Source of the DNA: an uncultured bacterium
GTDB lineage: Bacteria; Cyanobacteriota; Vampirovibrionia; Gastranaerophilales; Gastranaerophilaceae
Direction of reading: 5' to 3'
DNA length: 64,000 nucleotides
NCBI GenBank assembly: GCA_949300515.1
Contig: CASGEP010000003.1
Coordinates: forward strand, 1 to 64,000
Shown here piece after piece: positions 1 through 64,000 of this stretch. The translations under genes and the position numbers were made by a program. Under the pieces are notes generated by a model. It saw only the letters and a program-made list of their open reading frames with translations, was not told the origin of the DNA and made no database searches. How positions within the stretch are numbered: the first letter of the stretch is position 1; each line of letters opens with the position of its first letter.

Positions 1-642
1 AGTATCATCGGAAATAAAACACTCGTAAGCCGCATCAAAGAGTATAACCGCTTTAAGTTCAAGCGCATAATCAACCCATTGTTTAAGCTGTTCTTTATTG
101 TATACGGCGCCTGTCGGGTTGTTTGGAGAGCAGATATAAATTATATCGGGTTTTTGGGTTTTATCGGGAAGCGGCAAAAAGCCGTTAGACTCGTTTGCAT
201 TCGCAAATATTACTTTTCGCCCCGCCATTACGTTGGTATCAACATACACGGGGTAAACAGGGTCGGGCACAAGAACGGTATTGTCGTTTGAAAATAAATC
301 CAAAATATTTCCCAAATCGCTCTTTGCACCGTCAGAGATAAATATTTCATCAATATCAAGCTCTACATTTCTCTGTTGGTAATATTTTTTAAGCGCGTTT
401 TGCAAAAATTCATAACCCTGTTCGGGTCCGTATCCGCGGAATGTTTCCTGTTTGCCCATTTCATCAACCGCAGTGTGCAGAGCATTTATGACAGCCTTAC
501 AAAGCGGCAGCGTAACATCACCTATGCCGAGTCTGATTATTTTTTTGTCGGGGTTATTTTTTGAAAACTCGTTAACTTTTTTTGCAACGGTTGAAAAAAG
601 GTAGCTTTGCTCAAGGTTAAAATAGTTTTCATTTATTTTCAT
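1..642 (-). CDS. dapL: LL-diaminopimelate aminotransferase (3' part missing)
   Basis: PLP-dependent class I aminotransferase that converts tetrahydrodipicolinate directly to LL-diaminopimelate, feeding lysine and peptidoglycan synthesis. The 214 visible residues start MKINENYF and carry the DapL hallmarks RLGIGDV (about 38-44), ETFRGYGPEQGYEF (about 67-80) and the aminotransferase motif CSPNNPTGAVYNKEQ (about 170-184). The reading frame runs off the left edge before the PLP lysine, so the rest is not visible. The start is set by the Shine-Dalgarno-like GTGAGG just upstream. DapL rather than the succinylase route is typical of Cyanobacteria, plants, Chlamydiae and some anaerobes. It is divergent from the MlaA-hydrolase gene. 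Confidence 0.93.
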   Translation of the reverse strand, partial: MKINENYFNLEQSYLFSTVAKKVNEFSKNNPDKKIIRLGIGDVTLPLCKAVINALHTAVDEMGKQETFRGYGPEQGYEFLQNALKKYYQQRNVELDIDEIFISDGAKSDLGNILDLFSNDNTVLVPDPVYPVYVDTNVMAGRKVIFANANESNGFLPLPDKTQKPDIIYICSPNNPTGAVYNKEQLKQWVDYALELKAVILFDAAYECFISDDT

Positions 643-666
643 ACATTCCTCACAGTCCGAACATTA

Positions 667-690
667 ATTATATCTTTCGCAATTATATCA
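667..690 (-). promoter_or_regulatory. Tandem -10 elements of dapL
   Basis: On the minus strand the sequence reads TGATATAAT (682-690), a perfect extended -10, followed 15 bases later by a second TATAAT (667-672). Either would give a short untranslated leader that includes the dapL Shine-Dalgarno. No convincing -35 was seen. Confidence 0.55.
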
Positions 691-777
691 TAAACAAATT
701 AATAGTCTTGTGTGCAATATATTTTATTTTTCATCTGTCTAAAATTAATCATCATTTCAAGAGAGGTCAGAGGATTA

Positions 778-2883
778 ATGAAATTATATAAACATATTGT
801 ATGCACACTTGCAGCCCTTGTACTGTTTAACACGCAGGTTTTTGCAAAAAAGACCGTAACACAGCTTCCAAAGCCGAAATATCCCGACTATGCGTATGAA
901 TTTGTCGGGAGAGATAAATTTGAAGGCTTTAATAGAAAAATGTTTGTATTTAACCAAAAATTTAACAAATATGCGCTAAAACCGGCTCATATCGTATGGG
1001 CATCCATTATGCCAAAATACGGGATGGACAGAATTCAGTGCGCATATACAAATATAGAATACCCTAAAAGACTCGTCAGCACTCTTTTACAGAGAGATTT
1101 CAAAGCGGCGGGACATGAAACGCTGAGATTTTTAACAAATACAACTCTGGGGCTTGGCGGCTTGTATGACCCAGCAGACAAATGGTTTAAACTGGAGCCG
1201 CTGAAAGAGGACGTCGCACAGGGGCTTGCAAAATGTAAAATCAAACAAGGTCCGTATCTTGTTTTGCCCTTTATTAGTTCCACTTCGCCGCGCTCGCTTC
1301 TGGGAAGTCTGATTGAATGCCCGCTTGATGCATCAATGTACATCGGAAGCCCGATAACCGCAATGGTAAAAGCGGGTCTGCTCATAAATCGCACATCTTA
1401 CGCGCAGCCCGTGATAAAAATGGTAGAGTCAAATTTTGCAGACCCCTACGACATAGCAAAAAAGCTCTGGGGGCTTGAAAGGTACATAAAAGATAATAAC
1501 TATGACAGAGAAGAAATACTTGAAAACGCGCTTAAAGAGTGCAAAGAACTGACAAAAGTAAACGAAACCCAAAAGTCGCTGAATGTCGGCGAAAAAAAAG
1601 AAACCGCAAGCAATAATCTTATTGTAGATGATGCAATAAAAGGCTATGCATGGTTTGATGACGAAAGAAACAATGTGGATTTGGCTGACAAACAGCTTAT
1701 TGCGGATATTGAACTGAAAAACTTTAACCCGCAGTGCCCCGTAACGGATGCCATGCGAACGGCGCTTTTTGATACCGCGGGACTTAAAAACAACTCAATC
1801 TGGAGCGAATTATCAATCTGGAACAGGTCGTTTGTAAAAAAAATAAAAACATCCTCAATAAACATTGACAAAAACAAAGATGACTACGGGTTCGGCTATA
1901 TTCTGCAAAAAAACAAAAATGCGCCCGTAGTAATTCTCTTTCCCTCAATCGGCGAAGGGGCGTCATCGCACCACAGTATAGTGTTTGCAAAAATGTTTTA
2001 CGACCTAGGCTACAGCGCAATAATGTTTGGCAGCCATTTTCACTGGGAATTTTTAAAGAGCATGCCTGACGGCTTTATCCCCGGAATTCCCTCAACAGAC
2101 ATTGCATATTTGAGAGAAATTACAAAAAAAGCCATAGATGAAATTGAAGAAAAACACGGGTGCAAACTCGGCGACAAAACGGTAATAGGGACGTCTTTCG
2201 GGGCATTTGCCGCACTTTTTCTTGCGGATATGGAATCAAAAGAAAACACACTTAATATCTCAAACTACATTTCGATTAATCCGCCCGTCGAGCTGCTGTA
2301 TGCAATTGATGTAATAGACAAAAACAACGACCGGTGGAAAGAAAACCCAATTGATGTCAAAAAAAGAGTAGCACTAAGCGCTTCTAAGATAATTCAGCTT
2401 GTGGAAAAAAAGAACGAAACAAAAGAAGACGAATTTAGGCTTGATTTACTACCCTTCAGTGAAGATGAAGCAAGGCTTATAACCTGTTTTGTCCTGAGGC
2501 AGAAACTCTCCGATATAGTTTTTACCCTTGAAAACACAAAAACATCAAAACGCACGGATATATACGATAAAATCAATAATATAAGCTATCTTGACTACAT
2601 TAACGACTACATAAAGAAAGACAGCCTCGAAACTCTTGAAGAAATAAACTCCAAAACAAGCCTTTATGCACTCAAGGACTATTTTATAAATAACGAAAAT
2701 TATAAAATTTACCACACCATGGATGATTATCTTATAAACCTGACCCAGCTTAAGGACTTAAGACAGTATGCGGGTGCAAAACTTGTATTATTCGACAGAG
2801 GCTCGCACCTTGGCTACCTTTACAGGGATGAATTTAAAAAGCAGCTCATAAAAGACGTTACAAAAACTAAGAACGATAATTAG
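778..2883 (+). CDS. MlaA (VacJ)-like domain fused to an alpha/beta-hydrolase
   Basis: A 701-residue exported protein. Residues 1-23 form a signal peptide (MKLYKHIV...TQVFA) without a lipobox cysteine. Residues 46-215 match MlaA, the outer-membrane component that removes mislocalised phospholipids; its signature EGFNRKMFVFNQ is at 49-60. Residues 220-370 are a linker. Residues 380-700 look like an alpha/beta-hydrolase: the strand APVVILFPS, the nucleophile elbow GTSFG (Ser473), and a C-terminal DRGSH with a candidate catalytic His677. The start at 778 follows GAGAGG; an upstream in-frame ATG at 712 has no such site and would bury the signal peptide. The two halves suggest capture of a lipid by MlaA and cleavage by the hydrolase, but the substrate is not shown. 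Its last 17 nt overlap the convergent fucosyltransferase gene. Confidence 0.85.
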   Translation: MKLYKHIVCTLAALVLFNTQVFAKKTVTQLPKPKYPDYAYEFVGRDKFEGFNRKMFVFNQKFNKYALKPAHIVWASIMPKYGMDRIQCAYTNIEYPKRLVSTLLQRDFKAAGHETLRFLTNTTLGLGGLYDPADKWFKLEPLKEDVAQGLAKCKIKQGPYLVLPFISSTSPRSLLGSLIECPLDASMYIGSPITAMVKAGLLINRTSYAQPVIKMVESNFADPYDIAKKLWGLERYIKDNNYDREEILENALKECKELTKVNETQKSLNVGEKKETASNNLIVDDAIKGYAWFDDERNNVDLADKQLIADIELKNFNPQCPVTDAMRTALFDTAGLKNNSIWSELSIWNRSFVKKIKTSSINIDKNKDDYGFGYILQKNKNAPVVILFPSIGEGASSHHSIVFAKMFYDLGYSAIMFGSHFHWEFLKSMPDGFIPGIPSTDIAYLREITKKAIDEIEEKHGCKLGDKTVIGTSFGAFAALFLADMESKENTLNISNYISINPPVELLYAIDVIDKNNDRWKENPIDVKKRVALSASKIIQLVEKKNETKEDEFRLDLLPFSEDEARLITCFVLRQKLSDIVFTLENTKTSKRTDIYDKINNISYLDYINDYIKKDSLETLEEINSKTSLYALKDYFINNENYKIYHTMDDYLINLTQLKDLRQYAGAKLVLFDRGSHLGYLYRDEFKKQLIKDVTKTKNDN

Positions 2884-3796
2884 AAAAAATCTCTTTGATT
2901 TTTTTTATACATTTTCTTTGAACAAAGGAATAAGTAAAAAATTCCCCCCTGCTCCAGCCCTTATTTACGTCTTTTCTTAGTATTTTGCCTTTGTTTTTAA
3001 AAATATCGTCAAAAAAACTTATAATCATTTCATCGTTAATTTTTTCATTCAAAACCTTTGGTGCATTGAGCATTTTTAAATATAATTCATCATTATTATC
3101 AATCTCTATAACTCTCTCCACAAGCTCATCAAGGTTTTTGCAGTCATTTGCAAAAATAAAAGCCTCAGGATTAAATTCTTCTTTTGCAAGCGGGTCGCCC
3201 CAGTATATGGGCACTGTCGCAGCAATAAACGCATCACAAATTTTCTCTGTTATATACCCGGGGGCACAGGAGTTTTCAAAAGCAATCGTAAATTTAAAAT
3301 TATTCAGATAAGAAATTTTATCGCGTACTCTTTTTCCTGTGTTATTTAAAAGAGCGCCCGAAGAATTTATTTTCTTATATTTTGAAAGCTTTTTAAAAAA
3401 ATCAATCCTTATTTCATCACAATATGCGCCGTTAGAATATAAAAAACTGCAAAACTCTCTGTTCTGGGGATTATCGGGCATTTGCGCCCGATTTCTTAAC
3501 TTGGAGAGAAAATAATACACGGGCACCCTTAAATATCTTTTGCCAAAGTCCAGATAATCAAACCCGATAGCATAGTCATATACATTAAAATCCGCAGTAA
3601 GGTTTTCTCCGCTGTAAAAAATCCTCGGGCAGGAATATTTTTCATACTCCCTTCCAAAACAAGAGCACAGCACAAAGTCGGGGTCTTTTGAATCTTCAAC
3701 AATTTCGTATTTATTCTTTAGAATATTTACAAAAAAATCATTTTCAAATGTATGTTCTTTCCAAAAATCGCAAAAATGTATTTTTATTTTTTCCAT
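2867..3796 (-). CDS. Glycosyltransferase family 10 (alpha-fucosyltransferase-like)
   Basis: 309 residues. The C-terminal half has the conserved GT10 signature at residues 169-202, including FENSCAPGYITEKICDAF and PIYWGDP, which forms the GDP-fucose binding region in alpha-1,3/1,4-fucosyltransferases such as Helicobacter FucT. The N-terminal acceptor domain is divergent, as is usual. No membrane segment or heptad tail is seen, so it is probably a cytoplasmic or peripheral enzyme decorating a surface glycan. It lies 9 nt downstream of the 2-hydroxyacid dehydrogenase gene in the same direction and overlaps the MlaA-hydrolase gene tail to tail. Sugar donor and acceptor cannot be read from sequence alone. 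Confidence 0.85.
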   Translation of the reverse strand: MEKIKIHFCDFWKEHTFENDFFVNILKNKYEIVEDSKDPDFVLCSCFGREYEKYSCPRIFYSGENLTADFNVYDYAIGFDYLDFGKRYLRVPVYYFLSKLRNRAQMPDNPQNREFCSFLYSNGAYCDEIRIDFFKKLSKYKKINSSGALLNNTGKRVRDKISYLNNFKFTIAFENSCAPGYITEKICDAFIAATVPIYWGDPLAKEEFNPEAFIFANDCKNLDELVERVIEIDNNDELYLKMLNAPKVLNEKINDEMIISFFDDIFKNKGKILRKDVNKGWSRGEFFTYSFVQRKCIKKIKEIFSNYRS

Positions 3797-3805
3797 AAAT
3801 CCCTG

Positions 3806-4750
3806 TTAAATCTTATTTATCTGATTGCCCGAAAGCCACATGTCAATATTTTCAAAAACAATTTCCGCCCTCTTTAGCATTGACTCTTTACTTGCAAAAG
3901 CAACATGAGGAGTCAAAAGAGTATTTTTAGCCCCGAGGAGCGGCTCGGACTCTTCAAGCGGAGGTTCTTTATCAAATACATCAATCGCTGCCGCCCTTAT
4001 TTTGTTGTTATTTAAAGCCTCGGCAAGAGCGCTTGACTCAACAACGCATCCGCGCGCCGTGTTGATTAAAATAGCATCTTTTTTCATATACTGCAGAGTT
4101 TGTTTATTAATAATATGTCTGGATTTTTCGCTTGCACTGCAGTGCAATGTAACAATATCCGACTGCTCCAGCATATCTTTCAGGGGAAGATAGGTTATAA
4201 TATCCGTATTTTGCTTGTTTGAAAAACCGTTATAGGCAAGTATTTTACAGCCAAAAGCACTTAAAACCCGCGCAACTCTGCTTCCTATTTTGCCGGTACC
4301 GACTATCCCGACGGTTTTCCCGCACAGTTCATTACCGATAAGCCCTTCTTTTGTGCCGTATTCTCTGCATTTTTTTTCAACCTCGCGCACGTTTCTTAAA
4401 AGCGTCAATATCATACAAATCGTAAGTTCGCACACAGACTCCGTAGAATAGCCCGAAGCATTTGAAATGTCTATTCCGAGACCTTTTGCACAACTGACAT
4501 CAAGGTGGTCAACCCCCGTAAACGCCACATTAATAAATTTCAGTCTTTTTGCGCTCGAGATAACCTCGCCCGACAGTGGCATGTTTGCAATAATTACAAT
4601 ATCGGCATCTTTAATCTGTTCTTTTTGAACCTTAATATCATCCGACCTGTTATAAACTTTAAAGCCATGTCCTTTGTCTTTAAGCTTTAAAATATAATCA
4701 TTCAATATGCTATCATCAACCCCTAAGGATTCCATTAAAACTATATTCAT
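3806..4750 (-). CDS. D-2-hydroxyacid dehydrogenase, NAD(P)-dependent
   Basis: 314 residues of the SerA/LdhA/hydroxypyruvate-reductase family. The Rossmann motif GTGKIG is at 151-156, and the catalytic Arg (TARG, R233), Glu (DKEPP, E262) and His (TPHVAF, H282) are all in place, so it should be an active oxidoreductase reducing a 2-keto acid to the D-hydroxyacid. It lacks the ACT domain of long SerA proteins, so phosphoglycerate, pyruvate or a sugar-derived keto acid are all possible. The start follows GAGGTG. It is first in a two-gene unit with the GT10 gene and divergent from pyk. Confidence 0.88.
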   Translation of the reverse strand: MNIVLMESLGVDDSILNDYILKLKDKGHGFKVYNRSDDIKVQKEQIKDADIVIIANMPLSGEVISSAKRLKFINVAFTGVDHLDVSCAKGLGIDISNASGYSTESVCELTICMILTLLRNVREVEKKCREYGTKEGLIGNELCGKTVGIVGTGKIGSRVARVLSAFGCKILAYNGFSNKQNTDIITYLPLKDMLEQSDIVTLHCSASEKSRHIINKQTLQYMKKDAILINTARGCVVESSALAEALNNNKIRAAAIDVFDKEPPLEESEPLLGAKNTLLTPHVAFASKESMLKRAEIVFENIDMWLSGNQINKI

Positions 4751-4797
4751 TTTTCACCTCGCCGCTACAAGTATATTCTACACCAATTTTTTGTTTA

Positions 4798-4806
4798 TGA
4801 TAAAAT
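4798..4806 (+). promoter_or_regulatory. Extended -10 element of pyk
   Basis: TGATAAAAT matches an extended -10 (TGn plus TAAAAT). Transcription would start near 4813, giving a leader of about 30 nt that contains the GGAGA ribosome binding site of pyk. Confidence 0.5.
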
Positions 4807-4843
4807 TATTTACACTGAAATAAACTAATGGAGAACATTTTAT

Positions 4844-6249
4844 ATGAAAAGCGAATTTTTTAAACGAACAAAAATCGTTGCCACGGTGGGTCCTGCCGTT
4901 GACAGTGAAGAAGCCATTTGCGAACTTATAAAAGCGGGCGCAAACGTTTTCAGGCTCAATACTTCCCATGGAACAATGGAAGATCACAGGGCAAAATTTG
5001 AAATGATAAGAAGCGCTGCAAACAAAATGAACACATACAGCGCGATTATGATAGACCTGCAGGGTCCAAAAATAAGAGTCGGAAACCTCAGAGAGGAAAT
5101 AGACCTCAAAAACGGACAAAAAGTTGTATTTGAACACAAAAACGAACAGGATGACACAGATATCATCCCCGTTGACTACGAAGGCATTGCAAAAGACGTT
5201 TCAAAAGGCTCCAGAATTTTGCTTGATGACGGTAAAATTGCCGCAACCGTCGATGAAGTTAAAGACAATAAAGTCTATGCGACAATCACAAACGGCGGAA
5301 TTTTAAAATCAAGAAAAGGTCTTAACATCCCCGGCTCAACGGCTTCTCTTGCGGCAGTCACCCAAAAAGACACGGAATACATAAAATTTGCGGTCAATAT
5401 GGGAGCGGACTATATCGCACTCTCTTTTGTAAGACAAAAAGAGGACGTTTTGCTTGCAAAAAAATATATACACGACAACTTGAAAAACCGCAGGCAATTG
5501 AAAATTTGAAAGAAATAATTGCCGTTGCCGATTGCATAATGGTTGCCCGCGGCGATTTGGGAATTGAGCTTTCGCCCGTCGAAGTTCCCATATGCCAAAA
5601 GTTAATCATCAGCGAATGCAATAAGCAGAAAAAGCCCGTAATTGTCGCAACTCAAATGCTTGAGTCGATGATTTACGAACCCATCCCGACAAGGGCGGAA
5701 GCATCGGATGTAGCAAACGCCATAATCGACGGGGCAGACGCAGTTATGCTGTCGGGCGAAACATCGGTCGGAAAATTTGCGACAGAGGCGGTGCAAACAA
5801 TGTCAAAAATCGCCAGAGAAACTGAATCCAGCGTATTTTACAAATTTAATAAAGACTTTGAAATGTCTGAGGATATGGCGCTTACAAGGCAGGCGATAGT
5901 TTTTGGCGCGGATAAAATGCTTAAATACGTAAATGCAAAGGCTGTTCTCAGTTTTTCACACTTTGGCTATTCAACACGCCTGATGTCAAAATTAAAACCC
6001 TCGGTACCGATTATCTTAGTATCAGATATGGAGGAAACCTGCCGTAAAATGTCGCTTGTGTGGGGCGTTTACTCATTCCGCAAAAAATGGGGCGGTATTT
6101 TGGATCAAAACCTGCTTTTGAGAATTGACGAATTTTTAATAAATGAAGTAGGTCTTAAAAAAGGCGATTATGTAGTAATTACCGCATCAGCTCCAAACCT
6201 GATTACAGGCAGAACAAACTTCGTAAGGGTACACAAAATAGGCACATAA
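4844..6249 (+). pseudogene. pyk: Pyruvate kinase gene with internal deletion/frameshift
   Basis: Two consecutive reading frames together make one pyruvate kinase. The first (4844-5509) holds the substrate and potassium region (KIVATVGPA, FRLNTSHG, DLQGPKIRVG) and the B domain up to LSFVRQKEDVLLAKKYIHDN. The second (in frame from 5482) resumes with EKPQAIENLKEIIAVAD, MVARGDLGIE, TRAEASDVANAIIDGADAVM and a complete C-terminal domain. The usual segment between them, ending in IIAK-I/IE with the catalytic lysine (Lys220 in E. coli PykF), is absent at about 5480. A deletion of about 28 nt accounts for both the missing residues and the frame change. As given, the gene cannot make an active enzyme. 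An assembly error is equally possible. An RBS (GGAGA) precedes the ATG. Confidence 0.85.
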
Positions 6250-6284
6250 AAAGTACCTTCCCCTTATTCGGGGTCAAATTAAAA

Positions 6285-6905
6285 CTAAACAACATCGTTT
6301 TTAATAAGTTCGTCTTTGATTTTATCAAGGCCGGACTTGATTATTCTTGAAATCCTTGACGATGATATTGAAAACTCATCCGATAATTCATGCAACTTCT
6401 TTTCTTTAAAAAACTTCGACTCTATTAACTCTCTCTCGCGCCTCGGGAGGGTCGATATGGCTTTTTTAATAGCTTGTGAAATTTGCTCAAATTCGCAGGA
6501 CTCCTCGGGAGTCTTTCTTAAATCCCTTACCTCATAAGGCTTATCACTGTCAAGCATTTCATCCGTGGATAAAATAGTTTTATAAATTGCCTCTCTGATA
6601 TCATTTGCCTGCGTTTCACACTCTTTTGTACTTTGGCGCACGCCTCTCCAACGGTAACGGCGCCTCAGTTCGTTGCGAATTGCCCATTTTATTGCGGTAG
6701 AAAGGTAAGACTCGTTGTATTCCGCGCCGCCATCTCGCGAGGAGAGTATATCAACCGTTTGTATGCCTATATTTACAAGCTCGTCAAACTCAATTAAATG
6801 CTGCGAAGATATACTTTTATACTCTACCTTTGCAATCTTGTTAATAAGGTCAAGATAGCTCCGTAACTTAGCATTTTTTTCAATTTTTGTTCTTATGTTT
6901 TCCAT
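6285..6905 (-). CDS. Sigma-70 family RNA polymerase sigma factor (short)
   Basis: 206 residues with a region 2-like helix set (FDELVNIGIQTV, then YLSTAIKWAIRNELRRRYRWRG at about 67-90) and a region 4 helix-turn-helix (LPRRERELIESKFFKEKKL...FSISSSRISRIIKSGLDKIK at about 155-200). Region 1 is missing and region 3 is short, as in group 3 or 4 alternative sigma factors. The basic RRRYRWRG stretch after region 2 is unusual. No anti-sigma gene adjoins it. It is divergent from rplJL and convergent with pyk, leaving 35 nt between stops. Which promoters it reads is unknown. Confidence 0.85.
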   Translation of the reverse strand: MENIRTKIEKNAKLRSYLDLINKIAKVEYKSISSQHLIEFDELVNIGIQTVDILSSRDGGAEYNESYLSTAIKWAIRNELRRRYRWRGVRQSTKECETQANDIREAIYKTILSTDEMLDSDKPYEVRDLRKTPEESCEFEQISQAIKKAISTLPRRERELIESKFFKEKKLHELSDEFSISSSRISRIIKSGLDKIKDELIKNDVV

Positions 6906-7042
6906 CTTTGTCTACCAGAGTATATATAATAACAAAAAAACTCATTTTGTCACTACTTTTTAACTAAATATTAATTATTGTTATATACAAATATATATTA
7001 ACAACTGATAACACTATATATAAAACAAATGTTACAATTTTA

Positions 7043-7071
7043 TTGACTTTATTTTTTGTTTTATATATCTT
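7043..7071 (+). promoter_or_regulatory. Candidate rplJL promoter
   Basis: TTGACT (7043-7048) and TATCTT (7066-7071) are 17 bp apart and sit just upstream of the L10 leader, so transcription would begin near 7078. The rest of the 324-nt gap between the sigma-factor gene and rplJ (6906-7042) is very AT-rich and shows nothing else I can name. Confidence 0.45.
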
Positions 7072-7082
7072 AAACTATGTAC

Positions 7083-7129
7083 CCAAGACAGTCGGTGCAT
7101 TCGCTTAATATCCGGCCCAGGTAGCAAAA
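7083..7129 (+). ncRNA. Ribosomal protein L10 leader (rplJL autoregulatory RNA)
   Basis: The blocks AAGACAGTCGGTGC (7085-7098) and GCTTAATATCCGGCCCAGG (7103-7121) match the conserved core of the L10 leader, the site bound by the L10(L12)4 complex. GTCGG (7091-7095) pairs with CCGGC (7112-7116) with one G-U wobble. The element lies 100 nt before rplJ and directly before an attenuator hairpin, so excess L10 should lower rplJL expression, as described in Bacillus subtilis. Confidence 0.85.
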
Positions 7130-7158
7130 AGTTTTAAATATAATACTCTTTTGTTATT

Positions 7159-7192
7159 GTTTTGCGTACAAATGTATTCGCAAAACTTTTTT
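7159..7192 (+). terminator. Attenuator terminator upstream of rplJ
   Basis: GTTTTGCG (7159-7166) pairs perfectly with CGCAAAAC (7179-7186) and is followed by TTTTTT. It lies between the L10 leader and rplJ, so it is placed to act as a regulated terminator. GCAAAA at 7124-7129, next to the L10 site, can pair instead with TTTTGC of the left arm (7160-7165) and act as antiterminator. Confidence 0.75.
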
Positions 7193-7229
7193 AGTTTATG
7201 CGAAATCCCTTTTAGAAAGGAGCGCAATA

Positions 7230-7751
7230 ATGTCAACAAAGGCTTTTAAAAACGAAAAAATCGAGTATTTCAAAAAGCAGTTTGAACAGGCTAAAGTTGC
7301 AATCGTTACAGACTACCGCGGTCTGAGCGTAGATGAAATCACTCAGCTTCGCCGTGCATTGCAAAAAGAAAATGCCGATTTTACCGTTACAAAAAACACT
7401 TTGTGTAAAATTGCTTCCAAAGGCACAAATTTTGAAGCTATAGAACCCCTTATGCAGGGTCCCAACGCCATAGCATTCGGTTTCGGCGATGAAGTAAGCG
7501 CAGCAAAAGTTGTTGCAAAATTCATCAAAGAAAACAAAAAAGGCGAAATTATCGGCGGAGTTATGGAAGGCAACCTTCTTAATGCCGACGAAGCTAAAAA
7601 ACTTGCAAATATGCCTTCAAGAGAAGAACTTTACGCAAAAATACTTGGCTCTATCAACTCTCCCGCTTCAGGCATTGTTTACTCTGTAAACGGTGTTATG
7701 AGCGCGTTAGTCAGAGCAATTGACGCCGTTGCAAAACAAAAAGCGTCGTAG
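7230..7751 (+). CDS. rplJ: 50S ribosomal protein L10
   Basis: 173 residues, the usual length. It forms the base of the ribosomal stalk, binding 23S rRNA through its N-terminal domain and L7/L12 dimers through its C-terminal helix. The family features AIVTDYRGLSVDEITQLRR (about 23-41), FTVTKNTL and the GPNAIAFG stretch are intact. AAAGGAG is a strong ribosome binding site 8 nt before the ATG. It is followed after 34 nt by rplL. The rplK-rplA genes that usually precede it are not here. Confidence 0.97.
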   Translation: MSTKAFKNEKIEYFKKQFEQAKVAIVTDYRGLSVDEITQLRRALQKENADFTVTKNTLCKIASKGTNFEAIEPLMQGPNAIAFGFGDEVSAAKVVAKFIKENKKGEIIGGVMEGNLLNADEAKKLANMPSREELYAKILGSINSPASGIVYSVNGVMSALVRAIDAVAKQKAS

Positions 7752-7785
7752 ATTTACAAAAAATAATTATTGAAAGGATAACAAA

Positions 7786-8166
7786 ATGAGCAACGTAGAA
7801 ACAATTTTAGAATCAATTGAAAAATTAACTCTTATCGAAGCAGCCGAACTTGTAAAAGCTATGGAAGAAAAATTCGGCGTATCTGCAGCAGCTCCCGTAG
7901 CGGTTGCAGCAGCAGCTCCCGCAGCAGGCGCAGCAGAAGGCGGCGCTGAAGAAGCAAGCGAAGTAACAGTAGTTCTCGCTTCCGCAGGCGCTAACAAAAT
8001 CCCCGTACTTAAAATCGTTCGCGAAATCACGGGTCTTGGCTTGAAAGAAGCAAAAGACTTAGTTGACGGCGCACCTAAACCGATTAAAGAAAACGTTAAA
8101 AAAGAAGAAGCTGCCGAAATGAAGAAAAAACTTGAAGAAGCAGGCGCTACTGTTGAATTAAAATAA
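7786..8166 (+). CDS. rplL: 50S ribosomal protein L7/L12
   Basis: 126 residues. The N-terminal dimerisation domain ([18 protein letters not shown]) is joined by an Ala-rich hinge (about 36-55) to the C-terminal domain that recruits translation GTPases ([20 protein letters not shown] and [14 protein letters not shown]). It is the mobile stalk protein that works with L10. GAAAGGAT is the ribosome binding site. The gene ends in a strong terminator, closing the rplJL unit. Confidence 0.97.
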
Positions 8167-8197
8167 GCAGCTCCGCTAAATATCGGTATACAAAGCC

Positions 8198-8222
8198 AAA
8201 GCCGCCCAAAAGGCGGCTTTTG
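8198..8222 (+). terminator. Rho-independent terminator after rplL
   Basis: AAAGCCGCC (8198-8206), a 5-nt loop and GGCGGCTTT (8212-8220), then T-rich sequence. It closes the rplJL transcript 32 nt after the rplL stop. Confidence 0.9.
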
Positions 8223-8246
8223 TATATAAAATATAATAATTGCTTT

Positions 8247-8276
8247 TTGCATACTTTTTTATGTTTATGAGATAAT
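8247..8276 (+). promoter_or_regulatory. Promoter abutting an ATG (leaderless type)
   Basis: TTGCAT (8247-8252), then 18 bp, then GATAAT (8271-8276) with an extended -10 TG at 8268-8269. Only 6 nt separate the -10 from the ATG at 8283, so the expected transcription start falls on or next to the start codon, and no Shine-Dalgarno is present. Confidence 0.6.
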
Positions 8277-8282
8277 CAAATT

Positions 8283-9425
8283 ATGAAAGACGAACAAACA
8301 AAAATAAAAGTTGCTTTCCCGCATATGGGAACAATAAATGTAGCCTGGGCTGCAGCACTTAAAAAAATGGGCATTGAGCCTTACATTCCGCCATACACCA
8401 GCAAAAGAACCCTCTCTCTGGGAACAAAAAACTCCCCCGAAGCAATTTGCCTGCCTTATAAGCTTATTCTGGGCAATTTTATAGAAGCTATTGAAGGCGG
8501 AGCAGATTATGTTGCAATGATTTCCTCCCCCGGGATTTGCAGGCTCGGCGAATACGGCAAAAACATTAAAACCGTGCTTGAGGATTTGGGCTACCATGCT
8601 AACTATATAGAGCTTTCGCTCTACGACGGTTTTAAGGGCATGTATGATTTTCTTGTAAAACTTACGGGTTCAAAAAATGTTATCAGAATTATAAGAGCAA
8701 TAAATATTGCGGTGAAAAAAGTTTTCGCCATGGATGAACTGCAAAATTTCCTCTCCTATCACCGCGCACGCGAAATAAACTTCGGTGACAGCGAAAAAGC
8801 CTACAAAAAGGCGCTGAAATACATAATGGATGCAAATACGTCAAAAGAACTGAAAAAAGCACTTAAAAAAGGTTTAAGCGAGATTTCAAACATCAAAATT
8901 GACCCCTCGAAAGAAGTTTTGAGAGTGGATTTAACGGGCGAAATATATGTCGTGCTTGATGATTTTGCAAATCAGAACATAGAGCGCGAGCTTGGCAAAT
9001 TGGGTGTACAAGTCCGAAGAAGCCTCACCGTAAGCGGCTTCTTAAAGGATGCAATCATTCCAAAAATGTGCAAACGCGGCGAAACGCACCTTGAGCGCGC
9101 TTATCGTATGGCAAAACCCTATTTAATGCGTGACATCGGCGGAGATGCGCTTGAGTGCATAAGTGATGTTATGTACGCACAGGAAAAAGGTACGGACGGA
9201 CTCATTCACGTGTCGCCCTTCACCTGTATGCCCGAAATTATGTCGCAAAATATTTTTCCTAAAATGAGAGAAGACGTAAATCTGCCGATTTTAAGCCTTA
9301 TTATGGATGAGCAAACGGGAAAAGCGGGTTATATTACACGGCTTGAAGCTTTTGTGGATTTAATGCGAAGAAAAAAACGCAGAAATACAGCACAAAAAAG
9401 CAAACAAGAGGCGCTTGCAAAATAA
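8283..9425 (+). CDS. Acyl-CoA dehydratase activase-related protein (DUF2229-like)
   Basis: 380 residues. It resembles the C-terminal region of large 2-hydroxyacyl-CoA dehydratase activase-like (CoA-substrate-specific enzyme activase) proteins: EAICLPYKLILGNFIEAIEGG (about 60-80) near the N-terminus, conserved cysteines (ICLP, GICRLGEYGK, SPFTCMPE), and the C-terminal LSLIMDEQTGKAGYITRLEAF. The gene at 45386-46465 has the same ends (LNLSIDEHTGEAGFVTRLEAF), so the two are paralogues. Cysteine placement suggests Fe-S or metal binding, but the substrate is unknown and no dehydratase subunits lie nearby. Translation appears leaderless. Confidence 0.75.
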   Translation: MKDEQTKIKVAFPHMGTINVAWAAALKKMGIEPYIPPYTSKRTLSLGTKNSPEAICLPYKLILGNFIEAIEGGADYVAMISSPGICRLGEYGKNIKTVLEDLGYHANYIELSLYDGFKGMYDFLVKLTGSKNVIRIIRAINIAVKKVFAMDELQNFLSYHRAREINFGDSEKAYKKALKYIMDANTSKELKKALKKGLSEISNIKIDPSKEVLRVDLTGEIYVVLDDFANQNIERELGKLGVQVRRSLTVSGFLKDAIIPKMCKRGETHLERAYRMAKPYLMRDIGGDALECISDVMYAQEKGTDGLIHVSPFTCMPEIMSQNIFPKMREDVNLPILSLIMDEQTGKAGYITRLEAFVDLMRRKKRRNTAQKSKQEALAK

Positions 9426-9460
9426 ATTATCCCACGGACGGTTTTTTATGTTCAATGCTG

Positions 9461-9469
9461 TGATATAAT
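9461..9469 (+). promoter_or_regulatory. Extended -10 of the ABC ATPase gene (leaderless type)
   Basis: TGATATAAT (9461-9469) is a perfect extended -10. Exactly 6 nt (all T) separate it from the ATG at 9476, and no Shine-Dalgarno is possible in that space. Confidence 0.7.
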
Positions 9470-9475
9470 TTTTTT

Positions 9476-10432
9476 ATGCAGGAAAAACCGATACTTCAAA
9501 TAAAAAACTACTCTTTAGGGATGGAAGCGGAGGGAAATTATTATCCCGTTTTAAAAAATATTAATTTTTCGTTTTTTGCAGGTAAAATCCACGCCATTGT
9601 GGGAGAATCGGGCTGCGGGAAAACAATGAGCGTTATGAGCGTGCTTAAACTTTTGCCTAAAAATTCAAAAGTGCTCGGCGGAGAAATAATATTTGAAAAC
9701 CAAAACATACTCAACTACAGTGAAAAACAAATGCGCCAAATAAGAGGAAAAAAAATTGCACTTATTCCGCAAGACCCCATGACAAGCCTAAATCCGCTTT
9801 ATACTGTTGAAAACCAGCTTCTTGAAGTTATTATGCTGCACAGAAACATATCAAAAGAGCAGGCGCAAAAAGTCGCAACAGAAACTCTTGAGAGTGTTGA
9901 ATTTAAAGATGCAAAAAACAGAATAAAGGCATACCCGCACGAGCTCTCGGGCGGAATGAAGCAAAGAGTAATAATAGCTATGGCGCTTGCGGCACACGCC
10001 GATATATTAATTGCCGATGAACCTACAACGGCGCTTGATGTTACAATTCAGGCGCAAATTTTAAAACTGCTTGAAAAAATAAAAGAACAGGGCAAAACAA
10101 TCATCCTAATCACGCATGACTTGGGAGTTGTCGCCCAATACAGCGATGATATTTCAATTATGTACCTGGGAAGCATAGTTGAGCATGCACAGACAGGGGA
10201 ACTTTTTAAAAACCCGCACCACCCTTACACAAAAGCCCTAATTGAAGCACTGCCCGTTAAAAAAGGTAAAAAACTCAAAAACATTAAAGGACAGCCCGCG
10301 CCGATTACCGAAATTATATCGGGGTGCCCGTTTAACCCGCGCTGCGAGCGTGCGGACAGTAACTGCAGAAACAATATGCCCGAACTTAAAAACATTGTTA
10401 ACAGCAATGTTGCCTGTTATCATCCTTATTAG
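9476..10432 (+). CDS. Oligopeptide/dipeptide-type ABC transporter ATPase
   Basis: 318 residues. Walker A GESGCGKT (43-50), Q-loop (Q99), ABC signature LSGGM (157-161), Walker B ILIADEP (177-183) and the H-loop His214 are all present, so it should hydrolyse ATP. The C-terminal extension GCPFNPRCERADSNC...CYHPY, with four cysteines, is the oligo_HPY region of OppD/DppD subunits, where these cysteines hold an Fe-S cluster in some members. It resembles OppD more than OppF. No permease, partner ATPase or binding-protein gene adjoins it, so it works with components encoded elsewhere or is an orphan. Confidence 0.9.
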   Translation: MQEKPILQIKNYSLGMEAEGNYYPVLKNINFSFFAGKIHAIVGESGCGKTMSVMSVLKLLPKNSKVLGGEIIFENQNILNYSEKQMRQIRGKKIALIPQDPMTSLNPLYTVENQLLEVIMLHRNISKEQAQKVATETLESVEFKDAKNRIKAYPHELSGGMKQRVIIAMALAAHADILIADEPTTALDVTIQAQILKLLEKIKEQGKTIILITHDLGVVAQYSDDISIMYLGSIVEHAQTGELFKNPHHPYTKALIEALPVKKGKKLKNIKGQPAPITEIISGCPFNPRCERADSNCRNNMPELKNIVNSNVACYHPY

Positions 10433-10479
10433 TTGATTATTTTTTTTGTTTGTAATATTTTATTATCAAAGGTTTATTT

Positions 10480-10534
10480 AAAATTCGTATGGCAGTTATG
10501 CCAGCCCGTGCCAATAGGGGTAGAAATTAAACCT
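10480..10534 (+). promoter_or_regulatory. Candidate structured leader of rpsB
   Basis: AGGTTTA (10480-10486) is perfectly complementary to TAAACCT (10528-10534). The enclosed region holds a second hairpin, TGGCA-GTTA-TGCCA (about 10499-10512), and a CCC...GGG pairing just after it. This looks like a three-way-junction leader before rpsB, as expected for autoregulation by S2. The promoter is uncertain: TAATAT near 10453 would include the whole structure, TATTAT at 10471 would not. Confidence 0.4.
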
Positions 10535-10563
10535 AAGGCGGTAAAAAATGAAAGGACAAAACT

Positions 10564-11319
10564 ATGGCAACAGCAACATTGGTTGAATTACTCGATGCAG
10601 GTGTACACTTCGGACACCAGACTCAAAAATGGAATCCGAAAATGAAACCGTATATTTTTGGTGCAAAAAACGGTATTTATATTCTTGATTTAAGAAAAAC
10701 TTCCGATAAATTGGATGAAGCATATGAAGCGGTACGCGAAATGGCTGCAAGAGGCAGAAATGTGCTTTTTGTAGGTACAAAAAAACAGGCTATGGACGTA
10801 ATTGCACAGGAAGCAACAAGAGCAGGCGCATATTATGTTAATCGCAGATGGCTCGGCGGCATGATGACAAACTTTGAAACAATTCGCGGCAGAGTAAACA
10901 AACTCCGCGAGCTTGAATCATTTATGGAATCAGGTCATGCTCAAAAATTACCCAAAAAAGAAGTTGCACAATTAAACAGACAGCTTGCAAAACTCTCTAA
11001 AACACTGGGCGGTATCAAAGAAATGAAAGGTATGCCCGATATGCTTTTTGTAGTTGACCAAAAGAAAGAGTTAATTGCAATTCAGGAAGCAAACAAGTTA
11101 AACATTCCGGTTATTTGCCTTGCAGATACTAACGCTGACCCTGACGGCATTGACTATATTATTCCCGGAAATGACGATGCTCTGCGCTCAATCAAGCTTA
11201 TAGCATCAAAACTGGCTGATGCAATTTTGGAAGGCAAAGAACTAAGACAAAATAAAGCTGCGGAAGGTAAAAAAATTGAAAAAATCGAAGCAGCAGATGC
11301 AAATGTTACAGCTGAATAA
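10564..11319 (+). CDS. rpsB: 30S ribosomal protein S2
   Basis: 251 residues. The N-terminal [19 protein letters not shown] (9-27), [24 protein letters not shown] and the C-terminal [21 protein letters not shown] are the standard S2 motifs. It joins the 30S subunit late, bridging head and body. AAAGGA precedes the ATG. The C-terminal tail after about residue 225 is short and charged. It forms an operon with tsf, 15 nt downstream. Confidence 0.97.
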
Positions 11320-11334
11320 AAAAGGAGTAAAACT

Positions 11335-12222
11335 ATGGAAATAAAAGCCTCTATGGTAAAAGAACTCAGAGATAAAACGGGTGCCGGCATGATGGATGCC
11401 AAAAAAGCACTTGTTGAAGCTTCCGGCGATATGGATAAAGCGGCAGAAATCCTGAGACAAAAGGGTATTGCTTCTGCAGACAAAAAAATGAGCAGAATTG
11501 CAGCAGAAGGTGTTGTCGCTTCATATATAGAAGATAAAGTAGGCGCAATGGTTGAACTCAACTGCGAAACAGACTTTGTTGCAAAAAATGACAGCTTCAA
11601 AGACCTTGCAAATATGATGGCTCAGGCAGTTGCAAAGCTTAACCCGAAATCTGTCGAAGAAATGCTTGAAATGGATTGCCCCGTTTGCAAAAAGAAAATT
11701 GACGAAGTAATCAAAGAACACATTTCAAAAATCGGCGAAAAAATCACAATCAGGAGATTTGTACGTTATGAGGCACCCTGCTGTGTATCAACATACATTC
11801 ACAACGGCAAAATAGGCGTGCTTCTTGAAACTAAATGCGAAGGCAGCTGCAGCGATGAAACAAAAACAATTGCAAAAGACATCTGTCTGCACATTGCTTC
11901 ATCGGCTCCGGAATTTGTTTCAAGAGATGAAATTCCTCAATCTGTAATAGATGAAGAAACAAGAATTGAAATGGGTAAAGAAGACCTCGCAAACAAACCC
12001 GAAGCAATAAGGGCAAAAATTGTTGAAGGTCGTGTTAATAAACAAATGTCACACAAAGTGCTTTTGGAACAACCTTTCGTTAAAAATCCCGACGAAACAA
12101 TCGAACAGCTCATTAAAGGCAAATTGTCAATCGTAAAATTTGACAGATTTGTCCTTGGCGAAGGCTTGGAAAAAAGACAAGACAACTTCGCACAAGAAGT
12201 AATGGAGCAAATCGGGGGCTAA
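11335..12222 (+). CDS. tsf: Elongation factor Ts
   Basis: 295 residues; the nucleotide exchange factor of EF-Tu. The N-terminal UBA-like domain has ELRDKTGAGMMDAKKAL (10-26), and ELNCETDFVAKND (about 73-85) marks the core that contacts EF-Tu. Two core subdomains are present, as in E. coli, rather than the short form. An unusual trait is a cluster of cysteines in the middle: MDCPVCKKK (about 113-121), EAPCC and CEGSCSD, spaced as in a possible metal-binding knuckle. AAAGGAG is the ribosome binding site, and a strong terminator follows. Confidence 0.95.
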   Translation: MEIKASMVKELRDKTGAGMMDAKKALVEASGDMDKAAEILRQKGIASADKKMSRIAAEGVVASYIEDKVGAMVELNCETDFVAKNDSFKDLANMMAQAVAKLNPKSVEEMLEMDCPVCKKKIDEVIKEHISKIGEKITIRRFVRYEAPCCVSTYIHNGKIGVLLETKCEGSCSDETKTIAKDICLHIASSAPEFVSRDEIPQSVIDEETRIEMGKEDLANKPEAIRAKIVEGRVNKQMSHKVLLEQPFVKNPDETIEQLIKGKLSIVKFDRFVLGEGLEKRQDNFAQEVMEQIGG

Positions 12223-12243
12223 TTTATATATTGTTATGCATTT

Positions 12244-12278
12244 ACACCCTCTTTTTAAAAAGAGGGTGTTTTTATTTT
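12244..12278 (+). terminator. Rho-independent terminator after tsf
   Basis: A 13-bp perfect hairpin, ACACCCTC plus T5 against A5 plus GAGGGTGT (12244-12269), followed by TTTTATTTT. Confidence 0.92.
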
Positions 12279-12294
12279 ACATGACAAATATTGA

Positions 12295-12303
12295 TGATAG
12301 AAT
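12295..12303 (+). promoter_or_regulatory. Extended -10 of queD (leaderless type)
   Basis: TGATAGAAT (12295-12303) is an extended -10. Exactly 6 nt (AAAAAT) then lead to the queD ATG at 12310, and there is no Shine-Dalgarno. Confidence 0.65.
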
Positions 12304-12309
12304 AAAAAT

Positions 12310-12666
12310 ATGTTTGAAGTCAAAATCGAAACAAGCTTTTCTGCGGCACACCATTTGCTAAACTACAAAGGCAACTGTGAAAACCAGCACGGGCACAACT
12401 GGAAGGTTGAAGTTTATGTGCGCGGCTGTGAGCTTGATAAATCAAATATTCTGGTTGATTTTAAAGTGCTTAAAAAAACGGTGAATGAAATTATAGATTA
12501 TCTTGACCACAAGGACATTAATGAACTTGAGGAGTTTAGGGAAGTTTCGCCGAGTTCTGAGATTATTTCAAAATTTATCTATCAAAAAACAAAGGAAAAA
12601 ATTCCGGGAGTGTCGCGTGTGAATGTCTGGGAAACACCGACATCTCGCGCATCATATTGGGAGTAA
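12310..12666 (+). CDS. queD: 6-carboxy-5,6,7,8-tetrahydropterin synthase
   Basis: 118 residues of the 6-pyruvoyl-tetrahydropterin synthase fold. It converts dihydroneopterin triphosphate to carboxytetrahydropterin, the second step to queuosine. The zinc histidines are in FSAAHHL (about 10-16) and QHGHNW, with the catalytic Cys in NCENQHGH, the Asp/His pair in LDHKDIN and Glu in WETPTSRASYW. Its length is typical of bacterial QueD. queH, which acts at the end of the same pathway, is at 32013-32567. uppP follows after 9 nt. Confidence 0.92.
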   Translation: MFEVKIETSFSAAHHLLNYKGNCENQHGHNWKVEVYVRGCELDKSNILVDFKVLKKTVNEIIDYLDHKDINELEEFREVSPSSEIISKFIYQKTKEKIPGVSRVNVWETPTSRASYWE

Positions 12667-12675
12667 GGAGATTTT

Positions 12676-13518
12676 ATGCAGACTCTGCAAGCAGTTATCG
12701 TAGGAGCAATACAGGGCATAAGCGAATTTTTGCCCATTTCAAGCTCGGCACACATTGTTTTTGCTCAATCAATCTACAAACTTGCAACGGGGAACGCGAC
12801 TTTGGATACGGTTGCGGCACAGGAAGTTTTTTTTGATATAATTGTTCACCTTGCAACGCTGCTTGCGGTTTTGATTTTTTTCAGAAAAGATATTATTGAT
12901 ATCATAAAAGCACTTTATTATGGGATTAAAAATAAAAATTACACCGACAGCGACTTTAAAACGGGTGTATTTATTATCGCCGCAACGCCTGTTACCTGCA
13001 TTATAGCACTTCTTTTAAAAGAGCCGACACATGCACTTTTGGAAAACCCTAAAATTGTCAGCCTGTTTTTAATCGGCACAGGTTTTATACTTTATTTCAG
13101 TGAAAAATTAAAATCCAAAAACAGAGAAATTGACTTAAAAACTTCACTCTGGACAGGTCTTGCACAGGGTCTTGCAATTTTTCCGGGGCTTTCCCGCTCG
13201 GGTCTGACGATTGCAACACAGGTTTTTCTCGGCGTTGACAGGGTAAAAGCCGCAAGATTTTCATTTTTAATGAGTATTCCGATAATCCTGGGCGCATCTA
13301 TGGTTTATCCGCTTCTCGATATGGACTTTTCGCAAGCTGCAAATATCAACGTAAAAGCGTTCTTCTGGGGCTTTTTGACTTCTTTTGCAACAGGATATCT
13401 TTGCGTTAAATATTTTATGAGCCTTTTAGGCAAAGTTACTCTTAAATGTTTCTCGTATTACTGCTTTGCCGCGGGGGTTGCGATGTTTGTACTATTTTCA
13501 GTCTGCCGTCATCCTTAA
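12676..13518 (+). CDS. uppP: Undecaprenyl-diphosphatase
   Basis: 280-residue integral membrane enzyme that dephosphorylates undecaprenyl diphosphate, recycling the lipid carrier of peptidoglycan and surface glycans. The family motifs EFLPISSSAH (about 17-26) and PGLSRSG (about 173-179) are intact and multiple hydrophobic helices follow. AAGGAG lies before the ATG. Its last 77 nt overlap the 3' end of the convergent nucleotidase gene, so the C-terminal helix region is coding on both strands. Confidence 0.95.
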   Translation: MQTLQAVIVGAIQGISEFLPISSSAHIVFAQSIYKLATGNATLDTVAAQEVFFDIIVHLATLLAVLIFFRKDIIDIIKALYYGIKNKNYTDSDFKTGVFIIAATPVTCIIALLLKEPTHALLENPKIVSLFLIGTGFILYFSEKLKSKNREIDLKTSLWTGLAQGLAIFPGLSRSGLTIATQVFLGVDRVKAARFSFLMSIPIILGASMVYPLLDMDFSQAANINVKAFFWGFLTSFATGYLCVKYFMSLLGKVTLKCFSYYCFAAGVAMFVLFSVCRHP

Positions 13519-15088
13519 AAACTAATCTGTCTTTATCGGGGCGCTGCTTGATATAGTTTATCATCGTCGTATCTTTGTCGTAATTAAATCTCTCGACTTC
13601 ATAGTACGGCTTCATTTCGGGATATTCTTTGCCGTTTGCCAGAAAACTGTCGAGTGCGACGCCGTACATTTTGGTTTTTGAGGGATTATTAATATCTACC
13701 GCACTTTCGTTTCCAAGTCTGTCTACAAAACTTAGCGACAAAAGTTTTCCGTTTGAATCTATTGTATACCTGATACCGCTGCACTGCAAAAGCCCCGGAT
13801 AACCGTCACTTGAACCAAATGAGCGCTGTGCGGCATTTTTTATGGCGGTTACAATTTGCTCCTCGCTCATTTTAGTTTTCATAAGGTCATTTTTCATCGG
13901 TGCGGATTCTTCTACATCGCGCTCTGTCAGCTTGCCGGCCTGCGGCACCTTTCTGATATTTGCGCTGTTAATTAGTGCAACATCCGTATTTAGCGCATCT
14001 CGCATAGAATCAGCTATGCAGGCTGTCCATGGGGAAGGAGCCAATCTCCTGTTTTGGGGCAGGGGCTGAGTTTCTTGAACAAAACCTATGCTTGGCGAAA
14101 CACCGATTTCCGATTCCTTTATCGATTCTATAACAGAACTTTTCTTTTTGTTTGTTTCCATAACGGAATTTCTGACTTTTGTCAAAATTCCCTCGGGGTT
14201 AAATTGAACATCCAAAATACCGTAATTTTCGGCATTTTGACCTGTTTGAAGGATTATAACAGGCTCTCCCGATTTGCTTCTTACAAGGTTTTCGCCCTCG
14301 CTTGCACTTTGAATTTTATCGTGAGAGTGTCCGCCCACAATAATGTCAACTCCGTCAAGGGATTGCGCCAGTGTCGTATCAAGATCCTTTCCTATGTGCG
14401 AGAGAATGATAATTTTATTTACACCCTGAGCTTTTAACTTATCGATTTCAGCCTGAGTATTTTTGATTGTGTCATTCAGACTTAATACATCCAAATCGGG
14501 AATTTTTTCCTCCGCCACAACAGTTTTTAAGTCAATAGGCGAAAGTCCGATAATTCCGTATTTGTTTCCGTTTTCCTCTTTAACAAAAGAGCTTACAATG
14601 CCGTTTGGGGTTTCACCCTGCTTTGTTTTGAGATTTGAAGAAACAAATTTTGTATGATAGCTGGATTTTATGGTATCAAGGAGCCCTTTTGAACCTGAGT
14701 CCAGTTCATGGTTGCCGACAGCGCAAGCATCAAAGCCCATATAGTTCATTAAATTTAATATCAGGCTGTTTTTCTTGGTGTTCGCGCCCGTCCAGCTGTC
14801 ACCCGCTATAAGCTTCAGCGTGTCAAGCTTTTGCCCCTGTGAACAGGAGTCAAACTGCAAAGAAGCGCCCAAAATGCCGCCCATATTATCCGTTTGTCCA
14901 TGCCAGTCATTCGTGTAAAAGAATTTAAATCTTGTATTATTTGTGCTGCCGTTGCAATTCAGTAAATATTTTTTAAGCCCGACTAAATAGTCGCTCGGGT
15001 CAACAACGGGTTTTCTGCCCTTTTCATTCCCATAATCTATATATTTTGAGGTTAAATTAATTATCTGTTCCATACAGGCATAAAACAT
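13442..15088 (-). CDS. 5'-nucleotidase/metallophosphoesterase (UshA-like), no signal peptide
   Basis: 548 residues. The metal-binding motifs of the UshA/CpdB family are in order: TNDWHGQ (59-65), AGDSWTG (95-101), GNHELD (125-130), LSHIG and GGHSHDK. The C-terminal 5'-nucleotidase domain (from about 345) is complete. Family members hydrolyse nucleotides or related phosphoesters, usually in the periplasm, but this N-terminus (MFYACMEQIINLTSKY) shows no signal peptide or membrane helix. M6 (15073) is an alternative start; neither has a clear Shine-Dalgarno. It is last in the unit speE-aroA-nucleotidase. The C-terminal tail after KDDGRLKIV is encoded opposite uppP and may be non-conserved. Confidence 0.88.
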   Translation of the reverse strand: MFYACMEQIINLTSKYIDYGNEKGRKPVVDPSDYLVGLKKYLLNCNGSTNNTRFKFFYTNDWHGQTDNMGGILGASLQFDSCSQGQKLDTLKLIAGDSWTGANTKKNSLILNLMNYMGFDACAVGNHELDSGSKGLLDTIKSSYHTKFVSSNLKTKQGETPNGIVSSFVKEENGNKYGIIGLSPIDLKTVVAEEKIPDLDVLSLNDTIKNTQAEIDKLKAQGVNKIIILSHIGKDLDTTLAQSLDGVDIIVGGHSHDKIQSASEGENLVRSKSGEPVIILQTGQNAENYGILDVQFNPEGILTKVRNSVMETNKKKSSVIESIKESEIGVSPSIGFVQETQPLPQNRRLAPSPWTACIADSMRDALNTDVALINSANIRKVPQAGKLTERDVEESAPMKNDLMKTKMSEEQIVTAIKNAAQRSFGSSDGYPGLLQCSGIRYTIDSNGKLLSLSFVDRLGNESAVDINNPSKTKMYGVALDSFLANGKEYPEMKPYYEVERFNYDKDTTMINYIKQRPDKDRLVFKDDGRLKIVQTSQPPRQSSNTRNI

Positions 15089-15107
15089 GTAAATAAAAAA
15101 AATTGCC

Positions 15108-16424
15108 CTAATCGGAAATTTTAGAAAACAGCTCCAAAAATTCAGGGAAAGAGGTGTTAACCCAATTAAAGTCTTTAATTAAAATTTCATCACTGCAAAT
15201 TAAACCCGCGGTAAAATAACTCATGGCTAGCCTGTGATCAAGATGTGTTTCAACCTCAACCCCGCCTTTTAAATCTTTGTTTTTGCCTGAAATTATAAAT
15301 CCGTCGGGCTTTTCTTCAATTTCCACCCCGATTTTTCTAAGCCCGCATACAAGAGAGGATATTCTGTCGGATTCTTTGTTTCTTAAATCCTGAGCATCGC
15401 TTACCGTTGTTTGTCCGTCGGCAGCAGAGGCCAAAACGGCGATTACGGGTAATTCATCAATTAATCTGGGTATTATTTCGCCCGATATTACACAGCCCTT
15501 TAAATTCGGGCTGTAGAAAACTTTTATATCGCCCGTTTCTTCGTTTGAAACAATATTTTTGTTTAAAATTTCATAATTAACGCGCATTTTTTCAAATACG
15601 TCTAAAATCCCTGTGCGGGTAGGGTTTATACCGACATTTTTTATAATAATTTCACTGTTTGGAACAATTGCCGCCATAACCATAAAAAACGCCGCGGATG
15701 AGATATCTCCAGCAATTTCAATATCTTTTGGCACAAGTTTAGATTTTTTAATTTTTGTATAAAAACCCTTTTCGTCCCTGCCCGTTTGAATATCCGCCTC
15801 TAAATATTCAAACATTTTTTCGCTGTGATTTCGAGAAAGTGTCTTTTCATAAACCGTCGTAACACCCGAAGTATTCACACCCGCAAGCAAAATACAGGAT
15901 TTAACCTGAGCGGATGAAATCGGGCTAAAATATTCAATCGGGTTCAGCTTAGCGCCAATAATTTCAAGCGGAGCTTTAAAATCATTTGATTTAATTTTTG
16001 CTCCCATTAAGCCGAGAGGCTCTATAATGCGCTTCATGGGTCTTTTGGACAGACTTTCATCACCGGCAAGGGTACTGTTAAAGTTGCAGGAGGCAAGCAT
16101 GCCTGACAAAAGGCGCATTGAAGTTCCCGAGTTGCCGCAATCAAGCACTTTTCCCGGAGCATTAAAACTTTTTGGCGCATTTAAAATAAGGGTGCGCTCA
16201 TCCGTAAAATCAACTTCACAGCCAAGAGCCTTTATAATTTCAAGAGTAGCGCGGCAATCCGCGCCGAAAGAAAAGTTTGAAATTTTCACCCCTGCACCCG
16301 TTTGGGCGGCAAAAATTAAACTTCGATGAGAAATTGACTTGTCGGAGGGGATGGTGATTACCCCCCTCAGTCCTTTATTTTGCTTTTTTGAAACAATATC
16401 TTTCAAACTATTCACCAAAAGCAA
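15108..16424 (-). CDS. aroA: 3-phosphoshikimate 1-carboxyvinyltransferase (EPSP synthase)
   Basis: 438 residues; the sixth step of the shikimate pathway, joining shikimate-3-phosphate and PEP. The PEP/S3P contacts SDKSISHR (27-34), the LDCGNSGTSMRLLSG loop (about 92-106), LPVIAVLA and the C-terminal LDHRLAMSYFTAG are conserved, so activity is expected. The first codons overlap the 3' end of speE by 17 nt, which indicates translational coupling. Confidence 0.95.
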   Translation of the reverse strand: MLLVNSLKDIVSKKQNKGLRGVITIPSDKSISHRSLIFAAQTGAGVKISNFSFGADCRATLEIIKALGCEVDFTDERTLILNAPKSFNAPGKVLDCGNSGTSMRLLSGMLASCNFNSTLAGDESLSKRPMKRIIEPLGLMGAKIKSNDFKAPLEIIGAKLNPIEYFSPISSAQVKSCILLAGVNTSGVTTVYEKTLSRNHSEKMFEYLEADIQTGRDEKGFYTKIKKSKLVPKDIEIAGDISSAAFFMVMAAIVPNSEIIIKNVGINPTRTGILDVFEKMRVNYEILNKNIVSNEETGDIKVFYSPNLKGCVISGEIIPRLIDELPVIAVLASAADGQTTVSDAQDLRNKESDRISSLVCGLRKIGVEIEEKPDGFIISGKNKDLKGGVEVETHLDHRLAMSYFTAGLICSDEILIKDFNWVNTSFPEFLELFSKISD

Positions 16425-17250
16425 TTTTTCTTACAAAATTAGGAACGTCAAAAACTGCCGTCTGCATTCTTGCATTATATATTTTGCAAAGCTTTGATAT
16501 TTCATCCGCTCTGTCACTGTCTACTTTTTTGTGGCAGTGCGGCACATCAACATCATCCGAGCAAAACGCCCATGACCAGTATCCGCCCGGGTATGTCGGG
16601 ATAGGTCCGCAATAAGGTGCGACGTTTTTAAATACTTTTCTTAAAAGTTTATACATCTTACCCATCTCATACACGTTTGCAAACGGCGATTCCGATTGGG
16701 GAACGACAATTCCGCCTTTTTTGAGCGAATTTTTAACATTGGTGTAAAATTCTTCCGTAAATAAGCCTTCCCCCGGCCCCATAGGGTCGGTAGAGTCAAT
16801 TAAGACAACATCATAGCAATTTTTCTTATTTTTTATAAACTCTATGGCGTCTTCAACGTATATTTTTACCTTAGGGTCATCAAGCCCGCAGGAAATCGAG
16901 CTTAAATATTTTTTGCTCGCCTCAATTACCATGCCGTCAATTTCGCACATTTCAACACTTTTAACGGTTTTGTGTTTTAAAACTTCTCTCACCGTTCCGC
17001 CGTCGCCGCCGCCTATTACCAGTATGTTTTCAGGGTTATTGTGCGCAATAAGCGGAATGTGTGCAATCATTTCATGGTAGAAATATTCATCACCCTCCGT
17101 TGTCATCATAAGACCGTCAAGCGTAAGAACATTTCCCAACCCTTTGCTTTTAAAAATCTCAACTTCCTGATAGGGAGATTTATCTTTAAAAAGTGTTTCT
17201 TCTCTCTCTATTGCAATTCCGTAGTGAAGCGGGTTTATCTCATGGTACAT
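16408..17250 (-). CDS. speE: Polyamine aminopropyltransferase (spermidine synthase)
   Basis: 280 residues. Transfers the aminopropyl group of decarboxylated S-adenosylmethionine to putrescine. The nucleotide-binding loop GGGDGGTVREVLKH, the acidic MCEIDGMVIEASKKYL and the active-site LIDSTDPMGPGEGLF are intact. An in-frame ATG lies at 17259, but AAAGG abuts it with no spacer and lies 9 nt before the ATG at 17250, which I prefer. A -10 TATAAT lies about 25 nt upstream on this strand. It is first in the unit with aroA and the nucleotidase gene and divergent from the small gene at 17326. Confidence 0.93.
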   Translation of the reverse strand: MYHEINPLHYGIAIEREETLFKDKSPYQEVEIFKSKGLGNVLTLDGLMMTTEGDEYFYHEMIAHIPLIAHNNPENILVIGGGDGGTVREVLKHKTVKSVEMCEIDGMVIEASKKYLSSISCGLDDPKVKIYVEDAIEFIKNKKNCYDVVLIDSTDPMGPGEGLFTEEFYTNVKNSLKKGGIVVPQSESPFANVYEMGKMYKLLRKVFKNVAPYCGPIPTYPGGYWSWAFCSDDVDVPHCHKKVDSDRADEISKLCKIYNARMQTAVFDVPNFVRKIAFGE

Positions 17251-17305
17251 ATTATTCATCCTTTATTAAACTCTCTTAATCTATTATACAAAAAAGGAAA
17301 TTATT

Positions 17306-17314
17306 TGCTATAAT
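17306..17314 (+). promoter_or_regulatory. Extended -10 before the 94-residue gene
   Basis: TGCTATAAT (17306-17314) is a perfect extended -10. Its distance to the ATG at 17326 is 11 nt, which leaves a leader of at most a few bases and no Shine-Dalgarno. Confidence 0.6.
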
Positions 17315-17325
17315 AAAAACAACTT

Positions 17326-17610
17326 ATGAGAAATGTCATCCTAAAATCTTTTGAAGACTTTATTTCACAGCCTTTGGGAATTTTACGCAATAAAATAATA
17401 CAAATTGCCAATTTGAAATCCGATTTTGTAAGCACAAAGTCTGTAAATGTCGAGCTTATGGATGATACGGTTCAGGTTAACGTTGTAAATAATGACAATG
17501 TATACAATCTTTTATCAGCTGTAGTGTATAAAAAACGCCTTAATGAACTGAGAACGCCAAGCTATGAAAATAAAGAAAGCGACCTTTTTACTAAGCTCTC
17601 CAAATCTTAA
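17326..17610 (+). CDS. Hypothetical protein, 94 residues, coupled to engB
   Basis: Not recognised. MRNVILKSFEDFISQPLGIL begins a soluble, mixed alpha/beta sequence without signal peptide or membrane helix. Support for it being real comes from the extended -10 just before its ATG and from its 3' end overlapping engB by 47 nt in another frame; no antisense alternative fits. It may serve mainly to couple translation of engB, or be a small partner of that GTPase. Confidence 0.6.
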   Translation: MRNVILKSFEDFISQPLGILRNKIIQIANLKSDFVSTKSVNVELMDDTVQVNVVNNDNVYNLLSAVVYKKRLNELRTPSYENKESDLFTKLSKS

Positions 17611-18142
17611 ACTTTGTGTGCAAACACAATTATGTGAGTTTGCACTTTTGGGGCGCTCTAATGTAGGCAAATCAACTTTTATAAATACTCTCTGTAACAA
17701 TAAAAACCTTGCAAAAACATCAAACACTCCGGGCAAAACCCGTCTTATAAATCTTTTTGAAATAGAAACTACTTCAAAACCTTTTATAATAGCAGATTTA
17801 CCGGGGTATGGTTACGCAAAAGTATCTAAGGTTGAGCAGGCGCAATGGCAGAAAAATCTTGAAGAATATCTGCTGAAGCGGGAAAATCTCAAGAGCTGCA
17901 TACAGTTTATAGACGCAAGACATGATATACAAAAAAACGACTTTCAAATGCACGAGTGGCTGAGTGTTAATAACATCCCTAATTTTACCATTCTTGCAAA
18001 GTGCGACTACATATCAAGAAATGAAATTTCAAAAAAAGTAACACAAATTAACAAATATTTTGCGGGAGATGTCTTGCCTTTTTCCTCTAAAAACCGCATT
18101 TATGTTGACAATGTACTAAATTATCTTGAAGAATTAATGTAA
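17564..18142 (+). CDS. engB: Ribosome biogenesis GTP-binding protein EngB/YsxC
   Basis: 192 residues; an essential GTPase for 50S assembly in many bacteria. G1 GRSNVGKST (30-38), G2 TPGKTR, G3 DLPGYGYAKV and G5 FSSKN are present. The G4 motif, normally T/NKxD, reads LAKCDY, so the Asn/Thr is Ala while Lys and Asp are kept. It overlaps the preceding small gene by 47 nt. Confidence 0.93.
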   Translation: MKIKKATFLLSSPNLKLCVQTQLCEFALLGRSNVGKSTFINTLCNNKNLAKTSNTPGKTRLINLFEIETTSKPFIIADLPGYGYAKVSKVEQAQWQKNLEEYLLKRENLKSCIQFIDARHDIQKNDFQMHEWLSVNNIPNFTILAKCDYISRNEISKKVTQINKYFAGDVLPFSSKNRIYVDNVLNYLEELM

Positions 18143-18178
18143 CATTTTTTTAAGACACATGCCGCAGCAAACAAAAAA

Positions 18179-18187
18179 TGCTATAGT
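18179..18187 (+). promoter_or_regulatory. Extended -10 before the 72-residue gene (leaderless type)
   Basis: TGCTATAGT (18179-18187), then exactly 6 nt (CTTATC), then the ATG at 18194. No Shine-Dalgarno. Confidence 0.65.
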
Positions 18188-18193
18188 CTTATC

Positions 18194-18412
18194 ATGGAAA
18201 GTCCGATTTCAAAAAGTTGTATAAATGATTTTACATTTAGACAAATCATAAAAGAGGCAAGGGCGCTTCAGGTTAAACAAACCGTTGATAAAATCGGAGA
18301 ATTCAACAGTTCTCATACACAGGACATACTTGAGAGAGTACTTGATAACACGTCAGGTTTGAGAGTACGGAACAAATTTAAAGCATTAAAAAATGCAACA
18401 AGAGATTTTTAA
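18194..18412 (+). CDS. Hypothetical protein, 72 residues
   Basis: Not recognised. A short, charged, probably helical protein (MESPISKSCINDFTFRQI...). It has its own leaderless-type promoter and overlaps the following DUF2344 gene by 20 nt, which argues that it is translated and that the three genes 18194-20874 form one transcript ending in RNase E/G. No motif points to a function. Confidence 0.55.
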   Translation: MESPISKSCINDFTFRQIIKEARALQVKQTVDKIGEFNSSHTQDILERVLDNTSGLRVRNKFKALKNATRDF

Positions 18413-19079
18413 ATACAGAATAAAACTTACAAAATACGGCGAATTAAAGTATATTTCGCACTTAGACTGGCAGAATTTGATTATTAAAACGCTCAGGCGC
18501 TGCCCGCTGAGTCTTGTTTTGAGCGAAGGTTTTAACAAAATCCCCAAAACAAGCTTCTCGCCTGCGCTTCCCCTGTTTATAGAAAGCGAATGCGAGCTTG
18601 TATATTTTCAAACTCATAAACCAATCCCCGAAAATTTTAAAGAAATTTTTGAAAAAAATACAAATAGAAATGTAAAATTAGTCGAATGTCTTGATTTATC
18701 AGACATTAAAACAAAACTTCCCCCTCTTGAAACACTGATACAGTGGGCAAAATATAAAGCAAAACCGGTACTCAACAAAAACGAGAGTATTTTAAATTTT
18801 AAAGAGTTGAAGTATAATACATACAAATGTTTATCTTGCGATGAAATTTCAGTCGCGAGAAAAACAAAAAAAGGTTTAAATAAAGTTATTAATTATCGAA
18901 AATCCTTGAATACATTAGAATTCAAGGATGGAGTTGTAAGTTTTGTCCTTAAATGCGGTCAAGACCCCATAATCCCCTCTTTTAGGGCAGACGAATTTTT
19001 AAAAACCGTTTATGGTGATGACTCTAAGTTTGACGTTAAAAGGGTTTGCTTTTTCGATAAAGACCTAAGAGTTTTATAG
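18393..19079 (+). CDS. DUF2344, radical SAM-linked protein
   Basis: 228 residues. RIKLTKYGELKYISHLDWQ (9-27), LVLSEGFNKIPKTSFSPALP and the LFIESECEL strand match DUF2344 (TIGR03936), a family usually encoded beside or fused to a radical SAM protein and often next to RNase E/G. Here rng follows after 19 nt as expected, but the radical SAM partner is missing from the neighbourhood. Function is unknown; context suggests RNA metabolism. Confidence 0.82.
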   Translation: MQQEIFKYRIKLTKYGELKYISHLDWQNLIIKTLRRCPLSLVLSEGFNKIPKTSFSPALPLFIESECELVYFQTHKPIPENFKEIFEKNTNRNVKLVECLDLSDIKTKLPPLETLIQWAKYKAKPVLNKNESILNFKELKYNTYKCLSCDEISVARKTKKGLNKVINYRKSLNTLEFKDGVVSFVLKCGQDPIIPSFRADEFLKTVYGDDSKFDVKRVCFFDKDLRVL

Positions 19080-19098
19080 ATTTATAAGGATATGTATA

Positions 19099-20874
19099 AT
19101 GTCAAAAAAAATTGTTATTTCTGAGAAAGATAATATTGCAGCTCTCATGGAAAACAACAAAGTGAACGAATTTTTTGTATCTAAGGGTGATGTTTTAATG
19201 GGAGATGTTTATCTTGCACGCGTAGACAACATTTTACCCAGTATTGAAGCGGCATTTTTAGATGTCGGTATGAGCGATAAAATGGCTTTTATCCACGCAA
19301 ACGATATTGCGGGCAAAGGCGCTCTTAAAGACAAAATCAAACCAAACCAGAAGTTAATAGTGCAGGTTGAAAAAGAACCCACGGGACACAAAGGACCCAG
19401 AGTCACAACCTCTCTGAGCCTTCCTGGCAGATTTTTGGTACTTTTGCCCGAAGAAACGGGTGTCAACGTTTCAAGAAAAATAGTGTCAAATAAAGAGCGC
19501 GCACGCTTAAAATCTATCGTTAGTCTGCTAAAACCTGTAGGCGTAGGTGTTATCGTAAGGACGGAAGCCGAAGGACAATCCGAAGCCGAAATTCAGGAAG
19601 ATATTGAAATCCTGCTTGAAAAATGGAACTCCATAGTAACCGCGGCTGACAGCGCAAACCCGCCCTGTCTGCTTTATCGCGATCAGGATTTACTTTACAG
19701 AGTAATTCGCGAAGCCTGCACCGAGGATGTGGAAGAAATCCTTGTGGACACTCCTTTTGCGCTTCATCGCACAACCCAGCTTTTACAGCACTGGAATATG
19801 AATGTAAAAGTCAATATGCACAAGGGTAATGAGCCCCTGCTTGTTGCAACGGGCGTAAACAAAGAAATCCACGCAGCACTTCAAACAAAAGTCAACCTTC
19901 CCCTTGGCGGATATTTATTTATCCAGCAAACGGAAGCCCTTACGGTTGTCGATGTTAACAGCGGCAAATTTACAAGCTCGTCATCTCAGGCTGAAACGAT
20001 TTTAAAAACCAATTTACAGGCTGCAGATGAAATAGCGCTGCAGTTAAAACTCAGAAATATAGGCGGTATGGTCGTTGTGGACTTTATAGATATGGCTTCC
20101 AGAATGGACAAACTTGCCGTGCTTGAACATTTTGAACTTGCACTTGAAAAAGACAAGGCAAAACCGCAAATAGGACAGCTATCAGACCTCGGGCTTGTTG
20201 AACTGACCCGCCACAGACAGGGACAGTCACTATCCGAAATATTTACCAAAAAGTGCGACAAATGCGGCGGAGTAGGATTTATAATAGAAGATTTAAAATT
20301 CCAAACACCGAACTCTCAGGGCGAAGCCAGAGCAAAAATTAATAAAATAAAAGGTCCGTTTGCCTCTAATTTTAACAATGATGCCAAACCGAACAACAAT
20401 CAAAAATTTAACAAAAAAGACAAAAGAAACAGATTTAATAAAGATTTCAACAAACAGCAGGAAGCGGAAGAAACTCTTCAAATGCAGCCCGAGGGAGCAG
20501 AAAGCACCCAACCCGCAAACACCCAAACGGAACAAAATCAGCAAAACCCCGTTATTTTTGATACGGTAGGGGGCAAAATAATAGAAGTTGAAACGCCAAA
20601 AGCGGCGGAAACGGAAGTTATTGCGGAGGTAATCTCACAGGCGCTTGAAAATCAAACTCAGGACGAAAAAGAAGGAAAAAAACAGAAAAAAGTTTCCAGA
20701 AAAACAAAGAAATCGCAGAAAAAAGAGGCGCTGAAAGCCGAAAACGCGCAAGCTGGAGCAAACTCCGCACAGGAGGAAGCCACAGCGGAGCCTGTAAGCG
20801 AAACAACGGAAGAACAGGAAACACAAAAACCCAAACGAACGGTAAGAAGGGGCAGAAAGGCTAAAAATGCGTAA
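19099..20874 (+). CDS. rng: Ribonuclease E/G family endoribonuclease
   Basis: 591 residues. An S1 RNA-binding domain (about 35-120) precedes the DNase I-like catalytic domain, whose two Mg-binding aspartates lie in VVDVNSGKF (D285) and VVDFIDMA (D328); the zinc-link cysteines KCDKCGG (C386, C389) follow. The protein therefore has the full catalytic core of RNase E/G, which processes rRNA and starts mRNA decay. From about 410 the tail is low complexity: first Asn/Lys-rich, then Gln/Glu-rich, ending in a basic KRTVRRGRKAKNA, as in RNase E scaffolding tails. AAGGA precedes the ATG. Confidence 0.93.
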   Translation: MSKKIVISEKDNIAALMENNKVNEFFVSKGDVLMGDVYLARVDNILPSIEAAFLDVGMSDKMAFIHANDIAGKGALKDKIKPNQKLIVQVEKEPTGHKGPRVTTSLSLPGRFLVLLPEETGVNVSRKIVSNKERARLKSIVSLLKPVGVGVIVRTEAEGQSEAEIQEDIEILLEKWNSIVTAADSANPPCLLYRDQDLLYRVIREACTEDVEEILVDTPFALHRTTQLLQHWNMNVKVNMHKGNEPLLVATGVNKEIHAALQTKVNLPLGGYLFIQQTEALTVVDVNSGKFTSSSSQAETILKTNLQAADEIALQLKLRNIGGMVVVDFIDMASRMDKLAVLEHFELALEKDKAKPQIGQLSDLGLVELTRHRQGQSLSEIFTKKCDKCGGVGFIIEDLKFQTPNSQGEARAKINKIKGPFASNFNNDAKPNNNQKFNKKDKRNRFNKDFNKQQEAEETLQMQPEGAESTQPANTQTEQNQQNPVIFDTVGGKIIEVETPKAAETEVIAEVISQALENQTQDEKEGKKQKKVSRKTKKSQKKEALKAENAQAGANSAQEEATAEPVSETTEEQETQKPKRTVRRGRKAKNA

Positions 20875-21382
20875 AATTCTTGCAGTTATGGTTATATTTG
20901 CGGCTCTTTGCACAAATACGCTTGTATTTGCGCAAAACGACGGGCTGCAAACGGTTGAGGACACACAAAACACAGCGTTACAAACAAATACCGACCAACC
21001 CTACAGTGAAGAAACAAAAGAAACGCAGCAAGAGCGTATCGACAGACTGAATGAAGAAATGGGATTGGGCGAGCAAAGACAAATTGTAATAGATGATATT
21101 AAAAGCTCGCCCAATGACAATGTTGCGCTTACAAATAAGGTTGTACCGGACACCAAATCGGAACTTGCGAAAATGGTTAAAATGTTCCTCAAGGTAATGA
21201 TTGCGGTTGCAGTAAGTTCGGTTGTGATTTTCGTCGTGCTTTTGTTTGTAAGACGCTTTTATTCGCCTGTTGCGGCGTTTGATGAGTCAGGTGAAAATAA
21301 TGAAAAAAGAAATACTCTTGATACACCTCAAAACAAAAACGAAGCACTGAGGACATTTCTCGACAAGACAAAGGAAATGTAA
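20867..21382 (+). CDS. Hypothetical exported/membrane-anchored protein
   Basis: 171 residues, not recognised. A signal peptide (MRKILAVMVIFAALCTNTLVFA, cleavage near 22) is followed by a polar, Gln/Thr/Glu-rich segment, one transmembrane helix at about 108-130 and a cytoplasmic tail. The start overlaps rng by 8 nt, so translation is coupled. A single-pass protein with a disordered outer part could be a membrane anchor, but nothing shows for what. Confidence 0.7.
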   Translation: MRKILAVMVIFAALCTNTLVFAQNDGLQTVEDTQNTALQTNTDQPYSEETKETQQERIDRLNEEMGLGEQRQIVIDDIKSSPNDNVALTNKVVPDTKSELAKMVKMFLKVMIAVAVSSVVIFVVLLFVRRFYSPVAAFDESGENNEKRNTLDTPQNKNEALRTFLDKTKEM

Positions 21383-21601
21383 CTAAATAGGCTCTTGTCT
21401 TGGCTTGCCTTGAGTTTTTAAAAGTAAATGAACGATTTTGGGCATCTGACAGACAAATGAATACTGCGAAATCTCGATGGAACATTTCTTGCAATCACAA
21501 TTAATGGAATAACATTCGCATGCCTGCTGTGTCCAGTTTTGTGTCAGGGAATCGGAAACCTCGCCGTTTGTTTGAGGGATAAAAACTTCGGAATTTTTCA
21601 T
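21383..21601 (-). CDS. Small cysteine-rich protein, 72 residues
   Basis: Not recognised, but likely real. GAGGTG lies at good spacing before the ATG, and the only alternative in this gap would be a 377-nt empty region. Six cysteines occur between residues 28 and 51: CECYSINCDCKKC then FVC, a density that suggests metal or Fe-S binding. No signal peptide. Its stop abuts the stop of the convergent gene at 21382 without a gap. Confidence 0.6.
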   Translation of the reverse strand: MKNSEVFIPQTNGEVSDSLTQNWTQQACECYSINCDCKKCSIEISQYSFVCQMPKIVHLLLKTQGKPRQEPI

Positions 21602-21720
21602 GCCAACACCTCTGTGACTACCCTATATTATTAGTTTATACCTTATAATACTTGTTTTTATCCTATATTTAGACTATGATTTTAAATAAATTTAATACTT
21701 TGTATGAAAAAATATTTTTT

Positions 21721-21729
21721 TGCTAAAAT
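21721..21729 (+). promoter_or_regulatory. Extended -10 of the glycosyltransferase-mur operon
   Basis: TGCTAAAAT (21721-21729) matches an extended -10. The start would lie near 21736, leaving about 24 nt to the ATG at 21760. The rest of 21602-21759 is AT-rich without other visible features. Confidence 0.5.
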
Positions 21730-21759
21730 AAGATTGTAGGAATTTGCATATTCGGGATT

Positions 21760-23070
21760 ATGAAAGATAGAATAACGTTACTGCTCATAATATCTTGTTT
21801 ATTAGCGTTTTTGGTTATATTCCAAAATTATTTTAAAACCTCCTATGCTGTTGTGTTTTTGATTTGTTTTATGGCGCTTTATATGCTCTATATGTACCTT
21901 TCAATAAAGCACCAGAGAAGAAAACTCCGAAAAAATCCCCCGAGCGGCGAGTGCACATACAAACCGTTCATTTCAATAATGATTCCCTGTCACAACGAAC
22001 ATGAGGTAATTTACGACACCGTCCAAAATATTCTAAATGTCAATTATAAAGACTATGAAATCATTTTAATTGATGACCGTTCAACAGATGACACCGCGCA
22101 AATTATTCAAAAGCTTGCAAAAGGGTATTCAAAGGTTAAATATTTAATAAGAGATAAAGACTCTTTCCCAGGGAAATCCGCAGTTTTAAACGATGCTTTT
22201 AAAATTGCAAAAGGGGATGCCATACTTGTTTTTGATGCGGATGCAAGGATTGAACCGGAGTTTATCAATCTTCTTTTGCCAAAGCTGGAACCAAAAACCG
22301 TGGGCGCAGTGCAGGCAAGAAAAAATATAATAAACGCAAGACAAAACTTTTTAACCGCCTGCCAGTACAATGAATTTGTATTTGATTCATACCTGCAAAT
22401 CGGCAGAGATGCCGTAAAAGGTGCGGTGGAGCTTCGCGGAAACGGCGAAATAATTAAAAGAGAAGCCCTTGAAGATATTAACGGCTGGAACAACAATACA
22501 ATAACCGACGACCTAGATATGTCAACAAGATTGCACATTAAAGGCTGGGACATACGTTTTTGCCCCGAGGCTGTTGTCTACGAAGAAGGCGTAATATGTT
22601 TTAGAGCGCTTATTCGTCAAAGGAGGCGCTGGGTCGAAGGCAGTATAAGAAGATATTTAGAATTTGCAAAAGATGTATTTACGTCAAAAGATATGTCACT
22701 TAGGGTTGGTTTTGACCTTATAGCGTACATTTCAGAGTTTCTCCTCCCCTTTTGGCTTATATCAGAGTTATTCATACAAGCTTTTAAGTTTGTAAGGGGC
22801 TACGAAGAAAGTATTTTGACATCAATTTTCTTGCTGTTTTGCACAGGAATTTTCTTTGCCTGCGGCTTAATTTACTCGCTTATAAAATATTCGCACTACG
22901 ACTTTTTTAAAGCACTGTGGCAATCAATGATAACGGCAGTTTACTTTGTTGTTATATGGTTCCCCATCGCAATGTTTATAATATTCAAAATTATTTTCAC
23001 CAAGAAAACAATGGACTGGGGAAAAACACAACATGGCGTAGTGGATGAATGTTGCAGAGGTACAAACTGA
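21760..23070 (+). CDS. Membrane glycosyltransferase family 2 (processive type)
   Basis: 436 residues. Two N-terminal helices (about 5-45), a cytosolic GT2 domain with DDRSTDD (about 107-113), DADARIEP and the QRRRWVEG (QxxRW) motif, then three or four C-terminal helices (about 325-425). This layout is that of processive polymerases such as PgaC, cellulose or hyaluronan synthases, so it likely builds and extrudes a beta-linked polysaccharide from a nucleotide sugar. Its stop codon overlaps the murC start (TGATG), an unusual neighbour in a place where murG is common. Confidence 0.88.
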   Translation: MKDRITLLLIISCLLAFLVIFQNYFKTSYAVVFLICFMALYMLYMYLSIKHQRRKLRKNPPSGECTYKPFISIMIPCHNEHEVIYDTVQNILNVNYKDYEIILIDDRSTDDTAQIIQKLAKGYSKVKYLIRDKDSFPGKSAVLNDAFKIAKGDAILVFDADARIEPEFINLLLPKLEPKTVGAVQARKNIINARQNFLTACQYNEFVFDSYLQIGRDAVKGAVELRGNGEIIKREALEDINGWNNNTITDDLDMSTRLHIKGWDIRFCPEAVVYEEGVICFRALIRQRRRWVEGSIRRYLEFAKDVFTSKDMSLRVGFDLIAYISEFLLPFWLISELFIQAFKFVRGYEESILTSIFLLFCTGIFFACGLIYSLIKYSHYDFFKALWQSMITAVYFVVIWFPIAMFIIFKIIFTKKTMDWGKTQHGVVDECCRGTN

Positions 23071-24467
23071 TGGAAGAATTTTTGCCTGATTATCACTTTA
23101 TAGCAATTGGCGGAATTGGTCAGAGTGCGCTTGCAAAAATACTCCTTAAAGAAGGGAAAAAAGTTAGCGGCTCTGATGTTAAAGATAGTAAATATATAAA
23201 ACAACTTGAAAAATGCGGCGCAAAAATTTTTATAGGGCATAGCAGAAAAAATATAATAGGCAAACCTACAATAATAGTTTCAAGCGCGATAAAAGAAGAT
23301 AACCCCGAACTTATTGAAGCAAAAGGGCGCGGTTTAAAGATTATTCACCGCTCGGATATGTTAAAAATAATTTCCGATAATTATACCGAGTTTATGGGCT
23401 TTTGCGGAACTCATGGAAAAACAACAACAAGCGGCTTGTGCGCGTTTTTGTTGTCTTGTGCAAATTTAAAACCTGCCTATGCAATAGGCGGAATAATACC
23501 AAAACTGGATACAAACGGCGACTGCGAAGAAAAAAATACAAAATATTTTGTTGCAGAGCTGGATGAAAGCGACGGAACAGTTGTTAAATATTCTCCTAGA
23601 TATACTTTAATTAACAATCTTGAAGCCGATCACCCCGATTTTTATAAAAACGGACTTAAAGATGTTATAAATACTTTTACCCAGTTTATAACAGGTCTGA
23701 AAGATAATTCAAAAGTCCTTATAAATATTGATAATTTTGGAAATAATGAGTTAATCAAAAAAAACCCGACTTACAGAAATTTTATAAGTTATACAACTAA
23801 AGACAACAGTGCAAAATATGTTGCAAAAAATATCAAACTTGATACACTCTCATCATCGTTTGACATATACAACAGCGGCAAATTACTGGGACAAATAGAG
23901 CTTTCAATCCCCGGAGAGCACAATGTGGCAAATGCTCTTGGAGTATGTGCACTTTTGATTGAAGCAGGTATAGAATTCAGTTTGTTTGCGCCTTATTTTA
24001 GAGAATTTACAGGCATGGGCAGACGTTTTCAAAAAAGCGCGCAAATCGGCACAATAACCGTTATTGATGATTACGCGCACCATCCGGCAGAGATAAAAGC
24101 TACGCTTGAGGCTGTAAAAAATTATAATAAGGGCAGGGTTTTTGCAATTTTTCAACCTCACAGATACTCGCGATTTCAAGGGCTTTATAACGACTTTTTA
24201 AACTCTTTTGATAACGCAGACTTTGTTGCAGTGCTTGATGTTTACACTGCAGGTGAAAAATATACTGGCGGCAAAACAGCAAAAGACTTTACAGACGAGC
24301 TGTCTAAATCAGGTAAAAATGCAAAATACTATACAGGCACAATTGATGAAGCGGCAAGCGAGATAGTAAAAGAATTAAGAGAAAACGATTTGGTATTTAC
24401 CTTAGGAGCTGGCGATATCACAAAAATGGGTGGGGTTTTAAATGAATTGTACTTGCTCAAAAAATAA
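23070..24467 (+). CDS. murC: UDP-N-acetylmuramate--L-alanine ligase
   Basis: 465 residues. Adds L-Ala to UDP-MurNAc. FIAIGGIGQSALAKIL (10-25), the ATP loop GTHGKTTTSG, ELDESDGT, NLEADHPDFY and the C-terminal VIDDYAHHPAEI are all conserved. An in-frame upstream ATG at 23049 exists, but AGAGG is correctly spaced only for 23070, which also overlaps the stop of the glycosyltransferase gene. It overlaps murB by 26 nt. Confidence 0.96.
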   Translation: MEEFLPDYHFIAIGGIGQSALAKILLKEGKKVSGSDVKDSKYIKQLEKCGAKIFIGHSRKNIIGKPTIIVSSAIKEDNPELIEAKGRGLKIIHRSDMLKIISDNYTEFMGFCGTHGKTTTSGLCAFLLSCANLKPAYAIGGIIPKLDTNGDCEEKNTKYFVAELDESDGTVVKYSPRYTLINNLEADHPDFYKNGLKDVINTFTQFITGLKDNSKVLINIDNFGNNELIKKNPTYRNFISYTTKDNSAKYVAKNIKLDTLSSSFDIYNSGKLLGQIELSIPGEHNVANALGVCALLIEAGIEFSLFAPYFREFTGMGRRFQKSAQIGTITVIDDYAHHPAEIKATLEAVKNYNKGRVFAIFQPHRYSRFQGLYNDFLNSFDNADFVAVLDVYTAGEKYTGGKTAKDFTDELSKSGKNAKYYTGTIDEAASEIVKELRENDLVFTLGAGDITKMGGVLNELYLLKK

Positions 24468-25389
24468 TACGGAATTTTACAAAGATTTTGAACTAAAAAA
24501 CTTTAACACCCTAAAAATAAGCTCAAAAGCAGATTTAGCTTTCTTTGTTAAAGATGAAGCACAATTATGCTCTGTCTTTAGAATGTACAAAAACGCTAAA
24601 ACTCTCGGTTGGGGCTCAAACACGCTACTATCCAGCAAAGGAGTAAGAGAGCCTGTTATAATAACAAGAAAAATGTCTGAAATATCGCAAAGATGTGAGA
24701 TTATGGAAATAGAAGCAGGCGCAAGTGCACCCAAGGTGGCGCTTGAAGCTTATAACAACTCATTGAGCGGCTTTGAATTTTTAATTGGGATACCCTCAAC
24801 TCTTGGCGGCGCTGTTGCAATGAATGCGGGCGCACATGAGCAAACAATAAGCGATAAACTCATAAGTGTAAGAGTTTACGACATTAAAGAAGATAAGATA
24901 ATTACACTTTCAAAAGATGAACTCAATTTTTCTTACAGAAACTCTTTAATAAAACAAAACACAGACAGATACGCTCTAATTAGTGCAAAATTTCAACTTG
25001 AAAAAAGGGGCAAAGAAGAAATCAAAAAAAGAATGGATAAAAATACGGAGTTTAGAAAACACACTCAGCCGAGCCTTGTAATGCCAAACCTTGGCAGCGT
25101 TTTTAAAAACCCCGTATTGCCTGACGGTCAGCAGATAAGTGCGGGCATGCTGGTGGATAAGTGCGGGCTGAAGGGGTATCACGTCGGCAATGCGGGCGTA
25201 TGGGAACATCACGGCAATTTTGTAATTAATTATTTAAACTGCACATCAAGCGAGTATTTACAAGTGCTTTACAAAATGTATACATCCGTGAAAGAAAAGT
25301 TTAATATAGAACTTGAGTGTGAAATTATGAGAGCCGGAGAATTTAGCACACAAGAGGATGAAATATGGAAAATAATCAAAAAAAATTAA
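24442..25389 (+). CDS. murB: UDP-N-acetylenolpyruvoylglucosamine reductase
   Basis: 315 residues, FAD enzyme producing UDP-MurNAc. The FAD-binding strands GWGSNTLLSS and GIPSTLGGAVAMNAGAH, the catalytic Tyr in FSYRNS and the Ser proton donor in GSVFKNP are intact; the C-terminal layout fits type II MurB (AGMLVDKCGLKG, NFVINY). GGTGGGG precedes the start. It overlaps murC upstream and ddl downstream by about 25 nt on each side. Confidence 0.96.
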   Translation: MNCTCSKNNTEFYKDFELKNFNTLKISSKADLAFFVKDEAQLCSVFRMYKNAKTLGWGSNTLLSSKGVREPVIITRKMSEISQRCEIMEIEAGASAPKVALEAYNNSLSGFEFLIGIPSTLGGAVAMNAGAHEQTISDKLISVRVYDIKEDKIITLSKDELNFSYRNSLIKQNTDRYALISAKFQLEKRGKEEIKKRMDKNTEFRKHTQPSLVMPNLGSVFKNPVLPDGQQISAGMLVDKCGLKGYHVGNAGVWEHHGNFVINYLNCTSSEYLQVLYKMYTSVKEKFNIELECEIMRAGEFSTQEDEIWKIIKKN

Positions 25390-26318
25390 ATAAAGAGTCA
25401 AAAATAGCAGTACTTTGCGGCGGACTGTCCGCAGAGCGCGAAGTATCCCTGAGGAGCGGTAAAAACGTACACAGAGCGCTTTTAGAGCTCGGGTACAAAA
25501 ACGCCGAAATGGTTGATGTGGGGCGTGATGTCGCACAAAAACTGCAAGAGGGCGAATATGAATATGCCTTTAACGTTCTGCACGGAAGATATGGCGAAGA
25601 TGGCTGTATACAGGGACTTTTAGAAATTATCGGCATTAAATACACAGGCTGCGATGTGAAGTCCAGTGCAATTTGTATGGATAAAGAAACAACTAAAAAC
25701 ATCCTTGCAACCTGCGATATTCCGCTGATTTCATCGGTATGCGCAACCGATTATGAAAATCTTGAACAAATAGTTGCGGGTCTTGATTTTCCGCTTATGG
25801 TAAAACCTGTCAAAGAAGGCTCCAGTATCGGCATGAGCAGGGTTGAAAACATAAAGGAGTTAAAAGAAGCTTTTAAACTTGCAAAAAAATCTGATGACAA
25901 AATTTTAATAGAGGAATATTATCAGGGAAAAAGCGCCACAATCGGTGTCCTGCAGGAAAAAACAGGAGATGAAATCAAAACTTTTGCAACACCCATACTT
26001 GAATTTGAAACAAAAACACAATGGTATGACTACGAGGCAAAATATACCGAAGGGCTGACAAAATTCATTCTGCCGGCAAGCTTTGACGAAAAATTAACAA
26101 AAGAAATGCAAGACATTGCCATAAGAGCCTTTAGAGCATGCGAGTGCAGAGGGCTTGCGCGGGTTGATTTTCTTGTATACAATAATACGCCCTATGTACT
26201 TGAAATCAACACAAATCCCGGAATGACAGACTTAAGCGACCTTCCGGCACAGGCAAAACATATGGGGATAGACTACAACGCTCTTGTAGAGCTCATTTTA
26301 AAAACTTTGGAGTTTTAA
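25365..26318 (+). CDS. ddl: D-alanine--D-alanine ligase
   Basis: 317 residues of the ATP-grasp fold, making the D-Ala-D-Ala dipeptide. N-terminal VLCGGLSAEREVSLRSG (17-33), HGRYGEDG, the KPVKEGSSIGM ATP site, ARVDF and the Mg-binding EINTNPGMT are conserved. GAGGA is in front. It is part of the overlapping block murC-murB-ddl-ftsQ. Confidence 0.96.
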   Translation: MENNQKKLNKESKIAVLCGGLSAEREVSLRSGKNVHRALLELGYKNAEMVDVGRDVAQKLQEGEYEYAFNVLHGRYGEDGCIQGLLEIIGIKYTGCDVKSSAICMDKETTKNILATCDIPLISSVCATDYENLEQIVAGLDFPLMVKPVKEGSSIGMSRVENIKELKEAFKLAKKSDDKILIEEYYQGKSATIGVLQEKTGDEIKTFATPILEFETKTQWYDYEAKYTEGLTKFILPASFDEKLTKEMQDIAIRAFRACECRGLARVDFLVYNNTPYVLEINTNPGMTDLSDLPAQAKHMGIDYNALVELILKTLEF

Positions 26319-27248
26319 ATGGGGCAGGAATATTACAGAAGAAGACTAAAAGCCAACAAAATGAAAAGGCTTATTGCGTCCCGACGCAGCGCAATAAGGA
26401 ATTTTCGTGTGCTTTTGCGCCTTATTCTGATAATATTAATAATACTTTTTATGGTAAAAGTTCTCAATATGCGCGGCTGGTACCTCAATCAGGATTTGCT
26501 CTCAGTCGCCGACCCGAGAGTAATAAAAATCGAAGGTAACATTATCACCCCGAAATACAAAATAGTCGACCTTATAAGACAGGTGCAGCTGCCCGACGTC
26601 CAGATTTTTAAACTGGACACAACCGAGATGGAAGAAAAAATCTCCAAACTCCAACCGGTAAAGAAAGTCTACATAAGGCGCCTCTGGCTTCCCGCAAGAA
26701 TACATGTCATAGTTGAGGAGCGCACTCCGGTGTTTCTGATCACCCCTTCAATTGATGCCATACCAACCTGTGCCATTACAACGGACGGCGTACTAATCGA
26801 CAGAGAATATATGCCTCTTAGCACAAAATTTAAAACATATAAAATCTTAACTTACGGAATAGGCGCAGACAACTACGAAAAGTGGAACAAAGAAAGAGTC
26901 GGCGAGATAATCAGACTGACAAAAGCTTTTGAAACATACAGCGGGCAGAATATCGAGTATATAGATATGAGAAACCCCAACGACGTCTACATTAAGCTTG
27001 AAAAAGTGTTGATAAGATTTGGCGAAATCAATGACACTGCGCTAAAGAGGGCAAAGTGGATTGCAACAATACTTCCCGAAACGGAAAAAATTAAACAGAA
27101 AATTAAATATATAGATTTGCGCTGGGAAGATGCGCACTATATCAAGCTTGATGAAGCAGTGCCGCAAACGCAGCCCGATGAAGATAAAGCAAAAGAGCAG
27201 GAAGAGAACCCCGAACAAGACGAAGAAATTAACCAAAATAACTTTTAA
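26319..27248 (+). CDS. ftsQ: FtsQ/DivIB-like cell division protein
   Basis: 309 residues. A basic N-terminus, one membrane helix (about 29-50, LRLILIILIILFMVKVL), a POTRA domain (about 65-140, with VKKVYIRRLWLPARIHVIVEER) and an FtsQ domain give the divisome FtsQ topology. The tail after 285 is acidic and Gln-rich. Assignment rests on architecture and position after ddl. ftsA and ftsZ do not follow; instead the last 20 nt overlap the convergent HEAT-like gene. Confidence 0.85.
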   Translation: MGQEYYRRRLKANKMKRLIASRRSAIRNFRVLLRLILIILIILFMVKVLNMRGWYLNQDLLSVADPRVIKIEGNIITPKYKIVDLIRQVQLPDVQIFKLDTTEMEEKISKLQPVKKVYIRRLWLPARIHVIVEERTPVFLITPSIDAIPTCAITTDGVLIDREYMPLSTKFKTYKILTYGIGADNYEKWNKERVGEIIRLTKAFETYSGQNIEYIDMRNPNDVYIKLEKVLIRFGEINDTALKRAKWIATILPETEKIKQKIKYIDLRWEDAHYIKLDEAVPQTQPDEDKAKEQEENPEQDEEINQNNF

Positions 27249-28422
27249 AAAGCTCCCTGGCGTTTTCATCTTTGATTTTCTCAAGACCCGAAGCACTGTC
27301 AAGCTTAATATCAAGACTTTTTGCAGCCCTTGCGCACTCGCACAAAAGTGCAGAGTTATTTGTTTGACTGTAGAGTTCCAAAATTTTTCCGGCAGCACTT
27401 TTATCACGAAGATTAATAAGGGTATTAATCGCTTTTAGCGCCCTTTTGTCCCCGCAGAAAAGTTCTTTTGACACCAGTTCGGGCTCAATTTCAAGCCCGT
27501 CAAGAGTGTCTGCCAGCTCCCGTACGGCTTTCAGGTGCTGCGCACTCAAATCATAAGTGTAAATGTTATCTGAATTTATAAGCTCGCAAACAAGTTTTAA
27601 ATCGGCAAGTATCCTTTTGGCATAAGAATTATCACTCCTTTTGACCTTCACTGCAAAGCCGATTATATCAAGGTCATAAACGGTATCAAGGCTTATATCC
27701 TCAGGATAAGCACTTATTATCTCATCATACAATTTAAAAATCTCGTCTGTCGATATAACCGCTGCAAGCTCATCATAAGTGTATTTATAGAGTATATCCT
27801 GGGCCGCGGCTGATGGAAAAATACAGCCGCTAAGCGAATTAACAACAAGTTTTAAATCATTTACATCAGAATAATTTATTAAAAATTTCAACGCCTTATA
27901 TTTGTTAAACTCATCATCACAGGTTAAAAACCCGAGCGCTTTCTCTCTTGCTTCAATATCGCCGAAAGCCCTCAGTGCCGCGGCGCATGCACGGCTTAAA
28001 TCTTCGTTATCGCAAAAAGCATACCTATTTAAAAATTCTTTTGCAAGAGGGTCATTAATATGGGAAAAGTACTTTGCAGCGTATATTTTTTGCTCATCGC
28101 TTCCGTTTTCAAAAAGTTCAAGTATACTGTCCGTCAAATCTTCATTTGCAAACTTTAGCCAGCATGAGAGAATATATCTCTCAAAAACAGGGTTATAAAT
28201 TTTTGCAAATTCAAAAGTATTTTTCAAATTTTCTTCATTTGTAACGCAAACAAGCCTGTTGACAGCCTTTTGAGCCAAAAAGTCAAAAATCACGTCCGAA
28301 TTATCGCAAAGTGTCTTGAAACTCTCAACATCACAATTGTTAACAATATTAAATGCAGCTGTTTTTGCGGATGTTTCATCCTTAGATATAATGTTTTTGG
28401 CATTTTGAGTCTTTAAGTTCAT
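27229..28422 (-). CDS. Hypothetical helical-repeat (HEAT-like) protein
   Basis: 397 residues, almost entirely helical and acidic, with tandem pairs of amphipathic helices such as EFLNRYAFCDNEDLSRACA and AALRAFGDIEAREKALGFL, typical of HEAT/ARM-type scaffolds. No enzyme motif, signal peptide or membrane helix. It is divergent from pyrH, and its own start appears leaderless (TATAAT followed by 7 nt and the ATG). It may bind a protein partner; which one is unknown. Confidence 0.65.
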   Translation of the reverse strand: MNLKTQNAKNIISKDETSAKTAAFNIVNNCDVESFKTLCDNSDVIFDFLAQKAVNRLVCVTNEENLKNTFEFAKIYNPVFERYILSCWLKFANEDLTDSILELFENGSDEQKIYAAKYFSHINDPLAKEFLNRYAFCDNEDLSRACAAALRAFGDIEAREKALGFLTCDDEFNKYKALKFLINYSDVNDLKLVVNSLSGCIFPSAAAQDILYKYTYDELAAVISTDEIFKLYDEIISAYPEDISLDTVYDLDIIGFAVKVKRSDNSYAKRILADLKLVCELINSDNIYTYDLSAQHLKAVRELADTLDGLEIEPELVSKELFCGDKRALKAINTLINLRDKSAAGKILELYSQTNNSALLCECARAAKSLDIKLDSASGLEKIKDENARELFKSYFG

Positions 28423-28429
28423 ATTTACA

Positions 28430-28435
28430 ATTATA
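28430..28435 (-). promoter_or_regulatory. -10 element of the HEAT-like gene (leaderless type)
   Basis: On the minus strand TATAAT, directly preceded by TG, is followed by 7 nt (TGTAAAT) and the ATG at 28422. No Shine-Dalgarno fits in that space. Confidence 0.6.
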
Positions 28436-28490
28436 CATCGAATTGATTTTCTTGTATAATTAATTTAAGTTAGTTTTACAAGGCTAAATC

Positions 28491-29213
28491 ATGTCGGAAT
28501 TAAAATATAAAAAAATACTCTTAAAAATCAGCGGGGAGGCTTTGTTAGGTGATCAGGAATTCGGCATTAATCCAAAACCCGTTGAGATGATTACAAACGA
28601 GATTAAAAAAGTCCATGACCAAAATGTCCAAATTGCGGTCGTTGTGGGCGGCGGCAATATTTTCCGCGGTATGAAGAACTCGGCAAAACTTGGCATGGAT
28701 CAGGCATCGGGCGATTATGTGGGCATGCTTGCGACGGTTATGAATGCAATTGCACTTCAGAGCGAATTAAGGAAAATAGGCGTGCCTTGCCGTGTGCAAT
28801 CCGCGCTTGATATCCACAAAATTGCCGAACCGTACATAAGATTTAAAGCAATCCGCCACCTTGAAAAGGGCAGAGTTGTAATATTTGCAGCAGGCACCGG
28901 AAACCCGTTTTTTACAACGGACACCGCAGCGGCGCTCAGAGCCGCCGAAATAGGCGCGCAGGCACTTCTTATGGCAAAAAACGGGGTAGACGGAGTTTAT
29001 GACGATGACCCGAGAATTAACCCGAATGCCAAAAAATACGACAAAATTTCATATGATGATATAATAATGAATAATTTAAAAGTCATGGACTTAACTTCCT
29101 GTTCTCTTTGCAAGCAAAACAATATACCCATCTTTGTATTTGATTTTGCAAAAAAAGACAGTATTATGAAAATCTTAAACAATGAAAATATCGGAACATA
29201 CGTAGGAGAATAA
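28491..29213 (+). CDS. pyrH: UMP kinase
   Basis: 240 residues, amino-acid-kinase fold, phosphorylating UMP. KILLKISGEALLGD (7-20), VVVGGGNIFRG, the uridylate-site TGNPFFTTDTAAALRAAE and LMAKNGVDGVYDDDP are the family motifs. AAGG precedes the ATG and TATAAT lies at 28455-28460. First gene of pyrH-frr-cdsA-rnc-rpe; rpsB-tsf, often upstream, lie 16 kb away. Confidence 0.97.
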   Translation: MSELKYKKILLKISGEALLGDQEFGINPKPVEMITNEIKKVHDQNVQIAVVVGGGNIFRGMKNSAKLGMDQASGDYVGMLATVMNAIALQSELRKIGVPCRVQSALDIHKIAEPYIRFKAIRHLEKGRVVIFAAGTGNPFFTTDTAAALRAAEIGAQALLMAKNGVDGVYDDDPRINPNAKKYDKISYDDIIMNNLKVMDLTSCSLCKQNNIPIFVFDFAKKDSIMKILNNENIGTYVGE

Positions 29214-29216
29214 AAA

Positions 29217-29777
29217 ATGTCAGTTGATGAAATCAAAAATTCAGGCAAAGATAAAATGGAAAAATGCGTTGCACAGCTTAAAAAAGAACTGGCAACCGTA
29301 AGGACGGGCAGGGCAAATCCGCTCATACTCGACAAAGTAACCGTAAACTACTACGGTGCGCCGACACCGCTTCGCCAGATGGCACAGGTAAGTGTATCCG
29401 AAGGTACAACACTTGTTATAACACCTTTTGATAAAACAATTATTAAAGAAATCGAAAAAGCGATTGTTAAGGCGGAACTCGGGATTACTCCCAACTCGGA
29501 CGGCATTGTTGTGCGCCTCGCGTTTCCTCCGCTGAACGAAGAAAGAAGAAAACAGCTTTCAAAAGAAGTGAAAGCAATGGGCGAAAACGCAAAAGTTGCA
29601 ATAAGAAATGTTCGCCGCGATATGACCGATGACGTAAAAAAACTCGAAAAAACAGAAAACCTGCCCGAAGATGCAATAAAAGATGCACAGGATGAAGTAC
29701 AAAAACTTACGGACAAATACATCAACATTGTGGAAGATGTTGTAAGTGAAAAAGAAAAAGAGGTCTTAACGGTATAG
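29217..29777 (+). CDS. frr: Ribosome recycling factor
   Basis: 186 residues. With EF-G it splits post-termination ribosomes. ELATVRTGRANPLILD (26-41), the YYGAPTPLRQMAQVSV hinge strand and RRDMTDDVKKLEK of the long helical arm are canonical. Follows pyrH by 3 nt; its stop overlaps the cdsA GTG start. Confidence 0.97.
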   Translation: MSVDEIKNSGKDKMEKCVAQLKKELATVRTGRANPLILDKVTVNYYGAPTPLRQMAQVSVSEGTTLVITPFDKTIIKEIEKAIVKAELGITPNSDGIVVRLAFPPLNEERRKQLSKEVKAMGENAKVAIRNVRRDMTDDVKKLEKTENLPEDAIKDAQDEVQKLTDKYINIVEDVVSEKEKEVLTV

Positions 29778-30682
29778 TGGAAGAAACACAAAAGCAAAAT
29801 AAAATAATGCGTGTTGTAACGGGTGTAATATTCTCAATCATAGCTTTGTGCTGCTTGTTTATGGGCGGACTGCCCATATTGGGCTTTTTGCTTGTTGTAA
29901 TATTTTTAGGCTCTGCCGAGTACGTAAAAATACTGAGGACAAAAGGCTTTCACCCGAGCTTATCACTTATTTTGCTCACCGACACGGTTTTTGCACTGTT
30001 AATTTTCTTCAGAAGGTTTGACCTTCTCCCCTCAATCATTTCGCTTGCGACAATGGCATCATTTTTAATGGTTTTATTTATGGGCAGACAGCCCTACATT
30101 GTAAATGTCGCAACAACCGTTCTGGGGTTCCTGTACTGCGGCTGGCTCCCGTGCCACCTGCTTTTAATAAGACAAATAAGCGCGGATAGAATAAATGCCT
30201 TTCAAATCGGCACAAACGAAGGGCTGTGGCTTGTTATATTCGTATTTTTAATTGTTGTAGCAACGGACATCGGCGGATACTATTTCGGCTCAAAGTTCGG
30301 CAAACACAAGTTATCGCCTGTCATAAGCCCGAAAAAAACAATAGAGGGGGCACTCGGCGCGACCGTGCTTGCTCTCATCGTGGCAGCTTTTGGGGTGCTC
30401 TACACAAAACTCACACTTTTGCACGCCCTCATTGCAGGACTGCTCATAACTGTATCATCACAGCTTGGCGACCTGTCAGAATCACTCGTAAAACGTGATG
30501 CCGGAGTAAAAGACTCGAGCAATATCCTGCCGGGTCACGGCGGAATATTAGACAGGACGGACGGCTACCTTTTTGCGCTTCCCGTTGCTTACTACTATTT
30601 TGTAAACTTTGCCTGCGGACACAACATCATAATTGAATTTTTTAAATACATACAGGGTGCAATAAATGTCTATTTCGGATAG
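29777..30682 (+). CDS. cdsA: Phosphatidate cytidylyltransferase
   Basis: 301 residues, multi-helix membrane protein making CDP-diacylglycerol for phospholipid synthesis. The C-terminal signature is complete: SPKKTIEGALGA, SQLGDLSESLVKRDAGVKD and GHGGILDRTDGYLFALP. The start is a GTG overlapping the frr stop (TAGTG), set by coupling. uppS, commonly between frr and cdsA, is absent. The 3' end overlaps rnc by 17 nt. Confidence 0.95.
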   Translation: MEETQKQNKIMRVVTGVIFSIIALCCLFMGGLPILGFLLVVIFLGSAEYVKILRTKGFHPSLSLILLTDTVFALLIFFRRFDLLPSIISLATMASFLMVLFMGRQPYIVNVATTVLGFLYCGWLPCHLLLIRQISADRINAFQIGTNEGLWLVIFVFLIVVATDIGGYYFGSKFGKHKLSPVISPKKTIEGALGATVLALIVAAFGVLYTKLTLLHALIAGLLITVSSQLGDLSESLVKRDAGVKDSSNILPGHGGILDRTDGYLFALPVAYYYFVNFACGHNIIIEFFKYIQGAINVYFG

Positions 30683-31403
30683 AGAGCAAAAGTATTGCGA
30701 ATTTTTAGCCGAACTCGGTTTTAGTGAAATCGACGACTTTTCACTCTTTGAGAAAGCTATGCGCCACACTTCTTATGTCCATGAAGCCGACATACCTGTC
30801 GAATGCTCTTATGAGAGGCTTGAGTTTCTGGGAGATGCGGTTTTAAAGCTTGTAATCAGTAAGTATTTATACATAAAATACCCGAACTACAAAGAAGGAA
30901 CGTTATCAAAACTTCGCGGGGAAATTGTTGCGGATAAGACTCTGGCGGAGTTTGCCACAAAAATAGGGCTGAATAATTTTATTCTGATGTCTAAAAACGA
31001 AAGAAAAACGGGCGGCGAAAATAAACAGTCAATTCTTGCCTGCGCTTTTGAAGCTTTTTTGGGGGCGATATATTTAACTTGCAAAGATGAAGGCTACAAT
31101 AAGGTCGAAAACTTTATTGTAGCAAATTTTTCCTGTGATATGTGCAAAATAGAAGATAATATTGAAAAAATAAACCCCAAACAACAGCTGCAGGAATATA
31201 CACAGGAAAAAAACCACACTCTGCCTCAGTATACGCTGCTGTCCAAAACAGGCTCAGAGCACAATTCGACTTTTGAAGTGAGTGTAAGTTTTGAAGATAA
31301 AATGCTTGCAAAGGGAATCGGCAAGTCAAAAAAACTTGCCCAGCAAGATGCCGCAAGAAATGCTTTGGAATACTTAAAAAAAGAGGGTTTATGGAAACAA
31401 TAA
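30666..31403 (+). CDS. rnc: Ribonuclease III
   Basis: 245 residues. Cleaves double-stranded RNA in rRNA and mRNA processing. The catalytic signature ERLEFLGDAVLKLVIS (about 50-65) and the acidic residues in FEAFLGAIYL are present; residues 172-242 form the double-stranded RNA-binding domain (PKQQLQEYTQEKN ... SKKLAQQDAARNAL). It overlaps cdsA by 17 nt and rpe by 13 nt. Confidence 0.96.
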   Translation: MSISDREQKYCEFLAELGFSEIDDFSLFEKAMRHTSYVHEADIPVECSYERLEFLGDAVLKLVISKYLYIKYPNYKEGTLSKLRGEIVADKTLAEFATKIGLNNFILMSKNERKTGGENKQSILACAFEAFLGAIYLTCKDEGYNKVENFIVANFSCDMCKIEDNIEKINPKQQLQEYTQEKNHTLPQYTLLSKTGSEHNSTFEVSVSFEDKMLAKGIGKSKKLAQQDAARNALEYLKKEGLWKQ

Positions 31404-32044
31404 TTTCGCCGTCCATACTGTCAGCGGACTTTGCAAATCTTGAGCGCGACATCTTGCGGATAAAAAAAGCCGGAGCAAAGTGGGTGCATATTGATGTTAT
31501 GGACGGACATTTTGTGCCAAACATTACAATAGGGGCGCCTGTTGTTAAATCCATACGAAAAGTTACGGATTTAGTGCTTGATGTGCACCTGATGATAAGC
31601 GACCCGAAAAAATATGTAAAAGATTTTATCAAGGCAGGCTCCGATATTATCACATTCCATCTGGAAGCTCAGAGCGACTCAACACTTGAGATAATAAAAG
31701 AAATAAAAGAGGCGGGAAAGCTTGCCGGAGTGTCCATAAAGCCGAAAACTCCCGTGGAAGCAATCGAGAAATACATCCCGTACCTTGATTTGGTTTTAAT
31801 TATGACCGTTGAACCGGGCTTTGGCGGGCAAAAATTTATGCACGACTGCGTACAGAAAATCGCCGATGTAAAAGAGTATGCACGCATTTACCGAAAAAAC
31901 GACCTGTACATACAGGTGGACGGCGGAATTAACGATAAAACTTCAAAAATCTGTACAAAACTCGGTGCAAACTCCCTTGTTACGGGAAGCTACCTATTTA
32001 ACAGCGATGATATCAGCCTCGCGCTGCGCTCTCTTTGCGAATAG
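31391..32044 (+). CDS. rpe: Ribulose-phosphate 3-epimerase
   Basis: 217-residue TIM barrel interconverting ribulose-5-phosphate and xylulose-5-phosphate. SPSILSADFANLERD (6-20), HIDVMDGHFVPNIT, LDVHLM, MTVEPGFGGQKF and VDGGIND hold the metal and catalytic residues. The last 32 nt overlap the convergent queH gene. Confidence 0.96.
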   Translation: METIISPSILSADFANLERDILRIKKAGAKWVHIDVMDGHFVPNITIGAPVVKSIRKVTDLVLDVHLMISDPKKYVKDFIKAGSDIITFHLEAQSDSTLEIIKEIKEAGKLAGVSIKPKTPVEAIEKYIPYLDLVLIMTVEPGFGGQKFMHDCVQKIADVKEYARIYRKNDLYIQVDGGINDKTSKICTKLGANSLVTGSYLFNSDDISLALRSLCE

Positions 32045-32567
32045 AATACCTGCACCCGCAGTACGTTTGTGCATACATACCGTTTTCGCGCGCAATTTGA
32101 CTTGTAATTTTAAAACCGTCGCGCTTTTTAAAATCATATTTTAAAAACTCTAACCCATGCTCTGCCGCCGCTTTTTCTCCCGCTTCAAAAATCTGCCCCG
32201 AGCGCTTGTGCGGACTGACACTCAGTGTCGTTGTAAACAACTTTATCCCCATTTTTTTTGCAAGAAGCGCTGTTTTACCTAACCTCAACTCAAAACACTT
32301 GGTGCACCTCATGCCCTTCTCAGGCTCGTTTTCAAGCCCGCAGACGACATTTTCAAAATCATCGGGGCTATAGTTATCATAAATTAGCTCACAGCCTTTC
32401 TTTTTTGAATATTTTACAAGCTCAAAAAGCCTCCTGTCATGCTCTGCAGCAGGGTATATGTTCGGGTTGCAAAAATAAATTACGGGGCTAAAGCCGTCAT
32501 TTATTAACAACTCAACAGGATAACCCGCACAAACGGCGCAGCAGGCGTGCAGAAGTACTCTTTGCAC
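32013..32567 (-). CDS. queH: Epoxyqueuosine reductase QueH
   Basis: 184 residues (former DUF208). Reduces epoxyqueuosine to queuosine in tRNA without cobalamin. The cluster cysteines are in place: LLHACCAVC near the N-terminus, MRCTKCFELRL, and YCGCRYS at the end; the TTLSVSPHK motif is also conserved. Its start overlaps the stop of the VKOR-DsbA gene by 1 nt. Together with queD it indicates a queuosine pathway whose middle genes are outside the window. Confidence 0.93.
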   Translation of the reverse strand: MQRVLLHACCAVCAGYPVELLINDGFSPVIYFCNPNIYPAAEHDRRLFELVKYSKKKGCELIYDNYSPDDFENVVCGLENEPEKGMRCTKCFELRLGKTALLAKKMGIKLFTTTLSVSPHKRSGQIFEAGEKAAAEHGLEFLKYDFKKRDGFKITSQIARENGMYAQTYCGCRYSIRKESAARG

Positions 32568-33757
32568 TAGTTTCCCGCCCTCTGGTGACGTCTTAGCGCC
32601 TGAGCGTACAGGGTTTTAATTTTATAATAAGGCATAGCGCTTGTATAAGGTATGTCATCTATCACAATTGTCGGCGTGCCAAAAATTCCGCGCTTGTAAG
32701 CACCGTCAATTTGTGCCAGAAGCTCATCCTGAACTTCTTTAGATGAAACATCTTCGACAAGTTTTGCTATATCTATATCAATTTTTTGGCTCAATTTCAA
32801 TATATCCGCCTCGCTTGAGGGGTGCTCGTCAAATATAAGGTTTGCCATATCCCAGTATTTATTCTGTCTTTTTGCTGCAAGCGCGTATCTTGCAAGCGTG
32901 CACGCACCGGGGTGAACGGTGTGCGGGATATATTTATTACACTCCATATCAAGCGGGTAATTCTCATGGATTACCATAATCCGTTTTTCTTCGTGTGCAA
33001 ATTTTGAAACCATTATATTTGTTACACGGCAAAACGGGCACATAAAGTCGCTGTAAACATATATCTTATCACCGTTGGGATTTCCCATAACATTGCCTGA
33101 AACGGCGTACTTATTTTTGTCCATCTTAATAAATTCATCAAAAGACTTTTGAATTTTTTGCTGGGGCGAAAAAACAAGAGAAACGTTCGTGTAGGTAAGA
33201 AAACCGACAAAAGCAAAAAGTACAATGAAAAAAAGTACCGTGTATTTTTTTACACCGTCAATAAAGTCTGATACGGTATTTTTTATATCAACAAAGAAAA
33301 AACTGCCCTTAGTTTTTGCACAAAGTGCGATAAATAAATCGATAAAGTAAGTGACAAAACAAAGCACACAGATTTTATTAATTTTAAATATTGAAATCGT
33401 TGCAAGGCACATGGAAATTGCAAACGAGAGCAGCCCTAATGCCGCAATGTAGCTTTTGGGGTTTTTAAAAACGTCAAAAATTGTATTTTTAAATTTATTT
33501 TGAATTAAATGAACAAAATTTAAAAACAGGGTCAAAGCATAAAAGAACATGCCCCACAGAGCAAGCGGAACACCTAAAAACAAAGAGTAGTTTGTTTTTG
33601 CAACTCCATCACAGTCAATAAGGCTGTTAACCGAACAAAAACTCGCACTGAATGTTTCGTTAAAATTAACTTTAAAAAATATATAAGCAAGCTCAATCGT
33701 TAATGCAAAACCCGCCAGAGCTAATATTGTAATAATAATTGTCTTTTTCTTATCCAT
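32567..33757 (-). CDS. VKOR-thioredoxin (DsbA-like) fusion
   Basis: 396 residues. Residues 1-195 form a vitamin K epoxide reductase-like domain with five helices, the loop cysteines C41 and C49 and the active site CVLC (130-133). Residues 205-390 are a periplasmic DsbA-like thioredoxin domain with CPFC (240-243) and GTPTIVID. The fusion makes disulfide bonds in exported proteins and passes electrons to quinone, as in Cyanobacteria and relatives. GAGGGA precedes the ATG. It is transcribed with queH, a redox-dependent enzyme of otherwise unrelated role. Confidence 0.93.
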   Translation of the reverse strand: MDKKKTIIITILALAGFALTIELAYIFFKVNFNETFSASFCSVNSLIDCDGVAKTNYSLFLGVPLALWGMFFYALTLFLNFVHLIQNKFKNTIFDVFKNPKSYIAALGLLSFAISMCLATISIFKINKICVLCFVTYFIDLFIALCAKTKGSFFFVDIKNTVSDFIDGVKKYTVLFFIVLFAFVGFLTYTNVSLVFSPQQKIQKSFDEFIKMDKNKYAVSGNVMGNPNGDKIYVYSDFMCPFCRVTNIMVSKFAHEEKRIMVIHENYPLDMECNKYIPHTVHPGACTLARYALAAKRQNKYWDMANLIFDEHPSSEADILKLSQKIDIDIAKLVEDVSSKEVQDELLAQIDGAYKRGIFGTPTIVIDDIPYTSAMPYYKIKTLYAQALRRHQRAGN

Positions 33758-33966
33758 AATTCCCTCAGAAAATATTTTATCTCAAAATACAATAAAATGC
33801 ATTACCTAAATATTTAATACACAAAGTAACAATTCTTTACAAAAAATATTTTCAATCTAAAGTTTTTTGCAAAAATTGCCGATTGTATTAATACAAGGAT
33901 AGCATGACAGGAATAATAACCCGGAAAGGATTACAAAAACAAATACTTATGTAAAGATTTATAACA

Positions 33967-33996
33967 ATATATACTTTTTATGATTTTTGTATATAT
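33967..33996 (+). promoter_or_regulatory. Inverted repeat in the control region of the 285-residue gene
   Basis: ATATATAC (33967-33974) and GTATATAT (33989-33996) are perfect inverted copies 14 nt apart, about 45 nt before the start at 34039. It could be an operator or a weak hairpin; part of it may double as a -10. The rest of 33758-34038 (281 nt) is AT-rich, codes for nothing I can support and presumably holds the promoters of both divergent genes. Confidence 0.35.
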
Positions 33997-34038
33997 TATA
34001 TGTTTTTATATAAGTAAGAAATGTAAAGGTGGTATAAT

Positions 34039-34896
34039 ATGGGACTAGCAGCAAGTCAAGGCAGATTGTTACTGCTCACCGCAAGAAAAAGTGACCTGGA
34101 GTACAGGGCACAAGATATCTCTCAACAAAGGTTGACGCTTGCAAGCGAACTGGAAACGGTGGCTTCAGAGTATGCAAGGAAAACTGCAAACAGGCAGATG
34201 AAGCTCACAAGAACAGTAGTTCAAGGACAAGCAAACCAAACTCAGACGGTCAATTTGACCTATAACAACCTTATGCAGTATGGTATCGATGAAGATGGCG
34301 GTACAACATCAATTTATCGTATAAGAAACGCAAGCGGTAAAATTGTTGTTTCAAACAGTTCAGAACTGCCAAATAACGCAGATGAAGCAGGTTACCCGAA
34401 TGACGGAGCAAACATAAGTACTGTCACCGTTCAAAACAACGGCAACAGGGCAATTGTATCGGGAACTTACAACGGACAAGAAATTTACGAAGTCTATGTA
34501 GTGGATAGCAGACTGGCAGATACATCTGAAAGTGAAAACTATTTCCAAGAAGGCTTAAGAAACGGCAGATTTATCATTGAACAAAGAACACTGGTAGATG
34601 CAAACGGCAACTTAATCGGTAACGACGAAGCGGATGCAACAACAACAATGTCCGAATGGAGCCCCATCAGCTGGTCCGGTATGACAGAAATACAAGATAC
34701 ATATTTCACGGATGATGACGCAACGGCACAGGCAGAGTATCAAACGGCAACCGCAAGGGTTCAAGCTCAAGATAAAAAACTTGAAACGGACCAAAAACAA
34801 GTTGAAACACAACACAAAGCCGTAGAAACAGAATTTGAATCAGTGGAAAGTGTTATACAAAACAACATTGAAAGCTCATTTAAAGCGTTTGGCTAA
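34039..34896 (+). CDS. Hypothetical protein with helical ends (filament or secretion-substrate-like)
   Basis: 285 residues, not recognised. The N-terminal 50 residues (MGLAASQGRLLLLTARKSDL...) and the C-terminal 60 (KKLETDQKQVETQHKAVETE...) are amphipathic, heptad-like helices; the middle (65-225) is polar and beta-rich with Gly, Asn and Thr. No cysteine, signal peptide or membrane helix. This helix-variable-helix plan is that of flagellin-like and type III needle-complex proteins, but similarity is only architectural. A good Shine-Dalgarno (AAAGGTGG), its own control region and a strong terminator suggest a monocistronic, well-expressed gene. Confidence 0.75.
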   Translation: MGLAASQGRLLLLTARKSDLEYRAQDISQQRLTLASELETVASEYARKTANRQMKLTRTVVQGQANQTQTVNLTYNNLMQYGIDEDGGTTSIYRIRNASGKIVVSNSSELPNNADEAGYPNDGANISTVTVQNNGNRAIVSGTYNGQEIYEVYVVDSRLADTSESENYFQEGLRNGRFIIEQRTLVDANGNLIGNDEADATTTMSEWSPISWSGMTEIQDTYFTDDDATAQAEYQTATARVQAQDKKLETDQKQVETQHKAVETEFESVESVIQNNIESSFKAFG

Positions 34897-34935
34897 AAAA
34901 TTTGCAGTTCCTTATCCCCTTTACTACCATTAAGC

Positions 34936-34963
34936 AAAAAGTCGGGCAAAACCCCGACTTTTT
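34936..34963. terminator. Bidirectional terminator
   Basis: AAAAAGTCGGG (34936-34946) pairs with CCCGACTTTTT (34953-34963). The A tract on one side and T tract on the other let it stop both the 34039 gene and the convergent hisF, whose stop begins 1 nt further on. Confidence 0.88.
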
Positions 34964-34964
34964 G

Positions 34965-35720
34965 TTATCTTATTGAAATCTGAAATTCTTTAAGCTTTTG
35001 TTTCAGGGTATCAACGGGCAGGGTATCAAAATGAAAAATTGACGCGGCAAGCGCGGCATCAACGTTTGTATTCTTAAATACATCAACAAAGTGTTGGTAA
35101 TTTGCACCCGCACCGCCTGAGGCGATAACGGGAATTTTTACCAAATCCGAAACAAGTTTGTTCATTTGAATATCAAACCCCTTTTGCGTGCCGTCAAAAT
35201 CCATGGAAGTAAGAAGTATCTCGCCGGCACCTCTATCTTCGACTTCTTTTGCCCAATCAACAAGTCTTTTACCCGTATTTACTTTACCTGCATTGATAAA
35301 AATATAGTAATCATTACCAACAAATCTTGCATCAAGCGCCGCAACGATACACTGTGAACCAAAGTAATTTACACACTCGCTAATCAATTGGGGATTTTTA
35401 ACTCCTGCAGAATTAATCGAAACCTTGTCCGCACCTGCGTTTAATATAACCCTGATATCATCAACAGAGTTGATCCCGCCTCCCACGGTAAAGGGTATAA
35501 ATACATTCTTTGCAACCCGCTCTACAAGCGCTGCGAGCGTCGGTCGTTTTTCGTTTGTTGCGGTTATATCAAGAAAAACTAGCTCGTCAGCACCCTGAAG
35601 CGAGTATTTTTTTGCAAGCTCAACGGGATCTCCCGCGTATCTTAAATTTTCAAAATTTACACCCTTAACTGTCTTTCCGTCCTTAACATCAAGACAGGGT
35701 ATTATTCTTTTTGTGAGCAT
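34965..35720 (-). CDS. hisF: Imidazole glycerol phosphate synthase subunit HisF
   Basis: 251-residue TIM barrel cyclase subunit that condenses PRFAR with ammonia in histidine synthesis. [17 protein letters not shown] (7-23), FTVGGGI, ALDARF and the phosphate loops ASGGAG are conserved, with both catalytic aspartates. No hisH or other his gene is beside it; its ATG overlaps the stop of the GGDEF gene (TGATG). Confidence 0.96.
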
Positions 35721-36601
35721 CAGTAATCCAAATTCATTTTTGAAAATTCGACAATCTGGTTTTTACCCTGCTTTTTAGCGGCGTAGAGTGCATGTTCCGC
35801 GTAGCGGATAATTGTATTTGAATCTTCCTGTACATTTTCGAGGAACGGATAGGAAGAAATGCCGCCTGAAATGGTTATCGGGTGGCGCTCGTCCTCATTT
35901 GCGGGAATAAATTCCATTTTCTCAATATCATGTCTGAATCTTTCCGCAAATATAAACGCATTGTCCTCTGATGTATTTGGCAGAATTAAAATAAATTCCT
36001 CATCGCCGTAGCGTGTCAATATATCTTCTTTTCTTATAAGCGACTGCAGCATTTGTGCAATTTTTTTCAAAAGCACATCGCCCCAATCATAACCGTACAT
36101 ATCATTTACGGTCTTAAAGAAGTCAATATCAATCAAAAGACAAGAAAGCGGTGTACCGTACCTTTTTGCCCTTGACATTTCGGCATCCAGCCTGTGGTGC
36201 AGATATTTTCTGTTATAAAGCCCTGTCAGCTCGTCCGTTACGGAGAGTCTTTTCAGGCTTGTTCTATACTTTGCACCCTTTGCCATCGCTGCAATCCTTA
36301 CATTTAATTCTACAGGATTAACAGGACGCGTAATGAAGTCGCAAATATCCGCTCTGACCGTCAAATTGTCGGGAATTTTATCCACAACAAGCAAAACCGA
36401 TGTGTTAAACTTTGTTATTGCACACACTTCGTTTATGCTCTCAATAGGCGCATCCACAACAATAACGGCGGGATTTACGTCTTTATAGTTTCTAACCTCT
36501 GAAAAATTAAGCTCTCTTATCATGTAATCATCTTCTTCGCATCCTTTAATAAGAGCGCTGTACTCGCATTTACCGTTTTGCCCGTAAAAAACAATGTTCA
36601 T
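35720..36601 (-). CDS. GGDEF-domain protein with atypical GDEEF motif
   Basis: 293 residues. Residues 1-110 resemble a receiver-like domain ([27 protein letters not shown]), though the phosphoacceptor environment is weak. Residues 115-290 are a GGDEF domain: [25 protein letters not shown], and the active-site motif GDEEF (199-203) in place of GGDEF. An inhibitory-site RKED (190-193) is at the expected distance. With Gly2 replaced by Asp it may be a weak or inactive diguanylate cyclase acting as a c-di-GMP sensor. It lies between a small exported protein gene and hisF, coupled to the latter. Confidence 0.85.
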
Positions 36602-36604
36602 TTC

Positions 36605-36994
36605 CTAATATCCTTTATTTGGTACCTTCATTATAATATCTTTAATTTTATATCTTTGAATTTCAATCTTGCCAGCAGGAGTATATATTATTGCATTTTG
36701 TCTGTCAAGACTCTCGACTCTGCCCATTAACTGCATAATTTTTCTTGAAAAAAAGTATTTCTTGTACAATACGGTATCTCCGAAATACTCGTTGTTAACC
36801 TCACGGCGGAAAGTTAAATCGGAACCGTTATCACGAATTAAAATCAACCCCGCACTCACTGTTTTAATACGCCCGTTTGAAGTCACATCGCTTGCTATTA
36901 CCGTATCCGCAAAAGCTGCTGCAGATGACAAAAAAAGCATTTGACAGACAAAAACGCATATACAAAGGTGCTTGGCAAGGTTAATATTCATCAT
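36605..36994 (-). CDS. Hypothetical exported protein
   Basis: 129 residues with this start, not recognised. A clear signal peptide (residues 1-29, ending SSAAAFA) precedes a beta-rich domain, possibly an SH3-like or PilZ-like small barrel (TPAGKIEIQRYKI near the end). An in-frame ATG at 37039 would add 15 polar residues before the signal peptide; I reject it because TGATATACT on this strand lies 7 nt before 36994, giving a leaderless start. It is 3 nt upstream of the GGDEF gene. Confidence 0.65.
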   Translation of the reverse strand: MMNINLAKHLCICVFVCQMLFLSSAAAFADTVIASDVTSNGRIKTVSAGLILIRDNGSDLTFRREVNNEYFGDTVLYKKYFFSRKIMQLMGRVESLDRQNAIIYTPAGKIEIQRYKIKDIIMKVPNKGY

Positions 36995-37001
36995 AGGATA
37001 C

Positions 37002-37010
37002 AGTATATCA
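37002..37010 (-). promoter_or_regulatory. Extended -10 of the exported-protein/GGDEF/hisF operon
   Basis: On the minus strand TGATATACT is a full extended -10, 7 nt before the ATG at 36994. No Shine-Dalgarno lies between. Confidence 0.6.
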
Positions 37011-37106
37011 TGGTTTTTAATTGTTTTGTTTTTTTTCATATGAATATACTATGTGTTTTTGTAGAATATTGGCTAAAATATTATTGTAGAGTGATGGAGA
37101 GTTAGT

Positions 37107-38279
37107 TTGCCCCTTCCCTTAAAAAAACAGCAATACAGAGAGGATTATACTCGCGGTACGGTAAAAATGTACCCCGGACGTCCTGCGGCGCCAAAAAAGC
37201 CAAAGAAAAAGAAAAAAAATATCTTCATAGCTTTTATCAGGTTTTTATTTCTCAGTATGTTTTTAAGCGCATTTTCGTTCTATGCAGCCCCGAGCCTCTG
37301 GAGCGACTATTTTGAACCCATAATTTTAAACAGACACTTAAACAGACACTATAACCCCGACATCAAACCCTATGTTTCGCCCCATCTGAACTATTTACAC
37401 AATTCGGAGCTTTTCGGGCAGCATTTAATTGTGGGGGCACAAAAAGACTCGCATACAATTATCCCGATGATTACATCCGGAGAGTTAACACCTATTAAAA
37501 CAGAACTTGAAGCGCTGTTCGCAAAATATCCCAAAATGCACCCCTCGCTCTATGTCTGGGAATATTCAAGCGCAAATGAAATAGCAATGAATGCGGATGA
37601 AAGTTTTCCCGCCGCAAGCATTATAAAATTACCCATACTTTTTGAACTTTTCAGAAAAATTGACCGCAGCGCACAGGATGGCACAAATTTGACAAGCTTA
37701 TCCAAAAAACTGCTCTACGATTTTAAAAATCAAACATCAGGCTCAGGAGATTTACAATTCAGCGAGCTTAACAAATACTACAGTGTTGACTACCTTGCAA
37801 AAATAATGATTACGCACTCTGATAACTCCGCAACCAACATGCTGATAGAAGAAGCAGGCGGAATGGGTGCGATAAATTCTTCCATGCGTGCACTCGGGCT
37901 GGATAAAATAAAGCTTGAAAACAGGCTTCCCGACCTTGAAGGCACAAACAAAATAAGCGCGAAGCAAATAGCAACCCTGCTCTACAACATTGATAACCCG
38001 AATTTCTTAAGCGACAAGAGCAAAATCATTATTAAAGAATACATGGCAAATGTACAAAACAGAAGGCTGCTGCAGGCAGGACTGCCACAGGAGGCAATAT
38101 TAATCCATAAAACCGGAGATATCGGAACAATGCTTGGCGATGCAGGAATTGTTTACGCTCAAAACGGCAGAAAATATATTGTTGTAATGCTTGTAAAACG
38201 ACCTTTCAACGACTACAGCGCAAGAGATATGATTCAGGAAGCCTCAAGAATTATCTACAACGGAATTCTTAAACTATAG
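37107..38279 (+). CDS. Membrane-anchored serine hydrolase of the class A beta-lactamase fold
   Basis: 390 residues. A basic N-terminus (KPKKKKKN, 31-38) and one membrane helix (39-61) anchor a periplasmic domain that keeps all active-site boxes: SIIK (S171, K174), SDN (238-240) and KTG (335-337). The Omega-loop glutamate needed for lactam deacylation is not obvious (LEGTNKIS), so a peptidoglycan or peptide hydrolase is more likely than resistance. The start is a TTG; GGAG lies 8 nt before it and the nearby ATG runs straight into a stop. Confidence 0.88.
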   Translation: MPLPLKKQQYREDYTRGTVKMYPGRPAAPKKPKKKKKNIFIAFIRFLFLSMFLSAFSFYAAPSLWSDYFEPIILNRHLNRHYNPDIKPYVSPHLNYLHNSELFGQHLIVGAQKDSHTIIPMITSGELTPIKTELEALFAKYPKMHPSLYVWEYSSANEIAMNADESFPAASIIKLPILFELFRKIDRSAQDGTNLTSLSKKLLYDFKNQTSGSGDLQFSELNKYYSVDYLAKIMITHSDNSATNMLIEEAGGMGAINSSMRALGLDKIKLENRLPDLEGTNKISAKQIATLLYNIDNPNFLSDKSKIIIKEYMANVQNRRLLQAGLPQEAILIHKTGDIGTMLGDAGIVYAQNGRKYIVVMLVKRPFNDYSARDMIQEASRIIYNGILKL

Positions 38280-38951
38280 AGTAAGATATACAATCTCTCT
38301 TGCTTTTACGTTTACGGATGGATCGGGTTTCATATCCGAAATACTGTTCAGGGATTCACAAAAGTAAGCTGTGCCATCCACAATTAAAGGCGATTTTATT
38401 GAATAGTTCGCAACATCATCAACAAAACAAGCATTTCCGCCGATGTGCTGCAGGTTAGTAAATTCTTTTACATTTTGCGCATGCAGGCTTCCGCCGACAG
38501 ATTCCAGAGCACCGGAGCTTTTTAACTCTCTCTTGCTGCTCAGCAGACAGCTGCCTTTAATGTGCTTTACTTTTTCAAAAATCATATTCTCGTCAATCCC
38601 GAGTTCGCCAAAACTTATACCGCCGAAGGCATTTTGGCTGTTGTAGTCACCGTTAATGGTAATAAAACCGTTCTTGTCGGTTTTGATGTCATAACCAAGA
38701 CCATGCAAAATCCCGCTGACATCTTTCTTTTTTACGATTGGCCGCAAAGAATATTTAAGGGCGTCCATAAGTACACTTTTTTCTGATTTAACCGTGTCCC
38801 TGCCGCAAAAAGTTAACATATCGCATTGAGCAGCCGAATTGCCCGTAAAAACCGGAGCAGCGAAATTATAGTTACGATTTTGGGCACAGTTACTACGCAT
38901 TTGTGCATTAGATTTTACACGGGTAGCAGTATTTATACCGGAAATCTTCAT
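38274..38951 (-). CDS. Hypothetical protein
   Basis: 225 residues, not recognised. The N-terminal 60 residues are Asn/Ala/Gln-rich and look disordered (PVFTGNSAAQ); the remainder has short regular beta units (SVGGSLHAQNVKEFTNLQ, HIGGNACFVDDVANYSI) that suggest a small right-handed or leucine-rich-like solenoid. No signal peptide or membrane helix. A strong Shine-Dalgarno (AAAGGAG) precedes the ATG. Ends 6 nt inside the convergent hydrolase gene. Confidence 0.7.
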   Translation of the reverse strand: MKISGINTATRVKSNAQMRSNCAQNRNYNFAAPVFTGNSAAQCDMLTFCGRDTVKSEKSVLMDALKYSLRPIVKKKDVSGILHGLGYDIKTDKNGFITINGDYNSQNAFGGISFGELGIDENMIFEKVKHIKGSCLLSSKRELKSSGALESVGGSLHAQNVKEFTNLQHIGGNACFVDDVANYSIKSPLIVDGTAYFCESLNSISDMKPDPSVNVKAREIVYLTL

Positions 38952-39012
38952 TTCTTCTCCTTTGGTTGTGTATCATTATAATGCACAAAAAAATTATTTT
39001 TTGCTATCAAAT

Positions 39013-40791
39013 TTAATGAATTTTTGGTAAATTCCTCAATTTTATATGCAACTCTCTGAGCTGTGCCTCTGAAACATCGGACGGAGCCTGTGTCATAACG
39101 CATTTTGCCTGAGCGTTCTTAGGAAATGCAATTACATCTCTGATAGAATTAGCTCTGACCAAAAGCGCAACAAGCCTGTCTAAGCCAAGCGCAATACCGC
39201 CGTGAGGAGGGGTGCCATACTTAAACGCATTAATCATAAATTCAAACTTATTTTTTATCTCCTCATCACTCAGACCGAGTGCCTTAAATGCTTTTTCCTG
39301 AATGCCGGGATCATGAATTCTTATAGAACCGCCGCCAAGTTCATTGCCGTTATACACAACATCATATGCAATAGACTTTACATGCGCCTTATCCGTTTCA
39401 AGCTTGTCTATATCCTCGTAAGCAGGCATGGTGAAAGGATGGTGAACACTCACATATCTGTCCTCTTCCTCGGAGTATTCAAACAGAGGAAAATCAACCA
39501 CCCAGAGCAAATCATGCTGTGATTTATCAATAAGTCCCAGCCTGTCGCCAAAGTAGAGTCTGAATCTGCCCAAAACATCAAAAACAACCTTGTGAGTGTC
39601 AGCGACAAAGAAAACAATATCTCCCTTTTGAGCATCTGCGCGCTTTTGAATTTCGTCAATTTGTTCCTGAGTTAAAAACTTAAACACGGGCGATTTTACA
39701 CTTCCGTCCTCTAAATAGGTAATCCAGGCAAGACCCTTTGCACCGAATGAAATTGCAAGATTTCTTACATCATCCATTTCTTTTCTTGAATAGCCTGCAA
39801 TACCCGGAATTTTTATTGCGCGAACCGTACCACCCTTTTCAACTACAGACTTAAAAGCCTCAAAAGTTGATGCCGCCATAATGTCCGAAACATCAAATAA
39901 TTCAAGTCCAAAACGCGTATCAGGCTTATCGGAGCCGTATCTTTCCATCGCTTCCTTCCACGTAAGCCTTTTAAAAGGCGCCTTGACGTCAACGCCCGCT
40001 GCCCTAAATGCATCAACAACAAGCCCTTCAGCCATATTGATAACATCGTCCTGTTTTACAAAACTCATTTCAATATCAACCTGAGTAAACTCAGGCTGCC
40101 TATCCGCACGCAAGTCCTCATCTCTGAAACAGCGCGCAATTTGATAATATTTTTCAATTCCGCCTACCATAAGAAGCTGTTTAAAAATCTGCGGCGATTG
40201 CGGAAGTGCATAAAATTTACCGTCATGAACCCTGCTCGGTACAAGGTAATCGCGTGCACCCTCGGGCGTTGCCTTTGTCAGATTCGGAGTTTCAATTTCA
40301 AGGAAATCATTGTTGTTAAGATAATTTCTTATTGCAGTTACGATTTTATGCCTTAGGGTAAGGTTTGAAAGCATTTTTTCACGTCTTATGTCAAGGTAGC
40401 GGTATTTTAGTCTTACCTCCTCTGAAACGCCCTCGTCATCAAGCACGAAAGGAAGTGCAATTGCTCTTGATAAAATTTCTATACTGCTCGGATACATTTC
40501 AATTGTACCTGTTTTCAGTTTTTCATTTATTGTATCATCGGGTCGTTTTGAAATTGTTCCCGTTACCTGAATTACAAACTCGCTCCTTAACTCTTGAAAT
40601 TTTTCATACACCTGAGGATTAACTTTGGGGTCGGCAACTACTTGAAAAAGTCCGCTTCTGTCGCGCACTTCAACAAAAATAATTCCGCCAAGATCGCGCA
40701 CTGTAGAAACCCAGCCCGCAAGGGTGCATTCTTTTCCGATATATTCTTCATTTACCTGTGTGCAATTTTGTTTTTTGTAAGACAATTCCAT
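39013..40791 (-). CDS. aspS: Aspartyl-tRNA synthetase
   Basis: 592 residues, bacterial-type class IIb enzyme: OB-fold anticodon domain (1-110), catalytic core with motif 2 (ARCFRDEDLRADRQPEFTQ) and motif 3 (GIALGLDRL), and the inserted GAD domain (about 285-420). Whether it is discriminating (Asp only) or also charges tRNA-Asn cannot be settled here. AGAGGA precedes the ATG. It is monocistronic by appearance and divergent from metK. Confidence 0.96.
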   Translation of the reverse strand: MELSYKKQNCTQVNEEYIGKECTLAGWVSTVRDLGGIIFVEVRDRSGLFQVVADPKVNPQVYEKFQELRSEFVIQVTGTISKRPDDTINEKLKTGTIEMYPSSIEILSRAIALPFVLDDEGVSEEVRLKYRYLDIRREKMLSNLTLRHKIVTAIRNYLNNNDFLEIETPNLTKATPEGARDYLVPSRVHDGKFYALPQSPQIFKQLLMVGGIEKYYQIARCFRDEDLRADRQPEFTQVDIEMSFVKQDDVINMAEGLVVDAFRAAGVDVKAPFKRLTWKEAMERYGSDKPDTRFGLELFDVSDIMAASTFEAFKSVVEKGGTVRAIKIPGIAGYSRKEMDDVRNLAISFGAKGLAWITYLEDGSVKSPVFKFLTQEQIDEIQKRADAQKGDIVFFVADTHKVVFDVLGRFRLYFGDRLGLIDKSQHDLLWVVDFPLFEYSEEEDRYVSVHHPFTMPAYEDIDKLETDKAHVKSIAYDVVYNGNELGGGSIRIHDPGIQEKAFKALGLSDEEIKNKFEFMINAFKYGTPPHGGIALGLDRLVALLVRANSIRDVIAFPKNAQAKCVMTQAPSDVSEAQLRELHIKLRNLPKIH

Positions 40792-40907
40792 GCTTTTAAT
40801 CCTCTTAAATTCTCTTTTATAACGTAATTATAAAATAAAAATATTATTTGACCATGATTTTTTTTAAGCTAAACTGGTATTGTTACATATAATTGGAGCG
40901 AGTATTA

Positions 40908-42173
40908 ATGGCATTAAAAAATTTCTTATTCACATCAGAATCCGTTACCGAAGGTCACCCCGATAAAGTTTGCGACCAGATTTCTGATGCTATTTTGGAC
41001 GAATTTTTAACAAAAGACCCGAAATCAAGAGTAGCGGCGGAAACAACCGTTACAACGGGCATGGCGCTTGTTTGCGGCGAAATTACATCCAACTGCTATG
41101 TTGATATCCCGTCAGTTGTCAGAAACACTATTAAGTCAATCGGCTATAACGGTGAAGAAGGCGGCGGATTTGACTATAAAACCTGCGCTGTTTTAACAAG
41201 TATTGACGAACAGTCAAGCGACATTGCAGGCGGAGTTAATAAAGCGTTGGAGTCAAGAAATGACAATGCCGACACTTCAAAAGACGAAACTCTTGACATA
41301 GGCGCGGGAGATCAGGGCATTATGTTCGGATATGCCTGCAATGAAACGCCGGAACTTATGCCTCTGCCCATTTCTCTAGCGCACAGACTGGCTTTGCAGC
41401 TCTCAAAAGTAAGAAAAAATAAAACCGTAAACTATTTAAGACCCGACGGAAAGTCACAGGTAACGGTTGAATATATTGACGGCAAACCCGCAAGAATAGA
41501 CACAATAGTTATTTCAACACAACATGACCCCCAGATAAACGGAATTGTTGACAATCAAAAAATACAGGCGCAAATTCGCGAAGATATGATTAAATACGTT
41601 ATTGAACCGGTATTTGCAAACGATGCAATTAAACCCGACTCAACAACAAAATATTTAATCAACCCCTCGGGAAGGTTTGTAATCGGCGGTCCGCAAGGAG
41701 ATGCAGGCTTAACGGGAAGAAAAATTATTGTAGATACATACGGCGGCTATGCGCGTCACGGCGGCGGCGCATTCTCGGGCAAAGACCCCACAAAAGTTGA
41801 CCGCTCGGCTGCTTATGCTGCTCGCTGGGTAGCAAAAAATATTGTTGCGGCAGGACTGGCGGACAAGTGCGAAGTAGAGCTTGCATACGCTATCGGCGTA
41901 AGCCACCCCGTTTCAATACTTGTCGATACTTTTGATACTGGCAAAATTAATGACGAATGCCTTGCAGAGCTTGTTAAAAAGAATTTCGACTTAAGACCCG
42001 CGGCAATCATTAAACAATTTGATTTAAGAAATCTGCCCGCGAAAAATGGCGGCAAATTCTATCAAAAACTTGCCGCATACGGACACATCGGAAGAACAGA
42101 CTTTGATGTACCCTGGGAAGATACATCTGTTGCAGCTAAATTAAAAGAACAGGCGCTTGCTTGCGCAAAATAG
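40908..42173 (+). CDS. metK: S-adenosylmethionine synthase
   Basis: 421 residues, making SAM from methionine and [67 protein letters not shown] and [19 protein letters not shown] are the diagnostic motifs. The start at 40908 follows GGAGCGA; an in-frame TTG at 40893 is too early. A -10 (TATAAT) lies just upstream. Supplies SAM for spermidine and queuosine synthesis encoded elsewhere in the window. Confidence 0.97.
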
Positions 42174-42188
42174 AATTACACTTAATCC

Positions 42189-42215
42189 GGCGGCGCGTAT
42201 TGTGCCGCCTTTTTT
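42189..42215 (+). terminator. Rho-independent terminator after metK
   Basis: GGCGGC (42189-42194) and GCCGCC (42204-42209) followed by TTTTTT. It lies only 7 nt before the next start codon at 42222, so the next gene either depends on readthrough or has its promoter within metK. Confidence 0.85.
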
Positions 42216-42221
42216 AATACA

Positions 42222-42734
42222 ATGAATAACGACGCTACGGTAATTTCCGATATTATAAACAAAGGCATTTTTGACACCAAAAAGGCGCAAACGGCTTTTA
42301 AATTCTCGACAATATTTTCTTTTTGGAGTCAAATCGCCGGAAAAAAGTTCAGCAGTTCATCAAAACCCTACAAAATAAAAGGGGGCAAGATGTATGTGTG
42401 CTGCGAAAATTCTTATGTTGTGCAGGAACTCATTATGTACAAAAAAATGCTCCTTGCTAAAATTAAGCCCTACAGCGAACCTCTGGGGGTAGATGTCGAG
42501 GATATAATTTTTGAATATAAAAACTGGCAAAAAGTAAACAGCACACCGCTATCCGACGATTATCCGAATTTCTACAGCGAAAAAGTCTTAAATGAAACCC
42601 AAATACATAAAGAAGATTTCAGCGAACTGTTTTCAAACATAGATAAGAGCAAATACTTAAACAGCGAACAAAAAGAAAAATTTAAAAACAACATACTGAA
42701 ATTACAAAAAGCCAAAAAACTGAGAGAAATGTAA
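42222..42734 (+). CDS. DUF721/DciA-like protein
   Basis: 170 residues. The N-terminal half (FSTIFSFWSQIAGKKFSSSSKPYKIKGGKMYVCC...VVQELIMYKKML, about 27-90) matches the DUF721 fold of DciA, the helicase loader found in most bacteria lacking DnaC/DnaI. The C-terminal half is charged and probably flexible. No Shine-Dalgarno: the ATG is only 7 nt beyond a terminator T-tract. Assignment is by motif only. Confidence 0.72.
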   Translation: MNNDATVISDIINKGIFDTKKAQTAFKFSTIFSFWSQIAGKKFSSSSKPYKIKGGKMYVCCENSYVVQELIMYKKMLLAKIKPYSEPLGVDVEDIIFEYKNWQKVNSTPLSDDYPNFYSEKVLNETQIHKEDFSELFSNIDKSKYLNSEQKEKFKNNILKLQKAKKLREM

Positions 42735-42795
42735 ATTTCTTGTAATAAAACAAAAAAGCATATAAAATATTCTTGTATAGTGATTGTAGGTTTAT

Positions 42796-43065
42796 ATGAG
42801 CGATAAAGAGCAAAAAGTTGTTTCAATAGGTTCCAAGGCAAAAAAACACACAGAAACCAAAGAACAAACGCCAAAAGTTGAACTTGAGTACTGCAGCTTC
42901 TGCGGCAGGCCAAACACCATGGTGCCAAAACTTGTAAAAGGACCTGGGGTCAATATATGCTCCGAGTGCACGCTTATTGCGGTGCAATACCTCATACTGC
43001 AGGACGGCGCACTATCCGCCGAAGCTCAGAGAATAATTGATATGCTCTGGGGCACAAAAAAATGA
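42796..43065 (+). CDS. Free-standing ClpX-type C4 zinc finger
   Basis: 89 residues. A basic, disordered 27-residue lead is followed by YCSFCGRPNTMVPKLVKGPG...ICSECTLIA, with C33, C36, C55 and C58 at exactly the spacing of the ClpX N-terminal zinc-binding domain (CxxC-x18-CxxC). The AAA+ ATPase that normally follows is absent; instead the stop overlaps the ATG of a 543-residue unknown by 4 nt. A lone ClpX-like finger could bind ClpX adaptors or substrates, or dimerise with its partner; this is inference. GTAGG precedes the ATG. Confidence 0.85.
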   Translation: MSDKEQKVVSIGSKAKKHTETKEQTPKVELEYCSFCGRPNTMVPKLVKGPGVNICSECTLIAVQYLILQDGALSAEAQRIIDMLWGTKK

Positions 43066-44693
43066 CAGCCTCAAACAAAATTCAAATCAGAGCACAGGTT
43101 TTGCAGGCAATATTAAAATTCAAGAGTTCCAAAATTCCAAGCGATACAGAGGTTGAAGAGTGCATAAAATCAATTCGCAAAATTGAGGACAGGAATTTTG
43201 TTGTGAGTCTGCTCTTAAAGGAAATCAGCGGCACAAATGAAATTTATGACAACATATTAACTCTTTTGCTTTTTAATATTTCAAGCCCCAAATTACTTTT
43301 TGAAAGCATTTTTCCGATACTTAAAGATAACAGCATTAATGATTCAAAGAAACTTTATCTGATTAATATTTTAAGGGAGCAGGGGCAAAAAGTTGACTAC
43401 GGCTTTATACAGTCCCATATGAAAAATCCCGACGAGATTATTGACAGGGAAACAAAAAAATTTCTGGACGAGGCAAAAATAAGTCCCGAAACTAAAATTG
43501 ACTTTTACGACTTTTATTTTACCGTTAACCAAAACGACAGAGAAATGCTTATAAATTCAATTATAAGCGACTACAGCGGCGACGGGCTGGCAAATATTCT
43601 TGCCCCTTTTGCATACTTTTACCCTGAAATTTCAATAGATGAAAAAATCATACAGGCGCTTTTTGATACAAAGTCGTACTTTGCACTGGAACCGCTAAAC
43701 TGGTGCGCGACCAACTGCAAAGACAAAGAGCTGGCACATTTTGCGCAGAAAATGTATAAAAAATTGTCGCTTTTAGGCTTTAACACAAATATAGACAAAA
43801 AAGAAATATACTCGGAACTCCTGAAAAAATCAACACCGCTTGGCTACTGGTTTTCCTGTGCGGATGGCAACTCAAATGTTTCCTGTGTGTTTGCAAGAAA
43901 AAAAGATAAAGGCGGGGTTCAAACATTTTTCACCGTGTTTAACCTCCAAAACGGCCCTTTAAGCACCTTCGGATTTGATGAAATAAGCGCAAAAGACTTT
44001 GCCATTGTCCTTCTGAGGTTTTTTAAATCCTCACTCAGCGCAAAACTCCCGCCCGATGAAGGCAAACTCATCTTTGATACACTGAGTTCAAGAGGGTGGA
44101 AAAACAACACAAAAATACCCTACGAGTTTATCTGCTGGCGCGAAATTACATACGACACAAAAGCAAGAGAGATAAGCTTTTGCGATTTATTAAAAGAAAA
44201 CCTCAAGGCAGAAACAAAGTCTGAAAAACCGATAGAAAAAATTATAAAATCGCAGCTTTTTTCAAGCTGGTACTACAACTGCAGTGATATTGAACCATTA
44301 AACGAACTTGCTCAAAAAATAGAAAACGAAAATATTGTTGATATTAAACAGATTGAAGAATGCCTTGCCTCAATAGCGCAAAAACTGCTGCAGGATGAAG
44401 TTTTTTCAAGCAGTTTTAAAGAAAAATTGTATTATCAGTGTTTCATATTAAAAAGGGTAAATATGGAAAATACCGCAAATACCCTCTATGGTGCGGCTTT
44501 AGATTATGAACTTCTTTTAAATTTGCTTTTGCACATACTAAAGAGAAGTCTTTATGCTCATTTTGCACAAAAAATTCCCGAAAACAACAAAAATGAAACA
44601 GTCTTTACAAAAAGATGGTCCGAAACATGCTCATACGAATTTGCAAAGAAAATCACGAAAATTTTAGAAAAGAAATGGTCGCAATGGATATAA
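43062..44693 (+). CDS. Hypothetical helical protein, 543 residues
   Basis: Not recognised. Residues 1-250 are paired helices resembling HEAT/ARM repeats (KIQIRAQVLQAILKFKSSKI, FVVSLLLKEISGTNEIYDNI), followed by a mixed region (250-370, with WFSCADGNSNVSCVFARKK) and more helices. No signal peptide, membrane segment or catalytic motif. It is translated by ATGA overlap with the zinc-finger gene, so the two are very likely partners. Its 3' end overlaps ruvX. Confidence 0.7.
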   Translation: MTASNKIQIRAQVLQAILKFKSSKIPSDTEVEECIKSIRKIEDRNFVVSLLLKEISGTNEIYDNILTLLLFNISSPKLLFESIFPILKDNSINDSKKLYLINILREQGQKVDYGFIQSHMKNPDEIIDRETKKFLDEAKISPETKIDFYDFYFTVNQNDREMLINSIISDYSGDGLANILAPFAYFYPEISIDEKIIQALFDTKSYFALEPLNWCATNCKDKELAHFAQKMYKKLSLLGFNTNIDKKEIYSELLKKSTPLGYWFSCADGNSNVSCVFARKKDKGGVQTFFTVFNLQNGPLSTFGFDEISAKDFAIVLLRFFKSSLSAKLPPDEGKLIFDTLSSRGWKNNTKIPYEFICWREITYDTKAREISFCDLLKENLKAETKSEKPIEKIIKSQLFSSWYYNCSDIEPLNELAQKIENENIVDIKQIEECLASIAQKLLQDEVFSSSFKEKLYYQCFILKRVNMENTANTLYGAALDYELLLNLLLHILKRSLYAHFAQKIPENNKNETVFTKRWSETCSYEFAKKITKILEKKWSQWI

Positions 44694-45112
44694 AAGGAAG
44701 AATTGTAGCACTTGACATAGGTACAAAAAGAATAGGTGTTGCCGTGTGCGACCCTATGCACATTGTAGCTTCCCCTGAAGCTTTAATTGAAAGAAAAAGC
44801 ACAAAGGGGGGTGATAAAATGGCTCTTGATGAAATTGAAAAAATATGTGAAAAATACAATACAAATACGATTTTAATAGGTGTGCCGTATAACATGGACG
44901 GTACTCAAGGAGCACAGGCAAAAAATTGCATAGATTTTATTAAGCCGCTTGATGGAAAATACAAAATTTTATATCATGATGAAAGGCTCACTTCTTTTGA
45001 GGCTGAAGAAATATTAAAAAAAGAAGGAAAAAAATACACAAAAAACAAAGGGCTGGTTGACATTAAAAGCGCATGCCTGATTTTACAAGACTACATAAAT
45101 AAAAAGGGATAA
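44684..45112 (+). CDS. ruvX: Putative pre-16S rRNA nuclease / RuvX (YqgF)
   Basis: 142 residues, RNase H fold. RIVALDIGTKRIGVAVCDP (5-23) holds the first catalytic Asp, then ILIGVPYNMDGTQG, YHDERLTSFEAEEIL and the final VDIKSACLILQDYI. Family members process the 5' end of 16S rRNA; some were described as Holliday junction resolvases. Longer in-frame starts exist at 44615 and 44675; 44684 gives the usual family N-terminus, overlapping the previous stop by 10 nt. Confidence 0.9.
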   Translation: MDIKGRIVALDIGTKRIGVAVCDPMHIVASPEALIERKSTKGGDKMALDEIEKICEKYNTNTILIGVPYNMDGTQGAQAKNCIDFIKPLDGKYKILYHDERLTSFEAEEILKKEGKKYTKNKGLVDIKSACLILQDYINKKG

Positions 45113-45114
45113 AT

Positions 45115-45384
45115 ATGAAAGACAATGATTTTGAAATAATTAAAACAATCGGCGAAGAAGGCGAAGAAATAGAACTGAAACTCCTTGATATCGTAAATGT
45201 TAACAATGTTGATTACGCGCTTCTCCTGCCCGTCGAATCAGACATTGATAACGAAGAAGAATGCGAAGTTGTCCTTATGCGCCTGAAACAGGATAACTCG
45301 GACTATGTCTTTGAAACAATAGAAGACGAGGACGAGTTTGAGCTTGTATCTCAAGCCATCATTGAAGAAGAATCCGACGATTAA
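45115..45384 (+). CDS. DUF1292 protein
   Basis: 89 residues, highly acidic. IIKTIGEEGEEIELKLLDIV (9-28), NNVDYALLLPVE and the C-terminal FETIEDEDEFELVSQAIIEE match DUF1292, a small family often encoded right after ruvX. Function unknown. It starts 2 nt after ruvX and ends 1 nt before the convergent activase-like gene. Confidence 0.88.
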   Translation: MKDNDFEIIKTIGEEGEEIELKLLDIVNVNNVDYALLLPVESDIDNEEECEVVLMRLKQDNSDYVFETIEDEDEFELVSQAIIEEESDD

Positions 45385-45385
45385 A

Positions 45386-46465
45386 CTATTTACCGAGCAT
45401 TAGCGTGTTATTAATATCTTCAAGGGTTTTTCCGCCCGGGATTATGTTATTATCAAGTGCTTTGGTAAGTTTTACTCTTTTATTTCTGAAGAGCATATCA
45501 CAAAACGCCTCAAGCCTTGTGACAAAGCCCGCTTCGCCCGTGTGTTCGTCTATTGAAAGATTTAAAAGCGGTTTAGAGAAATTTCTTGCTTTTCGTTTAA
45601 TATCTTCAATCATCAGCGAGTCGGGTCCGCAGCCAAATGCCGTTATAGTAATTATTCCGTCAATTTTATCACTTTTAAGATAATGTCCCGCACACCCTGT
45701 TACTTCCATTTGATTAGCCCAGTACTCCGTTGTATCAAGAGCTTTTATTCCGCTTTGCAGCTCGCCGTCGGTGAGTTGATAGGCACTGTGAACCATAACA
45801 CCCATATTGCGCAATTTTTTAAATATATCCATGCTCGCTTTTTTGTCATAAATATTATACCCGTGCGCAACAAGCGCGACATGAATAGCGCTCGGTGCTT
45901 CATCCTGCTGCGGAGCAATTACAACCTTGCCGCTTTTTGCATTTTTTAGAGCTTCTTCAAAGTCAAGCCCCTGCTGCATCATCACTCTGAAATTGTTTTG
46001 TACAACAAAACCCGCGCGCGAAGCTTCCTTGATAGCTTTTTCATCATAAATTCCAAAAGGTTTTACCGCCTGTTTTAAAAACTCGTAAAGGCCGAGATTT
46101 TTTTCGGATTTATCTAGCGTTGCCTCAACAATTTCAAAATTACCCTTTACCACATTTCTTATAAGGTCGGGCAAACCGCGAATTTTGGAGCAGTTATAAA
46201 TCTTTGGCGCAATAGATTGAATGGAGGGAACAAAAATCTTATCTATTCCCCTGTTTACAAGTTCAACTATATGTCCGACAAAAACTTTAATCGGCAGACA
46301 TGTTTCCGTCACCACAAGCGCAGACCCGTCCGAGAGGGTTTTCTTTGTAGTCGGAGAGCTGAGTACTATATCAATGCCCAGATGAGTAAAAAAACCGTAA
46401 TAATAAGGGAAATAGTTATAATAAGACAGCGCTCTTGCTATGCCGATTTGCTTTTTGTTATCCAT
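45386..46465 (-). CDS. Acyl-CoA dehydratase activase-related protein (second copy)
   Basis: 359 residues, paralogue of the 8283-9425 product: TETCLPIKVFVGHIVELVNRG parallels EAICLPYKLILGNFIEAIEGG, and LNLSIDEHTGEAGFVTRLEAF is shared near the end. It has further cysteines (YNCSKIRG, VTGCAGHY, FGCGPDS) consistent with an Fe-S or metal site. A TTG at 46480 opens the frame, but GGAG is 10 nt before the ATG at 46465, which is preferred. The ATPase half of the activase is not present. Confidence 0.75.
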   Translation of the reverse strand: MDNKKQIGIARALSYYNYFPYYYGFFTHLGIDIVLSSPTTKKTLSDGSALVVTETCLPIKVFVGHIVELVNRGIDKIFVPSIQSIAPKIYNCSKIRGLPDLIRNVVKGNFEIVEATLDKSEKNLGLYEFLKQAVKPFGIYDEKAIKEASRAGFVVQNNFRVMMQQGLDFEEALKNAKSGKVVIAPQQDEAPSAIHVALVAHGYNIYDKKASMDIFKKLRNMGVMVHSAYQLTDGELQSGIKALDTTEYWANQMEVTGCAGHYLKSDKIDGIITITAFGCGPDSLMIEDIKRKARNFSKPLLNLSIDEHTGEAGFVTRLEAFCDMLFRNKRVKLTKALDNNIIPGGKTLEDINNTLMLGK

Positions 46466-46613
46466 GTTGGAATGCTCCAATTAGTTTATTAACTATATAA
46501 TACTTGAAACAATATTTTTTTGCACAACCTTTGTAACAATAAGTAAATTTTGAGAACTACATAAGTCAATAAATTTGTGTTATTGTTTTTTAATAGTTAA
46601 AGGTTAGAATTTT

Positions 46614-49484
46614 ATGCTGTCAAATATTAATTATAATTATAATCATAATATAGTCCCGAAATACAAAAGCACAACAGTTGAACCAAAGGTGCAATTCAGC
46701 TATACAAACGCGCCTTACGGGCTGATGCCGGCGTATATGACAAACTCCGTTAACCCCGCCCTTATAAATCCCAAAATTACGGGCGGCTGGAGTTATCTTG
46801 GCACGCTTAAAACTCCGTTCGGGGAAAATATTTATACTTATATGCTAAGGAGCGGTCAAAGGGTAGCCATAATGCCGCGCGAAGGCACAACAATTCTGAA
46901 AACCTTTGTTGATTCCGGCTCGATGAATGAAAACGACAGAATACGCGGAATAAGCCACTTTATAGAGCACAACCTCTTTAACGGCAGCGAAAAACTCGCC
47001 CCCGGACAGTTTTTTAAAGATGTAACAAAAATGGGAGCAAGCACAAACGCCTCAACAGACTACGCACAGACCGACTACTACATTTCATCGGGAATAATGG
47101 ATATTGAGGACTTTAAGCAGGCAGCAATGATGCATGCGGATATGATACTGCGCCCCAAGTTTTACGATGAAATGCTTGAAAAGGAAAAAGGTCCCGTAAC
47201 ATCCGAAATAAGCATGATAAACGACGATGTTACAACAATTGCGGCAAATGAAGTTGTAAGAAATTTATTTCAAATCGACTCTCAATCCGAAAACCTTGTT
47301 GCAGGCTCGATAGAAACAGTAAATAATTTAAAAAGGGAAGATGTTGTAAACTACTGGTCAAAACACTACACCCCCGACTCTCTGTACACCGTAGTCGTCG
47401 GCGATGTAGACCCTAATGAAGCAATAGAGATACTTGCAAGAGAATTTAACCAAAATGCAAGAGTACGCACAGGCGACGTAAAAAAAGAAACTCTCAAACC
47501 GATAGAAAAATCGGTAAGAATAGATTTAAAATCACCCATAACAAACTCAACAAACGTAATTATGGGCTTTGCGGCGCCGCCTTCAGGCAACCTGAAAGAC
47601 ACAATCGCACTTGAGGCTCTGGCTGTACTTTTAAACGGAAGTTCGGATTCAAGACTCACAAAAACCCTTTCCGAATTAAACTCGTACAGTTACCTGAGCC
47701 TGCAAAAAGTCGGGCTGAAAAAAGAAGACCCGCAGGCGCTTTTTGTACAGTTAAACACACCGCCGCAATATGAACAAAAGGCGATAGATGCCTTTTATGA
47801 TGCTATTTTGGATTTGTCCAAAAACCCGCCGAACAGTTATGAAATGAATACAATTAAAAGCGCTCTCACAAAAGCGCTTGCCATGAATTTTGAAAGCGCG
47901 GAAACAATTTGTGAAACAATAGGAAGCGGATATCTTGACGGAAATTTGCAGGATATATCGCAAATGCAAAATATCATCAATTCACTTACCCCGGCTGATA
48001 TAGCAAATGCCGCACAAAAATACATCGATTTAAACAAAGTGTCAATGGCTGTGGTTCACCCTTCATCCGTAAGCGATGAAGATATATTCAACAACTATCA
48101 ACAGTCAAAATTCGTTACAAAACCCTCTGCATATGCTGCGGCATCAATATCATTCGGTTCGGGAAAAATTGACACCTCAGACGTTGAAGAATACAGGCTG
48201 AAAAATAATACTCACATTGCATTGAATAACTCGGACAAATCGGACGTCTGCTATCTGAGCTGGAGAATAAGCGCAATTCAGGCAATGCCCAAAAATCTTG
48301 CAATACCCTATGTCCTTACGGAACTGCTCAATGCAGGTTCGTCCGCCCGCACAAAAGAGCAGTTGAATATGGATGCTAACTCTAACGGAATTGACTATAA
48401 TTTTGACTCAAATGGTTTCCAAATCCTTGTGAATGCAAACTGCATGGCACAAAATCTTGATAAAACGCTGGACTTGCTAAATGAAATCATGTATAGTCCA
48501 AACTTTTCCCAAAAAGATTTTGAAACCGCAAAAGCAAAAATAAAAAGTTATTTTGAATCAATAGACAAAGACGGCTCGGACAATATGCTCGTTCAGTTGT
48601 ACCCCGGATACTTCGGCTCTGCAAGAGAAATCCTTCAAGGGCTTGAAAAAATGACCGTAAACGATGTGATTAAACACTATAACGATATGCTGAACAAAGG
48701 CTCATCCAACTTTGTGGTAACCGCACCGTTTGAAAAATACCCCGCCGCAAAACAAAATTCGCTGGCTAAAATTTCTCAAAGCCCCGTTGTTTTCAAGGAT
48801 TTTACGCCTAAATTTACAAGTATATTTAAACCCAACAAAACGACAAAAGTCGTGCTTGACAGCGCAGAGCTAAATCAGGCGCAAATTTATAAAACATATT
48901 CGTTTAAAATGTCGGGCAACATAAAAGATGAGGTAAAATTTGAGCTGTTAAATGAAATTCTGGGCGGCTCACCCGCATCAAGACTCTTTCAGGAACTGCG
49001 GGAAAAACAAAAACTCGCCTACAGAGTATCCTCACAGGTTCAATCATTTGAAGATACGGGCATTTTAACAATGTTTATAACCTCAACAACGGACGATAAG
49101 GCGCAAAATGACATTAAATACGACAATTTGCAAAAATGTCTGGACGGCTTTGACATTCAGGTTCAAAAACTGCTTAGCGAGCCTGTAAGCGAGGAAGAAC
49201 TGGAGTCGGCAAAAATGCAGCTCAAACAGAGAATTGCAAAGCAGACGGAACTCCCCTCAAGCGAAACGGATTTACTCTCAACAAATATGACCCTGCCGTA
49301 CGGTATTAAAAGAATTGACGAGTATGTAAAAGCCATCGATTCCATTACCGTTGAGGACATAAGCCGCGCGGCGCAGCATATATTTAAAAACAAGCCGACA
49401 ATATCCATACTGGCAAGTCCCGATACGATTGAAAACCAGATGAGCTACATAGAAACACTGGGCGAAATCGTACAGCCCGCCTAG
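46614..49484 (+). CDS. M16 family zinc metallopeptidase (double domain)
   Basis: 956 residues. After a 55-residue Asn/Tyr-rich lead, the first M16 unit carries the inverted zinc motif HFIEH (H115, E118, H119) and E191, so it should be catalytic. The second unit (about 505-950) lacks the zinc motif but keeps the substrate-cleft REKQKLAYRVSS (R-Y pair). Both halves in one chain form the clamp seen in pitrilysin/PreP-like peptidases that degrade peptides. No signal peptide is seen, so the site of action is unclear. AAAGG precedes the ATG. It overlaps the AsmA gene by 4 nt, tail to tail. Confidence 0.9.
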   Translation: MLSNINYNYNHNIVPKYKSTTVEPKVQFSYTNAPYGLMPAYMTNSVNPALINPKITGGWSYLGTLKTPFGENIYTYMLRSGQRVAIMPREGTTILKTFVDSGSMNENDRIRGISHFIEHNLFNGSEKLAPGQFFKDVTKMGASTNASTDYAQTDYYISSGIMDIEDFKQAAMMHADMILRPKFYDEMLEKEKGPVTSEISMINDDVTTIAANEVVRNLFQIDSQSENLVAGSIETVNNLKREDVVNYWSKHYTPDSLYTVVVGDVDPNEAIEILAREFNQNARVRTGDVKKETLKPIEKSVRIDLKSPITNSTNVIMGFAAPPSGNLKDTIALEALAVLLNGSSDSRLTKTLSELNSYSYLSLQKVGLKKEDPQALFVQLNTPPQYEQKAIDAFYDAILDLSKNPPNSYEMNTIKSALTKALAMNFESAETICETIGSGYLDGNLQDISQMQNIINSLTPADIANAAQKYIDLNKVSMAVVHPSSVSDEDIFNNYQQSKFVTKPSAYAAASISFGSGKIDTSDVEEYRLKNNTHIALNNSDKSDVCYLSWRISAIQAMPKNLAIPYVLTELLNAGSSARTKEQLNMDANSNGIDYNFDSNGFQILVNANCMAQNLDKTLDLLNEIMYSPNFSQKDFETAKAKIKSYFESIDKDGSDNMLVQLYPGYFGSAREILQGLEKMTVNDVIKHYNDMLNKGSSNFVVTAPFEKYPAAKQNSLAKISQSPVVFKDFTPKFTSIFKPNKTTKVVLDSAELNQAQIYKTYSFKMSGNIKDEVKFELLNEILGGSPASRLFQELREKQKLAYRVSSQVQSFEDTGILTMFITSTTDDKAQNDIKYDNLQKCLDGFDIQVQKLLSEPVSEEELESAKMQLKQRIAKQTELPSSETDLLSTNMTLPYGIKRIDEYVKAIDSITVEDISRAAQHIFKNKPTISILASPDTIENQMSYIETLGEIVQPA

Positions 49485-52400
49485 TTTGTACTGCCCGATA
49501 CCGTCTGTGCCGTGCTTGAAGCGGACGTTTCGGACGTTTCTTTATTTGCCCACTTGAAGGACTTAATTGAAGTTGTCTTTGTAACAGGTCCGTTTATAAT
49601 AACTTGAAAATCCTTTGATTTGGAATTATTTGAAGCACTGCTCAAAGAAGGGATTTTATCAAGATCGCTTTGTTTTATCTCTGCAAAGAGCGGATTATCA
49701 GGCGCAATTGTTTTAATTGTATTTAAAATCGCAAGTCCGCCCTGAGGAAGCTTATTTACAACCGAACTGAGCGAAAACGAGCCCAGGGGACCAAGAACAT
49801 TAACAATAGAGGAAGAAATTCTGCCAAGTATTTTAAGGTCGCTATTTGAAGTCAAAAGATTGTATTTTCCCGTTGCATACAGGCTCATATTAGGTCCCGA
49901 GGATTCAAAACTTGTAATATTTGCCCAGCCGTCAGAAAAAGATATTTTACCCTCAATACTCTTAAATTCGCCGGTATTTCTGCTTGTAACGGCTGATATG
50001 GTCTGGTTTAGGTTTAAGTTTAAAATACTCTGAGTCAAAAGGTTGCCCGCCTGTAAAAATCTCTCAAAGCGTGCTGCCTCGCCGTATTGACCGTCGGACA
50101 AATCAAACATTACCTGCCCGTCAAGGGTTTTCATCTGCTGGTCAAAAGTAGTTCCGCGCAGGCTGAGTTTTGCTATACCGTTTAATACGCCGCTCACGAT
50201 AAGCGAAGTGCCGCCCTGAAAACAAGAAGCCGCTTTTTTGGCATTTATGGACTTCCCGACTCCGTCAACCGTTACTTTGGTATTAGCAATATTATAAGTG
50301 GCATCGGCAGTAATTTTTCCGTCTGCAAAAGTTGCCGCAATATTCGAGAGTGTAAATAAATTGTTTTTCAGTGTGAAATCCGAACTGATATTTTGCGCCG
50401 TAATGTTGCCGTATTTTAATTTTGAAATTTTCGCGCTTCCTTTTTTGATTGCAAGAGGCAAACTCGGACCCGCTGTTGTCTGGGTGTTAGGCATGGAAGC
50501 GGTTAACTTCATTATTGCATCCGAGTCAACGTATCCCGAGTTAAAATTAAGAGAGTTAATTGTAACTATTTTGCCAAAATCAGGTGAAATTTCAGCAGTT
50601 CCCGAAAAATCCGAACCTGCAAGCTTTATTGCACTTGCCTGCGCGTTAATTGCCGATTTGGCAAAGTTTAAATCGGCACTTGAAACACTCACCCCGAAAG
50701 GAGGATAAGAAAGATTGGAAATATTTGCACTGCCTTCTATAGAAGGAGCAAATACGCTTCCGTTCAGCGCGATATTATTTACAAGTTCAAAAGATAACTT
50801 ATCCAGAACCGCAACCGTAATACCGAGTGCGTTTGGCACAACAACATTAAGCGGGGCAAGCTGCGGCGCGGAAGAATAAATTTTATTTATCTTTCCGTTT
50901 ATATACGCGACATTTGTGCCTCTTGAGTTAATTGCAATGTTATTTATTACGGCGCTGTCGCCTTTTATGTTTACATCCGCAATGAGTTTGTTTTGGGCGT
51001 TTTGTATATTTTTAATATCTGCAACGCTTATAAAATTATTCGCATCCGATACTATATAAGCATTTGCCTTAATATCATCCAAAGTACCGCTCAGTGCGCC
51101 GTCTAAAGACATCTGACCCTTGTATGTGACGTATTTTTTACTCTGCGCAGGCACAAACGCCAAAATCGTATTCGGATTTATTTTGCCGCTAAAGTTCAAA
51201 AGCAGCTCCGGTTTTGACATATAATTATCGACAGAGCCTGAAATATTTACATCCGAGCCTTGCAGGGCAAGGTTAAAGGGCTGTATTTGTATATTTTTTG
51301 AATCGGCATTAATTGAGCAGTTCGCGGTTTTTATTGAAAAATTTGGATTTTTCATTGCCGCAAGGAAATTTACGGCGTTGATTTTTGCAATAAAATTATT
51401 TTTATCCTTCTCGTCGGGACTTGCAACAATTGTCAGTTTTTCAAGAGAAACAGGCATTTTTAGGCTGTTTACAGTCATTAAAAACTTATCCAGAACAATA
51501 TCCGCGCTCGGAACAATGCTTTGCAGCTTACCCTTAATTCTTATAACGGCGCTGAGCGTACCGCTGTTAAAGGTATAGTCTTTAATATCTTTTTCCCTAA
51601 CAATTGCAAACTCTTTTGCAAGGTTCACAATATCAGCCACCTTAAGCAGACCGGACTCTATTTTGATATCGGTATTTGTGTCAGTGTCAATGGTTCCCGA
51701 CATTGAAAACTTTGAGCCGTTTAAGAGGGCGCTTGTGTCCTGTATATTAATTTTATTACCGCTAAAATCCAAAACGGAGTTAATATCGCTAAGCTTTAGG
51801 GAAACTTTCGGATAGGTTATACTGCCGTCTTTAAGGGACAATTTACCCGAAGATTGGACTTTTTTAAAGTCGCTCTTTAAATTAAAATCACAATCAAGCG
51901 CGCCCTGAGCCGTTGCGGATTTCAAGTCGTTGTTTACACAAAACATCTCAAGAACAGAGAAGCAAAGATTTTTAATATTATTCAGCGATATTTTATCCGT
52001 CTTAACACTCAGGTCAATTTTAGGCTTCTTACCCATTGTAAGTGAATTATGCGCAGAGATAAACTCCTCTTTTGAAATATAAATATTTGACTCCGATTTA
52101 ACGGTATTTTTATCAAATTCCGTTTTAATAAAACTTTCGGGCAACTGATAATCGGCAATTTTTAAAGTCAAATCTTCAAGATTAAAATAACCCTTTGCGC
52201 TGAATTTTTCACCCAAATCCGATATCTTTAAATCGGCATTGAGTTTAGAGTGAAATGCAAACATATCAAGCCCCGCAAGGGGATTGAAATTAAAATTAAA
52301 ATCAGTACTTTGAGCTTGGCTGTTTTGTTCCTGCTGCACAAATTCGGGAAGTTTTGTCTGTAAATTCACGTTAAAATCCACAAAATTCACATCAGCGCCG

Positions 52401-53059
52401 AGCGTACCCAAATACCCGCTTGTTGAAAGTTTCAGCGGTCCGCTCAATGAAGAAAGTGAAAGTTTTGTATCTTTTGCACTCAACATAAAAGTCTTATTTA
52501 TATTTTTATCATCAAGCGTTGCAAGCAGAGTGTTTACAACAATATTTATATTTCTCAGCTCAATCGGCAAAGAGGCTTGCTCGCCCCGAGTATCCGAACT
52601 TGTACCCTCCGCCGCCTTAAGCGCCTTTAAAACATATTTTTCAAGCGTGTATTTCTTATCTTTTGTAAAGACAAGAGCCAGCTTTACCTCGTCAAAATAT
52701 ATCTTATCCAGATTCAAATGCCCGAAAATCAGCGTAGGTAAATTAATCTCAACAGAAGGTGATGTCAGGGTAACAAATTCCGAGCCGTCATCGTAATTAA
52801 GAGATATTTTATCGGCAAGAACACTCACCCCGAGCCTCCATGTTGTTTTTAGCTTCGGATTTTCAAGGGCAAACTTAAAGCCCGTAAGCTGCTCAATTTG
52901 AGTGTTTAGCTGAGGAGTAAATTTGTTAATGTCTATAACATTAGGGAGAATAAACAGGAAAGCTGCGTAAATCACCGCTATAGAGCAAAGTATAACAAAA
53001 AACACCCTTGATAAAATTTTTAAAAATTCAGGGTTGTTTTTTATTTTTTTAAAAATCAT
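49481..53059 (-). CDS. AsmA-like giant envelope protein (1192 residues)
   Basis: One N-terminal membrane helix (about 17-40, VFFVILCSIAVIYAAFLFIL) is followed by about 1100 residues of beta-rich repeats, the plan of AsmA/TamB/YhdP proteins that span the periplasm as lipid bridges. The C-terminal AsmA region reads LQAGNLLTQSILNLNL ... TGEFKSIEGKISFSDGW ... LKILGRISSSIVNVLG and is clearly paralogous to the end of the 57341-61888 product. The TTG six nt earlier is rejected because GGAGG fits 53059. It is last in the tonB-exbB-exbD-exbD unit, 39 nt after the second exbD, which suggests a functional tie to the Ton motor. Confidence 0.85.
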   Translation of the reverse strand: MIFKKIKNNPEFLKILSRVFFVILCSIAVIYAAFLFILPNVIDINKFTPQLNTQIEQLTGFKFALENPKLKTTWRLGVSVLADKISLNYDDGSEFVTLTSPSVEINLPTLIFGHLNLDKIYFDEVKLALVFTKDKKYTLEKYVLKALKAAEGTSSDTRGEQASLPIELRNINIVVNTLLATLDDKNINKTFMLSAKDTKLSLSSLSGPLKLSTSGYLGTLGADVNFVDFNVNLQTKLPEFVQQEQNSQAQSTDFNFNFNPLAGLDMFAFHSKLNADLKISDLGEKFSAKGYFNLEDLTLKIADYQLPESFIKTEFDKNTVKSESNIYISKEEFISAHNSLTMGKKPKIDLSVKTDKISLNNIKNLCFSVLEMFCVNNDLKSATAQGALDCDFNLKSDFKKVQSSGKLSLKDGSITYPKVSLKLSDINSVLDFSGNKINIQDTSALLNGSKFSMSGTIDTDTNTDIKIESGLLKVADIVNLAKEFAIVREKDIKDYTFNSGTLSAVIRIKGKLQSIVPSADIVLDKFLMTVNSLKMPVSLEKLTIVASPDEKDKNNFIAKINAVNFLAAMKNPNFSIKTANCSINADSKNIQIQPFNLALQGSDVNISGSVDNYMSKPELLLNFSGKINPNTILAFVPAQSKKYVTYKGQMSLDGALSGTLDDIKANAYIVSDANNFISVADIKNIQNAQNKLIADVNIKGDSAVINNIAINSRGTNVAYINGKINKIYSSAPQLAPLNVVVPNALGITVAVLDKLSFELVNNIALNGSVFAPSIEGSANISNLSYPPFGVSVSSADLNFAKSAINAQASAIKLAGSDFSGTAEISPDFGKIVTINSLNFNSGYVDSDAIMKLTASMPNTQTTAGPSLPLAIKKGSAKISKLKYGNITAQNISSDFTLKNNLFTLSNIAATFADGKITADATYNIANTKVTVDGVGKSINAKKAASCFQGGTSLIVSGVLNGIAKLSLRGTTFDQQMKTLDGQVMFDLSDGQYGEAARFERFLQAGNLLTQSILNLNLNQTISAVTSRNTGEFKSIEGKISFSDGWANITSFESSGPNMSLYATGKYNLLTSNSDLKILGRISSSIVNVLGPLGSFSLSSVVNKLPQGGLAILNTIKTIAPDNPLFAEIKQSDLDKIPSLSSASNNSKSKDFQVIINGPVTKTTSIKSFKWANKETSETSASSTAQTVSGSTN

Positions 53060-53098
53060 TTTCAATCCTCCGCACGTATCCTCCGCAATATAATTTTG

Positions 53099-53485
53099 CT
53101 ATATTTCTGTCAGAGAAATACTTTTCACTCCCGCATTTCTGGCAGTATCCATAAGTCTGACCACACAGCCGTGCTGACTGTCGCCTTCGGCTTCAATCAT
53201 CAGCCCGTCAGTAAGCGTTTGCGACTTGTCTTTAATTATGCTAAATAAATCTGCCTCGGCAATTTCCTCCCCGTCAACATAGTATCTGTTATCGGCACTT
53301 ACGGTTACTGTCAAAATTTTACTTTCATTGTTTGAGTTTTGAGTTTTCTCAACATAATCAGGTATTGCAAGGTTTAATCCCTGCTGATCGAGCATGGGTG
53401 CAATAACCATCATAATAATTAAAAGCACAAGGAAAATATCCGTCAGAGGCGTTATGTTAATTTCGTTAAAAGTCTGTCTTTTCAT
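53099..53485 (-). CDS. exbD: ExbD/TolR family protein (second copy)
   Basis: 128 residues: one membrane helix (about 13-33) with the proton-conducting Asp (PLTDIFLVLL) and a periplasmic domain. Part of an ExbB-ExbD type proton-driven motor. Starts 1 nt inside the previous exbD stop. The stretch coding for NEINITPLTDIF... is 96 percent identical at DNA level with the neighbouring exbD although the rest diverges. Confidence 0.9.
   Translation of the reverse strand: MKRQTFNEINITPLTDIFLVLLIIMMVIAPMLDQQGLNLAIPDYVEKTQNSNNESKILTVTVSADNRYYVDGEEIAEADLFSIIKDKSQTLTDGLMIEAEGDSQHGCVVRLMDTARNAGVKSISLTEI
53400..53470 (-). repeat. 71-nt near-identical repeat, copy 1 (exbD)
   Basis: Matches 53828-53898 at 68 of 71 positions by eye. 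It codes for the membrane helix and Asp motif of the second exbD. Sequence on both sides diverges at once. Confidence 0.9.
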
Positions 53486-53937
53486 TATTGTTCACCGTTT
53501 TTCATAAGCTCTTTTTGTTCTTTTTTACTCAAAGGCTCGCCCGCAACTACAAGTTTTTCAAAACCCGCCGACTGGGCACTTCGCATAATTTTCATTATGT
53601 CAGAGCTTTTAGCCAGCTCGTCAGCCTTTACAACGACTTCTTTCTTTTCCATGTTTGCAACAAGCGAGGAAAGTTCCCCCTCAAGCGAGTTATAGTCAAC
53701 TCTTTGACCGTTAAGGAAAAGTTCGCCCTCTTTTGTTAAAGAAACGGTGGCATTTTTTTCCTCTATACTAATACCCGAGTTAATCTCGGGAATTGTTATG
53801 TTTTTGTCGATAGACTGAAAACTCGGCGCAATAACCATCATGATGATTAAAAGCACAAGGAAAATATCCGTCAAAGGCGTTATGTTAATTTCGTTAAATA
53901 CGGGCTTTTTGCCGTCCGCACTCAGTTTTATAGCCAT
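53485..53937 (-). CDS. exbD: ExbD/TolR family protein (first copy)
   Basis: 150 residues with the same N-terminal helix and Asp (PLTDIFLVLLIIMMVIAPS) as its neighbour but a longer, different periplasmic part ending in a charged tail (KKEQKELMKNGEQ). Two unlike ExbD proteins imply a hetero-oligomeric stator or two motors sharing ExbB. GAGGT precedes the ATG; 12 nt downstream of exbB. Confidence 0.9.
   Translation of the reverse strand: MAIKLSADGKKPVFNEINITPLTDIFLVLLIIMMVIAPSFQSIDKNITIPEINSGISIEEKNATVSLTKEGELFLNGQRVDYNSLEGELSSLVANMEKKEVVVKADELAKSSDIMKIMRSAQSAGFEKLVVAGEPLSKKEQKELMKNGEQ
53828..53898 (-). repeat. 71-nt near-identical repeat, copy 2 (exbD)
   Basis: Partner of 53400-53470 with three mismatches, placed at the same codons of the first exbD. 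Confidence 0.9.
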
Positions 53938-53949
53938 TTTTACCTCAAA

Positions 53950-54597
53950 TTACAGAGCTATTGAGCCCGACTCATCTACCTTAACTTCTTCGTCAGAATC
54001 AATAAAGCTTAAAAATACCAGTTTAATTAATTTAAAATCGCTTTCAAATCTCGATACAACGGATTGGAAATAGTTGTATAAAACAACGGCAACAATAGCT
54101 ACCCCAAGACCAAACGCCGTAGCGATAAGCGCTGATGCGATACCCGTTGCAACGGCTGCAGACTGGTTACCCTGAACCGCCAAATCCTGAAACGTATACA
54201 GAATACGAACAACCGTACCGAACAAACCCAAGAAAGGAGCTACACCGCCGATTGTACCGAGAATTGTAAGACCTTTTTCAAGTTTTCTTGTTGCAAGGCT
54301 TGATGAAATATCATAAGCTCTTGAAAATCCCGAGCGTTGTTCCGTATAAATTCTCAAACCTTCATCAACCATCTCGCTGATTATTCCGCCCAGCTGAACC
54401 GAAGCTCTTTGCGCTGCGCCGATGTTATTTTTAACAAGCGCTCTTTGCAGGGTTTGTATAAACTCGCCGATGTTGCGGTCATTTTTCTTGTAATAATAGA
54501 ATCGGTTAATTGCAACTGCAATTGTAAGAATTGAGCAAATGAATATAGGGGTTAAAACCGGCCAATCCATTTTAATTGATTCTAAAAATAATTCCAT
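53950..54597 (-). CDS. exbB: ExbB/TolQ family proton channel
   Basis: 215 residues with three membrane helices. The MotA/TolQ/ExbB motif is clear: RKLEKGLTILGTIGGVAPFLGLFGTVVRI (about 109-137) and ATGIASALIATAFGLGVAIVAV (about 152-173). Forms the pentameric stator that, with ExbD, converts proton flow into movement of TonB. GAGGA precedes the ATG. Follows tonB by 34 nt. Confidence 0.95.
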   Translation of the reverse strand: MELFLESIKMDWPVLTPIFICSILTIAVAINRFYYYKKNDRNIGEFIQTLQRALVKNNIGAAQRASVQLGGIISEMVDEGLRIYTEQRSGFSRAYDISSSLATRKLEKGLTILGTIGGVAPFLGLFGTVVRILYTFQDLAVQGNQSAAVATGIASALIATAFGLGVAIVAVVLYNYFQSVVSRFESDFKLIKLVFLSFIDSDEEVKVDESGSIAL

Positions 54598-54631
54598 AAT
54601 TTTATATCCTCATTTTCTGTATTTACCGTTA

Positions 54632-55834
54632 TTATCTGTAACTTGCACCCAGCACGTTGTAATCAAACGTAAATTCGATATCTATGCTGCTGCCTTTATA
54701 CTCGGGAGGCAAAGGCTTAAAAGGTGCCGTAAGCTCAACCGCCGCTTTTGCCGCCGCATCGGACAGGGGCTGACCCGAGCCTTTAACCGTTTTAATTGAT
54801 AAAAGTCTGCCGTCGCGCCCTATTGTAAACAAAAGTACAACGCGCTTGCTTTGATCGCCCTTCGGAGGATTCCAGTTCCTTTTAATTCTGGCTTCCAGAT
54901 CTCTCATATAAGGGCCCCAGTTCGGCTGTCTGATTGCATCAATCCCCGGAGGTCCCGACGGATTTCCGGGTCCCGGATTACCGACATTTCCGCCTGAGTA
55001 ACCCGAGCCTCTTGAACCTGTTGAACCGCTTGAACCTCTTGAAGCACCAGGTTTTGCCGTACTTTTTGAAGCAGAGAACTGAGGTGCGGGCATGCCCGAT
55101 GAAGAACCCGAGCCTGACGAAGAACTTGAACTTGAGCTTTTAGAACCGCTTCCCGAGCCAAAGGTAGGTGCAGGACCGACAGGTGCCGAGCTTTTTGGAA
55201 CCGCAACCGAAAACGGACTTTTAGGCGTTTGTGTAAGCTTTGGAGCCTGAGTCTTGGGAGGGGTTGCGGAAGGTTTTAAAGTCGGCTTAAACGTTGGCGA
55301 AGGAGCTTTAACGGGCTGCGGCTTTGAAACCGTCTTTTGTGTTGTCTGTTCCGCAGTCGGTGTTTTGACGGGAGTTTTTGTCGCAGTTTTTGGCTTAGCC
55401 GGCTGTTTTTTAGGCTGTGTAACCGTCTTTTGGGCGACAGCAGGCGAAGCCACAGACTTTACTTTCGGCTTTGACGGAGCAGTCGGAATAGACACAACTC
55501 TTTTCGGGTCATGTATGCCGCCGGCTCTTGAGTTCCTGTCAGAGCGATATTTTGTATTTTTATTAATCGGCTCGGCCTCGTTATAAGTAAGGACAAACTC
55601 TATATCTCTTGGTTTAAGCGCAGGTTTGTGAAAGAAATTAAGACTTATTGCACAGGCGATTAGCAGCCAAACTATTAAAAACACAAGCGGATGCAGTATT
55701 GCCGACAGGATAAATGCATTTGTAAACGGCAGCTCGTCACTTGTGTCCGTAAAGCTGTTGGGCAGAGTTTTTGTCTGTCCGTCTTTCAGGTTGTCATAAT
55801 CGTCAATGTTAAATCTGTCTCTTAGCTTTGTCAT
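54632..55834 (-). CDS. tonB: TonB-like energy transducer
   Basis: 400 residues. One membrane helix (about 38-66), a long periplasmic spacer rich in Pro/Lys/Thr (about 110-215) then Ser/Gly/Pro (about 215-295), and a TonB/TolA C-terminal domain (about 300-395: RIKRNWNPPKGDQSKRVVLL, IGRDGRLLSIKTVKGSGQ). The spacer is longer than in E. coli TonB and could cross a wide periplasm. No TonB-dependent receptor gene is in the window. Confidence 0.9.
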   Translation of the reverse strand: MTKLRDRFNIDDYDNLKDGQTKTLPNSFTDTSDELPFTNAFILSAILHPLVFLIVWLLIACAISLNFFHKPALKPRDIEFVLTYNEAEPINKNTKYRSDRNSRAGGIHDPKRVVSIPTAPSKPKVKSVASPAVAQKTVTQPKKQPAKPKTATKTPVKTPTAEQTTQKTVSKPQPVKAPSPTFKPTLKPSATPPKTQAPKLTQTPKSPFSVAVPKSSAPVGPAPTFGSGSGSKSSSSSSSSGSGSSSGMPAPQFSASKSTAKPGASRGSSGSTGSRGSGYSGGNVGNPGPGNPSGPPGIDAIRQPNWGPYMRDLEARIKRNWNPPKGDQSKRVVLLFTIGRDGRLLSIKTVKGSGQPLSDAAAKAAVELTAPFKPLPPEYKGSSIDIEFTFDYNVLGASYR

Positions 55835-55909
55835 AATTACTCGTTTTTATTCTTTGGCTTAATTGTTAAACAAAATAAACTGTTTTAAATTAGCCGGTTT
55901 ACTATTTTA

Positions 55910-56617
55910 TTAGTAACCGTTTGGAGCGCTCAGCGTAATAGGCTGGTCAAAATAAATTTCAACCTGCGCATTTGCAGGTATTGAAACATTTTCTCCCGAC
56001 TGCCGCGCCGCATTAAGTAAACCCAGACCGCCGCCTACCGCTGTACCAAATACCGCGCCTCTTCCTACTTTACCGCCCGATAACGGACCCAGAGCCGTAC
56101 CCAGTACCGCACCGCCTGCAGCGCCGATTGCTACGTTTTTACCGTAGTCTAATGCCGAATCTTTCGTTGCGCCGCCTTTTAAAACACCGCTGCCGTCTGT
56201 TGTTAAAATCATGGCGCTAATCGGGATGTTATACCCTTGCGGTGTGCGAATTGAGGTAAAGCGAATTTCAACCTGACCGTTTCTGTTGCCTATGCCTGCT
56301 TTCTGGCAGTCAACAACGGTGCCGTTCAGCATAGAGCCTGCGGGTGCCACCTGAATACCCTCGTATATGAAATCTTTATCCAGTGTTGCATACATATTTG
56401 CACCCTTTGAACAGGTTTGAGAATTAATTTCCTGCGAAAGTATTGCAGTTGTAGTTGTTCCGACGGGAACATACACTACCTTGCCCTGAAGGGTATTATA
56501 GTTCGTATTTGTCGTTTGTTCAAAAGAGTAATTAGAAGCGGCATAAGCAGCGCCTGCACCGATAAAAGCACAAACACAGAGTGTAGCGGCTGCAGATTTT
56601 ATACAAAAATTTTTCAT
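55910..56617 (-). CDS. Secreted protein with VirB10/TrbI-like barrel pattern and glycine zipper
   Basis: 235 residues. Signal peptide 1-26 (ending GAGAAYA). The mature domain follows the pattern GTTTTAILSQEI ... APAGSMLNGTV ... VEIRFTSIRTPQGYNIPIS (about 52-137), which resembles the C-terminal barrel of VirB10/TrbI proteins. Residues 160-200 are a Gly/Ala-rich zipper (GAAGGAVLGTALGPLSGG), probably membrane-inserting. The gene at 56684 encodes a related domain. A strong Shine-Dalgarno (AAAGGAGG) precedes the ATG. First two genes of the tonB unit, 75 nt before tonB. Family assignment is inference. Confidence 0.7.
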   Translation of the reverse strand: MKNFCIKSAAATLCVCAFIGAGAAYAASNYSFEQTTNTNYNTLQGKVVYVPVGTTTTAILSQEINSQTCSKGANMYATLDKDFIYEGIQVAPAGSMLNGTVVDCQKAGIGNRNGQVEIRFTSIRTPQGYNIPISAMILTTDGSGVLKGGATKDSALDYGKNVAIGAAGGAVLGTALGPLSGGKVGRGAVFGTAVGGGLGLLNAARQSGENVSIPANAQVEIYFDQPITLSAPNGY

Positions 56618-56683
56618 GTCTCCTCCTTTTAACCTATCTTTAATAATACACTATAAATTTTGATAGTAAAGTTTAATATTTTT

Positions 56684-57244
56684 TTAATCCCGCGCACTGC
56701 AGCAGTAGGGCGTATCAACAACTATAAAAAGATTTTGCCCGGGAACAACACCCCTGTGTTGTCCGAATTCATACTCACCGCTCGGCACCCACTGTGTAGT
56801 ACCCGACCAGTGGAGTCTTGATTGATAAAGATGTGTCATTTTGTTGTAAGATGCCGGCGGGGTAAGCTCTCCGCCTATTACGTCATTTTTGCCGTTTGTT
56901 AATCTCCCGTCAAATTCTTTTGTTACGCCGTCAGGGGTCGTTATATTTGTAATTTTGATACTCAGCGCCGCATTAACCCCTGTTACGGGCATTCTGAGCA
57001 TACTTACATATCCGCTGAAAACAGAGTTTTTCGGAACGATATTTGTTTCATCAAGCCACACATCGCTCGGCGCGATAAAATACACTGGATCGCCTTCCTG
57101 AAGCATATCGGTAGAGTACTTTTTTATCGCGTAAACCAGAACAAACGAGCCTTCTTTGAGGCATAAGTCCGCACCCGATACAAGATTGGGAAAGTTAAGC
57201 ACAAAAACAGCCGCAAGGATAATTGTCAAAACTATTCTTTTCAT
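56684..57244 (-). CDS. Secreted protein related to the 55910 product
   Basis: 186 residues. Signal peptide 1-24 (MKRIVLTIILAAVFVLNFPN...) then DPVYFIAPSDVW, VPKNSVFSGYVSM and IKITNITTPDGVTKEF, in the same order as in the 55910 product; no glycine zipper. An in-frame ATG at 57280 would add 12 residues before the signal peptide and is rejected. No Shine-Dalgarno is seen; AT-rich sequence right before the ATG could be a leaderless-type -10. It is divergent from the 1515-residue AsmA-like gene. Confidence 0.65.
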   Translation of the reverse strand: MKRIVLTIILAAVFVLNFPNLVSGADLCLKEGSFVLVYAIKKYSTDMLQEGDPVYFIAPSDVWLDETNIVPKNSVFSGYVSMLRMPVTGVNAALSIKITNITTPDGVTKEFDGRLTNGKNDVIGGELTPPASYNKMTHLYQSRLHWSGTTQWVPSGEYEFGQHRGVVPGQNLFIVVDTPYCCSARD

Positions 57245-57328
57245 ATTTATAATATTAAGCCATTTCTTTAATTTTGCCAAAAGAAATTAAAAAATATGAA
57301 GAATTTTTACCGTAGGAAATTGAAATAG

Positions 57329-57334
57329 TATAAT
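57329..57334 (+). promoter_or_regulatory. -10 element of the large AsmA-like gene (leaderless type)
   Basis: TATAAT (57329-57334), then exactly 6 nt (AACTGC), then the ATG at 57341. No Shine-Dalgarno. The extended TG is absent here. Confidence 0.65.
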
Positions 57335-57340
57335 AACTGC

Positions 57341-60300
57341 ATGCCAACAATTAAAAATATATTCAGTAAAAAATTGCTTATTGCCGCGGCAATAATACTT
57401 GCCGTGTGCGGTTTTTTATATTTCGTGTCGGGTTTTGCCATAAATCATTTCTTAACTGCCGAGAGAATAGAGAACATTGTAAAGAGCCAAACGGGACTGG
57501 ATTTAAAAATCAAAGAACCCAAAATTACAGCCGATGCAGGACTTTCGCTTATAATATCCGCCAAAGATATCAATATCAACACATCGGGCGAAAAACTTTT
57601 CGGTGCACAAAATGCTGAACTTAAAATAAAAATACTCCCTCTTATTTTTAAAAATCTTTCAATATCCTCTCTTGAAGCACAAAACATCGATATAAACATT
57701 AAAAGAGATAAAAACGGAAAGTTTAATTTTGAAAAATATATAGAAAAAAACAAGACCTTTCCCCTTAAGCCAAAGTTCAAAAAAACGCACGTAAAAATCA
57801 CCAAAAGCACACTGGCATTTGAAGATGACAAAAACCTTAAAACATTAACCGTTGTGTCTGAAAACCTCTATGCCGATAACTCGGAGCGCACCAAAAAAAT
57901 CAAATTCCGCACGGATACAAAACTTGAAATAAATTCACAGGATGGCAAAAACCCCGCAATAACGCACATTAAAGCAAAGGCTGCACTCAAGCTTCCGCTG
58001 AACAAGCATATTGACTCCAAAGACTCGGATGTTGATATCTCGGTTGAAAACTTATCCCTCGAGCCTTATCTGTCATGCATAAACGAGTTTTCGGACGTTA
58101 AATTTAATAAAATCTCGGGCATTGCCGATTTTACAATCAAAAAAATAAAAGAAAATCCCGAAAATGAGTTTTTACTGAAAGCGGACACAAAAGAACTGTA
58201 CGGCGATTTTATTTATAACAACAAAAAAAGCGGCTGGAGCCTTCCCAATCCCGCAGAACTCAAACTGAGAATTACGGCGGGGGCAAATTCCATACAAATT
58301 CTTCCCTCGACTTTTTTGTCTGATGAAATAAACACGGGCTTTGAGGGCAAAATAGCCGACTATAAAACAAATAAACCCAAACCCGATATAAATATTAAAA
58401 TTAACGAGAGCGGCTTTATGAACTTTATCCGCCTTGTCCCCGCAGGTTTTGTGGTATACAAGACGGATGTTATCAACGAACTGAAAGCCGCAAACCCTTA
58501 TGCCAGAATGGACGGACATTTGAATATCTCGGGAAACATCAGCAGACCCGACGTCAAAGGAGAGCTTTTTATTCGCGATATTTACCTTTTTGAAAGACCG
58601 AAGAATTTCAAAACAGCAGACGTAAAGTGCGACTTTGTCGGCGATAAAGTAAACGTAGATGTACATGTGCCCGCACCGAATGACCAATTTGTTGATGTAA
58701 AAGGGTATTCCGAACTGTACGACAGACAGGCGGGAGATTACGACGTAATTTCGTCAGAGGCTGTAGACCTTGCATATGCGCACAAATATTTAATCCCCGT
58801 ACAAAAAGTAATCGGCTTTAAACTCGGACCCCTGCCTTTTATGAAAATATCCGGAACGGGAAAAATACACATAAGAGCCACGGGAACAATATATGACGCC
58901 ATTGTTAACGGTAAATTTTTCGGCAAAAATATAAAAGCATCGCTGAACGGTTTAAATACCGAGCTTAAAGACGGCAAAACAGAGCTTGATTTTGACGGAA
59001 AAGTTATAAATATAAAAAATACCTCCGCGAAAATCTGTGACGGCGAGTTTTTACTTGAGGGATATGCGGATGACTACAATAATCTTAACGTTAAAACACA
59101 CATAAAAAATATTTCCGCCCAAAATGCGCTTGAAATAGTAAAAACAAGCGATATTATAAAACCCTACAGCGGAGATTTGAGCTTTATAAAATCGGCAAAA
59201 GGAAAAACCGATATAACAATAGTGTTTGACGGACAGGCAAAAAGCCTTGAGGGGATGGGCTTTTTAGATGATATAAACCCGGGTGCAAATATAACACTCA
59301 ACCTTCAAAGTGCAACAATCGCCCCGAATTATACATTTAACAACGTATCGGGTACTGTTTCCTATGAAAAAAACTATAAAGTAAACCTCAATGCTCTCTA
59401 CAAGGGTGCAAAAAGCACAATTTCAGGAACTGTTACGCCAGACAATAAAAATCTGGCGGATAAAAATACAAAACTAAAACTGGATATTCAATCAAAAATA
59501 AGCTCCATGCAGTTCTCAAACTTAATTCGAGAGGCTAAAAAGCAGAATTACTTTAACAATGCAAATTTAAAATTTATACTTCAAAACACGCCCGTAAGCG
59601 CAATTGACTTTATTTTTGATACAAATATCAATGCAAAAGGGGAAATTCCCGCTGATTATAAAAATCCCGACCTGTCAAAAATAGTTTTAAACGGCAATTT
59701 TGTGCCGAAAAATACGGATAAATCAAAAAATATAACATTTAAAAGCGGCAAATATTCAATAAAAAATTCAAATATAATAATTTCAGACTCACTTATAGAC
59801 TTTTTTAACACAAACGTGCAGTCCTCGGGCACTATAGATAACATATTTAAAAAACCTGATGCAAATTTAAAATTAAAAATTACATCTTTAATGCTGCAGG
59901 ATATAGAAAAATTCAAAGACTATTTCAAAAACGATATTTCAAAGGCATTCTTCGGCGAGTTCGGAGAGTTTAAAGGCGGACTGAATTTAGACTTGAATAT
60001 TAAAAACAACTCTCCATACGGCAAAGTAACTTTTAATGACGTAAGTCTTATGAATTTAAAACAACAAATCCCGCTTGCGCTAAAAAGCGGCTCCATCCGC
60101 CTTATGGGGCAAAAAATCCGTCTGGATGCGCTTAACTTTACATACGGCACAACGCCCGTTTACATAGATTCAACACTGAAAGATTTCCTAACCCAAAAAC
60201 CGTACCTGAACACAATGTTTTCAACAAACATAGATGAAATTGCGGCAGATAAAATAATAAACCCGTATTTGACTTATCCGCTGAAAGTAAAAGGTGAGGT

Positions 60301-61888
60301 AAGGCTAAAGGGCAGAATTAAAGGGGATTTTAACAATTACTCGATAATATCCTATCTGACCCTGCCGAAAGAAACGGATATCACCTATATGGGCGCAAAT
60401 ATCGGCGATACGGAATACGAAAGAGAATTTGAAATCAAGAGCGATTTTACAAAAAATACCGCTAAGGTAAACTCTGCAAAGTACATTAAATACATATACT
60501 CTCAAAACAACAAACCTACGGCGCTCACCATGCTGAAGGCAAACGGCAAAATTGTATCTGCAGGCAAAAATCTTGTGTTTGATAATTTCAGAATTTACAC
60601 TCAAAATCCCGTAACCGCAAAGATTTTTAACGTGATATTTAAAAAGTCGATTTTAAAACAGGGGCTTTTTACCTGTAATCTGCACTTAAGCGGCAACGTT
60701 TTCATGCCTGCGGCAACAGGAAAAATAAACTTTCAAAACATCAATATGCCTTTCTACAACACAAAAATAGATGATATGGATTTTGATATTGAAAAGAAAG
60801 TAATTAAAGCAAAAATAAACGGAAAGAGCTTTGACTCGGACGTTGAAATTGAGGCAAGAATAGAAAATAAACAAACCTTTCCCATTGTTGTTGAAAATCT
60901 CGACATAAAATCCAAAAAAACAAGTCTTTCTCAAGTATTTGAAGGTATTTCACAGCTTCCGAAAGGCTCATCGGACATTGTCCCCGGACAACCCATTGTT
61001 TTTAAGCCTCAAGACCTTGTAATACTGAAAGGAAGTGCAAAAGCGCAGGATGTAGAGCTGTACGACATAAAAGCGCAAAATCTTACAATGAATTTTTCAA
61101 ACCCGAGCGGCTACATGTTTAACATAGACGATGTTAATTTTGACATCGCGGACGGAAAAGTAAGTTCAAGGGGCAATTTTGATATCGTGTCAATGGTTTT
61201 TGATTTAGATTCAAATGTTGAAAATTGCGATGCAAATACTCTCAGCAAAGATTTTCTGGGGCTTGAAAACCAACTGTACGGCAGAATGAATGCAAAAATA
61301 AATTTGAAGGGTAAAATCCCGCAAAGTGCACAGGATATAAAACTTGTAAACGGAGTTGTAAATTTCAGCGTAAATGACGGCAAAATGCCTAAACTCGGCT
61401 CTCTTGAATACCTGCTCAGGGCGGGAAACCTTATAAAAAGCGGGATTTTAGGTCTTACGCTAAACAACTTAATTGAAGTTTTGACCCCCTATAAAACAGG
61501 TGAATTTTCAACCATTCGCGGAAGTTTTGATGTTGAAGAAGGAAAAATCAGCGCGCTTGAAATATTTTCAAAAGGAAGCAATCTGAGTTTGTTTATCTAT
61601 GGCGGATACGACATAATAAACGACAACGCGGACATTGAAATACTTGGCAGACTTTCTAAAAAAGTAAGTAATGTGCTCGGGGCGGCAGGAAATGCCTCGC
61701 TAAATTCGCTTTTCAGTACACTGACCGGAAATAAGCTGAAAGAGGGGGCAAAATCTCAAATAATAAACAATGTAAACAAAATACCGCTTATTGAAATATC
61801 CGCGGACGACTACAGATTATTTCTTGCAAGAGTAAAAGGAGAGCTGAATTCGGACAATTACGTAAAAAGCTTTAACTGGTTGAACTAG
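57341..61888 (+). CDS. AsmA/TamB-like giant envelope protein (1515 residues)
   Basis: An N-terminal membrane helix (about 11-33, LLIAAAIILAVCGFLYFVSG) is followed by almost 1500 residues of repeating beta-strands (many IDINIKRD- and LKADTKEL-like units) and a C-terminal AsmA segment: LRAGNLIKSGILGLTLNNL ... TGEFSTIRGSFDVEEG ... IEILGRLSKKVSNVLG, parallel to the 49481 product. Such proteins form hydrophobic grooves carrying phospholipids between inner and outer membranes. An RERI-like entry motif after the helix (HFLTAERIENIVKSQTG) is typical. Its length matches YhdP/TamB rather than AsmA. Divergent from the Ton-linked unit. Confidence 0.87.
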   Translation: MPTIKNIFSKKLLIAAAIILAVCGFLYFVSGFAINHFLTAERIENIVKSQTGLDLKIKEPKITADAGLSLIISAKDININTSGEKLFGAQNAELKIKILPLIFKNLSISSLEAQNIDINIKRDKNGKFNFEKYIEKNKTFPLKPKFKKTHVKITKSTLAFEDDKNLKTLTVVSENLYADNSERTKKIKFRTDTKLEINSQDGKNPAITHIKAKAALKLPLNKHIDSKDSDVDISVENLSLEPYLSCINEFSDVKFNKISGIADFTIKKIKENPENEFLLKADTKELYGDFIYNNKKSGWSLPNPAELKLRITAGANSIQILPSTFLSDEINTGFEGKIADYKTNKPKPDINIKINESGFMNFIRLVPAGFVVYKTDVINELKAANPYARMDGHLNISGNISRPDVKGELFIRDIYLFERPKNFKTADVKCDFVGDKVNVDVHVPAPNDQFVDVKGYSELYDRQAGDYDVISSEAVDLAYAHKYLIPVQKVIGFKLGPLPFMKISGTGKIHIRATGTIYDAIVNGKFFGKNIKASLNGLNTELKDGKTELDFDGKVINIKNTSAKICDGEFLLEGYADDYNNLNVKTHIKNISAQNALEIVKTSDIIKPYSGDLSFIKSAKGKTDITIVFDGQAKSLEGMGFLDDINPGANITLNLQSATIAPNYTFNNVSGTVSYEKNYKVNLNALYKGAKSTISGTVTPDNKNLADKNTKLKLDIQSKISSMQFSNLIREAKKQNYFNNANLKFILQNTPVSAIDFIFDTNINAKGEIPADYKNPDLSKIVLNGNFVPKNTDKSKNITFKSGKYSIKNSNIIISDSLIDFFNTNVQSSGTIDNIFKKPDANLKLKITSLMLQDIEKFKDYFKNDISKAFFGEFGEFKGGLNLDLNIKNNSPYGKVTFNDVSLMNLKQQIPLALKSGSIRLMGQKIRLDALNFTYGTTPVYIDSTLKDFLTQKPYLNTMFSTNIDEIAADKIINPYLTYPLKVKGEVRLKGRIKGDFNNYSIISYLTLPKETDITYMGANIGDTEYEREFEIKSDFTKNTAKVNSAKYIKYIYSQNNKPTALTMLKANGKIVSAGKNLVFDNFRIYTQNPVTAKIFNVIFKKSILKQGLFTCNLHLSGNVFMPAATGKINFQNINMPFYNTKIDDMDFDIEKKVIKAKINGKSFDSDVEIEARIENKQTFPIVVENLDIKSKKTSLSQVFEGISQLPKGSSDIVPGQPIVFKPQDLVILKGSAKAQDVELYDIKAQNLTMNFSNPSGYMFNIDDVNFDIADGKVSSRGNFDIVSMVFDLDSNVENCDANTLSKDFLGLENQLYGRMNAKINLKGKIPQSAQDIKLVNGVVNFSVNDGKMPKLGSLEYLLRAGNLIKSGILGLTLNNLIEVLTPYKTGEFSTIRGSFDVEEGKISALEIFSKGSNLSLFIYGGYDIINDNADIEILGRLSKKVSNVLGAAGNASLNSLFSTLTGNKLKEGAKSQIINNVNKIPLIEISADDYRLFLARVKGELNSDNYVKSFNWLN

Positions 61889-61966
61889 TACACGGGATTA
61901 ATTTCAGCTTAACATACTTGCAACGCTAAAATTTTGATTATAAAATTTACTCAAAAGGAAAAGAAT

Positions 61967-62587
61967 ATGAAAAAATTAACGTTATTTTTGGCAATTTTAT
62001 TTGTAAGCGTGCTGTGCAGCGCCTGCATAAACAATATTGCAATACAGGAGTTAAACAATAAAGCTCAGGAATTTATGCAAAAAGGCGACATACAGGGCGC
62101 AATAAGCAGGCTTGAATCCAGCGTGGATTTAGACGGCACAATTTTTGAAACAAGGTATAATCTCGGTGTCGCATACATAAGCGCTCAAGAATTTAAAAAG
62201 GCACAGACACAGCTTGAAGAAGCGATAAAAATTAAGCCCGAGTTTGCAGACTCTTACTACTCTTTGGCTGTTGCAAAAGAGAGCGACGCGCTTAAAATTT
62301 TAGAAGACGACGAAGATGAGCAAGCCGACACTCAGGTTGAAATTGTTGAAATACAAGACGATGAAATGGGCGGGCTTAAAAATATCAGCGAACAGGAAGC
62401 AAAATATCTTGTCGAAAATTTAAACTCATCAATAGAACTTTATAAAAAATACCTCGAACTGAAGCCGCAAACAGGAGACAGGGAGCAGATAGAGGCACAA
62501 ATTCAATATCTTGAAGAAACCGTTTTCAAATATTCAAAAAAATATTCTATCGGACAAGACGCCGCCTACGCACAGGATGTTGAATAA
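61967..62587 (+). CDS. TPR-containing lipoprotein
   Basis: 206 residues. The signal sequence MKKLTLFLAILFVSVLCSAC carries a lipobox-like CSAC with the acceptor Cys20 (the -3 position is Cys rather than Leu). Tetratricopeptide repeats follow (AQEFMQKGDIQGAISRLESS, RYNLGVAYISAQEFKKAQTQ, SYYSLAVAKESDALKIL), with an acidic insert at about 115-140. Probably a periplasmic scaffold. The upstream in-frame ATG (61934) is rejected since AAGGAAAAG fits 61967. lgt, the enzyme that would acylate it, begins 2 nt later. Confidence 0.82.
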   Translation: MKKLTLFLAILFVSVLCSACINNIAIQELNNKAQEFMQKGDIQGAISRLESSVDLDGTIFETRYNLGVAYISAQEFKKAQTQLEEAIKIKPEFADSYYSLAVAKESDALKILEDDEDEQADTQVEIVEIQDDEMGGLKNISEQEAKYLVENLNSSIELYKKYLELKPQTGDREQIEAQIQYLEETVFKYSKKYSIGQDAAYAQDVE

Positions 62588-62589
62588 AA

Positions 62590-63390
62590 ATGTTCACCTC
62601 ACCCTTTACGACAGCCTTTATACTGGGCGGCTACGAAGTAAAAATGTATGGGGTAGTGATGTTTTTTGCAATATTATTTGCAATTTTTGTCACCAATTCC
62701 GTTGCAAAAAAATATTATAAAAACACGGATGTAAATGTCCTTATGGATTTTTACCCAGTTTTAATTTTGAGCGGGATTGTCTGCGCAAGGCTGTATTATG
62801 TAATCTTAAATATCGATTACTACATTTTAAAACCTGATGAAATTATAGCGCTCTGGCATGGCGGAATTTCAATCCACGGCGCAATTTTAGGCGGCATAAT
62901 TGCAGGGGTTATTTACTTTAATAAGAAAAAGCTCAGCATTTTAAAATACGCGGATGTAATAACCTACGGACTTGCAGCGGGACAGGCAATAGGCAGATGG
63001 GGGAACTTTTTTAACTCGGAAGCCTTTGGCACCCCCTGTGATTTACCGTGGAAATTATACATTGCGCCCGCTTATCGGCCTGTAGAATACTACTCTTACA
63101 GCTATTTTCACCCTACTTTTCTATATGAATCACTGTGGTGCATTTTAGTGTTTTTAATTTTGTTCTTCGGGGTGAGGAAGATACAAAACGGGCGCTGCGG
63201 GCTAATTTTTTACTCATATTTTATGCTCTATTCAATCGGCAGATTTTTAATCGAAGAAATAAGAACAGACAGCGTTTTAAATATAGGTTCAATCCCCATA
63301 GCGCAGATTGCAAGCGTTTTACTTTTTATAACGGGTGCCATCGGCTGCATTTGGGTAATAAACAGATATAAAAACTGCCCCCAAGATTAA
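62590..63390 (+). CDS. lgt: Prolipoprotein diacylglyceryl transferase
   Basis: 266 residues, seven membrane helices. Adds diacylglycerol to the lipobox cysteine of lipoproteins. GGISIHGAILGGIIAG (about 89-104), the signature AGQAIGRWGNFFNSEAFG (about 131-148), HPTFLYES and IGRFLIEEIR near the end keep the catalytic Arg and His. It starts 2 nt after the TPR lipoprotein. Confidence 0.96.
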   Translation: MFTSPFTTAFILGGYEVKMYGVVMFFAILFAIFVTNSVAKKYYKNTDVNVLMDFYPVLILSGIVCARLYYVILNIDYYILKPDEIIALWHGGISIHGAILGGIIAGVIYFNKKKLSILKYADVITYGLAAGQAIGRWGNFFNSEAFGTPCDLPWKLYIAPAYRPVEYYSYSYFHPTFLYESLWCILVFLILFFGVRKIQNGRCGLIFYSYFMLYSIGRFLIEEIRTDSVLNIGSIPIAQIASVLLFITGAIGCIWVINRYKNCPQD

Positions 63391-63404
63391 ACCGGGGGCA
63401 ATTT
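63376..63404. terminator. Terminator between lgt and gpmI
   Basis: TGCCCCC (63376-63382) pairs with GGGGGCA (63394-63400) and is followed by ATTTT. The hairpin includes the lgt stop codon and serves convergent genes; on the minus side the T-tract is weaker. Confidence 0.7.
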
Positions 63405-63419
63405 TAAAAATTAATAAAA

Positions 63420-64000
63420 TTAATGCTCAATCAGACTTTCGCCGCTCATTTCCTGCGGTTTTTTAATACCGAGCAAATCAAGCACCGTCGGCGCTATGTC
63501 GCACAGGGCGCCCGTTTGTTTCAGTTTTGCATTTTTCATATCATTCGTTACAAGTATAAAGGGCACCTGATTTGTAGTGTGTGCGGTTTGGGGTGCGTGT
63601 GTTTGTTCGTTATACATCCACTCGGCATTGCCATGGTCAGCCGTTACAATCATCTCGACATTGTTTTCAAGTGCAGTCTTTGCAATTTTTCCGACACACT
63701 TATCAACCGCCTCAACAGCTTTAACGGCAGCCTCCATAACGCCCGTATGACCCACCATATCAGGGTTTGCAAAGTTAACAAGTATAAAACCGTACTCTTT
63801 ATTATTAAGCGCTTCTACTACATTATCACAGACTTCATACGCGCTCATCTCGGGCTTTAAGTCATAAGTTGCGACTTTTGGCGAAGCAACAAGTTTTCTT
63901 GTTTCAAGCTTAAAAGGAACTTCCTCGCCGCCGTTAAAGAAAAATGTAATATGGGCGTATTTTTCCGTTTCTGCCGTTCTAAACTCTTTAACGTTGTTAT
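63420..64000 (-). CDS. gpmI: Phosphoglycerate mutase, 2,3-bisphosphoglycerate-independent (5' part missing)
   Basis: C-terminal 193 residues of GpmI, interconverting 3- and 2-phosphoglycerate with Mn. Visible motifs: EKYAHITFFFNGGEE, NFANPDMVGHTG, IVTADHGNAEWM (metal-binding Asp/His) and HTTNQVPFILV. The frame runs on through the right edge, so the start is outside. With pyk it represents lower glycolysis. Confidence 0.95.
   Translation of the reverse strand, partial: NNVKEFRTAETEKYAHITFFFNGGEEVPFKLETRKLVASPKVATYDLKPEMSAYEVCDNVVEALNNKEYGFILVNFANPDMVGHTGVMEAAVKAVEAVDKCVGKIAKTALENNVEMIVTADHGNAEWMYNEQTHAPQTAHTTNQVPFILVTNDMKNAKLKQTGALCDIAPTVLDLLGIKKPQEMSGESLIEH

Follow-up and report, generated by a model that had tools for sequence, protein, structure and literature searches.

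We propose that a single gene of a Candidatus Gastranaerophilales species (Vampirovibrionia/Melainabacteria, phylum Cyanobacteriota) probably codes for an MlaZ-MlaY fusion, in which an MlaA-type channel of the outer membrane has its own phospholipase; the protein would dispose of outer-leaflet phospholipids without MlaC. The gene occupies positions 778 to 2883 of the window, by which we mean the entire 64,000-nucleotide stretch of DNA that was analysed. As read from its sequence, the product is a secreted protein that consists of a signal peptide, an MlaA domain, a variable linker, and an alpha/beta-hydrolase. The earlier note on this DNA had likewise described an MlaA fused to an alpha/beta-hydrolase, a reading now borne out by the PF04333 match, homology to MlaY, and a complete catalytic triad.

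Architecture and identity of the two domains

The gene and its parts are as follows.

769..773, plus strand: Shine-Dalgarno-like AGAGG, 4 bases 5' of the ATG at 778 (read from the sequence)
778..2883, plus strand: fused MlaA/MlaZ-MlaY-like gene, 701 aa (ORF reading and Pfam; orthologues in the order)
778..846, plus strand: SPI-type signal peptide, residues 1-23, without a lipobox (sequence reading; orthologues alike)
910..1470, plus strand: MlaA domain, residues 45-231 (PF04333, E = 1.7e-41; Foldseek to MlaA structures)
1570..1689, plus strand: variable, low-confidence linker, residues 265-304 (pLDDT < 50; low identity to distant relatives)
1690..2880, plus strand: MlaY-like alpha/beta-hydrolase domain, residues 305-701 (hhalign to MlaY, domain model, Foldseek)
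2188..2202, plus strand: nucleophile elbow GTSFG (GxSxG), residues 471-475, with the Ser473 codon at 2194-2196 (invariant; aligns with MlaY Ser187)
2725..2727, plus strand: catalytic acid Asp650 (invariant in 30/30; aligns with MlaY Asp388)
2806..2808, plus strand: catalytic His677, within GSHLG (invariant in 30/30; aligns with MlaY His415)

The start codon is kept in relatives. The h-region of the signal peptide ends in VFA/KK, in agreement with the earlier note, which had remarked on the absence of a lipobox, unlike E. coli MlaA. A lipobox-like string occurs in merely 3 of 78 related fusions and is not conserved. A lipoprotein signal is usual but not universal in the MlaA family and hence does not define it. 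The MlaA domain itself is recognized with 142.5 bits against a curated PF04333 cut-off of 25, and the predicted structure has the MlaA fold: the N-terminal part of the full-length model (mean pLDDT 82, pTM 0.82; disordered at the linker) matches MlaA in OmpC-MlaA and related structures, with a TMt of 0.80 for 8i8r_D and 0.84 for 5nuo_F.

Two further genes of the window deserve mention. A glycosyltransferase family 10 gene (alpha-1,3-fucosyltransferase; positions 2867-3796, minus strand; FucT_N E = 2.4e-29) converges on the fusion gene, with which it shares 17 bases at the 3' end of the latter; only the closest relatives have this neighbour too. Downstream, pyruvate kinase (4844-6249, plus strand) is divided into two ORFs, 4844-5509 and 5506-6249, and is a single ORF of about 480-530 aa in relatives. 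The window copy is without residues that relatives have around NSNIPVIAK and changes frame near 5490; the split reflects either a genuine lesion or a fault of the assembly.

For the hydrolase, general resources gave only weak, unspecific matches (NCBIfam and Pfam; Abhydrolase_1 stayed below its cut-off, at 18.2 versus 25.8 bits over residues 464-681), and the sequence search of the PDB found no meaningful relatives. A tblastn search of plasmid records with the domain returned alpha/beta hydrolases of P. aeruginosa and Fusobacterium vincentii (E of about 1e-13), and in both organisms the hydrolase gene lies immediately 5' of an MlaA-family gene. The same arrangement is found in two Skermanella species. 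In P. aeruginosa the two genes correspond to MlaY/MlaZ, and direct comparison of the domain with MlaY gave an hhalign probability of 99.3% (E = 2.5e-20, 306 columns) and a BLASTP value of 8e-20 at 22% identity. These sequence relationships identify the domain as a homologue of Pseudomonas MlaY, although with a mere 22% identity its substrate may have shifted. Association with an MlaA-family protein, a feature of the MlaY family, takes the form of adjacent genes elsewhere and of one chain here.

The loci that carry the separate genes have features of their own. The P. aeruginosa MlaZ copy (L180:6093-6896) is annotated as a "VacJ family lipoprotein" yet is without a lipobox cysteine; the adjacent MlaY does carry a lipobox-like string, LGC. 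In Skermanella (L187 and L188), the mlaY-mlaZ pair is flanked by an RND transporter gene on one side and a TamB-domain gene on the other, which may hint at a link of lipid removal with a proposed lipid-delivery protein.

The catalytic residues agree with this assignment. The active site of MlaY is given as Ser187/Asp388/His415 in a passage of PMC11977310 that quotes Guest et al. 2023, and Ser473, Asp650, and His677 of the fusion protein align with these three residues. Each is invariant in 30 of 30 orthologues, and the three columns are also invariant in a 60-row alignment; the Fusobacterium homologue has a Glu under Asp650, with an Asp adjoining. The intact elbow at Ser473 and the candidate His677 of the earlier note are thus confirmed, and Asp650, which it had missed, supplies the acid that completes the triad.

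When modelled alone (pLDDT 87, pTM 0.89), the hydrolase domain matches alpha/beta hydrolases at moderate TM scores (about 0.4-0.65), among them ABHD6, monoglyceride lipases, and 6i8w, a membrane phospholipase A. The C-terminal part of the full-length model likewise matches esterases and lipases. Alpha/beta-hydrolase folds include acyltransferases, some of which are among the Foldseek matches, and such an enzyme would move an acyl chain from an outer-leaflet phospholipid to another acceptor. However, no relative found is closer in sequence than the MlaY lipase, and we regard this reading as very improbable.

A passage of PMC11977310 calls MlaY homologous to PldA. Our comparisons, which are of sequences, instead support MlaY as an alpha/beta hydrolase. 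We rejected kinship of the fused hydrolase with PldA, which belongs to a different family; the PldA profile (PF02253) matched in 0 of 97 family genomes, a profile miss that is no proof of absence.

Distribution and conservation of the fusion

The earlier note had suggested a search for the same fusion in related genomes, allowing that it might occur only here. The fusion is instead widespread, being present in 36 of 78 relatives and, at the level of the order, in 178 of 383 genomes, with matches confined to two families (f1 and f7). Across the phylum, the hydrolase profile finds it in 94 of 386 genomes (one of them a fragment) and PF04333 matches in 93 of 386. The 93 PF04333 frames are 650 to 827 aa long save one of 380 aa (G311), whose MlaA and hydrolase halves lie on different contigs, split by a contig end. 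None of the PF04333 matches in the 386 phylum genomes is an MlaA without the hydrolase. Phage records gave a single match, MlaA only, in a Pseudomonas phage record.

In each of 81 loci examined, the fusion is one ORF, and its neighbours vary. The linker shares 5-29% identity with distant relatives versus 43-77% for both domains, and comparison with the nearest relative gives dN/dS values of 0.01 for MlaA, 0.15 for the linker, and 0.03 for the hydrolase, ratios that are rough as dS is near saturation. Both domains are under purifying selection. That two genes were joined by chance read-through or by an assembly error was rejected, as dozens of independent assemblies contain the same single ORF and conserve both domains; we put the likelihood of such a join at practically nil.

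Presence of the gene is patchy within genera. It is absent, for example, from a genome of the same genus (G003) and from one of genus g7 (G082), which suggests repeated loss or exchange. About half of the order's genomes are without the gene, and it is thus dispensable. This pattern is what an accessory function would show, and the hosts are gut bacteria by lineage; the channel could accordingly be imagined to take up external or host-gut lipids from which the hydrolase frees fatty acids, serving nutrition and not asymmetry. We consider this unlikely, as the MlaY precedent is one of asymmetry maintenance and no family-wide neighbour points to lipid uptake: in the 81 loci, genes adjoining the fusion are shared within individual lineages only, none of them family-wide.

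Envelope setting and proposed function

LpxC was found in 60 of 60 family genomes, and the family therefore makes lipid A/LPS. A survey (PMC4040986) describes diderm envelopes with SomA/B-like porins in the lineage. MlaC (PF05494) was detected in 0 of 95 genomes and LolA in merely 2 of 60, weakly, profile misses that are in neither case proof of absence. This setting fits an MlaA for which a lipid anchor and MlaC as acceptor are both unnecessary. In a survey of 1,083 genomes, MlaABC was totally absent from diderm Terrabacteria (PMC10665443); the Gastranaerophilales fusion family is an exception to this for MlaA. An MlaA-family protein is thereby shown in Terrabacteria, in a lineage where LolA is all but undetected.

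The MlaD and MlaE families are kept in 97 of 97 family genomes and include MCE ORFs of about 450 aa. In the genome studied here (G000), the MCE domain is matched three times and MlaE is encoded twice: an MCE ORF of roughly 450 aa adjoins an MlaE gene (contig C13), a shorter MCE ORF is on C7, and the second MlaE gene is on C25. The MlaA domain might feed MCE/MlaE transporters in the retrograde direction, perhaps via the long MCE protein in place of MlaC, as an elongated MlaD may bridge the envelope (PMC10665443); the hydrolase would then have a side role, such as clearing lysolipids. However, MCE/MlaE genes are also present in genomes without the fusion, their presence does not track it, they have no operon linkage with it, and MlaC, the known acceptor of lipid from MlaA, was not detected. 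We judge this arrangement to be unlikely.

We favour the disposal of outer-leaflet phospholipids by a fused MlaZ-MlaY. Passages in PMC12569750 and PMC11131202 propose that in P. aeruginosa MlaZ extracts misplaced phospholipids and passes them to MlaY for degradation. By analogy, the two parts of the fusion most likely do the same job on one chain. The MlaA domain, probably partnered by a porin, would reside in the outer membrane and let stray phospholipids of the outer leaflet through towards the periplasmic side, where the tethered hydrolase would deacylate them. LPS-phospholipid asymmetry would be kept in this way without an MlaC shuttle, and the products would be recycled via other routes. 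The coupling of removal and degradation that the earlier note had put forward gains independent support from the MlaY homology, with the activity itself predicted from sequence; the idea is not new, because MlaZ/MlaY exists as a two-protein pathway.

A stronger version can be entertained only tentatively, namely, that in Terrabacterial diderms the protein is a self-contained, MlaC- and Lol-independent asymmetry machine in which the mouth of the hydrolase is docked on the MlaA pore and the lipid never leaves the protein. If true, a phospholipid of the outer leaflet would reach the active site within one protein. As a single-gene system, the fusion permits direct testing of channel-to-enzyme transfer.

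Comparison with known systems

The earlier note had set the fusion against E. coli MlaA-OmpC plus PldA. An overlapping role in disposing of outer-leaflet phospholipids has indeed been proposed for PldA/OMPLA, which is from an unrelated family, but the right comparison is MlaZ/MlaY. With the E. coli MlaA-MlaC-MlaFEDB system the protein shares the MlaA fold of its N-terminal domain, and the host genome encodes MlaD and MlaE families; it differs in having no lipobox and an extra hydrolase domain, and in that no MlaC was found. Veillonella, likewise a Terrabacterial diderm without MlaC, has an elongated MlaD bridge but, unlike the fusion hosts, no MlaA at all (PMC10665443).

The system that resembles the fusion most is MlaZ/MlaY of P. 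aeruginosa (PA3239/PA3238), which likewise pairs an MlaA-family protein with an alpha/beta-hydrolase lipase, MlaY, that has the same Ser-Asp-His triad, and in which the MlaZ copy is also without a lipobox. There the parts are two proteins, encoded in the order mlaY then mlaZ; here they form one polypeptide, with the MlaA domain first and the hydrolase, at about 22% identity to MlaY, second, in a host without detectable MlaC. The MlaA-first order is the reverse of that in the four separate pairs seen, and therefore the loss of a single stop codon would not make the fusion. The MlaA domains of the fusions, when placed in a small tree, make up a single clade of their own on a long branch and do not group with MlaZ, although such a grouping (with the MlaZ proteins of P. 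aeruginosa, Fusobacterium, and Skermanella) was not rejected (AU p = 0.2).

The literature searched contained no earlier report of an MlaA-hydrolase fusion, although the original MlaY paper may mention fusions. Cooperation between MlaZ and MlaY has so far been based mainly on genetics in one genus, and the occurrence of the two as a natural fusion argues strongly that channels of the MlaZ type and MlaY lipases work as partners. What is new, relative to the two-protein MlaZ/MlaY precedent, is the single chain, the reversed order, and the occurrence within Terrabacteria.
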